Below are positions 1 through 51,906 of a stretch of 51,906 bases of DNA, piece after piece; the first letter of the stretch is position 1, and every line of letters starts with the position of its first letter. The notes beneath the pieces were generated by a model. The model saw only the letters and a program-made list of their open reading frames with translations. It was not told the origin of the DNA and did not search any database. The translations under genes were made by a program, and so were the position numbers. The stretch lies in contig JADLBQ010000034.1 in assembly GCA_020847635.1 (NCBI GenBank), positions 1 through 51,906 on the forward strand. The letters run 5' to 3'. This stretch comes from Bacteroidia bacterium. Its GTDB lineage: Bacteria > Bacteroidota > Bacteroidia > AKYH767-A > OLB10.

Positions 1-329
1 AAACCACCAAAAAACCAACTCAAAAAGCATAGTTTAAAAAAACAAGTATTATTAAAACACTTCTAATGAAGCCGTTTTTGCTGTTATTTTCATTTTTTAG
101 AGAGTTGTGCAACAGCTACCCGTGTTAGCTGCTGCTGTGCCGTTTGTTCGAAGGTTTGTCGTGTTAAGTTTGCACACACTTTGTCCGAAGCGATTTACAT
201 TTAAGGCGGTGTCTGTCCGTATTAGCACTGTGCGTTTTGGTTTTTAAATTTTTTTTGAAGCGGGGGAAGAATTTTTAAAATGATTTTAATTGGGTGGCAG
301 AAAAAAATACTCTCTTGCAAGCTTTGGTT
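1..329. other. Gene-free left edge with small hairpins
   Basis: No gene is recognisable here. The stretch contains an imperfect hairpin at about 109-135 whose core pairs CAGCTA (113-118) with TAGCTG (126-131) around a 7-nt loop. It has no adjoining T-run, so it is not a convincing terminator. A second inverted repeat, GCAAGC (317-322) with GCTTGC (339-344), overlaps the end of the following minus-strand gene. It is followed on that strand, after about nine bases, by a run of seven T (302-308), so it could be a weak terminator for that gene. The base composition is mixed, unlike the coding DNA further on, as expected at the edge of an acquired island. Confidence 0.4.
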
Positions 330-1616
330 TCAGCGTTGGCTTGCGCGGATTTTTAGATTGTATTTTTTTTGCGTTGGCTGTATTTGATTTATTCGTATCG
401 GTTTCTTATAACTGACCTCAATATGATAATCAAAATTTGTTTTCAGAGATTCAAGACGATGCTTAATCTTCTCGTCAATATTTTTTCCGATTGCTTTAAT
501 TGAAATTTTAGGAATGTCCTCCATGTATTCCCTGCGTATGAAACAAAAGATTTCATTTTCAGAAAACCCATTGACAAACTCTTTTATTTTTTCCTCCTCA
601 AACATTGAATCCATTCTAAAGATTGGCATTTCAAAATCAGGGATTGTTTCGCTGTCAATGAAATAAATTTTGTTCTGATATTTTGAATTTGCATGTTGCT
701 CGCTCTTTTCGTTCAATGCACTGAATAATTTACCTGTAACTTTTGACTGTGGAATTTGAAAACCCGATTTAAGTTCAACACGGTAATGATTTGGAACATT
801 TGGAACAGGGTTGTGTGGTGGAATGACTTTGAAAACCAAATGATATTGTGCAAAGTTTTTTTCAATTTCAATACTGTCAACCTCCGTATAGTTAATGACT
901 GAAAGTTCTCCTTGCTCATCTTTATCATGGTAGTCAATCGTGTGAAATGTTTGTTCATTAAATCCCTTAATGAATTTATTCAACTTTGCTTCAATTACTT
1001 CTTTAATGTTTTTGCTATTCGGAATGTGAAATTTTATTGTTCCAATCAGCCCGAACCCCTTATTAAGTTTTTGAAGTTTCAAATAAAGTTTCTCCATGAA
1101 ATACTTTTCAATGTCCAACAGGTTTATGTTTGGTGCATAAACCTTTCTACACTCACCCAAAAATTCTATCTCGTTTATCGTGCAAACAACATCTAGTTCC
1201 TTTTTGCCTTCCATTGGTTTTTTCGTGTTTGCAATTTTGTTGTAGTCCAACAAACGAAAGACATAGAGTTCAAAAAACAAATCACGAAATTGCCTTGGGT
1301 CAGAGAAAAGCGATTTGAATTTTTTTTGAATTGATTTTGGAAGTGTTTGTAGATAATGAAGCAAGTTGGCAATTTCAAACAACGCTGCTATGCAAGCAGT
1401 TCTTTTTGGATTCACCAAAAGAAAATGAATCCAATTTGATTTTGAATCGGGAGAAGATTCAGTAAATACTATATTGAAAAAATTAAGTCCGAAATAGTCA
1501 GCAAAAATTTGAAAGATGGAATCAACATCACTTCTTTCCAATTGTTTTGATATTGAAAGGGGAGATGATAAAAGATAACACTCGTCTTTCCAATTTTGTA
1601 AAAGATTATTTCCCAT
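330..1616 (-). CDS. Uncharacterised protein with PD-(D/E)xK-like core, partner of type IIG RM enzyme
   Basis: I do not recognise the family of this 428-residue protein. The central part contains an acidic residue in a helix (E116), then a strand pair with D142 and the sequence G-E155-C-R-K158. The spacing E...D...E-x-x-K resembles the catalytic core of PD-(D/E)xK nucleases, with the usual E-x-K altered to ECRK. There is no signal peptide or membrane helix; the C-terminal half is mixed alpha/beta and the tail is basic (ending KIRASQR). Its ATG lies inside the last codons of the upstream restriction-methylase gene (11-bp overlap), so the two are almost certainly translationally coupled. A second nuclease subunit, a DNA-binding accessory factor or an unrelated defence protein are all possible. 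The nuclease assignment is inference; the coupling is seen directly. Confidence 0.6.
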   Translation of the reverse strand: MGNNLLQNWKDECYLLSSPLSISKQLERSDVDSIFQIFADYFGLNFFNIVFTESSPDSKSNWIHFLLVNPKRTACIAALFEIANLLHYLQTLPKSIQKKFKSLFSDPRQFRDLFFELYVFRLLDYNKIANTKKPMEGKKELDVVCTINEIEFLGECRKVYAPNINLLDIEKYFMEKLYLKLQKLNKGFGLIGTIKFHIPNSKNIKEVIEAKLNKFIKGFNEQTFHTIDYHDKDEQGELSVINYTEVDSIEIEKNFAQYHLVFKVIPPHNPVPNVPNHYRVELKSGFQIPQSKVTGKLFSALNEKSEQHANSKYQNKIYFIDSETIPDFEMPIFRMDSMFEEEKIKEFVNGFSENEIFCFIRREYMEDIPKISIKAIGKNIDEKIKHRLESLKTNFDYHIEVSYKKPIRINQIQPTQKKYNLKIRASQR

Positions 1617-4452
1617 TCTCTTCTATAATTTTTATTTCCTCCTCTGTCAACTCATAGAGTTGATAAACAATTTGATTTATTCTGTCCTCGCAGTAATCAA
1701 TCTTGCCTTGCAGTTGTGAAACTTGCGCAGCAAGTTTTGTTTCTGCTTTTTCCTTGTTGAGTTGTAATAGTTGGTTTACTAACTTTTCAATTTCGTTTTG
1801 GTTTTTTGAATCGGGAAGTTTTATCGGCAACTGTGCAACATTTGACTTCTTAACTTCTGCAAGTGCTTCTCCTTTTTCAGGATTGAGAGTTTGGTAATAC
1901 CAATTTAGAAGTGTTGAATTGATCAGTCCTAAAAAATACCTTACATCTGGCTTATTGGTTTCCTTCGGAACTAAAACATGCATATTGTTCAAACACAAAA
2001 ATTGTTTTGTGTCAAGTGTTCCAATTAAACTATCTCCTGTCTGCCTCATAAATATTTTTTCGGGAGCATCAAAATTTGCTGCTGGTCTTGGTTCTGCTAA
2101 CCATTCTCCAAATTTTAAATAGCGTTCCTCCAATGGTGAAATTACATAGCGATAAATGTCTTTGCCTCTTAAATATTTTCTGAAAAGTTTGTTCTCTTTT
2201 TTATTGCTGTCAAAAATTCTTTCCTCAACATCTTGCTTTTTTTGTTTCGGTTTGCCTTTTCCAACTTGATAAGGTTTGATTCCAACATTAATTATAAAAT
2301 ATTCCACAAGCGGTTTTGTGTTTTTGAGAATTTTCCTGAATAAAATTTTGTCAGATTCACTTTGAAAAATATTCACAACATCTCCATTTGCAGCAATCCA
2401 TTCTTTTTGATTATGTGTTATTATTGTATGCTTGTCATTCAGAAGTGAATTTCCTTTTTCAACTACTGTAATTTTCACTTCGTTATTCTTTTCTTTTTCA
2501 TTTGATAGAATTACAATTTCTGTATCAACAGTTACCGTAGGAAAAACTGCTTGCTTGAAGTGAACAATTTCTTTTACTGCTGAATTTTCAAAAATGAATT
2601 TTCGCAAATTCTTCTGTAATAAGTTTGTAAGCCAAGGATTCGGAATAATCATTCCAAATTTTCCATTTTCCTTTAAAAGTGCCTTGAAAGATTGCTCAAG
2701 AAAAATCAAATAACTGTCAAGTTGATAATTTTGATTTCTGAACTTAAAGAGCAAGTAACTTTTTTCTTGTTCATTAAAGTTTGCTCCGTAAGGTGGATTT
2801 CCAATCACTGCATCAAAACCGCCTTGCCTAAATACTTCGGGAAATGCTCTCTGCCAATTAAACGGCTTAATCTTTTTCTCATCCCCAAAGTCAAGTTGGT
2901 TGTCGTAAAAGTCAGTATCAACTAAACTGTTTCCGCTTTTAATGTTCTCGTCAAGCGTTGGCAAAACTCTTTCGTGAAACATTTTCAACTGATTGTTTAT
3001 GCTTGCCTGCGTTTCGCCTTCCATACATTTCAAAAGCAAACTCAGCTTGGTTACTTCAACTGCATTCACATCAATATCCACTCCGAAAATGTTGTTGAGC
3101 AAAATGCGTTTCTTCTCGGCTGTGGCCAGGTTGCCTTCAGGTGTAAGCGGATTGCCTTTGTTGCCTTTGGAAATTTTTCCGTTGCTGGTGTAATAGTTTT
3201 TGTGCCAGTCCAACAGGTATTGATACGCGCCTAATAAAAAGCTACCGCTTCCACAGGCAGGGTCAACTATTTTTATTTTGCTTATCTCTTTCGGTGTTTT
3301 GTTTTCAATCAGTTTGCCTACGGTATTTTTCACGATGTATTCCACCACATATTGAGGAGTGTAATAAACGCCACCGGCTTTACGCACTTCGGGTTTCTCC
3401 TCAACCTTTGCAATGTGTCCAGGCGTAATGCGAATTACTTTCCCAAGAAACTGTTCGTATGCACTTCCTAAAATCTCCACCGACAAAACTGAAAACTCGT
3501 AAGGGCTTTCGGGATAATACAGTTCGTTGATGATTGTTTTTACAATCTTGTTTTCAATTATAAGCGATTTGCTGATTTTGTCTTTCTTGAAATCAAACAA
3601 CCCTGAATTGTATTTTTCATCGGCTTGCTCAAACTGTCGGAAAAGATTTTTGTAAAACTCACCTTGTTTGATTGCTTCCTTTAGTGTTCCATAAGGTTCA
3701 ACACTTCTGTCCTCTGCAATGCGCAGAAAAATTATCCGGTCAATGGTCTGCTGAACTGCAAAATTTATTTCGTCCTCGTCAAGTTGTTTGTTGTTGCGGC
3801 TGATGGAAGTTGCCAAATAGGTTCGCCAACTGTCAAGCGATTGCAAGAACTCTTTGTCAACTGTTGCAGTGCCTTTCTTGTTAAGGTTGCCCTGAACAAA
3901 TTTGTCAAAACTCCCACGCAAAACTTTCTCCTTGCTGAAAGTGTCCCATAGAAAGTCAAACTCGTTTAAATAGTCCTTAAATGTGAGATACTTGATGCGT
4001 GCAACCGATGCCTTGTCTGTCGGCAAAGGTTTTTTGGTGCAGTCGTAAATCGCAAACTCTTCAAAGTCGGTGATAATGGAAACAGGAAGTTTGGCACTCC
4101 ACCCGTATCTGCGGACTTGGTAAGCAGGTTGAATTTCGTCTTTTACAACAACATTGGGTTTCTTGGCTTCAACAAAAAACAGTCGCTTGCCACCAACCAG
4201 TCGGAACGAATAGTCAGGGGCTTTGGTCGCCTTGCCAACCTTTATTTTGTCCTCATGGATTACTTCACGGTAGCTTTCAGCGTAACCGTTCTTATTATCA
4301 ATGTCCCAACCAAGAGCTTTGAAGAAAGGGTCAATGAAGTCCCGCCTCGTCAGCGTTTCGTTGTAGTCGGCTTTCTTGTAGCTGTCGTATTGCTCCGCAA
4401 ACCGTTCTACTAACTGTGCAATTTCCTTGTATACTTCTTCTTTTTGTGTCAT
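1606..4452 (-). CDS. Type IIG restriction-modification enzyme (Eco57I-like, single chain)
   Basis: This 948-residue protein combines DNA cleavage and adenine-N6 methylation in one chain. The N-terminal part carries a PD-(D/E)xK pattern (P79-D80, then E95-A-K97). It is followed by a helical connector and an N6-adenine methyltransferase domain with the SAM motif DPACGSG (397-403) and the catalytic motif NPPY (552-555). The C-terminal third (from about 640) fits the TaqI-like target-recognition region, and the extreme C-terminus is coiled-coil rich. Length and order are as usual for type IIG enzymes; BREX PglX is similar in the methylase part but larger and lacks the N-terminal nuclease. No separate methylase or specificity gene is present. 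A TAnnTTTG box lies 37 nt upstream of the start. The recognition sequence cannot be deduced. Confidence 0.9.
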   Translation of the reverse strand: MTQKEEVYKEIAQLVERFAEQYDSYKKADYNETLTRRDFIDPFFKALGWDIDNKNGYAESYREVIHEDKIKVGKATKAPDYSFRLVGGKRLFFVEAKKPNVVVKDEIQPAYQVRRYGWSAKLPVSIITDFEEFAIYDCTKKPLPTDKASVARIKYLTFKDYLNEFDFLWDTFSKEKVLRGSFDKFVQGNLNKKGTATVDKEFLQSLDSWRTYLATSISRNNKQLDEDEINFAVQQTIDRIIFLRIAEDRSVEPYGTLKEAIKQGEFYKNLFRQFEQADEKYNSGLFDFKKDKISKSLIIENKIVKTIINELYYPESPYEFSVLSVEILGSAYEQFLGKVIRITPGHIAKVEEKPEVRKAGGVYYTPQYVVEYIVKNTVGKLIENKTPKEISKIKIVDPACGSGSFLLGAYQYLLDWHKNYYTSNGKISKGNKGNPLTPEGNLATAEKKRILLNNIFGVDIDVNAVEVTKLSLLLKCMEGETQASINNQLKMFHERVLPTLDENIKSGNSLVDTDFYDNQLDFGDEKKIKPFNWQRAFPEVFRQGGFDAVIGNPPYGANFNEQEKSYLLFKFRNQNYQLDSYLIFLEQSFKALLKENGKFGMIIPNPWLTNLLQKNLRKFIFENSAVKEIVHFKQAVFPTVTVDTEIVILSNEKEKNNEVKITVVEKGNSLLNDKHTIITHNQKEWIAANGDVVNIFQSESDKILFRKILKNTKPLVEYFIINVGIKPYQVGKGKPKQKKQDVEERIFDSNKKENKLFRKYLRGKDIYRYVISPLEERYLKFGEWLAEPRPAANFDAPEKIFMRQTGDSLIGTLDTKQFLCLNNMHVLVPKETNKPDVRYFLGLINSTLLNWYYQTLNPEKGEALAEVKKSNVAQLPIKLPDSKNQNEIEKLVNQLLQLNKEKAETKLAAQVSQLQGKIDYCEDRINQIVYQLYELTEEEIKIIEENGK

Positions 4453-4489
4453 TCTTTTTTAGTCGTCTATCAGTTTATTTTGAATTAAA

Positions 4490-4497
4490 CAAAGGTA
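4490..4497 (-). promoter_or_regulatory. Putative -7 box (TACCTTTG) of the type IIG gene
   Basis: It matches the Bacteroidota -7 consensus TAnnTTTG and ends 37 nt before the ATG. No clear TTG at -33 is seen. Confidence 0.5.
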
Positions 4498-4554
4498 GAT
4501 TTTTAAGCAGATAATTTGCTACGGAGCGAAACAAAGCGTTGGCGATTTGGCTCT

Positions 4555-4603
4555 TTTTGTTTTGCCTTTTTGGGTCGGCTTGTGCGGTTGCGGCAAAACA
4601 AAA
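4555..4603. repeat. 12-bp perfect inverted repeat upstream of the RM operon
   Basis: TTTTGTTTTGCC (4555-4566) pairs perfectly with GGCAAAACAAAA (4592-4603) across a 25-nt spacer. Outer GGC and GCC triplets extend the pairing after a 3-nt mismatch. It lies between the RM promoter and the IS. It could be a cassette boundary, a controller site or a terminator of lost upstream DNA. No controller (C) protein gene is present. Confidence 0.5.
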
Positions 4604-4700
4604 TGTGCCAAATGTGCGGGGCATAAAATCATTTTGACTCATCCTGAAATAGGTTTATAGTTTTAGTTGATAATCCTGCTATTCATTTACAAAGTTAATG

Positions 4701-5621
4701 TTAGTCCTGATATGAGTTTACAGTTGCTTTTTTATTTGGGTAATAGTTCTTCCATTGTCGCTTTAGATTCAAAGGTTCATTTGCATGATGAACTCTTTCG
4801 GGAGTGAGTTTACTGATGCTTAAATGAGGTCTTTCGCTATTGTAAAGACGGATTGCAACTGGCAAGTATCGAATTGCTTCTTTTACCGATCTTATTTCAT
4901 GAGCATCTAAATATTCTTCTTTCAATATTCCGTTTATCCTCTCGGCAACTGCATTTTCCAGTGGGTCACCACTTTCGGTCATGCTGATTTTGATATCATG
5001 TTTATTGAGCAAGCCAATATATTCTTTGCTGCAATACTGCAATCCACGGTCGCTGTGGCGGGTGAGCTGCAAATGGCTCGCTGCCCCAAAGGCAGAAAGA
5101 GCCATTTGCAAGGCTTTGGCACATTCAACCGCTTCCAGTGTTTGAGCCAGGTTGTAGCCGACAATACAATGTGAATAGGCATCGGTAATCAAGGTGATGT
5201 ATAGCGTAAAGTGTTTCGTTTTCCAATACGTAATATCACTCACCCAAAGCTGATTCGGAGCAGTAGGAACAAAACCACGAATAAGATTCGCATACTTCCG
5301 CAACCAATGATTGGAGAAAGCAGTCCGGATGTTTCTTCTCCTTCTGCGAATGAGCGTGTGATGTGATGCAAGCAGGTCAAACAATTTATCTCTTCCTATT
5401 TTTATTTAATGTTCATTCATAACAGGAGCAAGCATTTCATAGAGCTTTCGTGTTCCAATTCGTTTGTGATTTTTACGAATGTTCAACACTTCTTTAAGCA
5501 ACACTTCGCTTTCTGTGCTCTCTGAAACTTCCTTCCAGTTCTCCTGATAGTATGCCTGTCGGGTGATACCAAACCATCCACATAATTTGGCAAGTGCTAT
5601 GTGATGAAAAGTTTCTCTCAT
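4701..5621 (-). pseudogene. IS3-family transposase OrfB, interrupted by a nonsense codon
   Basis: OrfB is the catalytic DDE integrase of the element. It reads from the ATG at 5621 for 71 codons, meets TAA at 5406-5408, and continues in the same frame to 4701, giving about 306 codons if the stop is ignored. The N-terminal piece holds the helix-turn-helix-like HTH_21 region (GITRQAYY, then KRIGTRKLYEML). The C-terminal piece holds the integrase core with WVSDITYW (first Asp), HSDRGLQY (second Asp) and ENAVAERINGILKEEYL (Glu). The flanking codons read MNEH-stop-IKIGRDKLFDLL, so a single codon was hit without frame loss. A TTG at 5384 could restart the distal part, but the split separates the N-terminal region from the catalytic core. 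Loss of activity is inferred. Confidence 0.88.
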
Positions 5622-5623
5622 TA

Positions 5624-6067
5624 TTAAGACCGTTTGGTATTGAACTTTTTTTTAATCGGAATATTAAACTCCTTTTCAGCAATGTCAACCATTGTAGCGT
5701 AGGCAATAGCTTTCATTTCGGCATCTTTCAATTGCTTCTCTAACTCAGTAACACGCTTCTTCAATTGCAAAACTTCAAACGGTTCTGCTTCCGGGTTTTC
5801 CTTGTTAGCCATGCTTGTAGATTTTACTTCAAATCTACGAATGCTTCTTTTGCTCACAAATTGCTTGTGCTCAATCTTGCCTACATAACCCAGTTTTCGC
5901 ATCCATTGCAGCAATTGCCCTCTTTCTTCCACCTCACCAGTGTAGAGCATCCAAGTGTATTGCTTGGTCCAATTGTTTTTGAGCATCTCTCTAATGATAG
6001 AATGCCTTTCTGTTTTGGTAAAATGTTTACCCTTTTTTTGAATGATTTTTCTTTTTTGTTTGTCCAT
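5624..6067 (-). CDS. IS3-family transposase OrfA (DNA-binding subunit)
   Basis: This 147-residue basic protein is the usual first frame of an IS3 element. It has a helix-turn-helix region (about 15-60) and a leucine-heptad coiled coil (about 95-125, LQLKKRVTELEKQLKDAEMK) for oligomerisation. Near its 3' end the mRNA carries A8 followed by G (5646-5653 on the complementary strand), containing the classical slippery heptamer A-AAA-AAG in the right phase. A -1 shift there enters an open frame that runs through the orfB ATG, so an OrfAB fusion would be made by programmed frameshifting. In this copy the fusion would end at the orfB nonsense codon. Confidence 0.88.
   Translation of the reverse strand: MDKQKRKIIQKKGKHFTKTERHSIIREMLKNNWTKQYTWMLYTGEVEERGQLLQWMRKLGYVGKIEHKQFVSKRSIRRFEVKSTSMANKENPEAEPFEVLQLKKRVTELEKQLKDAEMKAIAYATMVDIAEKEFNIPIKKKFNTKRS
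5645..5653 (-). promoter_or_regulatory. Programmed -1 frameshift site (A-AAA-AAG)
   Basis: In the orfA frame the codons read ATT AAA AAA AAG TTC. Slipping back one base gives a frame open through GTT CAA TAC CAA ACG GTC TTA ATA into the ATG of orfB. Both phase and motif match known IS3-family recoding sites. Confidence 0.75.
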
Positions 6068-6108
6068 TTTTTACACTTTTTTGTGTAAACCTATTTCAGG
6101 ACGAGTCA

Positions 6109-6342
6109 ATGAAATTCAATCGATGCGGGCGCTATTGGGTAAAATACTCATGAAAGCATACAACTTAAAAAATAAAAGATATGCTTTGATGACTATTTTA
6201 CAGAAGGAACAGCCAAAACGGCTTGTACGGCTTACGGTGGCATTTCAATCTTGTACAATGCTTAGTCGAAGCGACACGGGTTGCATATGACCCCTATATA
6301 ATGGCATGACGTCCCGTCTCGGAATAATTCTTATCGTGCTTC
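6109..6342. other. Gene-free spacer between IS and IS remnant
   Basis: I see no gene, RNA or repeat here. Short open frames are not supported by composition or similarity. Confidence 0.4.
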
Positions 6343-6411
6343 TGAATGATTTCTCTTTTTTATTGCCCACTTTTACATAGCTTCAGTATAAACCTATTTC
6401 AGATCAAGTCA
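6343..6411 (-). mobile_element. Solo right-end remnant of a second IS3-type element
   Basis: The 69 bases align almost colinearly with the right end of the intact IS (6039-6108). They share TGAATGATTT, a T-rich stretch matching the first codons of orfA, and a terminal repeat (6389-6411) differing from the intact right repeat at only three positions. The rest of that copy is gone. It is diverged from the neighbouring IS, so it reflects an older related insertion rather than a fresh duplication. Confidence 0.75.
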
Positions 6412-6483
6412 CTCCTTTGCAATTTTGGGTCAGTGTATTTTCTTGTGTGAATTGCAAAAGTGCTTGCCTTATGAATGACATTT

Positions 6484-7350
6484 CTAATTTATTTGTAACC
6501 AGAATGATCCACCGTGTTTTTCTACATTAGTCAGGTTTGGATGATTCCACATAGGTGAAATAACCTTTGCCAGTTCTGTATCCTCACTTATAAAATAATT
6601 TGGCAAAATAGCTTTAAACTTCTCAGGACCTGCTAAAATAAATGCCGCAAGTACATACTGCTCGTTGTAAAATCTGTCACACATAAATTGAGGATAATCA
6701 AAAGGAAGATATATGTAATTAATATGAACAATAACTCCTTTCTTTTAGAATGGAAGTAGCTCTAAAAAACAAATCATTGCATCAGAATTAGAAAAAACAC
6801 GATGAGAATTATCAATGAATAAAACATCATTCTCATGTAATGATTCAATGATGAACTTGTTATCAGATAGGTTTTCCAAAGGTTCTCTAATAACCTTGTC
6901 TGCCAAATGGTCTATATTGGCTCTTGGGAAGGGGTCAATCGAAATTATTTCAGTATTTAAATTATTTTCTTTAATAGACTTTCGTGCTACTTTGGTTGAA
7001 TTTCCTGAACCAATTTCAATATACCTTGTTGGTTTATATTTAGCAATAATCCCATAAATACCAACAATATCAAGTCCCGGTAGAAAACCATTATTCCAAG
7101 TAGGATTATCTTCATTTGTTTCATTACTTGAATCTTTAATTTCGTGAATTCTTTCAATATATTTTAGGAATGACTCTAAAAGGTCTTTGTACAATGATCT
7201 GTTCCTGTTTATTAAATCGAATAAAAGAGTATGGGCAGGTTTACCATGCCCATACCTTGGTTTAGGAGTTACTTTGTATTCTAAATGAATACTCTGAAAT
7301 TTAGGTGATAGAAATCTATACACTGACTTGATTTTTCCCATCATTACCAT
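6484..7350 (-). pseudogene. Class I SAM-dependent methyltransferase (Methyltransf_24-like), split by a stop codon
   Basis: Reading from 7350 gives 201 codons, ending at TAA (6745-6747). The same frame then continues through KKGVIVHI and YLPFDYPQF into a 66-residue stretch that is clearly the missing C-terminus (DRFYNEQYVLAAFIL to HGGSFWLQ). SAM-binding features are present: YIEIGSGNST, then IISIDPFPR, then DVLFIDNSHR. After the stop, the position where relatives usually have an HD pair reads NY, a further sign of decay. Full length would be about 288 codons. Such enzymes often modify sugars or small molecules, but the substrate is unknown. It follows the FG-GAP gene without a gap. The start could be the ATG at 7350 or the one three codons later. 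Confidence 0.75.
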
Positions 7351-7352
7351 GC

Positions 7353-8562
7353 TTATTTGTTTAAGATTATTTTATGAATTGAAACTAAATTCTGAGCATT
7401 ACTTACCTTTAAGATATAGATTCCTGTTGGATATTTTGAAAGGTCCATTTCTACTTTCTGCTGGGAGCTATATTTTGCGTTGTAAATAGATTGACCTCTC
7501 GGGTCTAAAACATCAATATAGGTAAGATCTGATTTCGCTGATAATATTTGTATTTCCCTGTTAGTAGGATTTGGAAAGGCACTAATATCATTATCATATT
7601 CAGAAGAGTTAAAATTATCTGCTATTATATTCTGTTTTGTCATTTTATTGTTCGGACTACTTGACTTGTACATATTAATCAAATAATTACTACAGGATTT
7701 ACGCATAACCAACAAGTATTTTGGTTCATTTAATTTTGCCTTAACAAGATAATACTTTGTATTACTACCTCCATTTGCAGCCAACGGCCAATCATCAATA
7801 GAAGGAACACAATATTGCGGATTTGCAGACCAGTTCCAGTTCCAACCATTCTGATCATTTCTTAAATCTATTGTCGTTGCCCAAGCAGCGGTAGAATGTG
7901 TTGGCAAAAAGAATAACTCATTTTTGTTGTCTGACTCCAAATTTCCTGCTAAAATTCTATCAGTAGTTAAAGGTGGATATGTCCATCCATTAAAATTATT
8001 CGCACCAGTTGTACTCCATCCGCATTGCCAGTTGCCATTATCAAAATGGAAAAGCGTTAACCATCCATCAAATCCTAACACTTCAACTTTGTCATCCCCG
8101 TCAAAATCTCCAGGTAGCATATTCGTTCTATATTGTCTTATTGCATGATTGCTTCCATAATCTGACCAATCCCAAATAAAATTGCTGTCATTCCATTTAA
8201 ATGTTGTTATCCATCCATTCGGCAAGTCGCAACCAAATAGTTCATCTTTCCCATCACTGTTAAAATCTCCTGCATAAAATTTATCCTTATATGGTCTAAT
8301 CGGATCAGAAGCATTTCCGTTATCAGACCAAACCCACTGCCAATTCCCATTAGTAAACTTGAATAAAGTTGTCCAACCATTATTATCATTTCCAAGAAGT
8401 TCGTCTTTACCATCACCATCGTAATCTCCAACTTTATAAATTGTTGTTCTAAGACCTAACATATTTTTGTTCTTTATTTTTCTTGTCATCTTGTTGATCC
8501 CTGCCGATGTTTGGTTGAAGCAAACAATTAAACATACGAACAAAAATACCTCTTTTGTTCAT
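7353..8562 (-). pseudogene. FG-GAP/VCBS-repeat secreted protein with T9SS sorting domain; signal peptide out of frame
   Basis: The open frame runs from a TTG at 8543 (396 codons). It holds at least three repeats of the type GDxDGDGKDELxG...W..L(F)xxxNGxW, i.e. Asp-rich calcium-binding FG-GAP/VCBS blades, at about residues 38-180. The C-terminal ~80 residues (from AFPNPTNREIQILS to ILKVSNAQNLVSIHKIIL) are a type A T9SS sorting domain. The TTG start gives a hydrophobic stretch without a basic N-region. An ATG at 8562 would supply MNKRG but lies in another frame. One base change in the GG or T5 run would join them into a standard signal peptide ending NQTSAG. Either the gene is mildly broken or the assembly has an indel. 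Function beyond surface display or secretion is unknown. Confidence 0.65.
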
Positions 8563-8605
8563 TAATCCTGTGGTATGAATGCGTTTTTTCGACACTTTGT
8601 TTGAT

Positions 8606-8835
8606 GACCGATTGGTCTAAACAACACCGTACTGTATTCCTTTTCTGCAAGGGTAACAACAGCTGAGCAGGCAATAAGCTTTATATCTGTGTCCTTTAAC
8701 TGTATCTCCTGTGCTGCGATCTGCTTCTTAAGTTAAAGTATTTCAAACAGTTTCTGTTACGGATTTTTACTTCAGCTTTTTCAGTAGATTTTATTTCAAT
8801 CCTACGCAGGCTTCATTGGCTTATGAACAAATTTG
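8606..8835 (-). mobile_element. Decayed IS3-type orfA fragment
   Basis: These bases align with the 3' two-thirds of the intact orfA (5628 to about 5865): the gaccg..tggt start, the GCAATA(A)GCTTT segment, the CTTCTTMA..TTGCAAA/TTAAAGTA segment and the ATTTTACTTCAAATCTACG-like segment all correspond in order. Stops and indels break the frame. It has the same orientation as the intact IS. The orfA 5' part and the right terminal repeat are absent; the urea transporter gene begins there instead, so the fragment was cut by deletion. Confidence 0.7.
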
Positions 8836-9719
8836 GTTTTTAGAATCAGCTTTTTCAGTAGCAGTGTTACCAGGGTTGCAGCAACAAAAGGAAACGTTAA
8901 CTCCATCAGATTATGGGTTTTCATTAGATGACTCCCGATACTGGCTAGCAGGACAGCAATCAACGCCCAGCCTCCGTCTGAAATTTTATTACCTGCGAAA
9001 ACAATGGCACACAACACGGCATTATAACTATAGAGTCCTATGCTGATTGCTTCTGACTGAGCTGACAGCAAAACAGAAAAAATTGCAGCTGTTACTGCAG
9101 CAGCAAGCCCATACAGAGCTGCGATAGGTGAGCTGATAAAGAGAGCACAGAAAAACAGCAGTCCCGAAAGGGAATTACTTTGAAAAATTACCTGCCCGAA
9201 TCCCTTTAACGGAAATGAGAATCTGCTTTGCTCAGGTTGGATCTCCGAAACCCGGCTGACAACCAGTTCGGGGAAATAGTGATTTACAATAAATGCAAGC
9301 AGCCAGGTTACCAATACAAACGGTAACGTATAAACCGGGATCTTTCTGCAATAAGCTGCGTACTGAATCAAGCCGGCCAAAGCTGCTCCGAGTATTATAA
9401 AAATCCAGATGAGAAGAACCGGCTTAAAGTATAATACAAGTGCAACCCCGGTCAAAGCAGCACTAAAACCATACAGTCCGCTTTCTGTACTTGCTTTATC
9501 AAAACCAATGAGCCGGGCTGTAAGCGTGCCGATTACTGTTGCCAGCAAGGCAGCTGCCCCCATAGTTACTGATCCAATAAATATACCGACTAAAAAAAGA
9601 ATTCCGGTAAGTGCATTCTCCTGAAGCATGATTTGCCCAAGCCCTTTAAAAACCACTTCCAAGAACCGCCTGAGTACATTATACTGGTTATGATAACTGA
9701 CCTGCCTATTCCTGTTCAT
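8802..9719 (-). CDS. Urea transporter (UT family)
   Basis: The 305-residue hydrophobic protein has the internal duplication typical of UT-family urea channels. Each half starts with a similar segment (FKGLGQIMLQENALTGILFLVG at about 24-45 and LKGFGQVIFQSNSLSGLLFF at about 170-190) and includes the GLYGFSAALTGVAL / GLYSYNAVLCAIVF filter region. About ten membrane helices are visible. It would carry urea passively across the inner membrane. No urease gene is in the window. The last nine codons (FVHKPMKPA) lie within the decayed IS orfA fragment and correspond to its FVSKRS region, so the original C-terminus was replaced by IS sequence after the last helix. The core is intact, so function may remain. 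Confidence 0.88.
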   Translation of the reverse strand: MNRNRQVSYHNQYNVLRRFLEVVFKGLGQIMLQENALTGILFLVGIFIGSVTMGAAALLATVIGTLTARLIGFDKASTESGLYGFSAALTGVALVLYFKPVLLIWIFIILGAALAGLIQYAAYCRKIPVYTLPFVLVTWLLAFIVNHYFPELVVSRVSEIQPEQSRFSFPLKGFGQVIFQSNSLSGLLFFCALFISSPIAALYGLAAAVTAAIFSVLLSAQSEAISIGLYSYNAVLCAIVFAGNKISDGGWALIAVLLASIGSHLMKTHNLMELTFPFVAATLVTLLLKKLILKTKFVHKPMKPA

Positions 9720-9796
9720 TGATGTTCAATTCTGTTTTTCTAAATATTTTTCAATCAGTACAACTAACAGTCGTCAGATAAACTCTTACCATTTTT

Positions 9797-9804
9797 CAAA
9801 AATA
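9797..9804 (-). promoter_or_regulatory. Putative -7 box (TATTTTTG) of the urea transporter
   Basis: It matches TAnnTTTG 77 nt upstream of the ATG at 9719. No good -33 TTG is visible. Confidence 0.35.
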
Positions 9805-9901
9805 GCAAAGCATTGCTTTTGGAAGATCCGTCATTGTATGAATGCGGCTAAAATAACCACATGCAGGGAAGCAAAACTCCCAAACAGAATAACAGTTCAT
9901 T

Positions 9902-9917
9902 GGCCGGTAATCCGGCC
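9902..9917 (-). terminator. GC-rich hairpin after pabB
   Basis: GGCCGG (9902-9907) pairs with CCGGCC (9912-9917) around a TAAT loop, 28 nt beyond the pabB stop. There is no T-run, so it is an atypical terminator or an mRNA 3'-end stabiliser. Confidence 0.35.
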
Positions 9918-9945
9918 GGCTATTTGCCAGGGTCTGGTTTTCAGT

Positions 9946-10956
9946 TTAGCTTTTCAAAGCTGTTTGGCCCACCGGGAGGCAAATTTTCTGTAACAGTTCC
10001 TCGTACTCATCATCCAAATTACTGCTTGAGGTAATTCCTCCGCCACTTCTGAAAAAGAGTTCTCCGTTACAACATTCAATAAACCTGATATTAACTGCAC
10101 TGTCAATTTCACTTCCATTAAAAATTCCAAAAATACCGGTATAATACCCCCTTGAAGCGATTTCATTTTTAGTTATTAACTCAACCGTTCGTTTTTTTGG
10201 TGCACCGCTGATCGAACCGGCCGGTAACAGTTTCATAATATCAGAGCCGAGTGTATCTCTGTAATTTTTCTTAAGCTTTCCCCTTATCTCAGAACTTGTC
10301 TGCAGTAATTCACCCCGGTGGGTTTTAATTTTTTCAATATACCTGTATTTTTCAAGAGTTACCTGCCCAGCAATCATTGCTAAATCATTTCGCATCAAAT
10401 CAACAATGGTATTGTGTTCCCATTCTTCTTTCGGGTTATTCATTAACAGTTGTTCAGCATTTGCACGGCTTCCGTCAATTGTACCTTTCATCGGAAAAGT
10501 AAAAATCTCCCCATCCCGGATCCGGATAAAACTTTCAGGTGAGAACAATACAAATTTATCTTTAAACAACAATTTATAAGGAGCCTCCGCAACGTGAAAA
10601 ATATCCGATAAACTCAGATTGCATTTAATCTGTGCAGGGAATGTAAGATTGAGCAGATAGGTATCACCCCGGTTGAGGTGATACAGGATGTTATTGAATC
10701 GCCCGGCATAAATTTCTTTACTTACCGGAATGCTTTCAAATACAATTTCCCGCATTATGTTTTGTGGCTCCAGGTTATGATACCCTTTAATATTAAAGAA
10801 TACATGTTCATGTGCGGCCTCCTCCAATTTGCACAGATAAGGCTGTTTACATTCAAAATCAATTATAAATAAAAAAGGCTGATTGCTTTTTACAAACTGG
10901 TTGAACCGCATCAGAAAAGCTTCCAACTGCATATCAGATACTGAGATAATTTTCAA
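9946..10956 (-). CDS. pabB: Aminodeoxychorismate synthase component I
   Basis: The 336-residue chorismate-binding enzyme uses ammonia from its amidotransferase partner to convert chorismate to 4-amino-4-deoxychorismate for folate synthesis. The chorismate-binding core is present: FSPESFIRI, then F-P-M-K157-G-T, the DLMRNDL segment, and the C-terminal SGAPKKRTVELI and YYTGIFGIF segments. K157 in the (I/M)KGT motif is the nucleophile that separates PabB from anthranilate synthase TrpE, which has Ala there. The protein is shorter than classical PabB (about 450) because the N-terminal domain is reduced, as in many Bacteroidota. It overlaps pabA by 23 bp, implying coupled translation. No trp genes are nearby. 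Confidence 0.9.
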   Translation of the reverse strand: MKIISVSDMQLEAFLMRFNQFVKSNQPFLFIIDFECKQPYLCKLEEAAHEHVFFNIKGYHNLEPQNIMREIVFESIPVSKEIYAGRFNNILYHLNRGDTYLLNLTFPAQIKCNLSLSDIFHVAEAPYKLLFKDKFVLFSPESFIRIRDGEIFTFPMKGTIDGSRANAEQLLMNNPKEEWEHNTIVDLMRNDLAMIAGQVTLEKYRYIEKIKTHRGELLQTSSEIRGKLKKNYRDTLGSDIMKLLPAGSISGAPKKRTVELITKNEIASRGYYTGIFGIFNGSEIDSAVNIRFIECCNGELFFRSGGGITSSSNLDDEYEELLQKICLPVGQTALKS

Positions 10957-11503
10957 AAATCTGTTTCCCGGGTTTTGTCATAAATGATTCCGGGTGAAAC
11001 TGAACACCAAAGATTGGAAGATCTTTATGCCTGACCGACAGAATGACCAGGTCATTTGATTTACCACAGATGATCAAATCGGAAGGTAAACCTGTTTCAT
11101 CAATTTTCCATGAATGATATAAACCCACTTCAAACTCATCTGGTAAGTTACTGAATAATAATGACTCATTCTCCTTGCGGCATATCCGTCTTTGCCCATG
11201 AACCGGAAATGGCATTTGTACCAAATGACCGCCAAAGTATTCACAGATGGCCTGATGCCCAAGACAAATGCCAAGAAGTGCCGTTTCAGACTTAATACAA
11301 TAGGTGATGATTTCTTTTAGAACCGGGAAATCGGAGGAAGTCCCGGGTCCGGGTGAAATTATAATTTTATCAAAGTCCGGTAATTGCTCTATCTGAACCG
11401 AGCCAGACGGAACTACCTCATACTTACAGCCTGCAATTCTCCTTAAAAGGTCAACTACATTGTAAGTAAAGGAATCATTATTATCAACTAAAAGCAGTTT
11501 CAA
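10934..11503 (-). CDS. pabA: Aminodeoxychorismate/anthranilate synthase component II (glutamine amidotransferase)
   Basis: This class I glutamine amidotransferase of 189 residues releases ammonia from glutamine for PabB. The oxyanion-strand motif SPGPGTSSDFP (50-60), the nucleophile C80 in GICLGHQAI, and the H170/E172 pair in FGVQFHPES form the complete catalytic triad. The start is a TTG at 11503; the conserved N-terminus (MKLLLVDNNDSFTYN) leaves no room for a later start and no ATG lies just upstream. It overlaps the downstream pabB. Amphibolic PabA also serving TrpE is possible; pairing with a Lys-type PabB argues for folate as the main role. Confidence 0.9.
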   Translation of the reverse strand: MKLLLVDNNDSFTYNVVDLLRRIAGCKYEVVPSGSVQIEQLPDFDKIIISPGPGTSSDFPVLKEIITYCIKSETALLGICLGHQAICEYFGGHLVQMPFPVHGQRRICRKENESLLFSNLPDEFEVGLYHSWKIDETGLPSDLIICGKSNDLVILSVRHKDLPIFGVQFHPESFMTKPGKQIFENYLSI

Positions 11504-11621
11504 ATCAAATGGTTTCTGAGCGTTTATTGGTTACAAATTGCATACTTTTTCGATTTACTCCAGCCTGCCGATTATTAGTTGGCTGCTGAAATTCCTAATC
11601 CGGATAACTGAAACCGGCTGG

Positions 11622-11849
11622 TTAATGGATTCTTAATTCTGAGTTATCATAATTTATTTTGCAGATCTCCTTTTTACCTTCTTCCACTACCACCGTAACC
11701 GGTAGCGGATGCTTACTCATGGTTGTTGATTTAAATAAGCGCTGTTTATCTGGTCTGATGTTTTGCCTGGTGTCATAATTGTGAATGGAAACAAAGCAGG
11801 CTAAGATACTCAGTGTGTCTAAATCTTTTCTTTTTTTAACATAACTCAT
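11622..11849 (-). CDS. Small hypothetical protein
   Basis: This is a 75-residue basic open frame with no recognised family, signal peptide or membrane helix. Its C-terminal part (VTVVVEEGKKEICKINYD) could form a short beta hairpin. It stands alone between pabA and sucB, with no clear promoter box. It may be a spurious frame. Confidence 0.3.
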   Translation of the reverse strand: MSYVKKRKDLDTLSILACFVSIHNYDTRQNIRPDKQRLFKSTTMSKHPLPVTVVVEEGKKEICKINYDNSELRIH

Positions 11850-12066
11850 GTAATTGGATTAATCGAATAAAGAACGGGTTATTTGCTGGTAAAGAATAAC
11901 AACAGGGTTTATTTTCTTCATATTACAACTCACATCCAATTCAAAACCGGTAGGTTGGGCAACAGGAGTGCTCAACAAATCCCTTAAACAGAAGAAGTAA
12001 CTCATTCTGCTTACTCCCTTTTAATCTGTAAAAACACCTGAAAACAACTTTTATAAAAAAGCCTTG
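11850..12066. other. Intergenic region with one hairpin upstream of sucB
   Basis: The only structure noticed is a hairpin at 11954-11976: GTTGGGCA with TGCTCAAC, eight pairs including one G-U, 7-nt loop. No known riboswitch or small RNA is recognised. Confidence 0.3.
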
Positions 12067-12074
12067 TAAATTTG
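12067..12074 (+). promoter_or_regulatory. -7 box (TAAATTTG) of sucB, 7 nt before the ATG
   Basis: It is an exact TAnnTTTG match. Transcription starting a few bases downstream would leave almost no 5' leader. Confidence 0.55.
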
Positions 12075-12081
12075 CACTGAC

Positions 12082-13311
12082 ATGAAAGTTGAAATCAAAG
12101 TACCCAGCCCGGGTGAAAGCATCTCTGAAGTACAGATTGCCAGGTGGATTAAATCAGACGGTGATTATGTTTATAAAGATGAAGAAATTGCAGAAATTGA
12201 TTCAGACAAAGCGACATTGACAATTGCTGCAGAAGCGGATGGTCAGTTAACAATTTTAGCAAAAGAGGGAGCTACCATTCCGGTTGAATCAGTCATCTGT
12301 ACCATTGATACCGATGCCAAAGAACCTGTATCAGCTAAACCGGCTGAGAAGAAACAAGAAGCTGCAGCGGGAGCAACCCTTCCGCCACCTGCAAAAAAGG
12401 CTGCTCCTGTTTCTCCAGCTCCCAAAAAAGAAGCTACTCCAAAAGTTGCTGCCACACCCTTAGCTGCCAGGCTGATGGAAGAAAATAAACTCAAACTGGC
12501 AGATATAAAACCGGCAAAAAGCAGCAGGCGGATAACAAAAAACGATGTGCTGAAAGCACTGGAACATTCGCCTTCGTTCTCCCGAAATGAGCGAAGAGAA
12601 AAGATGACCATGCTTCGCAAAAAAGTAAGTGAACGACTGGTTGCCGTCAGGCAGCAAACTGCCATGCTTACAACATTCAATGAAGTAGATATGTTGCCGG
12701 TTATGGATCTCAGGAAAAAGTATAAAGATGAATTCAAAGAAACCTTTGGAGTTGGCCTGGGATTTATGTCATTCTTTACCCGTGGGGTCTGCATTGCACT
12801 GAAGAAATTTGAATCGGTTAATGCCCGGATTGAAAAAGATGAAATTGTTTATAACGACTATTGTGATATCGGAATTGCTGTCAGTGCTCCAAAAGGACTT
12901 ATGGTACCTGTTATCAGAAATGCAGAGAGCCTGACCTTTGCTGAAATTGAATCAGAGATCCTCACCCTTGCCGGTAAGGCCCGTGATGGTAAAATCACCA
13001 TTGAAGAAATGACAGGCGGCACCTTTACAATTACCAATGGTGGGGTGTTTGGCTCAATGATGTCCACTCCGATTCTCAATCCGCCACAAAGTGCAATCCT
13101 GGGAATGCACAACATTGTAGAAAGGCCGGTATCGGTCAATGGGCAGGTGGTAATCCGCCCGATGATGTATGTTGCACTGAGTTATGATCACCGGATTATA
13201 GATGGCCGTGAATCGGTCAGTTTCCTGCTAACCGTTAAGCAACTGCTTGAAAACCCGGTCAGGTTGCTGCTGGATGGTGAAGAGCCGGGAAAACTGTTGC
13301 TGGGTTTATAA
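12082..13311 (+). CDS. sucB: Dihydrolipoyl succinyltransferase, E2 of 2-oxoglutarate dehydrogenase
   Basis: This 409-residue E2 enzyme transfers the succinyl group from lipoamide to CoA in the TCA cycle. The domain order is standard: an N-terminal lipoyl domain (1-80) with lipoylated K43 in DSDKATL; an Ala/Pro/Lys-rich linker (about 85-122); a peripheral-subunit-binding domain (about 123-160, [11 protein letters not shown] to [10 protein letters not shown]); and the C-terminal acyltransferase with catalytic H370 and D374 in [10 protein letters not shown]. The lipoyl sequence EIDSDKAT and the C-terminal domain fit succinyl- rather than acetyltransferase. No sucA or lpd adjoins it. It ends before a convergent SDR gene, with a shared hairpin between them. 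Confidence 0.9.
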
Positions 13312-13319
13312 ATAATAGA

Positions 13320-13354
13320 TACTTCCCCCTTCAGCCGGCTGGCTGCTGGAAGTA
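13320..13354. terminator. Bidirectional hairpin between convergent sucB and SDR genes
   Basis: TACTTCC (13320-13326) pairs with GGAAGTA (13348-13354), and inside it CAGCC (13332-13336) pairs with GGCTG (13341-13345). Its position between two gene 3' ends fits a shared terminator, although T-runs are lacking. Confidence 0.5.
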
Positions 13355-13372
13355 GTAGGTGATTACAAAAAA

Positions 13373-14017
13373 TCAGCTGTTAACAAAGTTAAAGATCTCT
13401 TCAGCTAATGCTTCCGGTTTTTGCCATTTTGTAAAATCGGCATCTGGAACAGCAGTTCTGTTCTGAGGTGTATCAATAGTTGACGGGTTTACAGTATGAC
13501 AGCGTACCTGGTGCTTGTTCCCTGAACCATTCAGTAACTCAGCCAACTTAATCACTACTGATTTTGAAAGGGTGTAAGCAATTGCAAACAAACCTCCCTC
13601 CTCTTTAACAGCAACCTGTGAACCAATCATCACCAGCCTGCCTTTGTTATTTTGGGTCATTAGCTTAAAAACTGGCTGAGCAAAATTCCAAGCCGAGTAA
13701 AAATTCAGTCTTATCAGCTTATCAATCTGCTTAACCGAAGTCTGCCCAATCGTACCGGATTCATATCCCCCAACAGTTAGTACGGCAGCATCAATCACCG
13801 GATTTGTCTTTATTATTTTACTGAGGCAATCTGCTGCCTTTTGCTCATTTGCAGCATCGGTTTTAAAGATTTGAATTCCTTTGAAATCGTTCAGCACTTC
13901 AGCCTTAGATCTTTCAGAAAGAACCGCAATAACCTCCCAGTTTTCATCATAAAACCGTTTAACTACTGCTTTTCCCAGGTTCCCGCTGGCTCCGGTTATT
14001 AAAACTACAGGTTTCAT
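13373..14017 (-). CDS. Short-chain dehydrogenase/reductase family oxidoreductase
   Basis: The 214-residue Rossmann-fold enzyme has the SDR cofactor motif TGASGNLGKAV near residue 8, a VMIGSQVA strand carrying the catalytic Ser, and the YTLSK catalytic motif (YxxxK) near residue 154. It is a little shorter than the classical 250 residues and lacks the usual C-terminal substrate-binding extension. NAD(P)-dependent oxidation or reduction of an unknown hydroxyl or keto substrate is expected in the cytoplasm. No neighbour hints at the substrate. Confidence 0.85.
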   Translation of the reverse strand: MKPVVLITGASGNLGKAVVKRFYDENWEVIAVLSERSKAEVLNDFKGIQIFKTDAANEQKAADCLSKIIKTNPVIDAAVLTVGGYESGTIGQTSVKQIDKLIRLNFYSAWNFAQPVFKLMTQNNKGRLVMIGSQVAVKEEGGLFAIAYTLSKSVVIKLAELLNGSGNKHQVRCHTVNPSTIDTPQNRTAVPDADFTKWQKPEALAEEIFNFVNS

Positions 14018-14108
14018 TTTTTTGTAAAAATGAAAAAAATTAACCAGACTGTACTTCCGGATTTTTATTGTTTACATGAAATCTTCAGCCAGGCCTGCCG
14101 TTAAACCC

Positions 14109-14116
14109 TATCTTTG
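14109..14116 (+). promoter_or_regulatory. -7 box (TATCTTTG) of the DUF4175 gene
   Basis: It is an exact TAnnTTTG match, 17 nt before the ATG at 14134. Confidence 0.5.
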
Positions 14117-14133
14117 CTTTAATATCGGCAAGC

Positions 14134-17100
14134 ATGGCATCGGCATATCGTGCATTACTGGCAAAACTGGATGAGTTCATCAGAAAATACTACAAGAATC
14201 ATCTGATTCGGGGTAGTGTTCTAGTTTTGGCATCCGTTCCGGCCTTTTACCTCTTTGTTACCCTGCTTGAAGGGTTAGGGCATTTCGGTACCGGAATACG
14301 GACTATCCTTTTTTATTCCTTCATCCTGGTGAATGCAAGTATCATCGGATATTACATTGTTGTACCCTTGCTGAAACTATACAGGATTGGCAAAATTATT
14401 TCTCATGAACAGGCGGCTTCAATTATCGGGGCTCATTTTTCAGAAGTAAAAGATAAGCTTATCAATATTCTTCAGCTGAAAGAGCTTGCCGATGCTTCGC
14501 CCCGCAACCTTAAGTTGATTGAGGCCGGCATCAATCAGAAAATTGAAGCCCTTCACCCGGTTCCGTTTACAACTGCCATTGACTTAAAAAAGAATTTCAA
14601 GTCGCTGCACTACGCCCTTATTCCGCTGATTGCTTTTGCAACCTTACTGTTTGTTTCACCGGGAATGATAAAAGAAAGTACCAAAAGACTGGTTCAACAC
14701 AGTACTTATTTTGAAAAGCCTGCACCTTTCAAATTTGTGATTCTCAATGAGAGCCTTACCGGAATTCAGCAGGAAGATTTTCAGCTGAAGATAACCACAG
14801 AGGGTGAAATTATACCCTCACAAGTTTATGTACAAGCCGGAGCTTCACAGCTAATCATGGAAAAAGAAAGCCGGAACCGGTTTGCTTACCGGTTTAAAAA
14901 TCTCCAGAAATCTTTTTCTTTCCGCTTGCAGGCTGACGGATACGAATCCCGTGATTACACACTTAACGTGCTTCCAAATCCGGTTATTACCGGTTTTGAA
15001 ATTTCTCTTAATTACCCTGCTTATCTGAAACGGGAGAATGAGACAATTAGAAATACCGGTGATCTGGTTGTTCCTGCTGGAACAAAAATTACCTGGATTT
15101 TTAAAACATCAAATACCGATGAAATAAAACTTGCATTTGATGACACACTGTTCCGTGCTACGGTTAAGCCCGAACATGTATTTACCAGTCAGCGGACAGC
15201 TCTGAGAAATATGGCTTATTCCATTACTACTTCAAACCAATACCTCTCCGGAAAAGATTCAATGTGGTACGCCATTCAGGTAATCCCGGATATGTATCCT
15301 TCTATTGCAGTTGAGCAGGAAGCCGATTCCATTACCGGACTGAGAATTTATTTCAGCGGCCTGATTAAGGATGATTATGGCTTTACCAACCTCCGGTTTG
15401 CTTACCGCTTTATCAATAAGAACAGTACAGCAAAGGAAGGCCAGCCCCTACATGAGAATATTCCTTTTAACCACAATTCCGTACAAGATGCATTTTTCTT
15501 TTTTAAAGATATTGGTCAACTAAAGATTCAGGCGGGTGAAGAACTTGAATACTATTTTGAAGTCTGGGACAATGACGGTATAAACGGGCCAAAGGCATCC
15601 CGTTCGCAGGTTCAGATTTTTAAAGCACCAACTCTTGATGAACTGGCAAAACAAAGTGAGCAATCCAATACCAAAATCAAAGATGATTTAAAGGAAAGCA
15701 TTGAGCAGGCTAAAAAACTTCAACGTGAGATTAGTGAAACATCAAAAAAGCTGCTGAATAAAAATGAAGTTAATTATGATGACCGTAAAAAAGTTGAAGA
15801 CCTGCTGAATCGGCAGAAGGAGCTTGAAAACAAAGTGAAAAGCATGCAGCAGGAAAACCAACAGAAACAAGCCCGCGAAAATGAATATAAAAACCAGATG
15901 CAGGAGCTGGCAGAAAAACAGCAGCAGCTCCAGGAGCTGATGGATCAGCTGTTAAGTGATGAAATGAAAAAGATGATGCAGGAACTGGAAAAATTACTCT
16001 CTCAGCTCGATAAAAATAAGATGCAGGAAATGCTTGATCAAATGAAGCTTGACTCAAAAGAAATGGAAAAAAGGCTTGACCGCACCCTTGAACTTTTTAA
16101 GCAACTGGAACTGGAACAGAAAATGAAAGAAGCTATCAGCAACCTGGAGAAACTGGCTGAAGAACAAAACAAACTTTCTGAAAAGTCAAAACAAAAAGAT
16201 TCCAACAACAAAGAACTCCAGCAGCAACAGCAGGAAATGAATCAGAAATTTGAAGATCTGAAAAAGGATATTGCCGAAATGCATGAGAAAAATAAGGAGC
16301 TCGAATTCCCCCAGGAAATCAGTGATACTCAAAAAGAACAGCAGGAAATCAGCGAGCAGATGGGAAACAGCGAACAGGAACTTGGAAAAAACCAGAAGAA
16401 CAAAGCCTCACAGTCACAAAAAAATGCAGCTGATAAAATGGAGCAGATGGCAATGAAAATGCAGCAGCAGATGCAGCAAAATCAAATGGAGCAGCATGAA
16501 GAAGATATGCAGGCTTTACGGGCATTGCTTGAAAACCTGATTCGTTTTTCACTTGATCAAGAAGACCTGATGGAACAACTTAAAACCATAGATATAAATA
16601 ATCCGCAGTATGTCAGGCTTGGCCAGCAACAACAAAAACTAAAAGAAGATGCACAGGTAATTGAAGATTCGTTATTTGCCCTGAGCAAGCGCGTGATGCA
16701 GATTCAGAGTCTGGTAAATGAACAAATCGGTGAAATCAACCGCAATACGGCAGGTGTGATCTCAAACTTACAGGATCGGAATATTGTTCAGGCGCGTGTT
16801 CAGCAACAGAATATTATGATGGCTGCCAATAACCTGGCACTCATGCTCAGCGAAGCATTGCAGCAAATGCAGCAGCAAATGCAGTCAATGATGCAAAGCA
16901 ATAGTTCCTGCCAGAAACCTGGAAAAGGCAAACCTAAATCAGCCGCTCAGTTACGGATGATGCAGCAGCAGATGAATGAAATGCTGAAACAGATGAAAGG
17001 AAAAATGGACGGGCAAGGGAAACCTTCCAATAAACAAGGTCAGCAAATGAGTGAAGAGCTGGCCCGTATGGCGGCAATGCAGGAAGCAATCCGCCAGGAA

Positions 17101-17475
17101 CTGCAGAAACTCAACCAGGAAGAAAATAAAGACGGCCAGGGCTCACTGGGAAACCTCAATAAGATTGCACAGCAGATGGAAGAAACCGAGAAAGATATTG
17201 TCAACAAGCGAATCACACAAGAAACCCTGATGCGGCAGCAGGATATTCTAACCCGGTTACTCGAAAGCGAAAAAGCAGAACGCCAGCGTGAGCAGGACGA
17301 CAAGCGTGAATCAACTGAAGGACGGGATATCCAGCGACCGGACAATGCACGATTTGAAGAATACCTGAAACAGAAAATGCGTGAAACCGAATTACTGAAA
17401 ACAGTTCCGCCATCCCTTAATCCTTTTTACCGGAATCTGGTTAACAGTTATTTCCAGAACCTGGAAAAGGAATAG
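14134..17475 (+). CDS. DUF4175 family membrane-anchored coiled-coil protein
   Basis: The 1,113-residue protein has membrane helices near residues 25-46, 53-75 and 160-180. These are followed by a folded beta-rich region (about 190-510) and then a very long Gln/Glu/Lys/Met-rich coiled-coil segment (about 515-1010) full of QQQ, MQQQM and KLQRE repeats. The C-terminal ~80 residues are basic with a conserved end (LLKTVPPSLNPFYRNLVNSYFQNLE). The family is common in Bacteroidota and has no established function; a structural envelope role is an inference from the architecture. The low-complexity segment uses CAG/CAA and GAA/AAA codons and may be a recombination hotspot. It is convergent with nadE, leaving only 38 bp between the stops. 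Confidence 0.85.
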   Translation: MASAYRALLAKLDEFIRKYYKNHLIRGSVLVLASVPAFYLFVTLLEGLGHFGTGIRTILFYSFILVNASIIGYYIVVPLLKLYRIGKIISHEQAASIIGAHFSEVKDKLINILQLKELADASPRNLKLIEAGINQKIEALHPVPFTTAIDLKKNFKSLHYALIPLIAFATLLFVSPGMIKESTKRLVQHSTYFEKPAPFKFVILNESLTGIQQEDFQLKITTEGEIIPSQVYVQAGASQLIMEKESRNRFAYRFKNLQKSFSFRLQADGYESRDYTLNVLPNPVITGFEISLNYPAYLKRENETIRNTGDLVVPAGTKITWIFKTSNTDEIKLAFDDTLFRATVKPEHVFTSQRTALRNMAYSITTSNQYLSGKDSMWYAIQVIPDMYPSIAVEQEADSITGLRIYFSGLIKDDYGFTNLRFAYRFINKNSTAKEGQPLHENIPFNHNSVQDAFFFFKDIGQLKIQAGEELEYYFEVWDNDGINGPKASRSQVQIFKAPTLDELAKQSEQSNTKIKDDLKESIEQAKKLQREISETSKKLLNKNEVNYDDRKKVEDLLNRQKELENKVKSMQQENQQKQARENEYKNQMQELAEKQQQLQELMDQLLSDEMKKMMQELEKLLSQLDKNKMQEMLDQMKLDSKEMEKRLDRTLELFKQLELEQKMKEAISNLEKLAEEQNKLSEKSKQKDSNNKELQQQQQEMNQKFEDLKKDIAEMHEKNKELEFPQEISDTQKEQQEISEQMGNSEQELGKNQKNKASQSQKNAADKMEQMAMKMQQQMQQNQMEQHEEDMQALRALLENLIRFSLDQEDLMEQLKTIDINNPQYVRLGQQQQKLKEDAQVIEDSLFALSKRVMQIQSLVNEQIGEINRNTAGVISNLQDRNIVQARVQQQNIMMAANNLALMLSEALQQMQQQMQSMMQSNSSCQKPGKGKPKSAAQLRMMQQQMNEMLKQMKGKMDGQGKPSNKQGQQMSEELARMAAMQEAIRQELQKLNQEENKDGQGSLGNLNKIAQQMEETEKDIVNKRITQETLMRQQDILTRLLESEKAERQREQDDKRESTEGRDIQRPDNARFEEYLKQKMRETELLKTVPPSLNPFYRNLVNSYFQNLEKE

Positions 17476-17513
17476 CCGCATCTCCCTGTAATTAAAATTC
17501 TGATTCTGATTTT

Positions 17514-19139
17514 TCAGGGCCGGTATTTACCTGTCAGTGGAATTCTCCTCCCCGGGCCAAAAGCTTTAGGTGAAACCCTGAGAACAGGCGGAGCCTGAAA
17601 ACGTTTGAATTCACTCCGGATTACCATATTCAGAATGTTTACAACCAACTGCTTGTCAAAACCTGCTGCTGCAATCTCATCTGCTGACGCATTGGTTTCA
17701 ATGTACAGTTTCAGAATTGAGTCCAGGATCGGATAGGGAGGAAGTGAATCTGTATCTTTCTGATCAGGCCTCAGCTCGGCAGACGGTTGTTTGCTGATGA
17801 TTGATCCCGGAATAACTTCGTTCTTACGGTTTATAAACGCTGCCAATTGATATACGTCTGTTTTAAACACATCACCGATAACCGACAGCCCGCCACACAT
17901 ATCTCCGTACAATGTTCCGTACCCGGTTGCCAGCTCACTTTTATTTGAGGTGTTCAGAACAATAAATCCAAATTTATTTGACAATGCCATCAGAAGGATC
18001 CCGCGGATCCGGGATTGAATATTTTCTTCCGTAATATCAAAAGGACGATCTGCAAATTCAGTCTGCAACGATCGGTTAACAGCATCGTAAATTTCACTTA
18101 TTGATATTTGCTTTGATTCTACTCCCAGGTTCTCTGTCAGCTGAACTGAATCAGTAATGCTGTGTGCGGTTGAAAAAGGTGAAGGCATCATTACCGGGAT
18201 TACATTTTCTTTTCCCAGTGCTTCAACAGCCAGAACCAGAACCACGGCAGAATCCAGTCCTCCTGATAATCCCAATGTTGCCTTCGAGAAACTGCACTTC
18301 TCAAAATAATCCCTGATCCCCATGATTAATGCATGATAGATTTTTTCTATCGTACTCATACTCATTAGAACTGCTTTGCTTTTTACCGGAAGCTCTGAAA
18401 TTAGCAGGTCTTCCTGAAAGAAGGGAGCCTGGGCAGCTACTTCCCCTCCGGCATTCATAATGAGTGAGCCTCCGTCAAACTGCATTTCGGTTTGGCCGCC
18501 ACAATGATTCACATAAATCAGCGGTAAGCCATACTTCAATGCGTTTCTTTTAAGTACTGCTTCTCGTTTTTCAGCCTGGTTATAATCAAAAGGTGAGGCG
18601 GCAATATTGATTATTACCGAAGGCTTGAATTTTATCAATTCCTCCATCGGGCTATACAGATAGAGCGGGTCATCCTGTTCATTCCACAGGTCTTCACAAA
18701 TTGTCAGTGCAATTTTCTGATCCTCAATTTGAAAGCACAGATTTGATTTCCCCGGTTCAAAGTACCGGCTTTCATCAAATACATCATAAGTTGGAAGCAA
18801 TGTTTTATTGACCTGGCCAATGAGTTTTCCATTATCAATCAAGAAAGCCGAATTGAAGAGTTGTTTGCCTTTTGGAGCCATATTAAATGCCGGAGCACCA
18901 ATAATGACAGCAATTCCTTCTGTATGGTGAGAAATAGAATCAATTGTCTGTTGGCTTCTGGAAATAAAGTCAGAGAAATTCAGCAAGTCAAGAGGCGGAT
19001 ACCCGCAAACAGCTAATTCGGGAAAAATAACCAGCCGGGCACCTTGTTGTTTAGCCCGGTTGATAGCTTGGATAATTTTACCTGTATTAAATTCAAAATC
19101 ACCAATCCGGCAATTCACCTGGGCCAGAGCAATTACCAT
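17514..19139 (-). CDS. nadE: Glutamine-dependent NAD+ synthetase
   Basis: This 541-residue two-domain enzyme makes NAD+ from deamido-NAD+, ATP and glutamine-derived ammonia. The N-terminal nitrilase-type amidase domain (1-~255) has the E41 (FPELAVCGYP), K112 (NKTLLPTY) and C148 (LTICEDLW) triad. The C-terminal synthetase domain has the PP-loop SGGLDS (292-297), then GYGTLYGDMCGG, and ends with KRIPLTGKY-type residues (GRRIPLTGKYRP). Length fits this class of bacterial NadE. A gene order with nadE close to gldB is also known in gliding Bacteroidota. A TAACTTTA sequence just upstream is one base off the -7 consensus. Confidence 0.93.
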   Translation of the reverse strand: MVIALAQVNCRIGDFEFNTGKIIQAINRAKQQGARLVIFPELAVCGYPPLDLLNFSDFISRSQQTIDSISHHTEGIAVIIGAPAFNMAPKGKQLFNSAFLIDNGKLIGQVNKTLLPTYDVFDESRYFEPGKSNLCFQIEDQKIALTICEDLWNEQDDPLYLYSPMEELIKFKPSVIINIAASPFDYNQAEKREAVLKRNALKYGLPLIYVNHCGGQTEMQFDGGSLIMNAGGEVAAQAPFFQEDLLISELPVKSKAVLMSMSTIEKIYHALIMGIRDYFEKCSFSKATLGLSGGLDSAVVLVLAVEALGKENVIPVMMPSPFSTAHSITDSVQLTENLGVESKQISISEIYDAVNRSLQTEFADRPFDITEENIQSRIRGILLMALSNKFGFIVLNTSNKSELATGYGTLYGDMCGGLSVIGDVFKTDVYQLAAFINRKNEVIPGSIISKQPSAELRPDQKDTDSLPPYPILDSILKLYIETNASADEIAAAGFDKQLVVNILNMVIRSEFKRFQAPPVLRVSPKAFGPGRRIPLTGKYRP

Positions 19140-19187
19140 AACAAACTGTAAAGTTAGAACTTATGTACTGACCGCTTCGGGTATAAC

Positions 19188-19808
19188 TCAGAACATTACT
19201 CCGGCTACCAGTTTTATCGTACTGCAGGTAGATTTCTGCTCTTTGTTTTTCAGTAGGTCACTAAACCCGTTATTGAATTCAATTCCTCCTACCAGCCGTG
19301 TGTTGCCCGATACAATATATTGGATTCCTCCCCCGATTGTAAGTGACAGATTGAGCATATTAATCTGGTCTTTAATATCAACGTCATCAAAAGTTGCTCC
19401 ACCGAATGAAGACTGTCCTTTTGCACTTAACCGGAATCCGGGAGTTACTCCAAAAGTCCCGTAGTATCTGATGTAACCGATTTCATCGGTCCGCATTTTT
19501 AACAGAACCGGGATATCCAGGTATTGAAATTTGTAACTTGTTTTAATTGTATCAACATAAGAGAGTTTACCTCCCCGGTGGGTCATAAGAACACCGGTTC
19601 CGATTCCGTAATTTTCAGAAAAGAGAACATCCAGGTTGACACCATAATTAAAACCCAGTTTCATCCCGTCATTTTTTAATCCCTTTTCTGCGGGTTTCAT
19701 CCACGTAAAACCGGGTGAAAACTGAAGGCCCAGTTCAAACTTCTGAGATTTTCCCTCAGTACTGTGCAAAACAATCAATACAATGACCAATGAGATAATA
19801 CGTTTCAT
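19188..19808 (-). CDS. PorT-family outer membrane beta-barrel protein
   Basis: The 206-residue protein has a cleavable signal peptide (MKRIISLVIVLIVLHSTEGKSQ). It then has repeated amphipathic strands with alternating hydrophobic residues and a C-terminal aromatic residue (GVMF), typical of small 8-stranded OmpA-like barrels (outer membrane beta-barrel family 2, annotated PorT family). Whether it is the true T9SS component PorT is not certain from sequence alone. It lies head-to-head with gldB and tail-to-head with nadE, a T9SS/gliding-associated neighbourhood that makes a role in that system possible. Confidence 0.75.
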   Translation of the reverse strand: MKRIISLVIVLIVLHSTEGKSQKFELGLQFSPGFTWMKPAEKGLKNDGMKLGFNYGVNLDVLFSENYGIGTGVLMTHRGGKLSYVDTIKTSYKFQYLDIPVLLKMRTDEIGYIRYYGTFGVTPGFRLSAKGQSSFGGATFDDVDIKDQINMLNLSLTIGGGIQYIVSGNTRLVGGIEFNNGFSDLLKNKEQKSTCSTIKLVAGVMF

Positions 19809-19820
19809 TTTTTCAGAATT

Positions 19821-19828
19821 TATGTTTG
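19821..19828 (+). promoter_or_regulatory. -7 box (TATGTTTG) of gldB
   Basis: It is an exact TAnnTTTG match, 23 nt before the gldB ATG, in the 43-bp divergent region. Confidence 0.5.
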
Positions 19829-19851
19829 CAATGATAAAACATCTGTAGAAA

Positions 19852-20871
19852 ATGAGGCAGAACTTAATAATAATGATTTTTCTCTTTTTACTGGTAACCT
19901 CAGGGTGTAAGAATCACTCAAAGGAGGATTTACCTGAAATTGTACCGGAAAGAGAAGTATCCCTGGAACTATTCCGGTTTGAAAAAGAAACCATCCCTAG
20001 TCCGGTTTTAGACTCAGCTTTTGTTTTGGATCTTAATTCCCGTTCCGGTGGTTTTTTTGATCTGTTCTGCCAGCGAATTCTCAATGTCAGAGAACCTGAT
20101 CCGAGCCTGATGAGAAAGGCTTTCGGGCATTTTATCCATGACCGGGATATCATGCTTTTAACCTCTAAATCAGATTCGGTTTATGCTGATTTCTCTGCCT
20201 GTCAGAATCAGATCTCGGAGTCGCTTTCACGGCTTCATTCGTTGCTCCCGGATTGGAAAATTCCATCGCAGCTCATAACTTTCATCTCAGCCTTCAACTA
20301 CCGGATTATCACATCCGACAGCCTGCTTGCAGTAGCGCTTGATATGTTCCTGGGCGGTGAAAAAGAAGAAGAAATGTATGCCTCAGTCGGATTCCCTAAA
20401 TACATGCTTAGGAAATTTTCACCCGAATACCTGGCCGTAGATGCTTTAAGGGGCTGGATTCAATCTGAATTACCGGAAGATTCGGCCGGTCATGATCTGA
20501 TTAGCCTGATGATTTACAAAGGTAAAGTACAGTATTTACTTGGTGCTGTTTTTCCTGATTTACCTGACAGTATTTTATTCGGATATACCCATGAACAAAT
20601 GAAATGGTGTGAGCAGGAAGAAGCCAATATCTGGGCTTATCTGATAGATAAAGACCTTCTTTTTAATTCTCAGCAACAACAAATTTCCAGGTTTATCAAT
20701 GACGGACCTACTACTTCGGGAATGCCTAAAGAATCGCCCGGCAGCATTGGCTTATTTGTCGGATATAAAATTGTTGTTGCTTACTTGAAAAAAAATAAGA
20801 TTCCGGCAGATGAGTTTCTGAATAACTTCCATGCACATGAGATTCTGAGGCAGTCAGGATATAAACCCTAA
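19852..20871 (+). CDS. gldB: Gliding motility lipoprotein GldB
   Basis: The 339-residue lipoprotein has a signal peptide with lipobox VTSGC (Cys19). It shows the conserved GldB segments: the LxLFxGxxxxxY-like stretch around VALDMFLGG, then GYTHEQMKWCEQEE.NIWAYLI, then ISRFINDGPTT, PGSIGLFVGYKIVVAYLKKN, and the C-terminal EILRQSGYKP. GldB is needed for gliding and T9SS-linked functions in Bacteroidota and sits on the periplasmic side of the membrane; its biochemical activity is not settled. In Flavobacterium, gldB is followed by gldC and lies near nadE. Here nadE is near but no gldC follows; porZ follows instead. Confidence 0.88.
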   Translation: MRQNLIIMIFLFLLVTSGCKNHSKEDLPEIVPEREVSLELFRFEKETIPSPVLDSAFVLDLNSRSGGFFDLFCQRILNVREPDPSLMRKAFGHFIHDRDIMLLTSKSDSVYADFSACQNQISESLSRLHSLLPDWKIPSQLITFISAFNYRIITSDSLLAVALDMFLGGEKEEEMYASVGFPKYMLRKFSPEYLAVDALRGWIQSELPEDSAGHDLISLMIYKGKVQYLLGAVFPDLPDSILFGYTHEQMKWCEQEEANIWAYLIDKDLLFNSQQQQISRFINDGPTTSGMPKESPGSIGLFVGYKIVVAYLKKNKIPADEFLNNFHAHEILRQSGYKP

Positions 20872-20913
20872 ACCCGGTTAGGGAATGAATGAACAATACT
20901 GTTTCGGCTGTTT

Positions 20914-20921
20914 TACATTTG
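20914..20921 (+). promoter_or_regulatory. -7 box (TACATTTG) of porZ
   Basis: It is an exact TAnnTTTG match, 52 nt upstream of the ATG. Confidence 0.45.
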
Positions 20922-20973
20922 CCAAATAATAATCCGGCTGAAACATGATTTTAAAACATGCTGCCGCTGCCAA

Positions 20974-23277
20974 ATGAGAAGTCTGATTGCTATCCTGTTC
21001 ATCTTTGTGACTGCTTTCTGTACAGCCGCCTATGGGCAAATTCCTATCGGGCAATGGCGGTCTCATCTTCCGTTGAATAGGGGATTATTTACGGATCAGA
21101 ACGGAGATAATATATACTGCGCGGCAGAGAACGGAATCTGTCTGTACCATACCGCTGATAAGAGCCTTGAGATCCTAACCAAGGTTAATTCCCTCTCTGA
21201 TGTCAACATTGGTTTTATGCGTTATTACCCGTCCAGAAAAACTCTTGTTGTTTATTATGAGAATGGTAATCTTGACCTGATTTCTGAATCAGGAACAACA
21301 AATATTTCAGACATTAAGCGTAAAAACATCATTGGCTCGAAGAAAGTAAATGAAATAACTTTTTATGACCGCTATGCCATGTTGTCTACCGATTTTGGAT
21401 TGCTGCAGGTTGACCTTGACCGGGCTGAAATCAAAGAAGCTTACCAGATGTCATTTACCGGAAGTGTGAATAAGGTTTATAGTTGTACATACGATGGCTT
21501 AACCTTGTATGCAGCCACCGATTCGGGAGTTTATTCAGCACCTGCCAATTCCCCGAATCTTAATTTCCTAGGAGTATGGACACAGATTCTGGCACCGCAA
21601 CCGGGCACTTATTATAAGAATATAATCTGGTTTACCGGCCACTTGCTGGTAAATTTCCGTTCCGGCTCTGATGATATGCTATACGAATATACAGCCGGTA
21701 ACTGGGTTAACACCAACAAAGGTATTTATGCCGGCCAAACACTGAGGCTGTCAAATGGCAATCTGGTGTTTGCTGGTTCCTACAACATCAAAATCTTTGA
21801 TAATAACCTTATAGAAATCGGCCAAGTGGCTATCGGAGCCTCTGTCAGTAACATTCGTGATGCCCTATTTGCAGACGGCATAACCTGGATTGCAGATCAT
21901 GAAGAAGGGTTGGTTCGGGCAGAGTCAAGTCTTCAATTCAGTTTTATTGTCCCTAACGGGCCCCTCTCACCTTTATCATCCGAGATCGAGATTCAGGATG
22001 ATATCCTATGGGTTAGTCATGGACCCAGAGGTCGAAAATGGAGTAGTGTTTATCAGCGCGAAGGTTTCTCAGAATTTAAGGATAATTCCTGGTCAACTTT
22101 TAATCCGAAGACAGTCAGTTCACCTCTTCTTAATCTGGATACTTTCTTTGATCCGGGTTCGGTAGCCATTTTTCCCGGACAGGCTGAACGTGTCTTTGTA
22201 AGTTCACGAATCATGGGCGTTCTGGAGTTTGAAAATAGAGCAGTCACCAATTACTGGAATGCTTACAATTCTTCACTCCAGTTTCCGACCGGCAATCCGG
22301 GAGTCACTGAAATTGGTGATATGGCTTTTGATCAGAATAAAAACTTATGGATTGCCAATACCGCCTCCTCCCCACTTTCAGTATATAAGACGGACGGGAG
22401 TTGGCAGGCATTTAGTTTCCCCGGTCAGGTCAGTGGTCAGCTAAGTGCCGGTGAAATGCTGATTGATGCCTCTGGCAGAAAATGGGTAGATTATAATGAA
22501 ACCGGCATCCTTGTTTTTGATGACAGCCGCCCGCTGGGCACAACCCGGTACCGGTTACTTACTTCAACAATTGGAGCCGGTGGGTTGCCAAGCAGTGATG
22601 TCCGTGCTATGGCTGAAGATCAAAGCGGTCAAATCTGGATCGGAACCGGAAAGGGAGTTGCAGTCTTTTATTCACCCGGAAGTGTACTGGAAGATAATGT
22701 CAATTTCGATGCCCAGCAGATTCTTATTTATGCAGACGGCTCTTACCAATACCTTCTCGAAACTGAAGTGGTTACTGCCATTGCGATAGACGGAGCTAAT
22801 CGCAAGTGGTTTGGAACTGAAAATGCAGGAGTATTCCTGGTTTCTGCTGACGGAACGAATGAATTACTCCGCTTTAACACTTCCAATAGCCCGCTGCCAT
22901 CCAATAATATTACAGCTCTTGCTATCAATCATCATACTGGTGAAGTATTTATCGGAACCGAGAAAGGCATAGTCAGCTACCGAAGTGATGCTACGCTTGG
23001 TAAAGAATACTGCGATCATACATACGCGTTTCCAAATCCGGTAAGGCCGGCTTACGAAGGTCCGATTGCAATTACAGGACTGGTAAACAATGGAAGAGTC
23101 AAAATTACAGATATATCAGGAACACTTGTTTACGAGACGAATGCACTGGGCGGCCAGGCTATCTGGTATGGAAAAAACTTTCATGGCGAGAAAGTAAAAA
23201 GCGGGGTTTATCTCATTTTCAGTTCTGATCAAGACGGAAAAAACACCTGCATCACCAAACTGTTATTTATGAATTAA
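20974..23277 (+). CDS. porZ: Type IX secretion system protein PorZ (double beta-propeller)
   Basis: The 767-residue secreted protein has a signal peptide (ending AAYGQ) followed at once by the typical PorZ start IPIGQWRSHLP. Many WD/two-component-propeller-like blades follow (patterns such as D.SGxIWIGTxKGVxxF, ANRKWFGTENAGV, TGEVFIGTEKGI). The C-terminal ~85 residues (AFPNPVRPAYEGPIAITGLV to CITKLLFMN) form the CTD-like beta sandwich. In Porphyromonas, PorZ is part of the surface attachment complex that delivers anionic LPS to PorU; here the role is inferred by family. The order porZ-recO recurs in Bacteroidota and supports the call. Confidence 0.88.
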   Translation: MRSLIAILFIFVTAFCTAAYGQIPIGQWRSHLPLNRGLFTDQNGDNIYCAAENGICLYHTADKSLEILTKVNSLSDVNIGFMRYYPSRKTLVVYYENGNLDLISESGTTNISDIKRKNIIGSKKVNEITFYDRYAMLSTDFGLLQVDLDRAEIKEAYQMSFTGSVNKVYSCTYDGLTLYAATDSGVYSAPANSPNLNFLGVWTQILAPQPGTYYKNIIWFTGHLLVNFRSGSDDMLYEYTAGNWVNTNKGIYAGQTLRLSNGNLVFAGSYNIKIFDNNLIEIGQVAIGASVSNIRDALFADGITWIADHEEGLVRAESSLQFSFIVPNGPLSPLSSEIEIQDDILWVSHGPRGRKWSSVYQREGFSEFKDNSWSTFNPKTVSSPLLNLDTFFDPGSVAIFPGQAERVFVSSRIMGVLEFENRAVTNYWNAYNSSLQFPTGNPGVTEIGDMAFDQNKNLWIANTASSPLSVYKTDGSWQAFSFPGQVSGQLSAGEMLIDASGRKWVDYNETGILVFDDSRPLGTTRYRLLTSTIGAGGLPSSDVRAMAEDQSGQIWIGTGKGVAVFYSPGSVLEDNVNFDAQQILIYADGSYQYLLETEVVTAIAIDGANRKWFGTENAGVFLVSADGTNELLRFNTSNSPLPSNNITALAINHHTGEVFIGTEKGIVSYRSDATLGKEYCDHTYAFPNPVRPAYEGPIAITGLVNNGRVKITDISGTLVYETNALGGQAIWYGKNFHGEKVKSGVYLIFSSDQDGKNTCITKLLFMN

Positions 23278-23330
23278 GCCGGGATTATTCTGCTGCTTGC
23301 TCACTACCCAGTTATACGCAGGCCGCATCT

Positions 23331-23338
23331 TACTTTTG
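23331..23338 (+). promoter_or_regulatory. -7 box (TACTTTTG) of recO, 4 nt before the ATG
   Basis: It is an exact TAnnTTTG match. The start codon would lie at or next to the transcription start, i.e. a leaderless mRNA. Confidence 0.5.
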
Positions 23339-23342
23339 TTGC

Positions 23343-24071
23343 ATGCTTGAGAAAACACAAGGGATTGTTGTCCATTCATTTCCGTATAGTAATAGCAGCA
23401 TAATAGCCTATATCTTTACCCGTAATTACGGAATGCAGGCCTTTCTGGTTAACGGAGTCCGGAAAGCTAAGCCCCGGTTTAGTATTTCTCTTTTTCAGCC
23501 TTTGACACCTGTTGAACTGGTGATGTATATAAAGCAAACCACTTCACTGAGACGGTTGAAAGAAATCCAGTATTCTGAGATTTTCAAGGATATTCCTTCC
23601 AACCCGGTGAAATCTTCTGTTGCACTGTTTATTTCTGAAATCCTTTACCGTTCGCTCCATGACTCCGATTGTCAGAAAGATCTTTTTGATTTTACTATGC
23701 GTTCCTTATCCTGTTTTGACCTGCTGACAGACAGTTATAGTTCCTTTCATCATTTTTTCCTGGTCAGGCTGATGCGCTACCTGGGTTTTTATCCAAATGC
23801 AGATTCTTACAGCCCGGGATTTGTTTTCAACCTGATTTCCGGAAGTTACCATGCTGCGGGCCTGTCCGGCCCTTATTATTCAAACAGCGAAACAGCATCC
23901 TTGCTTTACCGGTTTCAGCAAAGTGAGATTGATAATTTTACTTCTATTCAAATGACTGCTTTGCAGAAATCTACTTTACTACAAACACTGATTGATTATT
24001 ACTCCTACCATCTCCCCAACCCAATTCATATCCGTTCATACGAAGTGCTCCAGGAAGTTTTTGAGAAATGA
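23343..24071 (+). CDS. recO: DNA repair protein RecO
   Basis: The 242-residue protein has the RecO layout: an N-terminal OB fold (about 1-80, starting MLEKTQGIVVHSFPYSNSSIIAYIFTR in pieces) and a helical C-terminal domain (LLTDSYSSFHHFFLVRLMRYLGFYPN). RecO anneals SSB-coated single strands and loads RecA with RecR in the RecFOR pathway. The usual C-terminal Cys4 zinc finger is not seen, as in many Bacteroidota RecO proteins. It follows porZ by 65 bp and has its own promoter box. Confidence 0.9.
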   Translation: MLEKTQGIVVHSFPYSNSSIIAYIFTRNYGMQAFLVNGVRKAKPRFSISLFQPLTPVELVMYIKQTTSLRRLKEIQYSEIFKDIPSNPVKSSVALFISEILYRSLHDSDCQKDLFDFTMRSLSCFDLLTDSYSSFHHFFLVRLMRYLGFYPNADSYSPGFVFNLISGSYHAAGLSGPYYSNSETASLLYRFQQSEIDNFTSIQMTALQKSTLLQTLIDYYSYHLPNPIHIRSYEVLQEVFEK

Positions 24072-24150
24072 TTACTGACTGGGGTTTGTAAGAACTATGT
24101 AAACTTTTTCCGGCTGATTAATCTATCCTTACCGGCCACTAAACATTTTT

Positions 24151-24158
24151 TAAGTTTG
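24151..24158 (+). promoter_or_regulatory. -7 box (TAAGTTTG) of the M28 peptidase
   Basis: It is an exact TAnnTTTG match, 19 nt upstream of the ATG at 24178. Confidence 0.5.
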
Positions 24159-24177
24159 CATTCCCCCTTTCTGATTA

Positions 24178-25863
24178 ATGAGGATTATGAAAAAACTAAG
24201 TCTACTGTTTATCTACCTGGTTTTCTCGCTGATTGGTACTGCACAGCTGCCTGAAATTACAGATAATGCAGTCAAAGACAGCCTTAAAAAACATATTTCA
24301 ATTTTAGCGAGCGATTCATTGGAAGGACGTGAAACTGGGAGTACCGGTGAAGCAAAAGCGTATCGCTATCTGGTTGAACAGTTTCATAGAAACGGATTAT
24401 TGGCTGCCGGTACTGAGGAGTACCTTCAGCCGTTTCAATATACTGCACGAATTTATGCTGGTAAGAACAACAGCTTACATATTAACGGCAAAAAGTTTAA
24501 AGTTGATAAAGATTTTTATCCACTCGCTTATTCAGCCAATGCTTCGGCTAAAGCAGAACTAATCCGGGCAAATTATGGAATTACCGTTCATGAATTGAAT
24601 TATGATGACTATGAAGACAAGGATGTTAAAGGTAAGATTGTGATGCTCGAAACTTCCTCTCCGGAAGGCAATAACCCACACAGTAAGTTTGCTGCGCATG
24701 CTGATCTACGTACCAGGATTGATCTTGCTGTTGAAAAAGGAGCAGTTGGTATCATTTTTATCAATACACATAAGGATACTGATGATCCTCCGGCTGATTA
24801 TACCCGTAGAATTTCACCTTCATCCGTTCCTGTCCTTTTTGCAAGAGGTGCAGCCTTAAAGCCACTTCTTGATGCAACCCGGCTGACAATTGAAATGACA
24901 GCCGAATTAATCAAAGAAGAAAGAACCGGTCATAATGTGATTGGATTGCTTGATAAAGGTGCCGCAACAACTGTTATTATCGGAGCTCACTACGACCATC
25001 TGGGTTACGGTGATGATGGTTCGCTGTATCGGGGTAAACCTGCCATTCATAACGGAGCAGATGATAATGCCAGTGGAACAGCTGCTCTGATTGAATTAGC
25101 CCGGATCCTTCAGCAACCGGTATTAAGAAACAACAACTATCTTTTTATTGCATTTTCGGGAGAAGAGAAAGGATTACTTGGCTCCGCTTTCTTTACCAAA
25201 AATCCAACTATTAACCTTTCAAAAGTCAGTTATATGCTGAATATGGATATGGTTGGCAGGCTTAATCCCGACACAAAAATTTTACAGGTAATGGGAACCG
25301 GGACTTCCCCGGTCTGGGATCAGGCTCTGGCCGGTCTGCAAGTTGACTCCATTACGATAAAGACCTCTGAGAGTGGTGTGGGCCCCTCTGATCATACTTC
25401 GTTTTATCTTGCTAACATTCCGGTTCTCCACTTTTTCTCCGGTACCCATCCTGACTATCATAAACCATCGGATGATGAAGATAAAATCAATTATGACGGA
25501 GAACTATCAATCATGAAAATCATGCTGGAAGTTATTTCAAGGCTGGATGCCTCAGGCAAGCCTGAATTCAGTAAGACACATGATTCCGAAAACAAAGAAA
25601 CACCCCGCTTTAAAGTAACACTGGGTGTAATTCCGGATTATGCTTTTGAAGGCTCTGGAATGAGAATTGATGGGGTAAGCGATGGTAAGCCGGCTTCTAA
25701 AGCCGGTTTAAAGCCAGGTGATATTGTAATTGCTATCGGTGAATTCAAAGTTCATGATATGATGAGCTATATGGAAGCACTCAGTAAATTCAAAAAAGGC
25801 GATAAGACAACCGTTATTGTAAAAAGGAGTGAAGAGGAAAAAACAGCTGAAGTTGAGTTTTAG
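24178..25863 (+). CDS. Exported M28-family zinc aminopeptidase with PA and PDZ domains
   Basis: The 561-residue exported hydrolase has a signal peptide (ending GTAQ near residue 23), a PA-type insert (about 130-240) and an M28 catalytic domain. The zinc ligands are visible: H271 (GAHYDH), D295 (GADDN), E330 next to catalytic E329 (SGEE), D357 (NMDM) and H428 (HPDYHKPSDD). A PDZ domain closes the protein (about 480-561, PASKAGLKPGDIVIAIG). It likely trims N-terminal residues from peptides in the periplasm or outside. The PDZ may bind partner proteins or C-termini. It is convergent with the osmC gene, the two stops being nearly superimposed. Confidence 0.92.
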   Translation: MRIMKKLSLLFIYLVFSLIGTAQLPEITDNAVKDSLKKHISILASDSLEGRETGSTGEAKAYRYLVEQFHRNGLLAAGTEEYLQPFQYTARIYAGKNNSLHINGKKFKVDKDFYPLAYSANASAKAELIRANYGITVHELNYDDYEDKDVKGKIVMLETSSPEGNNPHSKFAAHADLRTRIDLAVEKGAVGIIFINTHKDTDDPPADYTRRISPSSVPVLFARGAALKPLLDATRLTIEMTAELIKEERTGHNVIGLLDKGAATTVIIGAHYDHLGYGDDGSLYRGKPAIHNGADDNASGTAALIELARILQQPVLRNNNYLFIAFSGEEKGLLGSAFFTKNPTINLSKVSYMLNMDMVGRLNPDTKILQVMGTGTSPVWDQALAGLQVDSITIKTSESGVGPSDHTSFYLANIPVLHFFSGTHPDYHKPSDDEDKINYDGELSIMKIMLEVISRLDASGKPEFSKTHDSENKETPRFKVTLGVIPDYAFEGSGMRIDGVSDGKPASKAGLKPGDIVIAIGEFKVHDMMSYMEALSKFKKGDKTTVIVKRSEEEKTAEVEF

Positions 25864-26292
25864 GTTAATTCAATCTGATAGGTAACCACTGTAAATTTTT
25901 TAAACATAGCTCCGACTCCACAGTATTTTTCATCCGATAGCCTGACAGCTTTCTCAACTTTATCCCGGTCAGCCGGAGAGGCTTTAAGCCGTATATCAGA
26001 TGAACTTTATCATAATACTTCGGATGCTCATCGGTAAGAAGAGCACTTATTTCAATAGTGAATGTCTCGTAACGAACTTTCATTTTATCCAGCAGGGAAA
26101 CTACATCCATACCAGTGCATCCGGCAAGAGCTGTCAGCATGAGGGGTTTGGGCCTTGTCCCGTTTCATTACCTCCGAATTCGGGAGCAGCATCTAGTGTC
26201 AGTTTAAACCCGTTTACCGATACTGAGAAACTCATTCCTTGTTCCCAGGTAATGCTGCTTTCATTATAAACATCCTTACGTCTCTCTGCCAT
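25860..26292 (-). pseudogene. OsmC family protein with two single-base frameshifts
   Basis: OsmC proteins reduce organic hydroperoxides using two cysteines. Read from the ATG at 26292 (MAERRKDVYNESSITWEQ), the frame fits to GPNP and then needs one extra C in a C4 run (about 26142-26145). It resumes as LMLTALAGCTGMDVVSLLDKM to KVHLIYGLK, and then needs one extra A near 25975. It then reads ASPADRDKVEKAVRLSDEKYCGVGAMFKKFTVVTYQIELT and stops. With both repairs a normal 144-residue OsmC appears, including both peroxidatic cysteines (AGC and KYCGVGAM). Both faults sit in short homopolymers, so assembly or sequencing error is as likely as real decay. An ATG nine codons further upstream (26319) is a less likely start. 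Confidence 0.8.
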
Positions 26293-26413
26293 ATTATTTG
26301 TTTTTTTATGCTCCTTCAAAATTAATCAATCACCTCTTTCTTCTTAACCGGTGAACAGAACCGGATCCGGATAGCCTGGCTGATTCAACTTTTTGCCGGC
26401 TGATTGTTGCTAT

Positions 26414-26437
26414 CCTGTTTTTTACAGGGGTTTTTTT
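26414..26437 (+). terminator. Intrinsic terminator on the plus strand
   Basis: CCTGT (26414-26418), a five-T loop and ACAGG (26424-26428) are followed by GG and seven T (26431-26437). It points along the plus strand although the genes on both sides are minus. It may end transcription coming from the M28 peptidase across the antisense of osmC. Confidence 0.5.
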
Positions 26438-26472
26438 CCGAATTTAATCCTGCTTTGTAGAACGGATCCAAT

Positions 26473-29418
26473 TTATTCGACTGAAATCTCATCACAAAAA
26501 ATCCATGCCTGCCCGTTATAGATAAAGCCCGGATGCCACTCCGGAAGTTTACCATAATTGATTGCTCTAATTTTTATATAGCGGGCACTGACCGGATTGA
26601 ATGTAACCGTTTCATTTCGAATAATAACTTCTTCATTTTTGTCATCTTTCTGAATTACCAGGCTACCTGCATCCGTAAATGTCTTGGTATCGGTTGAGAT
26701 CTGAACTGAAAACTCCAGCGGCAAATAAATCCAGGAACGGGTATCTTGTAAAAAGCTTGCTGTTACTTTTGAAATCTTCTGCTCTTTACCCAGATCAAGT
26801 ATGACTCCCATATTGTCTTTAACAAATCCCTGCCAGTTCCCTTTTCGCCAGTTTGCATCACCCCTGATCCCATCAATCAATGCTGTACTTCCGCCTGCTG
26901 CATACTGACTGCTGAACGGTACAATGTAATTAATTGTCCATGCCGGATTAGGAAGTTTATACAATTCAGCTGTAACAGTTCCGCTTCTTCCATTGTTACG
27001 AAAAGCAGTTGCTTTGATTTTGGAGGTTGTGTTTATATAAAAAGGAACCTGGTACTCCGCTTTTTTCACTGGTTTATTCCCAGACTCCACTGAGTATAAA
27101 ATTCTTCCCGGGGCCTGATCCGTTTCCAGTGACTGAATCCTGACTTGAACACTATCTGCAAAGACTTTTTGTTTTGTTTTAATCAGCGGAGCTAACACCA
27201 TTTCCTGTTCCAGCATATGCTGAACCGGGAAATCTCCAGCCGACTTACCGAAATTGTTATCCGGAATGGATCCCATTGCAAGATTAAGCTCTCCGCCTTC
27301 CTTAATATGATCATAAAGAATAAAACTCTTAGAGTAAGGTTCCCCATTTAGTAGTGCTGATTGAATGTATTTGTTAGAACTACTGTTTTGGGAAGCTCTG
27401 ATCGTAAATGATTTCCCGTTTTCAAGATTGATTTTCACTTCATCAAATAACGGGCTTCCTAAGGCATACATCCCTGATGCAGGTGTAACTGGATAGAATC
27501 CCATTGCGCTCATTACATACCAGGCGCTCATCTGACCGCAATCCTCATTACCAATCAGGCCATCGGGCTTGTCAGTATAAAATTCATTCATAATCTGCCT
27601 GACACGGAACTGCGTTTTTTCAGGTGCTGCACAATAGTTGTATAGATAGGCAACATGATGACTGGGTTCATTGCCATGAGCATACTGGCCAATCAGACCA
27701 GTAATATCAACTTGCTTCCTGCCCGATGTTTTTTCAGAAGCGGTGAATAATGCATCAAGCTTTTTTTCCATAGCTGCATCCCCTCCCATTTTATCAGCCA
27801 GGCCTTTAATATCCTGGGGGACAAAGAAGGTGTATTGCCATGCATTTGCCTCTGTAAAATTATTATTGACTTCACTGGGGTCAAACGGAGAGAGAAAATC
27901 ACCATTTTGCCTGGGGCGGATAAAGCCTGTTTCAGGATCAAACAAATTCTTCCAGCTTTGTGCCCGTTTCATATACTGGTTGTGGGTTAGGGTATCACCG
28001 GCAATAAGTGCCAGTTGCCCGATACACCAGTCATCATAAGCATATTCAAGTGTTTTCGAAACCGACTCATGCTCATCTTCGATACTTAAGAATCCGTTAT
28101 CAATATAGGCTCTTAATCCAAAACGATACCAGGCCTCAGCACTTGCTTTCATTGCCTGCAATGCTTCATTCAGGTTAAAATCAATTCCGGTTACAGCAGC
28201 ATCTGCAATGACAGGAACCGAATGATAGCCGATCATACATTCCGTTTCATTGGATGCAAGTTCCCAGACAGGTAACAACCCTCCCTGCATATACTGAAGT
28301 ATCAGTGTTTGAATAAAATCAAACGAGCGCTGCTTATTGATGAGATTCAGAAGCGGGTGAAGGGCACGAAAAGTATCCCATAAAGAGAAAACCGTGTAAT
28401 AATTAAACCCATCCGCCTGGTGAATTTTCATGTCTCGACCAAGAAAGCGATTATCCACATCGTTATAAATGTTGGGAGCAATCATACAATGGTAAAGTGC
28501 AGTATAAAAAATTGTCTTTTGCTTTTCGTTACCGGTTTTCACTTCAATTCTGCTTAACTCCTTATTCCATGAATCAAATGCCTGGGTTTTTATCTTTTCA
28601 AAATTCCAGTGGGGAATTTCAGTCTGCATATTCAATAAAGCTCCTCTTTCATCAACAGCCGACAAGGCACACTTAACAAGAATACTTTCTCCTTTTTTTA
28701 CCTGAAAATAAAAAGCTGCTTTAACATTTCCGGTGTACCGTTTGGTTTCTTGTTTGGTTATTTCTGAAAGTGATTCAGTGACAATTTCACTACAGGGCTT
28801 TGAAAACTCAATACTGAAAAAAACACGTTGGTCCTTTGCCCATCCTTCTGAGAAACGAAGACCGGTAACATGAATGTTATCCGTAATTTCCATTTCGCTT
28901 CGTATTGTCTTATCACGGTGAGTCAGGTCAAGAATGATACAAACTCTCCCGGATTCTGAAAAAGTATAACGATGGAATCCGGTCCGTTCGGAAGCCGTTA
29001 GTTCAACAGCAATCTTTTTGTCTCTGATTTTTACCGAGTAATAGCCGGGTGAAGCAGTTTCATCTTCATGGCTGAATGAAGCAGCATACTCCTGATTATT
29101 AAAACTGTGCTTATTCAGCATTGGCATCAGCAAAATGTCACCATAGTCAGAAACTCCGGTTCCACTGAGATGAGTATGTGAGAAACCAAAAATCCGGTTA
29201 TCGGAGTAATGGTAGCCGCTGCTGCCGTCCCAGCTGCCGTCAACCCGGGTATCGGGGCTGAGCTGAATCATTCCAAATGGAACTGTAGCCCCCGGAAAAG
29301 TATGACCATGGCCAGCTGTTCCAATAAAAGGGTTAACATAAGCTGCCGGAGACGATTGCTGTGCTAATACAGGTAAACTCAGAGTAAAAACGGATACAAG
29401 AGAAAGAAACTGCTTCAT
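26473..29418 (-). CDS. GH92 family exo-alpha-mannosidase-like glycosidase
   Basis: The 981-residue exported enzyme has a signal peptide (ending VLAQ) and the GH92 start YVNPFIGTAGHGHTFPGATVPFGMIQLSPD. An N-terminal beta sandwich to about 270 is followed by the (alpha/alpha)6 catalytic domain. That domain shows the conserved SLWDTFRALHPLL, HGNEPSHHVAYLY and GNEDCGQMSAWYV segments, which supply substrate, calcium and general acid/base residues. The last ~230 residues look like a chitobiase-type beta domain and an F5/8-type discoidin domain, probably carbohydrate binding. GH92 enzymes cleave alpha-mannosides from glycoprotein N-glycans or yeast mannan with calcium. No SusC/SusD pair is beside it. 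A TTTCTTTG sequence lies 5 nt before the ATG. Confidence 0.92.
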   Translation of the reverse strand: MKQFLSLVSVFTLSLPVLAQQSSPAAYVNPFIGTAGHGHTFPGATVPFGMIQLSPDTRVDGSWDGSSGYHYSDNRIFGFSHTHLSGTGVSDYGDILLMPMLNKHSFNNQEYAASFSHEDETASPGYYSVKIRDKKIAVELTASERTGFHRYTFSESGRVCIILDLTHRDKTIRSEMEITDNIHVTGLRFSEGWAKDQRVFFSIEFSKPCSEIVTESLSEITKQETKRYTGNVKAAFYFQVKKGESILVKCALSAVDERGALLNMQTEIPHWNFEKIKTQAFDSWNKELSRIEVKTGNEKQKTIFYTALYHCMIAPNIYNDVDNRFLGRDMKIHQADGFNYYTVFSLWDTFRALHPLLNLINKQRSFDFIQTLILQYMQGGLLPVWELASNETECMIGYHSVPVIADAAVTGIDFNLNEALQAMKASAEAWYRFGLRAYIDNGFLSIEDEHESVSKTLEYAYDDWCIGQLALIAGDTLTHNQYMKRAQSWKNLFDPETGFIRPRQNGDFLSPFDPSEVNNNFTEANAWQYTFFVPQDIKGLADKMGGDAAMEKKLDALFTASEKTSGRKQVDITGLIGQYAHGNEPSHHVAYLYNYCAAPEKTQFRVRQIMNEFYTDKPDGLIGNEDCGQMSAWYVMSAMGFYPVTPASGMYALGSPLFDEVKINLENGKSFTIRASQNSSSNKYIQSALLNGEPYSKSFILYDHIKEGGELNLAMGSIPDNNFGKSAGDFPVQHMLEQEMVLAPLIKTKQKVFADSVQVRIQSLETDQAPGRILYSVESGNKPVKKAEYQVPFYINTTSKIKATAFRNNGRSGTVTAELYKLPNPAWTINYIVPFSSQYAAGGSTALIDGIRGDANWRKGNWQGFVKDNMGVILDLGKEQKISKVTASFLQDTRSWIYLPLEFSVQISTDTKTFTDAGSLVIQKDDKNEEVIIRNETVTFNPVSARYIKIRAINYGKLPEWHPGFIYNGQAWIFCDEISVE

Positions 29419-29469
29419 GGGAGCAAAGAAAATAAATAAAAAAGCCCTGCAGCAAGCAGAGCTATTAAG

Positions 29470-29543
29470 TGGTCCCTGAGGGATTCAAACCCCCAACCTT
29501 CTGATCCGTAGTCAGATGCTCTATTCAGTTAAGCTAAGGGACC
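29470..29543 (-). tRNA. tRNA-Arg (anticodon ACG)
   Basis: The 74 bases fold as a cloverleaf. The acceptor stem pairs GGTCCCT with AGGGACC, the anticodon stem pairs TCTGA with TCAGA around CTACGGA (anticodon ACG), and the T arm is GGGGG-TTTGAAT-CCCTC with one G-T pair. A discriminator A follows. CCA is not encoded. ACG normally becomes ICG by TadA editing, to read CGU, CGC and CGA. Confidence 0.93.
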
Positions 29544-29691
29544 TGAAAACGGAGTGCAAATGTAATTATTGAATCCTATGTTTCAGTACTAATCACCTTT
29601 TGAGGAAAATAACCTGAGGCTAGTTACTCACTCTTTGACAGAGATTACCAAAAGATTTAAGAACCTGAAATGATCAGGAGAAAATTATATT

Positions 29692-30666
29692 TTAATGCTT
29701 CTTGTCTTTGTCTCCTTTAGAAATGGATTCTCGCATTTGTGTATCGGCCTGGATATTTTGCATCCGGTAATAGTCCATAATACCCAGGTTACCAGAACGA
29801 AAGGACTCGGCCATAGCCAGTGGAATCTGAGTTTCAGCTTCAATTACCCGGGCCCGGGCTTCCTGTGCTTTAGCCTTCATTTCCTGTTCGGTTGCGACCG
29901 CCATTGCTCTGCGTTCCTCGGCTTTTGCCTGGGCTACTTTCAGATCTGCAGAAGCCTGTTCGGTCTGCAGTTTGGCTCCGATATTTTCACCCACATCCAC
30001 ATCGGCAATATCAATTGACAGAATTTCGAATGCTGTTCCGGCATCAAGGCCTTTTTGAAGGACTACCTTCGAAATCTGGTCAGGATTTTCCAATACCAGT
30101 TTATGAACATCTGCCGAACCAATGGTCGTAACAATTCCCTCACCGACCCGTGCCAGAATGGTTTCTTCACCGGCCCCGCCAACTAACTGGTTTATGTTTG
30201 TTCGTACCGTAACCCTTGCTTTGACAATCAACTGAATTCCATCTTTAGCAACAGCAGAAACTGGAGGGGTATCAATAACTCGCGGATTCACACTCAGCTG
30301 AACAGCATCTGCCACATCACGCCCAGCCAGGTCAATGGCGGTTGCCATTTTAAACGACATAGGGATGTTTGCTTTATCAGCACTAATGAGTGCTTTGATT
30401 ACGTTATTCACATGGCCACCCGCCAGATAATGTGTTTCAATTTCATTAGCGGTTACCGAAAGCCCGGCCTTGGTTGAGTTAATCAGTGCATTTACTACAA
30501 TTCCCGGAGGGACTTTCCTCAATCTCATCAGAACAAGATTCATGATACTGATTCTTACTCCGGAAAAAACAGCTGTAATCCACAGGTTGACCGGAACAAA
30601 ATACAGAAACAGGAATATAAAAATGATTATTCCGGCTGCAAACAGAAAGATAATAGGTAGTGTCAT
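29692..30666 (-). CDS. floA: Flotillin-like protein FloA
   Basis: The 324-residue membrane scaffold has an N-terminal hairpin-like hydrophobic segment (3-25), then a second short hydrophobic stretch ([30 protein letters not shown]), an SPFH-type domain and a C-terminal Ala/Glu-rich coiled coil (about 225-290, [21 protein letters not shown] in pieces). Length and sequence match the YqfA/FloA class rather than the long FloT class. Bacterial flotillins organise membrane microdomains and fluidity. nfeD lies just upstream in the same direction, the usual partner pairing. Confidence 0.92.
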
Positions 30667-30731
30667 ATCAGAATCTATTATGGTTGATTTAACTCAGTTA
30701 ATACGCTGTAAAGAAAGGAAACAAAAATTAT

Positions 30732-31193
30732 TCAAACCGGTTCAACAATAACTTTATTAGGTAATACTGAAATCACTCTTACTTTTTTTCTTTCTGCAAG
30801 CATTTCACCGTTTGTCTGGGCTTCTACACGCTGATTATGAATTAACACGGTTCCCATTGGACGCAATGCTGAAACCGTTATTCCGGTATCCCCTTCCTTA
30901 ATCGGCAGCTTATCTACTTCATTCGTTCTCCCTTCCAGTTGTGTTTTTAAGCCAAACTTTTTCCACGATTTGGAACGTAGAAAATAAACAATCAATCCTA
31001 TTGAAAGCAGTACCGATGCCAGTGCTACCATATGACCGGTAACTGAACCATATTCAGCATAGGTTGCCAACACACCGGCTGTGATAAAAATACCACCGAT
31101 TACTCCTGCAATGAACCCCGGAAGAATCAGAATTTCAAGAATCAGCAGTACAAGTCCGATAGCAATCAGTAAAACAATATAAAGAGCTGCCAT
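30732..31193 (-). CDS. NfeD-like membrane protein (short form)
   Basis: The 153-residue protein has three to four membrane helices (about 3-25, 28-48, 53-72) followed by a soluble five-stranded OB-like NfeD domain (about 85-153, GDTGITVSALRPMGTVLIHNQRVEAQTNGEML in pieces). There is no N-terminal ClpP-type serine protease domain, so this is the short form that accompanies flotillins. Start and promoter are very close: TAACTTTG ends 7 nt before the ATG, overlapping the ribF stop region. It is probably transcribed with floA, 65 bp downstream. Confidence 0.88.
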   Translation of the reverse strand: MAALYIVLLIAIGLVLLILEILILPGFIAGVIGGIFITAGVLATYAEYGSVTGHMVALASVLLSIGLIVYFLRSKSWKKFGLKTQLEGRTNEVDKLPIKEGDTGITVSALRPMGTVLIHNQRVEAQTNGEMLAERKKVRVISVLPNKVIVEPV

Positions 31194-31200
31194 ATCCTTG

Positions 31201-31208
31201 CAAAGTTA
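31201..31208 (-). promoter_or_regulatory. -7 box (TAACTTTG) of nfeD-floA, inside the ribF 3' end
   Basis: It is an exact TAnnTTTG match, 7 nt before the nfeD ATG and overlapping the last base pairs of ribF. Confidence 0.5.
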
Positions 31209-32153
31209 GAACTTCTCTTTCCGAAACCATTGCCGGGCTTCGTTTTCATCGGCTTGCATTTGTAAAACAAGCTTTTCTTTACTCTCAAATTTTAATTCCT
31301 CTCTGAGGCGGCTCAATACTTCGATCTTGATTTTCTCGCCATAAATGTCTTTATCGAAATCCAGAATATAAGCTTCAATACTCAGGGGGTTTTTGCCAAA
31401 CGTAGGATTCACTCCGATTGACAATAACGCTTCATAACTTTTCCCCGGATTATTTGTCCTGCTTATTAATGCCATATAAATGCCGTTAGCGGGAATTAGT
31501 TTGTAGTTTTCTTTAACTTCCAGGTTAGCAGTCGGGAAGCCTAGTGCTTTTCCTCTTTGGGCTCCTTGCTTAACAATTCCTGTAATACTGTAGCGATATC
31601 CAAGAAACTGATTAGCCTTACGCAAATCTCCTTCAAGCAAAGCTGTTCTGATTTTTGTTGAACTGACAGCAATCTCATCAATATCCTGTTCGGCAATTTC
31701 GTCAACTAAAAAACCATAAACCGGAGCCAGTTCCTGAAGTTCTTTAAGAGAACCTTCCCTGTTTCTACCAAAATGATGATCGTAACCAATAACCAGTGTT
31801 TTTGTGCCGATTGCCTTCACAAGATAATCTCTGACAAAGCCGGTTGAAGAAGTTCTTGAAAACTCCTTTGAGAACGGGTGAATAATCAAATGCTGAATTC
31901 CGTTTTTACAAATCCTTTCGGTTCGCTCTTCAAGCGTATTCAGCAAGAGTAATCCATGGTCATCCGGATGTAATACCATACGCGGATGAGGGAAGAAAGT
32001 AAGTACTACACTTTCACCATCGGATTTAACCGCAAGTTCTTTTAACCGGTCCAAGATTTTCTGATGTCCCAGATGAACCCCGTCAAATGTACCAATGGTT
32101 ACTACTGCATTTTCAATATGATGAAAGTCTTCTATAGACTTGTAAATCTTCAT
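31206..32153 (-). CDS. ribF: Bifunctional riboflavin kinase / FAD synthetase
   Basis: The 315-residue enzyme converts riboflavin to FMN and then FAD. The N-terminal nucleotidyltransferase domain has TIGTFDGVHLGHQKIL (about 19-34), and SSTKIRTALLEG matches its second conserved motif. The C-terminal riboflavin kinase domain begins KQGAQRGKALGFPTANLEV, with the GxPTAN motif, and contains NGIYMALI and IEAYILDFDKDIYG. The length is normal. No FMN riboswitch is seen upstream. Confidence 0.93.
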   Translation of the reverse strand: MKIYKSIEDFHHIENAVVTIGTFDGVHLGHQKILDRLKELAVKSDGESVVLTFFPHPRMVLHPDDHGLLLLNTLEERTERICKNGIQHLIIHPFSKEFSRTSSTGFVRDYLVKAIGTKTLVIGYDHHFGRNREGSLKELQELAPVYGFLVDEIAEQDIDEIAVSSTKIRTALLEGDLRKANQFLGYRYSITGIVKQGAQRGKALGFPTANLEVKENYKLIPANGIYMALISRTNNPGKSYEALLSIGVNPTFGKNPLSIEAYILDFDKDIYGEKIKIEVLSRLREELKFESKEKLVLQMQADENEARQWFRKEKF

Positions 32154-32220
32154 AACTCAGATGAAGTGCGAAGTTAGGGATTGAAAGTTTACAGTATTTT
32201 TAATATTGATCTGATTTAAT

Positions 32221-32228
32221 TACTTTTG
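32221..32228 (+). promoter_or_regulatory. -7 box (TACTTTTG) of the Tudor/zinc/kelch operon
   Basis: It is an exact TAnnTTTG match, 19 nt before the ATG at 32248. Confidence 0.5.
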
Positions 32229-32247
32229 AGCATGAAAAATTAAACCA

Positions 32248-32658
32248 ATGATGAAAAACCTCACTCTTATTGCATTATTCTTATTCTCAGCCTTATCTGC
32301 TCTTTCACAAAAGGTAAATGATAAAATACAAATTGAATCCAATGGCTCATGGTATGATGGTAAAATTCTGAAGGTAAATGAAGCAGAAAAACAATATTAT
32401 ATTACCTATGACGGTTGGAGTGAATCCTGGAATGAATGGGTTGGAACTGACCGGATCCGTGGTTATGAAACTGCAAAACCTGAACCGGCTCCTGCCGCTA
32501 AAAAGTTTAAAGTCGGTGATCATGTTGAAGTTGAATATGGAATGATTCCCGAACCAGCAACAATCATTGAAGTAGGTGAAAACAAATACCATATTCAGTT
32601 TGATAAAAAAGTCTTTGGTGATAAATGGGTTTCCGAAGGCCAGATTAAAAAACTCTAA
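32248..32658 (+). CDS. Exported protein with two Tudor-knot/chromo-barrel-like repeats
   Basis: The 136-residue protein has a signal peptide (MMKNLTLIALFLFSALSALSQ). The first barrel-like repeat (22-72) contains WYDGKILKV and YYITYDGWSESWNEWV, very close to the eukaryotic chromo-barrel/Tudor-knot pattern Y-x-(I/V)-x-Y-x-G-W-x-x-x-W-x-E-W-V. An Ala/Pro linker (78-86) leads to a second repeat (87-136) with VGDHVEVEYGMIPEPATIIEV and a DKWVSEGQIKKL end. In eukaryotes such folds bind methyl-lysine or RNA; in an exported bacterial protein the ligand is unknown and may be polysaccharide or protein. It heads a tight operon with a zinc-ribbon and a kelch gene (21- and 22-bp gaps). Confidence 0.8.
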   Translation: MMKNLTLIALFLFSALSALSQKVNDKIQIESNGSWYDGKILKVNEAEKQYYITYDGWSESWNEWVGTDRIRGYETAKPEPAPAAKKFKVGDHVEVEYGMIPEPATIIEVGENKYHIQFDKKVFGDKWVSEGQIKKL

Positions 32659-32679
32659 ATCATTTAAATCTTCTCAGTC

Positions 32680-33069
32680 ATGAATCGCATGAGACAAGAA
32701 AAGCGGTTCTGCATGGAGTGCGGAGAACCGTTAAAAGGAAGGGCAGATAAAAAATTCTGTGATGATGCCTGTCGTTCAAATTATAACAACAGGCAGAACA
32801 GCGATTCATCGGCAATTTTGAAAACAATCAATAATACTCTGAGAAAAAACAGAAAAATTCTGGAATCTTTTGCCGGTAGAGAAGGAAAAGCATTTGTTTC
32901 AAAATCAAGACTCGTTGATGCAGGATTCCACTTCAGATATTTTACCCACAGCTATCTGACTAAAAAAGGAACGACTTACAAAATAATTTATAACTACGCT
33001 TATCTCCCCTTTGATAATGATCAAGTAGTCATTGTTAAATGGGAAACCGAAAATCAAAAACACGACTAA
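32680..33069 (+). CDS. Conserved hypothetical protein with N-terminal zinc ribbon
   Basis: The 129-residue cytoplasmic protein starts with a Cys4 zinc ribbon (C11-x2-C14 and C27-x3-C31, CMECGEPLKGRADKKFCDDAC in pieces). A basic helix (NNTLRKNRKILESF, about 48-61) and a C-terminal domain (about 70-125, LVDAGFHFRYFTHSYLTKKG) follow. Proteins with this layout recur in Bacteroidota without a known role. The ribbon and basic stretch suggest nucleic-acid or ribosome binding, which is inference. It is the middle gene of the operon. Confidence 0.7.
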   Translation: MNRMRQEKRFCMECGEPLKGRADKKFCDDACRSNYNNRQNSDSSAILKTINNTLRKNRKILESFAGREGKAFVSKSRLVDAGFHFRYFTHSYLTKKGTTYKIIYNYAYLPFDNDQVVIVKWETENQKHD

Positions 33070-33091
33070 CGTATCCTAAACCCTGTTCTTT

Positions 33092-34279
33092 ATGAAACCA
33101 TTCATGGTATTGATGTTTACCTGCTTATTCATTTCATTAACATCTTATCCTGATTCCTGGATTCAGAAAACAAATTTTGGAGGAACAGCCCGTTCTGATG
33201 GAGCAGGCTGCGTAATCGGAGGTAAAGGCTATCTTGGTACCGGATATTCTAGCGGAGTGGGGTTCACTAAGGACTGGTGGGAATACGATACACTTACCGA
33301 TACATGGACTCAGAAAGCAAACTTTATCGGAACAGCAACTGTGGAAGCTACTTGTGTTTCTATTTTGGGAAAAGCTTACCTTTTGCCGTATGCCACCAAT
33401 AATTTTTATTCATATGACCCGGTAACCAATTCATGGTCTCTAAAAGCTTCATTTCCCGGCCAGGTGAGGCAGGGCGGGATCGGATTCAACATTAATGACA
33501 AAGGCTATTTTGGACTTGGGGCTGATCCAAGTTTAGCTAACCATTTGAATGATCTTTGGGAATACAATTCGATTACCGATAACTGGACTCAAAAGGCAAG
33601 TCTTCCGGGAACGGCCCGGGTTCATGCGGCAGCTTTTGTCATTGGTTCATTCGGATATATCGGAACCGGCATTAAAGGAATTGGATTACTCAGTGATTTC
33701 TGGCAATATGATCCACTATCAAACAACTGGAATCAGAAAGGAAACTTCCCGGGTGGAGCAATATATGAAGGTAGTGGATTTGCAATTGCAGGATTTGGTT
33801 ATTTGGGTGGCGGATATAACTCGTCAGGTGTTCCGGTGAACGCGTTCTGGAGATATAATCCGGCAACTGATTCCTGGAATCAGATTGCAAACTTCTCTCC
33901 TGGTGGAAGAGTTGAAATGGTTTGTTTCTCAATTGGCAATTACGGTTACCTCGGAACCGGGTGGGACGGGACAATCTTTAATAATGATTTCTGGAAATAC
34001 TCACCGGATAGTTTGCTGTCGGCTGTACCGGATATGGCACCGTTTTCTTATGATTTTCAGTTTTATTACAATCCGGCAACGGGTAGTCTTTCTATAACCA
34101 TTTCGGATCTATATCCGGTTCATCTTCTCATTTCTGATATCACAGGAAAAATTATATTGAACGATCCAAATTATATTTCTGGGAAATCTGTCAGCAGCCA
34201 ATTCTTCGCTATGGGTTGTTACCTGATTGGAATCAGAAATAAGAATCGAAACCAGGTAAAAAAAATCTTCATTCAATAA
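33092..34279 (+). CDS. Kelch-repeat secreted protein with T9SS sorting domain
   Basis: The 395-residue protein has a signal peptide (MKPFMVLMFTCLFISLTSYPDS). Six kelch-type blades of about 48 residues follow, each with a W-(E/Q)YD/N-xxxxxW-xQKxxFPGxxR pattern and a GxGYxGTG turn, enough for one beta propeller (about 25-305). The C-terminal ~75 residues (FYYNPATGSLSITISDLYPVHLLISDITGK) are a T9SS type A sorting domain, so it should be exported and cleaved or anchored at the surface. Its ligand is unknown. It is the last gene of the operon, convergent with the LPEVV-repeat gene. Confidence 0.82.
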   Translation: MKPFMVLMFTCLFISLTSYPDSWIQKTNFGGTARSDGAGCVIGGKGYLGTGYSSGVGFTKDWWEYDTLTDTWTQKANFIGTATVEATCVSILGKAYLLPYATNNFYSYDPVTNSWSLKASFPGQVRQGGIGFNINDKGYFGLGADPSLANHLNDLWEYNSITDNWTQKASLPGTARVHAAAFVIGSFGYIGTGIKGIGLLSDFWQYDPLSNNWNQKGNFPGGAIYEGSGFAIAGFGYLGGGYNSSGVPVNAFWRYNPATDSWNQIANFSPGGRVEMVCFSIGNYGYLGTGWDGTIFNNDFWKYSPDSLLSAVPDMAPFSYDFQFYYNPATGSLSITISDLYPVHLLISDITGKIILNDPNYISGKSVSSQFFAMGCYLIGIRNKNRNQVKKIFIQ

Positions 34280-34328
34280 GTTGCGATTGAAGTTATCAAT
34301 TGCCTGCTGCTGATTGTTCTTAGATTTT

Positions 34329-34769
34329 CTACAGCCCTCTTGAGGTTTTAATATTAAATCTGCTGTAAGCAGTAGCAGCATCACCTGCTACAACCACAAC
34401 TTCAGGAAGATGGCTGATGACCATTGAAACCCCCTTTTCTAACACAATCCTTTGATCAGGAAAACGGCTGACAGGGGCTTCAATTACAACTTCAGGTAGA
34501 TTTATGAAAGCATCAATATCACTTTGAGCTTCAATTACAACTTCAGGAAGATGGCGGATAATCCTGGGATTGTTAACAGCTACAGCAAGTTCTTGTTGAG
34601 AAGAATTACTTGCAGGAGCTTCAATTACAACTTCAGGAAGGTTAACATAAATGGTACTCTCAGCTTTTTCTGCCGGAAGACTCGGTTGTTGATCCAAGTA
34701 GTATGCAGCCCATCCAGAAACGAATAAGATGATTACCGCACTTAAAATTAAGATTTGTTTGTTTTTCAT
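34329..34769 (-). CDS. Membrane-anchored protein with four LPEVV(I/V)(E/V)A repeats
   Basis: I do not recognise this 146-residue protein. A single N-terminal membrane helix (6-24) follows MKNKQ, so it should be anchored with the rest outside the cytoplasm. Four near-identical nonapeptides then occur: NLPEVVIEA (43-51), HLPEVVIEA (73-81), NLPEVVIEA (90-98) and HLPEVVVVA (120-128). Their starts are 30, 17 and 30 residues apart, and they are joined by low-complexity linkers. The motif resembles TonB boxes and plug starts (EVVVTA-like), so binding to TonB or another beta-strand-pairing partner is possible; this is inference. A promoter with both -33 and -7 elements precedes it. Confidence 0.7.
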   Translation of the reverse strand: MKNKQILILSAVIILFVSGWAAYYLDQQPSLPAEKAESTIYVNLPEVVIEAPASNSSQQELAVAVNNPRIIRHLPEVVIEAQSDIDAFINLPEVVIEAPVSRFPDQRIVLEKGVSMVISHLPEVVVVAGDAATAYSRFNIKTSRGL

Positions 34770-34798
34770 AACAGTATTTTTTTATTTTGATTGCGATG

Positions 34799-34832
34799 CA
34801 AAGATATATGCTTTTAATGGTATTATGCAAAA
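34799..34832 (-). promoter_or_regulatory. Bacteroidota promoter of the LPEVV-repeat gene
   Basis: On the minus strand TTTTG (34828-34832) precedes TATCTTTG (34799-34806) by 21 nt, matching the TTG / TAnnTTTG promoter of Bacteroidota. The ATG is 29 nt downstream. Confidence 0.65.
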
Positions 34833-34993
34833 CATAGTACTAAAAAAATTAATTTATTTTTTAATGTGTTCATTATCAGCATATTAAGTAATAAATAAAT
34901 TTGTGGATTACTTCATCTATACACTAAGATGAATAAATACAGCTATTTGTTACAGCTGATTAAAAGATAATTGAACATTATTTTTCAATACTG

Positions 34994-37777
34994 TTAGTGG
35001 GCTTCCAGCCAGTTATTCCCGGTTCCGATACTTACTTCAACCGGTACTCTTAAAGGAAGAGCTTTTTTCATTCCAGTTTCAATCAGGGGTTTGAGTTCTT
35101 CCAGTTCCTCTTTATAAACATCAAAAACCAGTTCATCATGAATCTGAAGAATCATTTTTGATTTCATTTTTATTTCTTCCATTTTCCGGTAAATGGTGTT
35201 CATAGCAATTTTAATCATATCAGCTGCACTTCCCTGAATCGGGGCATTAATGGCATTGCGCTCAGCAAACCCTCTAACTGTCTGGTTGGCTGAATTAATA
35301 TCCCGCAGGTAGCGTCTTCTTCCCAGGATGGTTTCAACATACCCGCATTTACGTGCTGATTCAATGCTTGAATCCATATAGTCTTTGATTCCGGGATACT
35401 GAGTAAAATAATTATCAATTATCCCTTTTGCCTCTGACCTGGAGATATTCAGCCGTTCTGCAAGTCCAAAGGCAGATATTCCGTAAATGATTCCGAAGTT
35501 AACCATCTTGGCATTTCTTCTCATTGAAGAGGTGACCTCATCTAACGGTATGCCATATACTTTTGCTGCTGTGGCAGCATGAATATCTTCACCTTTATTA
35601 AATGCGTCCATCATTCCCTGATCGCCACTGAGTGAGGCAATAATCCTGAGTTCAATTTGTGAATAATCAGCTGATAGTAAAATATAATTCCGGCTCCTTG
35701 GGATAAATGCCTTTCGGATCTGACGTCCTTTGTCTGTCCGAATGGGAATATTTTGAAGGTTAGGCCGGTCTGAACTTAGTCTTCCTGTTACAGCAACAAC
35801 CTGATTATAGGAGGTATGAATTCTACCTGTACGCGGATTTACCATTTCAGGTAACACATCTACATAGGTATTCTTCAGTTTAACCAGCTCGCGGTAATCA
35901 AGTATCTTTTTTATGATTGGATGATTGTTTTCAATTTTACTTAACACATCTTCAGCAGTTGAATACTGACCGGTTTTGGTTTTAGGCGGTTTTGCCATAA
36001 CATTAAGTTTAGCAAATAATACATCGCCAACCTGCCTGGGTGAAGAAACATTAAATTTCATTCCGGCCATTTCACAAATTTCATTCTCCAGTAAATCACT
36101 GTCTGCCTTCAGCTGTACTGACAAGTCCTTCAATGTTTCTTTATCCAACTTTATTCCTTCTGCTTCCATGGATGCCAGTACAGTGACCAGGGGCATTTCC
36201 ACGTTTTCAAATAGTTCCTTAGCCGTTGTTTTTTCAAGTTCGGGCTCCAGTATATTTCTAAGTTGTAAAGTGATATCTGCATCTTCAGCAGCATACTCAG
36301 CAATTTTATCCTGTTCAACATCCCGCATTGTGAGCTGTCCTTTTCCTCTTTTACCAATTAGTAATTCAATCGGAACAGGGGAATAATTCAGAAAAGTTTC
36401 AGCAAGTACATCCATTCCATGACTCATTTCAGGCATGATCAGAAAATGAGCAATCATGGTATCAAACAATTCCCCTTTAACCTCTGTATCATACCATTTG
36501 AGAACCAGCATATCATATTTAATATTCTGGCCTGTCTTTTTAATGCTGTTGTCCTCAAAAACGGATTTAAACTCGCTCACTAAACTTCTTGCCTGTTCAT
36601 AGTTTTCCGGAACAGGAACATACCAAGCCTCATGAGGTTTTATTGAGAATGACATTCCAACCAGTTCAGCCTGATTTGCATCCAACCCGGTGGTTTCTGT
36701 ATCAAAGCAAAAGTGCTTTGAGGTTTTGAGTTCCTGAATCAATTCTTTTCTTTCTGCAATACTACCGGCAATCCTATAACTGTGCTTCACCGTATGAATG
36801 GTTTGAAATGACGATTCATTGCTCCTGTCTATTTCTTCTTCGTGAAAACTCCCAAACATGGTTTGCTGTACAACTGGTCTCTGTTGTTTTAATTCTTCAT
36901 CCCTTTCCTGTTCAAACAGTTGTTTAGTCAGTCTCCTGAACTCAAGTTCATCAAACAGTTGTTTCAGCAACTCCTCATCTGGTTCACGGAGCTTAAGCCG
37001 GTCTTCATCAAATTCTACCGGTGCATCCGTTATGATGGTTGCCAGCCGTTTTGACTGAAATGCCAGCTCTTTGTTATGCTCCACTCTTTCTTTCAGCTTT
37101 CCTTTCAGTGCAGAGGTGTTTTCATACAGTTTTTCCATTGAATCAAACTGTTTTATCAGAGCAATCGCGGTTTTTTCACCAACACCCGGTATACCCGGAA
37201 TATTATCAACACTGTCGCCCATTAATCCCAGAATGTCAATCAGCTGATCAATCCGGTTAATTTGCCAGCGATCCAGAATTTCCTTAATTCCCAAAACCTG
37301 AGCACTACCACCAGCTCTAGGGGGTTTATAAATAAATGTGTTTTCATCTACCAGTTGTCCATAATCCTTATCCGGTGTCATCATAAAGGTTGTAAATCCT
37401 TTTTTCTCCGCTTGCTTGGCTAAAGTTCCGATCAGATCATCTGCTTCATAGCCATCTATTGCAATCACCGGAATATTAAATGCCCGACACATTCTTTCAA
37501 CATACGGAATGGACCATGCCAGATCTTCTGGTATTTCCTGCCGGTTAGCTTTATAATTTTCATAATCTTCATGCCTGGCAGTTGGCGCTGCCGTATCAAA
37601 AACTACGGCTATATGAGTCGGTTTCTCTTTTTTTAATACCTCCAGTAGGGTTGTTGCAAATCCGAAAACAGCCGAAGTATTCTGACCTTTCGAGTTTATC
37701 CTTTTGTTATTGCTGAATGCAAAGTAAGCCCGATAGATGAGAGCCATTGCATCCAGCAGAAAAAGCTTTTTATTCAT
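34994..37777 (-). CDS. polA: DNA polymerase I
   Basis: The 927-residue enzyme has all three activities in order. A 5'-3' exonuclease domain spans 1 to about 290 (LFLLDAMALIYRAYFAF, then DDLIGTLAKQA, then GDSVDNIPGIPGVGEKTA). A 3'-5' proofreading domain keeps catalytic acids (FDTETTGLD). The polymerase domain has motif A (LSADYSQIELR), motif B (RRNAKMVNFGIIYG) and motif C (QIHDELVFDV). It serves in Okazaki-fragment maturation and repair. An open frame extends 30 codons upstream (to 37867), but the start is placed at the ATG at 37777, because MNKKLFLLDAMALIYRA is the family's conserved beginning. Confidence 0.95.
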   Translation of the reverse strand: MNKKLFLLDAMALIYRAYFAFSNNKRINSKGQNTSAVFGFATTLLEVLKKEKPTHIAVVFDTAAPTARHEDYENYKANRQEIPEDLAWSIPYVERMCRAFNIPVIAIDGYEADDLIGTLAKQAEKKGFTTFMMTPDKDYGQLVDENTFIYKPPRAGGSAQVLGIKEILDRWQINRIDQLIDILGLMGDSVDNIPGIPGVGEKTAIALIKQFDSMEKLYENTSALKGKLKERVEHNKELAFQSKRLATIITDAPVEFDEDRLKLREPDEELLKQLFDELEFRRLTKQLFEQERDEELKQQRPVVQQTMFGSFHEEEIDRSNESSFQTIHTVKHSYRIAGSIAERKELIQELKTSKHFCFDTETTGLDANQAELVGMSFSIKPHEAWYVPVPENYEQARSLVSEFKSVFEDNSIKKTGQNIKYDMLVLKWYDTEVKGELFDTMIAHFLIMPEMSHGMDVLAETFLNYSPVPIELLIGKRGKGQLTMRDVEQDKIAEYAAEDADITLQLRNILEPELEKTTAKELFENVEMPLVTVLASMEAEGIKLDKETLKDLSVQLKADSDLLENEICEMAGMKFNVSSPRQVGDVLFAKLNVMAKPPKTKTGQYSTAEDVLSKIENNHPIIKKILDYRELVKLKNTYVDVLPEMVNPRTGRIHTSYNQVVAVTGRLSSDRPNLQNIPIRTDKGRQIRKAFIPRSRNYILLSADYSQIELRIIASLSGDQGMMDAFNKGEDIHAATAAKVYGIPLDEVTSSMRRNAKMVNFGIIYGISAFGLAERLNISRSEAKGIIDNYFTQYPGIKDYMDSSIESARKCGYVETILGRRRYLRDINSANQTVRGFAERNAINAPIQGSAADMIKIAMNTIYRKMEEIKMKSKMILQIHDELVFDVYKEELEELKPLIETGMKKALPLRVPVEVSIGTGNNWLEAH

Positions 37778-37868
37778 TATCTGATTTAGCCACGAATGTA
37801 AAAATAATGTACCGGCTGTATTGCAACCTCTCAAACATTCATTCGTAGAATTATTAAGTGTTGTCACT

Positions 37869-39620
37869 ATGAGGTGCCTGATTTCAACAGTGTTTCTGCT
37901 AACTTCTCTGATGCTGCACGCTGATAACGGAGAGTTAAAGAAGATGGCTTATAACCTGTATATATCCGGTCAGTATGCCGAAGCGGCTCCTCTTTATGCT
38001 CAGCTTATCAGCAGTGATACCTTGGATCCGGCCAATCATTATTTCTATGGAGTCTGCCTGCTTCATTCCGGAGGAAACCGGGTTGAAATTATCCGGCATC
38101 TTGAAACTGCAGCAACTGATATAAAGACTCCGGTTCTGGTTTTCTTTTTTCTGGGTAAAGCCTTTCAGTTGAATGAAGATTTTGCAGCCGGCATTACATA
38201 CTATGAGGAATTTAAGCTTAAATCAAATGAACTTTACGTATCAGAACTAAAAGTGGATGAACAGATTGAAATGTGTTACAGAGCAGCCCGGCTCTATCAG
38301 CGTGGAGTGAAAACTGAAACTGTAAAGCGGGATGAAACAAGCCTGACCCGTATTGCTTCCATGTACAATGAATCCCATTCAGTCAGCAGATTGATTGAAG
38401 TTCCCGGACAGATTCTGAAAGGCAGGAAAAAAGAAATGTTCAGCAGCTATGTCTATATTGATGAAAACAAGAAATGGATGTGCTACTCAGGTCCAGGTAA
38501 AAAAAGCGGGAAAGAGTTATTTATTGCCTCGCGTAAAAACAGTTCATCCTGGAATGATGCCAAAGCAGCCATCTATGAAAGACCCTTCCCTTTTGCTGTT
38601 GAGAATCCGGTTATCAGTGAAAACGGACAAGTCGTTTACTTTTCATGTAATTCTTTCAATTCGATCGGTGGATATGATTTATACCAGACCCGGCTTAATT
38701 TGTCAACCGGGCAATGGACCTGTCCTGAACAATTACCCATTCCGGTAAATTCACCAGCCGATGATGTATTTCTGTTTCCAGAACAGAAAGAAAAAAAAGC
38801 TTTGATTGTTAGTAACCGAAATAGTGGTACTAACCGGTATGGCATTTTTGAAATTCCGTTTCCTTTCGAAGTTGATGAGCATTTGCCTGTTGTTGACAAT
38901 GTTTTAAAGAAAGAAATAAAATCAACTGAAGTTACAGAAGAGGTCTCTATTCCAGTTCCACAGCCTAAATATCATGCTGAAGTTACAGATGCTCAACAAC
39001 CTGTTACATCTGCCCCACTGCCTCCAGATCAGACTTTGGCAACAAGCATTACTTTAAACGGATTCTTTTATGATGCTGCCCATGCCATTCAATCTGACAA
39101 TCTGGTTCAGCTGAAAGTAAAAGCAGGAATGAATGAGTACTCATCTCCGGTTGACAGCAGTGGTGCATTTAGTATTGTGGTTCCGTATTGTAATCATGTT
39201 GATGTTTCTTTCTCTGACGGCAAAACGTCACTTCTACCAATAACTCTATCAGTAACTCAGAAAAATGACAGTTGCCTGGTTATTCTCCTTTCCCGGAAAT
39301 CACCAAACGGATATGTTGTTAAAGCAACTGATTCGGTTGAAATGAGCCAGAATAGTTATGCTGTTCAGCTGGGGGCTTTTCGGGAACGGACCTGCGAACA
39401 GATTTTATCTTACTACCTGTCAAGGGGAGTTACTGATGCAACCATTTTATCAAAAAATAATGATATCCACGTTGTAATTTCAGGCTGCGGGTTATCGCTC
39501 CTTGATGCACTCAGAGTAAGAAAGAAATTCCTGTCTGAAGGTTTCAATGATGCCTTTATTGTGATTCGCAAAGGGGATGAAGTTTTATCACCCGGATGGG
39601 ATACTGCTCTTGCTGACTGA
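37869..39620 (+). CDS. Exported TPR/PD40/SPOR-domain protein
   Basis: The 583-residue protein starts best at the ATG at 37869, which gives a signal peptide (MRCLISTVFLLTSLMLHA); the frame is open 16 codons further up. TPR-like helices (about 20-140, LYISGQYAEAAPLYAQLI) are followed by PD40/WD40-like strands (about 195-340, PVISENGQVVYFSCNSFNSIGGYDLYQ) and a spacer. A C-terminal SPOR domain (about 490-565, SYAVQLGAFRERTCEQILSYYL) would bind denuded peptidoglycan. TPR plus PD40 plus a peptidoglycan-binding domain is the layout of PorE-type T9SS and OmpA-linked envelope proteins, so a link to the envelope is likely. It is divergent from polA with 91 bp between starts. Confidence 0.75.
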   Translation: MRCLISTVFLLTSLMLHADNGELKKMAYNLYISGQYAEAAPLYAQLISSDTLDPANHYFYGVCLLHSGGNRVEIIRHLETAATDIKTPVLVFFFLGKAFQLNEDFAAGITYYEEFKLKSNELYVSELKVDEQIEMCYRAARLYQRGVKTETVKRDETSLTRIASMYNESHSVSRLIEVPGQILKGRKKEMFSSYVYIDENKKWMCYSGPGKKSGKELFIASRKNSSSWNDAKAAIYERPFPFAVENPVISENGQVVYFSCNSFNSIGGYDLYQTRLNLSTGQWTCPEQLPIPVNSPADDVFLFPEQKEKKALIVSNRNSGTNRYGIFEIPFPFEVDEHLPVVDNVLKKEIKSTEVTEEVSIPVPQPKYHAEVTDAQQPVTSAPLPPDQTLATSITLNGFFYDAAHAIQSDNLVQLKVKAGMNEYSSPVDSSGAFSIVVPYCNHVDVSFSDGKTSLLPITLSVTQKNDSCLVILLSRKSPNGYVVKATDSVEMSQNSYAVQLGAFRERTCEQILSYYLSRGVTDATILSKNNDIHVVISGCGLSLLDALRVRKKFLSEGFNDAFIVIRKGDEVLSPGWDTALAD

Positions 39621-39628
39621 TAACTGCT

Positions 39629-39642
39629 GTGTTATCCAACAC
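39629..39642. terminator. Small hairpin between convergent genes
   Basis: GTGTT and AACAC pair around ATCC in the 28-bp gap between two stops. It is weak, without a T-run. Confidence 0.25.
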
Positions 39643-39648
39643 GCTGAA

Positions 39649-40860
39649 TTAAAATAGTTTCTGGAGTTCTCTTCTGAGCCAGCCTGATCTTAAAGAAAGC
39701 GATACTGCCCAAGAAGCCAGGTAAGGCCGCCTACCTATTAACTGTTGAAGCCTGTATTTTCTCCGAAGTTCAGCACCCAGTTTCTGGTAAACCTTATCCT
39801 GATACGGCTGAATAAAAGATACCGAGTAATCATTGTGCCTCACACACCGGACAGCCTGGTATCCGGCAAACATTCCGCTCAGCATAGCATTCCCGATTCC
39901 TTCACCGGTTGCCGGGTCAATTAATGAGGCTGCATCTCCACAAAGCATAAACCTTTCACCGCAAATCGTTTCCGGATTTGACCCCATGGGTAATCCAAAT
40001 CCTGTAATTTCAGTTAGTGCTTCTGAGTTACGGAATCGTCCTGATATGATCTCATCTTGCTCAATCAACTGTTCAAGGGTTCTGCGCAGATTTATTTTCC
40101 GTTCAGCAATTTTTTCACTCAACATGCCCAGCCCAACATTAGCCTGTCCGTTTACAAGCGGGAAAATCCAGAAATAACCAAACGGAAGATTTTTCAGCAA
40201 ATGAATCTCCATCATTCCTTCCCGTGTGTCAGCAATATTTCTGTAATAAGCTCTTACAGCCCCGCTGTAATGGGCAGGATCAATTGCATTTCCGATGAAC
40301 TTCTTTCTGACCTCGGAGTGAGCCCCGTCACAACCAATAATCAGCTGACTATGAAAAATAAAATTGTTTGTTTCTGTCAGCATTCCATTTTCAGTCCTGT
40401 TCAGTTCAATGATTTCCTCCGAAGGATAAAATTGGGTTTGGTTCATAGCAGTTACTTCTTCCAGGAGAATAGCATCAAAATCAATTCTTCTAGAAAGGTA
40501 CCCTTCCATTGAAAAACAGATATCAATCATTTTTCTGTCTGGTGCAAATACTCTGCAGCCATACGATGGCATGATTGTTTTCACTTGTTTTAATCTGTTG
40601 TAGAGTTCAGGAGCTAATTCGCGAATGACTTTCACAGCCCGGTGGGGAATTGCATCACCACAAACTTTATCTCTTGGAAAATTCCTGGCATCAATCAGAA
40701 CCGGCCGGATTCCACTGCCAGCCAGTGCCAGTGCACATGCAGTACCTGAGGGTCCTGCCCCAGCTATCAGAACATCAGTAGTAACTGTTTTTTTTGACTG
40801 ACCCATACCAGGTGTTCCGGTTTCAAAATTTCGAATAAAAAATCCCGTCATGATTATCAA
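39649..40860 (-). CDS. FAD-dependent oxidoreductase, geranylgeranyl reductase family
   Basis: The 403-residue flavoprotein shows the dinucleotide-binding DVLIAGAGPSGTACALALA (about 29-48), a DKVCGDAI segment that fits the family's CGG/CGD region, the LIIGCDGAHSEVRK motif and the GDAASLIDPATGEGIGNAMLSG FAD motif. Homologues reduce isoprenoid chains (geranylgeranyl reductases) or act in quinone and lipid metabolism; the substrate here is unknown. The conserved fold begins after about 25 residues, so the ATG at codon 19 (MGQSKK) may be the true start. It lies just downstream of sod in the same direction (29-bp gap). Confidence 0.82.
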   Translation of the reverse strand: MIIMTGFFIRNFETGTPGMGQSKKTVTTDVLIAGAGPSGTACALALAGSGIRPVLIDARNFPRDKVCGDAIPHRAVKVIRELAPELYNRLKQVKTIMPSYGCRVFAPDRKMIDICFSMEGYLSRRIDFDAILLEEVTAMNQTQFYPSEEIIELNRTENGMLTETNNFIFHSQLIIGCDGAHSEVRKKFIGNAIDPAHYSGAVRAYYRNIADTREGMMEIHLLKNLPFGYFWIFPLVNGQANVGLGMLSEKIAERKINLRRTLEQLIEQDEIISGRFRNSEALTEITGFGLPMGSNPETICGERFMLCGDAASLIDPATGEGIGNAMLSGMFAGYQAVRCVRHNDYSVSFIQPYQDKVYQKLGAELRRKYRLQQLIGRRPYLASWAVSLSLRSGWLRRELQKLF

Positions 40861-40889
40861 GCGGGATTTCCATTTTATAGATTACTGAA

Positions 40890-41492
40890 TCAGGAAGAAA
40901 AACGCTTAGCTGCTTCATCCCAGTTAATGACATTCCACCAAGCAGCAAGATAGTCACCTCTCCGGTTCTGATAATGCAGGTAATAAGCATGTTCCCAGAC
41001 ATCACATCCGATAACCGGAATTCCTTTAACTTCAGCAATATCCATTAAAGGATTATCCTGGTTCGGAGTAGAGCAAATTTCCAGTTTACCTGAAGCGTTT
41101 TTTATCAGCCATGCCCAGCCTGAACCAAACCTGCCGGCTCCGGCTGCATTAAATTTTGATTTGAGTTCATCGAAAGACCCAAATGCCGCATTGACTGCAT
41201 CTGCTAAAGTTCCGGAAGGCTGACCGCCTCCGCCCGGCTTCATTGTCTGCCAGAAGAATGAATGATTCCAGTGGCCACCCCCGTTGTTACGAATTGCCGT
41301 TGAAAATTTACTTACATTTTTACAGATATCGTCAATACTCATTTTTTCAGCTTCTGTTCCGGCAATTGCATTGTTAAGATTATTAACATAACCCTGATGG
41401 TGTTTGCCATAATGAATCTCCATGGTTTGTGCATCAATATGAGGTTCCAGTGCATGATAGGTATATGGAAGTTTTGGTAAATTAAATGACAT
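40890..41492 (-). CDS. Superoxide dismutase (Fe/Mn family)
   Basis: The 200-residue enzyme dismutates superoxide to peroxide and oxygen. All four metal ligands are in place: His in [10 protein letters not shown] (about 27), His in [10 protein letters not shown] (about 75), and Asp and His in the [13 protein letters not shown] signature. No signal peptide, so it is cytoplasmic. The metal (Fe, Mn or either) cannot be fixed from the residues alone. A TACCTTTG box lies 29 nt before the start. Confidence 0.93.
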
Positions 41493-41521
41493 GATATTTT
41501 AGTTTTTAAATTTGAGGAGAA

Positions 41522-41529
41522 CAAAGGTA
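41522..41529 (-). promoter_or_regulatory. -7 box (TACCTTTG) of sod
   Basis: It is an exact TAnnTTTG match, 29 nt upstream of the ATG. The box lies inside the longest open frame of the divergent lipoprotein, supporting a later start for that gene. Confidence 0.5.
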
Positions 41530-41541
41530 ATAAATCTCGAG

Positions 41542-42282
41542 GTGAACAGGTCTGGTATTACATTTTTTTTGTCTTTAGCATTACTTATCAGCTGCCAAAA
41601 AGATGAGCAACACCATGATAAGCATGATACGGTTGAGGAGAGTTGTTTATCACTGAGTCCACCCCTTCTTTCATCGAACAGCCCTGTTAACTTAGGAGAT
41701 GTCCTGTTGCTGAATGCCTCATCGGCAGAACCTGATGTAACATATGAATGGAAAGGCCCTGAAGAATTTAACTCAGCAGATCAGCATGTTGAACTCAATC
41801 CTGCTCTCTATTCTCATAATGGACAATATTTTTGCCGAATAAAACAGGCAGGCTGCACCAGCCCTTATTCGGTCATTGTGATTCAAGTCAATGATTCGTG
41901 CGAAATGTTTGCTTTCAATACTGCCATAGTTGACGGGATTAGCTGGAATTTCTATTCCGGTATCACCTGTGGGCCTTCCGGAAGCAGTGGATTTTTTGGA
42001 ATAACAGCCGCGAATAACAGTGGATCCATTGAAATTATTTTTGGTAATCGTTATAAAAAGCCGGCAGGTTATCATAGATTTCCGGTTTCGGTCTTTTCTG
42101 TTGCTGATTCTTCAACTGTGCAGATCCGTTTCATAGAAAACGGAACTGAATTTCAGGCTTCATCAGGTGAAGTTTATTCTGCTATTGAAGGCAGAAAATC
42201 AATCCTGACCTTTTGCGGGATTACCTTTACTTCCCAGTTGAGTACCCAACATTTAATTGATGCTCGGCTGGGTTGTGAATAA
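41542..42282 (+). CDS. Putative lipoprotein with Ig/PKD-like domain
   Basis: No close family is recognised. From the GTG at 41542 the protein has 246 residues with a lipoprotein signal ending LLISC (Cys18). The longer open frame from the TTG at 41512 would overlap the sod promoter and add charged residues before the hydrophobic segment. Residues about 35-120 (SPVNLGDVLLLNASSAEPDVTYEWKGPEEF to YFCRIKQAGC) form an Ig/PKD-like sandwich. The C-terminal half is beta-rich with several cysteines (SCEMF, GITCGP, LTFCGI, LGCE) that may form disulfides. Cell-surface display is likely, role unknown. Confidence 0.6.
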   Translation: MNRSGITFFLSLALLISCQKDEQHHDKHDTVEESCLSLSPPLLSSNSPVNLGDVLLLNASSAEPDVTYEWKGPEEFNSADQHVELNPALYSHNGQYFCRIKQAGCTSPYSVIVIQVNDSCEMFAFNTAIVDGISWNFYSGITCGPSGSSGFFGITAANNSGSIEIIFGNRYKKPAGYHRFPVSVFSVADSSTVQIRFIENGTEFQASSGEVYSAIEGRKSILTFCGITFTSQLSTQHLIDARLGCE

Positions 42283-42725
42283 CGACTTTATATGCTTTGG
42301 TCTGAGAATAATCCGGAGTATAAGGATTTAACTCAGACTACCTGTTCTAACCCGATATTTTCAATAATCATTACGTTTCTATTAATGAGTAATGTAACTT
42401 GCTTACTCATTATCTCTGATCTGGCTCGGGCCTTTCTGATATAAATTAAATCTCCTCTTCTGCTTTCAAGGAGAGTAAAAACCGAATTCTTTAAACTGAT
42501 CTTAAAACACTGCTAACCTTCCCACCTTGTTCTGCTATTAAATTTGTTCAAAAACACGTGATTGATTTTTTAGTCAATTAAACTGTTTCTGAGTATAGTC
42601 TTGGTTCTTCCCGTGAACAAGCCTTATCATATTTCTTAATTATTCCGGCTTATCGGTTACAGAACCTGCCAAATATGAACCAGATTTATATCGGTTTATA
42701 AAATCAATAACACTTCAATGAAAGA
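42283..42725. other. Gene-free region between convergent lipoprotein and helicase genes
   Basis: No coding region or known RNA is seen in this 443-bp stretch, apart from the perfect 10-bp hairpin at 42383-42412. Much of it could be 3' untranslated sequence of the two convergent genes or an eroded gene. Confidence 0.4.
42383..42412. terminator. Perfect 10-bp inverted repeat, possible bidirectional terminator
   Basis: TAATGAGTAA (42383-42392) pairs fully with TTACTCATTA (42403-42412) around a 10-nt loop. It sits about 100 bp after the lipoprotein stop and about 310 bp after the helicase stop. There is no T-run, so a protein-binding site is an alternative. Confidence 0.4.
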
Positions 42726-43856
42726 CTAGTTGTTGTTCAATAAAGCCATTCTCTTCATTACCGGGATTTTAAATCCAATCAGGTGCTGAATATTTTTAAG
42801 TTCATTGCGTTGTTCCAGATCACAAAAAGAAATAGCCATTCCCTTTCTTCCGGCTCTTCCGGTACGTCCAATTCGATGAACATAGGTTTGCGGAACATGA
42901 GGCAATTCGTAATTGACTACATAAGGCAATTCATCAATATCAATTCCCCTGGCAGCAATATCTGTTGCAACCAACACCCTGATTCTTGATTTCTTAAAAT
43001 CATTTAATGCTTTTTGTCTGGTATTTTGAGTTTTATTCCCGTGAATTGCTGCTGCATAGATTCCTGTTTTAGTTAACTGCCTTACGAGTTTGTCCGCTCC
43101 GAATTTAGTTCGTGTAAAAACCAATGAACTGTTGATGGTTCTACTTTTTATTAACGAAATCAGCAATTCAGCTTTTTCCTTTTTCTCAACAAAGTAAACG
43201 AATTGGCTAATTGTTTCTGCCGTTGGCAACTCGGGAGTAATTGTAATTTCTACCGGCTGATGCAGAATTGATTTTGCGAGTTTTCTGATTGTTACAGGCA
43301 TGGTTGCCGTAAAAAATAAAGTTTGTCTTTTTGCAGGAACTTTATAGAGAACTTTTCTTATGTCATGAATGAATCCGATATCGAGCATGTGGTCTGCTTC
43401 ATCTAGAACCAGAGTTTCTACTCCGGATAAATCAATAAAGCCCTGATTCATTAAATCCAAAAGCCGACCTGGTGTGGCAATCAATACATCAACCCCCTTC
43501 TTCAGTTCTGCAACTTGTCTTACCTGAGAAACACCTCCATAAACAGACAGGCATTTCGTTTGCAGAAACTTCGAAAAGATAACCAGATTCTCTTCAATCT
43601 GTAATGCAAGTTCTCTTGTCGGAGCAAGTATCAAAGCTTTGATTTTTCTCTGATTTTTTATTGCCTCCAGCCTTTGTAATAGTGGAATTGCAAACGCAGC
43701 CGTTTTACCGGTACCTGTCTGAGCACATCCTAAAATATCCTTACCTGCCAGGATCTTGGGAATTGCTTTGCTTTGTATTTCCGTTGTTTCAGCATAACCG
43801 GCTTCTTTTAATGCAGATGTAATTGGCCGGATTATGTTTAAATGGTCAAAATTCAT
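42726..43856 (-). CDS. DEAD-box RNA helicase (RhlE-like)
   Basis: The 376-residue helicase has the full motif set: Q motif (TTEIQSKAIP), motif I (AQTGTGKT), Ia (PTRELAL), Ib (TPGRL), II (DEAD), III (TAT), V (ATDIAARGID) and VI (HRIGRTGRAGR). It is close to the minimal two-RecA core, with almost no C-terminal extension, like short RhlE proteins. It would unwind structured RNA in ribosome assembly or cold adaptation. The neighbouring RRM gene in the same direction supports the latter. The two are 268 bp apart, so not clearly one transcript. Confidence 0.9.
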   Translation of the reverse strand: MNFDHLNIIRPITSALKEAGYAETTEIQSKAIPKILAGKDILGCAQTGTGKTAAFAIPLLQRLEAIKNQRKIKALILAPTRELALQIEENLVIFSKFLQTKCLSVYGGVSQVRQVAELKKGVDVLIATPGRLLDLMNQGFIDLSGVETLVLDEADHMLDIGFIHDIRKVLYKVPAKRQTLFFTATMPVTIRKLAKSILHQPVEITITPELPTAETISQFVYFVEKKEKAELLISLIKSRTINSSLVFTRTKFGADKLVRQLTKTGIYAAAIHGNKTQNTRQKALNDFKKSRIRVLVATDIAARGIDIDELPYVVNYELPHVPQTYVHRIGRTGRAGRKGMAISFCDLEQRNELKNIQHLIGFKIPVMKRMALLNNN

Positions 43857-44124
43857 TTTTAGTATTGAGGGATCTGCAGGTTTTTCTGAGCTATTTAAAA
43901 CAAAATAATCCCATGTAACTTGTGTATTTAAAGTTACCGGAGCCTAGATTCTTTCTTTTAGTTAATTCTTTATTCTTTCAGGATCACTGTCTGAGGCAGG
44001 TAGAGGGAATTACTACGGAATTATACCAGATCTAAGCAACCTGGCCTTTATCCCGTCATCAGACAGAACAATAAGTTAGTCCGATAAAAACCGGAGTTTC
44101 GGGTTGTTTATACCTGGGCTGGTC

Positions 44125-44400
44125 TTAATAACGTTTTCTTTTAAAATCTCCTGATCTTTCTTTTGGTCTTGCTTCATTTACAACTATATTTCTATCACCC
44201 AGACTATAGTTATTCAATCCTTCAATTGCCTTTTCGGCTTCTTCCTTATCAGGCATTTCAACAAAGGCAAATCCTTTGGAGCGCCCGGAAAACTTATCAG
44301 TTATAATTTGAACTGATTGTACGTTTCCATAGCCAGAAAACAGATCTCCAAGTTCCTGTTCTGTTGTTTTGAAGTTTAAATTGCCAACAAAAATGTTCAT
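44125..44400 (-). CDS. Small RRM-type RNA-binding protein
   Basis: The 91-residue protein is a single RNA recognition motif with RNP2 IFVGNL (3-8) and RNP1 SKGFAFVEM (41-49), followed by a basic tail (KERSGDFKRKRY). Such single-RRM proteins occur in Bacteroidota and cyanobacteria and are commonly cold-induced RNA chaperones. It is preceded by a long leader of about 125 nt that contains a perfect 14-bp palindrome. A leader of this kind is usual for cold-shock mRNAs, but regulation is inferred. Confidence 0.9.
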   Translation of the reverse strand: MNIFVGNLNFKTTEQELGDLFSGYGNVQSVQIITDKFSGRSKGFAFVEMPDKEEAEKAIEGLNNYSLGDRNIVVNEARPKERSGDFKRKRY

Positions 44401-44470
44401 ACAAAATAATTTTAATGTTAAATAGTTTTAATGTTTATGTGGCAACTGAAAGCTTGAACTGAACTAGAAA

Positions 44471-44484
44471 AAAAGTATACTTTT
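44471..44484 (-). promoter_or_regulatory. Perfect 14-bp palindrome in the RRM gene leader
   Basis: AAAAGTATACTTTT reads the same on both strands, about 70 nt upstream of the RRM start and downstream of its -7 box. It could be an operator or a leader structure. Confidence 0.4.
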
Positions 44485-44533
44485 AATCTGAATCAACTAA
44501 TGCGAAGGCAGGTGCCTGTAAAAAATGAATGTG

Positions 44534-44541
44534 CAAAGGTA
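44534..44541 (-). promoter_or_regulatory. -7 box (TACCTTTG) of the RRM gene
   Basis: It is an exact TAnnTTTG match 133 nt upstream of the ATG, implying a long 5' leader. Confidence 0.5.
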
Positions 44542-44633
44542 GTTTATTTTCACACACACGATAAAATTATCTTACTCCTTCAAAGTTCCCAAATTTAATT
44601 GCCCTTAATGTTTCGAAGATACCGCGTAATGAC

Positions 44634-45518
44634 TTATCCCTCCAATGCTTCAGCTCCACCAACAATTTCGAGAATTTCATTGGTAATGGCAGCCTGGCGA
44701 GCCTTGTTATACTGCAGCCTGAGGTCATGTAAAAGGTCACCGGCATTGTCGGTAGCCTTACTCATAGCTGTCATCCGGGCCCCATGTTCACTGGCGTTAC
44801 TGTCTAGCAGGGCTTTGAATAATTGTGTTTTCAGTGATCGCGGAATAAGTTCCTGGACAATTGCTGCTTTATCGGGTTCAAAAATATAATCGTTTGCTGC
44901 AGTCGGCATTTTATCTTGTGTTACTGGTGGTGTTATCGGCAAATACGATTCATTAACCACATATTGTACAGCTGCATTTTTAAACTGGTTATACACTAAT
45001 ATAACCCGGTCATAGATACCTGCTGAAAATTCTTCCATTATTCGGCTGGCAATCTCAGCTGCATTTTCAAATGTCAGGTTATTAAACACATCGTTATACT
45101 GACGGGTAAACAGAGCCGGTTTCTTGCTGAAAAAGTCAGTTGCTTTTTTACCAATACACAGGACTTTAACATTTCCAGCCTTAAATTGTGAAGCAAATTC
45201 TTCTTCCAGGGTATGATTGATAAACCGGATAATGTTTGAATTGAAAGCTCCGGCAAGCCCACGATTAGAAGTAATAGCAACAATCAGAATTCGATTGGCC
45301 GGACGAACAACAGCAAAACCACCACTCTCTGAGGCATCAACACTGGATGACAGATTTTCTAGAAGTTCACGGAGTTTGGAAGCATACGGCCGCATCTGGA
45401 TAATGGCATCCTGAGCTCTGCGTAATTTGGCTGCAGACACCATTTTCATTGCTTTGGTAATCTGCTGTGTTGAATTGACTGATGCGATTCGTAACCGAAC
45501 TTCTTTAAGACTTGCCAT
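44634..45518 (-). CDS. atpG: ATP synthase gamma subunit
   Basis: The 294-residue central-stalk subunit has the conserved N-terminal helix (MASLKEVRLRIASVNSTQQITKAMKMVSAAKLRRAQ in pieces), ITSNRGLAGAFN, and the C-terminal helix (SEHGARMTAMSKATDNAGDLL, then YNKARQAAITNEILEIVGGAEAL). It rotates inside alpha3beta3 to couple proton flow to catalysis. It is last in this operon; atpD and atpC do not follow, as usual in Bacteroidota, where they form a separate locus. Confidence 0.95.
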   Translation of the reverse strand: MASLKEVRLRIASVNSTQQITKAMKMVSAAKLRRAQDAIIQMRPYASKLRELLENLSSSVDASESGGFAVVRPANRILIVAITSNRGLAGAFNSNIIRFINHTLEEEFASQFKAGNVKVLCIGKKATDFFSKKPALFTRQYNDVFNNLTFENAAEIASRIMEEFSAGIYDRVILVYNQFKNAAVQYVVNESYLPITPPVTQDKMPTAANDYIFEPDKAAIVQELIPRSLKTQLFKALLDSNASEHGARMTAMSKATDNAGDLLHDLRLQYNKARQAAITNEILEIVGGAEALEG

Positions 45519-45555
45519 TCTCTGTTCCTCCGGTGTTTATGCTGTTCTTGGTTCT

Positions 45556-47136
45556 TTATTTTTTGTATTTAGCCGAAAGTTCTTTTGCAATCTTTTCAAT
45601 AATTGCAAGCACTTCATCTTTTAATTCACCTTTTTTCAACGATTCGAGTGCATCTTTATGCTGAGCATCCAACAGGTGGAGAAAATCATGTTCGAAATCT
45701 TTAATCTTGTTAACCGGGACATCCATCAGCAGACCTTTGGTTCCGCAATAGATAATAGCAACCTGCTGTTCTACCCGGTATGGAGTAAACTGTGGCTGTT
45801 TGAGAATTTCCACATTACGTGCTCCTTTTTCAAGAGTTGCTTTGGTGGCAGCATCAAGATCAGACCCGAATTTTGAGAATGCTTCCAGTTCGCGGTACTG
45901 CGCCTGGTCCAGTTTGAGAGTTCCTGCAATTTTTTTCATTGACTTAATCTGAGCATTTCCTCCGACACGCGATACTGAAATTCCGACATTAATTGCAGGC
46001 CGTACACCGGCATTAAACAAGTTTGCTTCAAGGAATATCTGGCCGTCTGTAATGGAAATTACATTGGTTGGTATATAAGCCGAAACGTCTCCAGCCTGAG
46101 TTTCAATTATTGGTAATGCAGTAAGTGAGCCGCCCCCCTTAACTTTCCCTTTCAGCGACAGAGGTAGGTCATTCATGTTCTTTGCAATTTCATCAGAGTT
46201 GATGATTTTGGCAGCACGTTCGAGCAACCGGGAGTGCAGATAGAAGACATCTCCGGGATATGCTTCACGACCGGGAGGTCTGCGAAGTAGTAATGATACT
46301 TCACGGTAAGCAACTGCCTGTTTTGACAAATCATCATAAACAATCAGTGCCGGACGACCTGTATCACGGAAATATTCACCGATAGCAGCCCCGGCCATGG
46401 GTGCAAAAAACTGCATCGGAGCAGGGTCTGAGGCAGAAGCAGAAACTACAATGGAGTAAGGCATTGCCCCCCGCTCTTCAAGTGTTTTAACAATATTGGC
46501 AACGGTTGATCCTTTCTGACTGATAGCAACATAGATACAGAAAACAGGCTTACCGGCCTCATAAAACTCACGCTGATTGATGATTGTATCAATAGCTACC
46601 GCGGTCTTACCGGTTTGACGGTCTCCGATATTTAATTCACGCTGTCCTCTTCCAATTGGGATCATGGCATCAATGGCCTTAATTCCGGTTTGTAATGGTT
46701 CGTTAACCGGCTGGCGGAAAATAACTCCCGGAGCTTTACGTTCAATCGGCATTTCGAGCAGTTCACCATGAATTGGGCCTTTACCGTCAATCGGATTTCC
46801 AAGACCATCAACTACACGTCCCAGCATGCCTTCTCCAACCTTAATGGAGGCAATCTTACCAGTACGTTTTGCAATATCTCCTTCACGAATATCACTTGAT
46901 GGGCCAAGCAATACTGCTCCAACATTGTCTTCCTCCAGATTAAGGACGACACCCTGTAAGCCGTTTTCAAATTCAATCAGTTCACCTGACTGAACCTTGG
47001 TCAGCCCGTACAAACGGGCAATCCCGTCACCTACTTGTAACACCGTTCCGGTTTCTTCAAGTTCATTTGCAGTACGAAAGCCGGCTAATTGCTGGCGCAA
47101 TATGGCTGATACTTCATCTGGTCTTACTTCTGCCAT
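45556..47136 (-). CDS. atpA: ATP synthase alpha subunit
   Basis: The 526-residue F1 subunit has the Walker [10 protein letters not shown], the catalytic-interface arginine region ([17 protein letters not shown]) and the N-terminal beta barrel ([16 protein letters not shown]). Length and motif set are standard. It is 38 bp from atpG and 39 bp from atpH, within one operon. Confidence 0.97.
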
Positions 47137-47175
47137 GGTATTATATTTTTAATTGTTTTATTTAAATAATGAAAT

Positions 47176-47733
47176 TTAATAATCCTTAAGGTACAGATTC
47201 TGGCTAAAATCCATTTTCAATAATCTCAGTTTACGGCTTACACTGGCATCAACCTGCTTATCACCCCATCTGAGTATAAATCCACCAATTAACGAACGGT
47301 CAATCTGCTCGCTCAATTCCACTTTTCTATTGGTTTCTGATTTCAGGTAGGTCAGAAGCTCTGCTTTTACTGAATCATCAAGCTTAACCGGAGTCAGAAT
47401 CAGTGCTGTTGTAATACCCTTCATTTCACGATACATATGAATAAAACTTCTTGAAATCCCTTCAATATGAGATTCACGCTTTTTTGAAGTAATAATCTTC
47501 AGAAATGAAAGTGTCAGTGCTGACACGTTAGCCCCGAATAATTTCTCAATAACGGTTATTTTTTTATCGGTATGGATGATTGGATTCTTAAAAAACAAAG
47601 CCAGGTCACGGCTGGATTTAATGGTAGCATAAATCAGGCTTAAATCGTTGTAAGCGAGCTCGGTCTCATTTCGTTCTGCTGCCAGATCCAGCAATGATTT
47701 TGCATACCTGCGTGATAACTTTGAGTCATTCAT
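47176..47733 (-). CDS. atpH: ATP synthase delta subunit
   Basis: The 185-residue peripheral-stalk subunit begins SRRYAKSLLDLA and ends with the C-terminal VDRSLIGGF-like segment (QIDRSLIGGFILRWGDKQVDASVSRKL in pieces). It joins F1 to the b stator. The gene lies 11 bp after atpF. Confidence 0.93.
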   Translation of the reverse strand: MNDSKLSRRYAKSLLDLAAERNETELAYNDLSLIYATIKSSRDLALFFKNPIIHTDKKITVIEKLFGANVSALTLSFLKIITSKKRESHIEGISRSFIHMYREMKGITTALILTPVKLDDSVKAELLTYLKSETNRKVELSEQIDRSLIGGFILRWGDKQVDASVSRKLRLLKMDFSQNLYLKDY

Positions 47734-47744
47734 TTTTTCAACTT

Positions 47745-48239
47745 CTAATTCAGTTTAACATCTTTCAGCATTTCCACAACCAGCGCTTTCTGCTTCTCAT
47801 CAGTAGCAAGTTGCTGGCGGATTATCTTTTCTGCAATTTCAATTGAAAGATTAGCCACTTGATTCTTTAATTCTGTAATGGCAGCCATCTTCTCGTTGTG
47901 AATGGATTCTCTTGCAATTTTAATTAGCCGGTCAGCTTCTTCTGTTGCTTTTCCCCGGGCTTCATTGATGATCTGATCTTTTGTATCACGGGCTTGTTTG
48001 AGAATCTGATCGCGTTCATTCCGAGCCTCAACAAGCAGCTTTTCGTTGTCAGCTTTCAGATTTGCCATCTCACTCCGAGCTTTTTCAGCTGACTTTAGTG
48101 AATTCTCAATTGATTGTTCACGGTCTTTAAGCGCCTTCATGATTGGCTTCCATGCAAACTTAGTTAGCAGGAATACCAGAATTCCGAATGAAATTGTCAT
48201 CCAGAAAATCAGCCCAAATTCAGGTTTTACTAACTCCAT
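47745..48239 (-). CDS. atpF: ATP synthase b subunit
   Basis: The 164-residue stator subunit has one N-terminal membrane helix (about 8-28, FGLIFWMTISFGILVFLLTKFAW) and a long charged helix for dimerisation. It follows atpE after an 89-bp gap that holds a strong hairpin with a T-run, which should lower atpF and downstream expression relative to atpE. Confidence 0.94.
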   Translation of the reverse strand: MELVKPEFGLIFWMTISFGILVFLLTKFAWKPIMKALKDREQSIENSLKSAEKARSEMANLKADNEKLLVEARNERDQILKQARDTKDQIINEARGKATEEADRLIKIARESIHNEKMAAITELKNQVANLSIEIAEKIIRQQLATDEKQKALVVEMLKDVKLN

Positions 48240-48266
48240 GTTAATTCATTTTTTAATTCTATTTTT

Positions 48267-48305
48267 AAAAAATCTGCCTTGCAGCCAGGTGCTGCAAAGC
48301 AGATT
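48267..48305 (-). terminator. Intra-operon intrinsic terminator/attenuator after atpE
   Basis: The arms 48271-48285 and 48291-48305 pair over 15 positions with a single A-C mismatch, closing a 5-nt loop. In the direction of transcription the stem is directly followed by six T (48267-48272, two of them in the stem). It starts 23 nt after the atpE stop and lies within the atpBEFHAG operon. Partial termination or 3'-end protection would give more atpB-atpE mRNA than atpFHAG mRNA. Confidence 0.75.
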
Positions 48306-48328
48306 GTTGTTTGAACCGTTACCACTGA

Positions 48329-48592
<264 letters not shown>

Positions 48593-48605
48593 TTAAAATT
48601 TCTGA

Positions 48606-49712
48606 TTAAATACTCTCATGTGACACTCCATGATCATGTGCTTCTTCAACTGCCGAACCTATATAGATGGCTGAGAGAAATACAAAAATATAGGCCTGAA
48701 GTGCTGCAACCAGAACTTCAAGACTGGTCATGAACACCGTGAAAATTAATGACACAACTCCGACTCCGAATCCGGCCCCCGGATTAGCTCCGTTCTCTGA
48801 GAAAATAAAAATAAGACTGAAGAACGAGAGTATGATGATGTGACCGGCAACAATATTTGCAAATAACCGGATCATCAGAACAAAAGGTCGCAGGATAACT
48901 CCCATCAATTCAATCGGAGTCAGAATAATAAGAACCCATTTAGGAACTCCCGGCATAGCGAAAATATGCTGCCAGTAGTGTTTATTACCACTTAGTGAAG
49001 TTATAATCAGTGTAAGTACTGCCATTGTCATTGCAATTGCAATGTTTCCTGTCAGATTGGCTCCTCCCGGAAAGAATGGAATGATCCCCAGCATATTGTT
49101 AAACCAGATGAAAAAAAACAGAGTCATCAGGTAAGGAACATATTTTTCATACTTAGGACCAATTCCGGTCTTAATTACATCATCTCTGACGAAAATAATG
49201 ATAGGCTCCAGAAAAGACTGCAATCCCCGCGGAGGACGATTCGGATTCCGCTTATACGTATTGGCTACTGAAATAAAAATCAGGCATAGTAAAATAATGC
49301 TGATGATTAATGAAGTAACATTCTTGGTAATGGACAAATCCCATAGATGGGGTGTTAGTTTTTCATGAAGGGTAGCCTGTTCAGCAGGAACAGATTCCAT
49401 TTCTTTCACTGCTACTACTTTTTTATCCTTATTCAGCATATACCCTTTCCATGTCATTTCGCCATGATGAAAGGCCGAACTCAGAAAAACATCAAGTCCG
49501 CGAGCTTTCGAGTAAATAATGACAGGAAGAGGGATTGAACTGTGGCCCCACAAATGCCAATCGTGGGCATCAACCACATGGGCCATTATATTTTTACCGG
49601 CTTCAAACTCCATCATTTCACCTTTATCGACAGCTGCCTGTACCTTCACCGGATTTAATAAAAGAACAATCAGCCCAAAGAAGACTAACAATCGGTTGGT
49701 TATCAAAGCCAT
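48606..49712 (-). CDS. atpB: ATP synthase a subunit
   Basis: The 368-residue membrane subunit is longer than the E. coli protein (271). It has a signal-like N-terminus (ending VQAA near 27) and a periplasmic N-terminal domain of about 100 residues (DAHDWHLWGHSSIPLPVIIY), a known Bacteroidota form. The membrane part holds the essential arginine in MIRLFANIVAGH and the C-terminal helices (SLEVLVAALQAYIFVFLSAIYI). It is first in the operon with its own promoter; no atpI precedes it in this window. Confidence 0.95.
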   Translation of the reverse strand: MALITNRLLVFFGLIVLLLNPVKVQAAVDKGEMMEFEAGKNIMAHVVDAHDWHLWGHSSIPLPVIIYSKARGLDVFLSSAFHHGEMTWKGYMLNKDKKVVAVKEMESVPAEQATLHEKLTPHLWDLSITKNVTSLIISIILLCLIFISVANTYKRNPNRPPRGLQSFLEPIIIFVRDDVIKTGIGPKYEKYVPYLMTLFFFIWFNNMLGIIPFFPGGANLTGNIAIAMTMAVLTLIITSLSGNKHYWQHIFAMPGVPKWVLIILTPIELMGVILRPFVLMIRLFANIVAGHIIILSFFSLIFIFSENGANPGAGFGVGVVSLIFTVFMTSLEVLVAALQAYIFVFLSAIYIGSAVEEAHDHGVSHESI

Positions 49713-49738
49713 GAAAATCAGATTTTTAAAACGGAGCG

Positions 49739-49768
49739 CAAATATATAAACTGAACGTTAAAATCCAA
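49739..49768 (-). promoter_or_regulatory. Promoter of the atp operon
   Basis: On the minus strand TTG (49766-49768) precedes TATATTTG (49739-49746) by 19 nt, a complete Bacteroidota-type promoter. The atpB ATG is 26 nt downstream. Confidence 0.7.
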
Positions 49769-49862
49769 GTCTTTTAACATGTTCTGAAATTCCCCTTATC
49801 GAAGGCCAGCAAAAGCAGACAGAGCTGTCTGATTAAGCCCGGTCAACCTTCGATATATTGCT

Positions 49863-49882
49863 ATATGAATATATATTCATAT
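49863..49882. promoter_or_regulatory. Perfect 20-bp palindromic operator of the arsR operon
   Basis: ATATGAATATATATTCATAT equals its own reverse complement. It overlaps the -7 box at 49880-49887, so a bound dimer would block transcription. Length and AT-rich symmetry fit ArsR-family operators; autorepression by the adjacent regulator is inferred. Confidence 0.75.
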
Positions 49883-49887
49883 TTTTG
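49880..49887 (+). promoter_or_regulatory. -7 box (TATTTTTG) of the arsR-TSUP-trx operon
   Basis: It is an exact TAnnTTTG match overlapping the palindrome and ending 12 nt before the GTG at 49900. An ATG at 49858 lies upstream of this promoter and is therefore not the likely start. Confidence 0.6.
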
Positions 49888-49899
49888 CATTTTAAACCT

Positions 49900-50202
49900 G
49901 TGACAAGTCATAAAATTCCTGCAAATCGGCTTCACAAAATTGCAGAAGTACTCAAGTCGGTAGGTCATCCGGTAAGGCTTGAAATTATTGCCTTGCTGGA
50001 GGCCCGTAACCGGTTGAATGTCTTTGAAATTCAACAACACATTTCGGTGCCTGTTGAACAGAGTATGCTCTCACATCATCTGACTAAGATGAAGGACAAA
50101 GGAATATTAAGCTCTATAAAGGAAGGCCAGTATGTATTTTACAGTTTAAAAGATCCGAATATTTCTAACCTGCTCGATTGTATGTCGAAATGTAAATTAT
50201 GA
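49900..50202 (+). CDS. ArsR-family transcriptional repressor, likely sulfur-responsive
   Basis: From the GTG at 49900 the protein has 100 residues with the winged helix-turn-helix of the ArsR/SmtB family (about 12-85): the LKSVGHPVRLEIIALLE start, recognition helix QSMLSHHLTKMKDKGIL and wing SSIKEGQYVFYSL. The metal-binding ELCVCD motif is absent. The only cysteines are C94 and C98 in the tail. Together with the TSUP exporter and thioredoxin downstream, a thiol or persulfide signal is more likely than arsenic (inference; the known persulfide sensors BigR/SqrR use differently placed cysteines). The stop overlaps the next ATG by 4 bp. Confidence 0.85.
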   Translation: MTSHKIPANRLHKIAEVLKSVGHPVRLEIIALLEARNRLNVFEIQQHISVPVEQSMLSHHLTKMKDKGILSSIKEGQYVFYSLKDPNISNLLDCMSKCKL

Positions 50203-51005
50203 GTGAACTGCTGGCTTACATCACTTCCGGAATTATTGGAATTTCACTGGGGCTTATAGGTGCAGGAGGAAGCATATTAACTGTTCCTGTACTCGTATAT
50301 ATTGCAGGAATTGACCCGGTTCTTGCTACTGCCTATTCCTTGTTTGTAGTTGGTTCAACTGCGTTGGTTGGCGGCATTCGGTATGCCATTCAAAATCTGG
50401 TAAACTGGAAGATGGTTGCAGTTTTTGGGATTCCATCTATTGCTGCTGTTTATGCAACCCGCGCCTGGATAATGCCTGTAATAACAGATCCGGTTTTTCA
50501 GGTAGCTTCATATCCGGTTTCAAAAGGTTTGTTTTTGCTCTTACTATTTTCACTTCTTATGATTGTTGCTTCCGTTTCGATGATAAAACGGAAATCTGAT
50601 CTAGCACCGGTAAAGCCTGACCATGCAACCTTAAATCTTCCGTTAATCGGATTAGAGGGTATCGGTACCGGTATTCTGACGGGTCTGGTCGGAGCAGGTG
50701 GCGGTTTTCTGATTATCCCTGCCCTTGTGCTCCTGGCAAAGGTTCCGATGAAGCGGGCTATTGGAACCTCACTCATGATTATTGCATTGAAATCCCTGAT
50801 TGGCTTTACCGGTGACCTGCAGTCAGGAATGGCAATGAACTGGCCTTTCTTACTGATTTTCACATTGTTCTCAGTTGGTGGAATTTTTGCAGGTATCGGA
50901 ATTGGGAAAAGATTTGACGGCCACAAGCTGCAACAAGCATTCGGATGGTTCATTTTGATCATGGGGATTTACATCATCCTGAAAGAAACATTGTTAAAAG
51001 CATAA
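50199..51005 (+). CDS. TSUP (TauE/SafE) family sulfur-anion exporter
   Basis: The 268-residue inner-membrane protein shows the tandem TSUP signature, GLIGAGGSILTVPVLVY (about 18-34) and GLVGAGGGFLIIPALVLL (about 163-180), and about eight helices. TSUP proteins move sulfite, thiosulfate, sulfoacetate or similar anions. Translational coupling to an ArsR regulator and a thioredoxin downstream suggests handling of reactive sulfur. Confidence 0.88.
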   Translation: MSELLAYITSGIIGISLGLIGAGGSILTVPVLVYIAGIDPVLATAYSLFVVGSTALVGGIRYAIQNLVNWKMVAVFGIPSIAAVYATRAWIMPVITDPVFQVASYPVSKGLFLLLLFSLLMIVASVSMIKRKSDLAPVKPDHATLNLPLIGLEGIGTGILTGLVGAGGGFLIIPALVLLAKVPMKRAIGTSLMIIALKSLIGFTGDLQSGMAMNWPFLLIFTLFSVGGIFAGIGIGKRFDGHKLQQAFGWFILIMGIYIILKETLLKA

Positions 51006-51018
51006 AAACAAAAAAATT

Positions 51019-51336
51019 ATGAATACCATGGAAAAACAACAAACGTTTTCAGAAATTATCAAATCAGAAAAACTGGTCCTGGTTGACTTTTTTGCTGAAT
51101 GGTGTGGCCCTTGCAAAATGATGAAACCAATTCTGGAAGAAGTCAAAGCCAAAGCTGCTGAGAAGATACGAATTTTAAAAGTTGATGTTGACCGGAATCA
51201 ACTGGTTTCTTCTTCGTTTGGAATTCAGGGAGTCCCTACACTTATTTTATTTAAAAATGGGAATCCGGTTTGGCGGCAAAGCGGAGTTGTTGGTGCCGAA
51301 ATGCTTCTTCAGCTGATCCGTCAGCATCAGGAGTAA
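51019..51336 (+). CDS. Thioredoxin
   Basis: The 105-residue protein has the thioredoxin fold with active site W28-C-G-P-C32 and the cis-proline motif GVPTLILF. There is no signal peptide, so it is cytoplasmic. It is 13 bp after the TSUP gene, in the same operon. A role in reducing persulfides or regenerating the regulator is plausible from context; it could equally be a general thioredoxin. Confidence 0.92.
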   Translation: MNTMEKQQTFSEIIKSEKLVLVDFFAEWCGPCKMMKPILEEVKAKAAEKIRILKVDVDRNQLVSSSFGIQGVPTLILFKNGNPVWRQSGVVGAEMLLQLIRQHQE

Positions 51337-51440
51337 AATGACATTTTGCATCGAAATTGGATTACCATTGACAGCTTTGCTTTAACCGACCTGTTACAGG
51401 TATCCATTATCTGCTTCTTAAAAACACCTTTCTTTGCTGA

Positions 51441-51906
51441 ATGCTTACTATTAACCATAGCGTTACTGAACGATTTCTTCGTTATGTAAAAATTGATACT
51501 CAGTCAGATCCTGAATCAAAAACATTTCCGTCAACCGAAAAACAAAAGGATTTATCTCGAATATTAGTGGAAGAACTTAAGCAAATGGGTATTACAGATG
51601 CTCATCTTGATTCCTTCGGTTACGTGTATGCAACCATCCATTCAAATACCGGTAAAAACGTTCCGATTATCTGTTTTTGTTCTCATGTTGACACTTCTCC
51701 TGATTGTTCAGGAAAAAACGTAACTCCGGTAATTCATAAAAATTATCAGGGTGGAAATATTACGCTTCCTGCAGATACAACTCAGGTGTTAACACCTGAA
51801 GGTCATCCGGAGCTTCTCAACCAGATCGGCAATGATATTATCACAGCTGACGGCACCACTTTACTTGGAGCTGATAATAAAGCCGGAGTTGCCGAAATTA
51901 TGGATG
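51441..51906 (+). CDS. pepT: Peptidase T (tripeptide aminopeptidase), 3' part beyond the window
   Basis: The visible 155 residues begin MLTINHSVTERFLRYVKIDTQSDP, as in PepT. They include the metal-binding segment CFCSHVDTSPD and the LGADNKAGVAEIMD segment with the bridging Asp. This M20B zinc enzyme removes N-terminal residues from tripeptides in the cytoplasm. The frame runs off the right end. TTTCTTTG, one base off the -7 consensus, lies 4 nt before the ATG. Confidence 0.9.
   Translation, partial: MLTINHSVTERFLRYVKIDTQSDPESKTFPSTEKQKDLSRILVEELKQMGITDAHLDSFGYVYATIHSNTGKNVPIICFCSHVDTSPDCSGKNVTPVIHKNYQGGNITLPADTTQVLTPEGHPELLNQIGNDIITADGTTLLGADNKAGVAEIMD

Follow-up and report, generated by a model that had tools for sequence, protein, structure and literature searches.

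Each ATP synthase needs about ten c subunits from a shared operon, which is a classic stoichiometry problem. The atp operon of E. coli poses the same problem as the locus described here, namely an excess of c subunit from a polycistronic operon; its solution is a translational enhancer in front of atpE, and its post-transcriptional control is said to have been reviewed by McCarthy in 1990. Solutions at the 3′ end of a gene within an operon have been described in other bacteria. In C. cellulolyticum the transcript of the F-ATPase c subunit exceeds those of the adjacent genes three- to five-fold, and the corresponding gene, Ccel_0267 in the operon Ccel_0265-0273, carries a 3′ stem-loop (PMC4423207). 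Internal terminators with a long stem and few U set the ratios within ABC-importer operons of the same species, there named Ruminiclostridium cellulolyticum, and the part of the paper devoted to them describes a stem-loop sequence that is not conserved except for its GC richness (PMC9045158).

The operon analysed here encodes an F-type ATP synthase and lies on the minus strand of a 51,906-nucleotide stretch of DNA from a Bacteroidia bacterium; this whole stretch is called the window. The genes follow each other in the order atpB, atpE, atpF, atpH, atpA, atpG, and the relevant features are:

48606..49712, minus strand: atpB, subunit a, heads the operon, ahead of atpE (ORF; Pfam ATP-synt_A, E 1.7e-55)
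48329..48580, minus strand: atpE, subunit c, 83 aa, directly upstream of the hairpin (ORF; Pfam ATP-synt_C, E 1.3e-14)
48240..48328, minus strand: gap between atpE and atpF, 89 nt (sequence)
48291..48305, minus strand: 5′ arm of the stem, AATCTGCTTTGCAGC (fold; covariation over 26 and 56 sequences)
48286..48290, minus strand: pentaloop at the tip, ACCUG, a variant of the conserved GNYUG (loop comparison)
48271..48285, minus strand: 3′ arm of the stem, GCTGCAAGGCAGATT (fold; covariation over 26 and 56 sequences)
48267..48272, minus strand: U-tract of six U (sequence; tail score 2.55, rank 48/109 among relatives)
47745..48239, minus strand: atpF, subunit b, next gene after the hairpin (ORF; Pfam ATP-synt_B, E 1.2e-33)
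44634..47733, minus strand: atpH, atpA and atpG, downstream of the hairpin (ORFs; Pfam OSCP, ATP-synt_ab and ATP-synt)
47176-47733, minus strand: atpH (ORF; Pfam OSCP)
45556-47136, minus strand: atpA (ORF; Pfam ATP-synt_ab)
44634-45518, minus strand: atpG (ORF; Pfam ATP-synt)

With its 89 nt, the atpE-atpF gap is by far the longest within the operon; the other four measure 25, 11, 39 and 37 nt and each folds to 0 kcal/mol. The hairpin at 48305-48271 (minus strand) reads AATCTGCTTTGCAGC-ACCTG-GCTGCAAGGCAGATT and is followed without a break by T6 at 48272-48267. An earlier note on this DNA had described a 15-pair stem with one mismatch and a T-run between atpE and atpF, and folding bears this out: all 15 pairs form in the transcript, the A/C mismatch of the plus strand being a G·U pair on the transcribed strand, and the first two U of the U6 pair with AA at the 5′ base of the stem. 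The minimum free energy of the 91-nt region is -26.1 kcal/mol on the minus strand (z -5.0; 0/200 shuffles as stable) and -21.6 kcal/mol on the plus strand (z -2.9; 1/200). A stable stem that runs straight into a U-tract, here 15 pairs and then U6, is the anatomy of an intrinsic terminator. A simple terminator scan of the window did not list the hairpin, apparently because the stem absorbs two T and leaves TTTT for a rule that needs five. Since no strong hairpin with a U-tract was seen right after atpG (44401-44633, minus strand), the operon shows a single strong terminator-like structure, the one behind atpE. A repeat (REP-like) or mobile element is ruled out by a 271-bp query, which has a single match in the genome. 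Rfam covariance models gave no match at gathering score over 43000-51906. In 15 relative loci searched at E<=1 there were four matches, all far below gathering and all to animal RNA families (two to mir-4520 on both strands of one site in locus L070, one to mir-592 and one to the histone 3′ stem-loop), and these are taken as chance.

The hairpin shares its position with the stoichiometry stem-loops, as it lies inside an operon right after a gene needed in excess. Like the stem-loops of selective RNA processing and stabilisation (SRPS) covered in the relevant passages of PMC4423207 and PMC8219983, it is a 3′ stem-loop after the same gene, that of the c subunit. Two differences stand out: 28/33 SRPS stem-loops of C. 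cellulolyticum have no U run according to those passages (PMC4423207), whereas a short U-tract is common here, and the SRPS passages (PMC4423207, PMC8219983) mention no conserved loop, whereas the pentaloop is conserved here. The terminators of R. cellulolyticum, as far as the relevant part of PMC9045158 goes, resemble it more closely. They too are intra-operon stem-loops right after a gene needed in excess, have a long stem and fewer U than canonical terminators, favour U in the first seven bases of the tail and have a U-tract partly paired with upstream A. Unlike them, the present hairpin belongs to other operons in another phylum and keeps its pentaloop over most sampled Bacteroidia. The L17 downstream element (RF01708; PMC2864571, in the portion describing it) is similar in that a conserved structure lies behind one gene, probably within its 3′ UTR; gene, phylum and structure are all different, and the atp site gives no Rfam match. 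The hairpin is thus a variant of the known intra-operon stoichiometry stem-loops, and the conserved GNYUG pentaloop is a new feature, since the stem-loop sequence of the R. cellulolyticum terminators is not conserved (PMC9045158, same part). A literature search, with most subscription papers, preprints and motif-survey supplements outside its scope, found no description of the element, no structured-RNA motif in the vicinity of ATP synthase in Bacteroidetes and no GGUUG pentaloop. It also found no 3′-end or expression data for Bacteroidota, subscription papers and preprints again being outside its scope.

It is reasonably probable that the element serves atpBE as a conserved leaky internal terminator and 3′-end cap, with a loop recognised by a factor, giving more atpBE than atpFHAG mRNA. 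The long stem with its short U-tract would act as a leaky internal terminator in the transcript, and the stem would also protect atpB-atpE mRNA at its 3′ end from 3′ exonucleases. The predicted surplus of atpBE over atpFHAG mRNA could then supply the many c subunits. The C-GNYUG-G pentaloop might be recognised by a trans-acting factor, which could be an RNA-binding protein, a nuclease or a transcription factor, and such a loop-binding factor would set read-through or stability. As termination and capping need no conserved loop, its conservation suggests a further role, for instance as the recognition site of a factor.

The comparison with relatives was based on AtpE matches in genus, family and order (atpE found in 41/42 order genomes), in the phylum (a relative in 294/296 genomes) and in a collection of named genomes, where the best 80 of at least 558 matches were used. 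After removal of 8 duplicates from the 191 loci read, 183 distinct atpE-atpF gaps were available, comprising 42 order loci, 69 whole-genome loci of class and phylum and 72 named loci, some of the named relatives being the same contigs as order members. The sampling is biased towards AtpE sequences like that of the window, so divergent families are under-represented. Two alignments were made, A1 (26 rows, order) and A3 (56 rows, class-wide), with rows chosen by the pattern C[AG]N[CT]TGG and by pairing. Because rows were picked by this pattern, the invariance of C, U, G and G in them is partly by construction. The claim on the loop therefore rests on an unselected test, in which the strongest hairpin of each gap was taken regardless of its loop, avoiding choice by motif. 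The covariance model R1 was built from 26 order loci, leaving out a 27th qualifying locus (L010) because its hairpin equals that of another (L009), and R2 was built from 56/65 qualifying loci after near-duplicates had been dropped.

The stem is maintained with sequences that are almost wholly different between species: 96.7% of 390 cells are paired in the 26 order sequences and 95.0% of 840 cells in the 56 class-wide ones. Over the latter, the covariation score is 1.059 versus 0.224 for shuffled alignments, with changes on both sides in 14/15 pairs. G·U combinations outnumber A/C on the coding strand by 49 to 8 in A3 (56 rows) and by 24 to 5 in A1 (26 rows), counts favoured by the row choice, which scored G·U as paired; a less selected count gives 101 versus 43. 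This excess indicates that the transcript is the functional strand and rules out a DNA-level palindrome without strand sense. The element is also tied to one particular gene. The distance from the atpE stop codon to the loop is nearly fixed over 112 loci (quartiles 25, 27.5 and 33 nt), whereas that from the loop to atpF varies (quartiles 55, 64.5 and 82 nt, maximum 922), so the attachment is to atpE and not to atpF. Folds of -10 kcal/mol or below occur in 42/42 atpE-atpF gaps of the order, and in 8/41 B-E, 8/42 F-H and 7/36 H-A gaps, these last three having been measured to the first BLAST-matched codon and possibly including coding bases.

Whether the hairpin terminates transcription can be judged from what follows it. 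Over 109 loci the U frequency at positions +1 to +7 after the last G-C pair is 0.66, 0.83, 0.78, 0.61, 0.50, 0.50 and 0.48; from +9 onwards it is about 0.27. The median tail score, in the form of d'Aubenton-Carafa, is 2.68 versus 0.84 at downstream control positions, the window reaching 2.55 (rank 48/109). At least five U in 8 nt are present in 62/112 loci and at least six in 41/112, the latter in only 8/39 within the window's order. The U-tract is short and, although conserved on average across relatives, weak and variable. The earlier note had taken the hairpin for an intrinsic terminator that would raise the share of atpB-atpE transcripts and so set stoichiometry, without remarking on the pentaloop; this reading is supported in part. 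The anatomy agrees with it, U being enriched from +1 to +7, as does the position behind the gene of the most abundant subunit, but strong termination is not the shared property, as the longest T run within the first 12 nt is three or shorter in 53/112 loci. In the many relatives with a poor U-tract termination may be absent in some. A long stem (median 16 pairs) with a U-tract weaker than that of canonical terminators is characteristic of leaky terminators and of SRPS stem-loops, and the pattern fits either a leaky terminator or a cap that doubles as a terminator in some species.

The same data bear on a purely protective role, in which RNA polymerase reads through, an endonuclease cuts the A/U-rich stretch that separates the hairpin from atpF, and the fragment upstream is shielded by the hairpin as by an SRPS element, with the U-tract as a by-product of the basal A-U pairs. 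The very stable, long stems of the relatives (median -22.8 kcal/mol, 16 pairs), the weak U-tracts of many species and the A-rich RNA that precedes atpF (median 49 nt) speak for it, and in the relevant passages of PMC4423207 a U run accompanies only 5/33 such stem-loops of C. cellulolyticum. Processing and stabilisation alone are nevertheless unlikely to account for the element, since U is enriched at +4 to +7, past the pairs usually formed, and drops to the background level near +9, as a terminator predicts.

Whether the hairpin is conserved in Bacteroidota, a question raised by the earlier note, can be answered positively. In the unselected test, the strongest hairpin of the gap carries a C-[G/A]NYUG-G loop in 39/42 order loci, in 21/42 other loci of the same class (Bacteroidia) and in 50/72 named loci. 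The motif loop was found in 0/27 loci from other classes of the phylum and on the strongest hairpin of 0/840 dinucleotide-shuffled gaps. Most relatives have GGUUG or GAUUG where the window has ACCUG. The three order loci that lack the motif loop are L033, L043 and L025. The last of these (G006:C251) is part of a second copy of the atpB-E-F-H-A genes within one genome bin; its hairpin is strong but lacks the motif loop, and the set is possibly a contamination.

A conserved loop on a stem whose sequence is free to change points to a putative loop-recognising factor, and it is also what would be expected of a regulated site at which GNYUG is recognised by an RNA-binding protein, perhaps one of the assembly factors or subunits of the ATP synthase, that controls atpF translation, read-through or decay according to need, stoichiometry not being the main purpose. 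The retention of GNYUG under other closing pairs in four class and three named loci (L048, L058, L066, L144, L154, L179, L184) and the presence of one site per genome in 25/28 matched order genomes fit such a site. Against it, nine class loci of one Chitinophagaceae-like family (f7; L047, L051, L052, L055, L056, L060, L062, L068, L071) have replaced the loop by C-NNAGG-G at the same place, mostly above an internal loop, and have kept the hairpin. Moreover, no candidate protein was found: a gene for an RRM protein beside atpG, considered as a conserved partner, was rejected, as it is present in 0/14 relative stretches, 11 of which have atpG in view. Regulation as the main purpose is rather improbable. 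In gut-type Bacteroidales (L122, L127, L132, L138, L159, L170, L174, L176) the atpE-atpF gaps are short and have no hairpin, which is therefore dispensable there; the group includes Muribaculaceae (L122, L138, L159, L170), Dysgonomonadaceae-like loci (L132, L176) and also Porphyromonadaceae. These hairpin-less loci, the changed loop of f7 and the near-absent U-tracts of some species limit the generality of termination and leave the role at the 3′ end unrefuted.

How far the loop is confined to atpE was assessed with the two covariance models, whose matches in genomes that gave training rows are again by construction. R1 finds one site in the genome of the window (G000) and, at E<=1, matches in 28/42 order genomes, the best match being the atp gap in all 28; only three other places were matched (G038:C61 with 31.6 bits, G012:C10 with 25.9 and G031:C351 with 19.4). 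R2, applied to 30 genomes of the class and 10 of other classes, matched 25/40 at E<=1, with the atp gap as best match in 15 class genomes, which are all the class genomes where it finds this gap. Outside the atp gap lie 19 of its 34 listed places. The strongest (G255:C1 with 39.6 bits, G279:C4 with 35.6, G058:C1 with 32.1 and G058:C9 with 31.9) sit at the ends of other genes and resemble ordinary terminators; C-GATTG-G is the loop in two cases. The GNYUG loop thus occurs at a few unremarkable gene ends (G255:C1, G279:C4) as well; it is strongly associated with atpE and not absolutely confined to it. Terminator-like hairpins in general were surveyed in stretches of four genomes (173 in all; 13, 26, 90 and 44), judged by eye from top loops and near-matches; a loose pattern flagged six, and none could be read as a clear C-GNYUG-G pentaloop. 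That the element is an ordinary intrinsic terminator carrying merely the favourite terminator loop of its lineage, with no specific role, is very improbable despite its terminator anatomy and the C-GATTG-G loops at some other gene ends, as this generic loop is rejected by the survey and the atp gap is the best R2 match wherever R2 finds it in the class.

It can be proposed, more tentatively than the leaky terminator and cap itself, that most Bacteroidia possess one dedicated GNYUG hairpin which, read by a putative loop-binding factor, would set the amount of c subunit relative to the remainder of the enzyme. If true, this would be an RNA-level stoichiometry switch for a single operon that has been kept across a bacterial class, in a phylum with little-known post-transcriptional regulation. 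The class-wide hairpin at the 3′ end of the c-subunit gene makes one RNA solution to the stoichiometry problem testable.

Several minor observations were made along the way. In the window, atpG is followed downstream by a gene for a small RNA-binding protein of the RRM type (Pfam RRM_1; 44125-44400, minus strand) and by a DEAD-box helicase-like ORF (42726-43856, minus strand). Strong hairpins with unrelated loops follow atpE in 21/27 loci from other classes of the phylum (L067, L069, L203, L205, L213, L215 and others), where the gap ends were set by BLAST match and may in some cases lie within coding sequence. One locus (L040, G037:C98) has an atpE-atpF gap of 373 nt, where an array of about nine copies of a repeat of about 21 bp lies between the hairpin and atpF.
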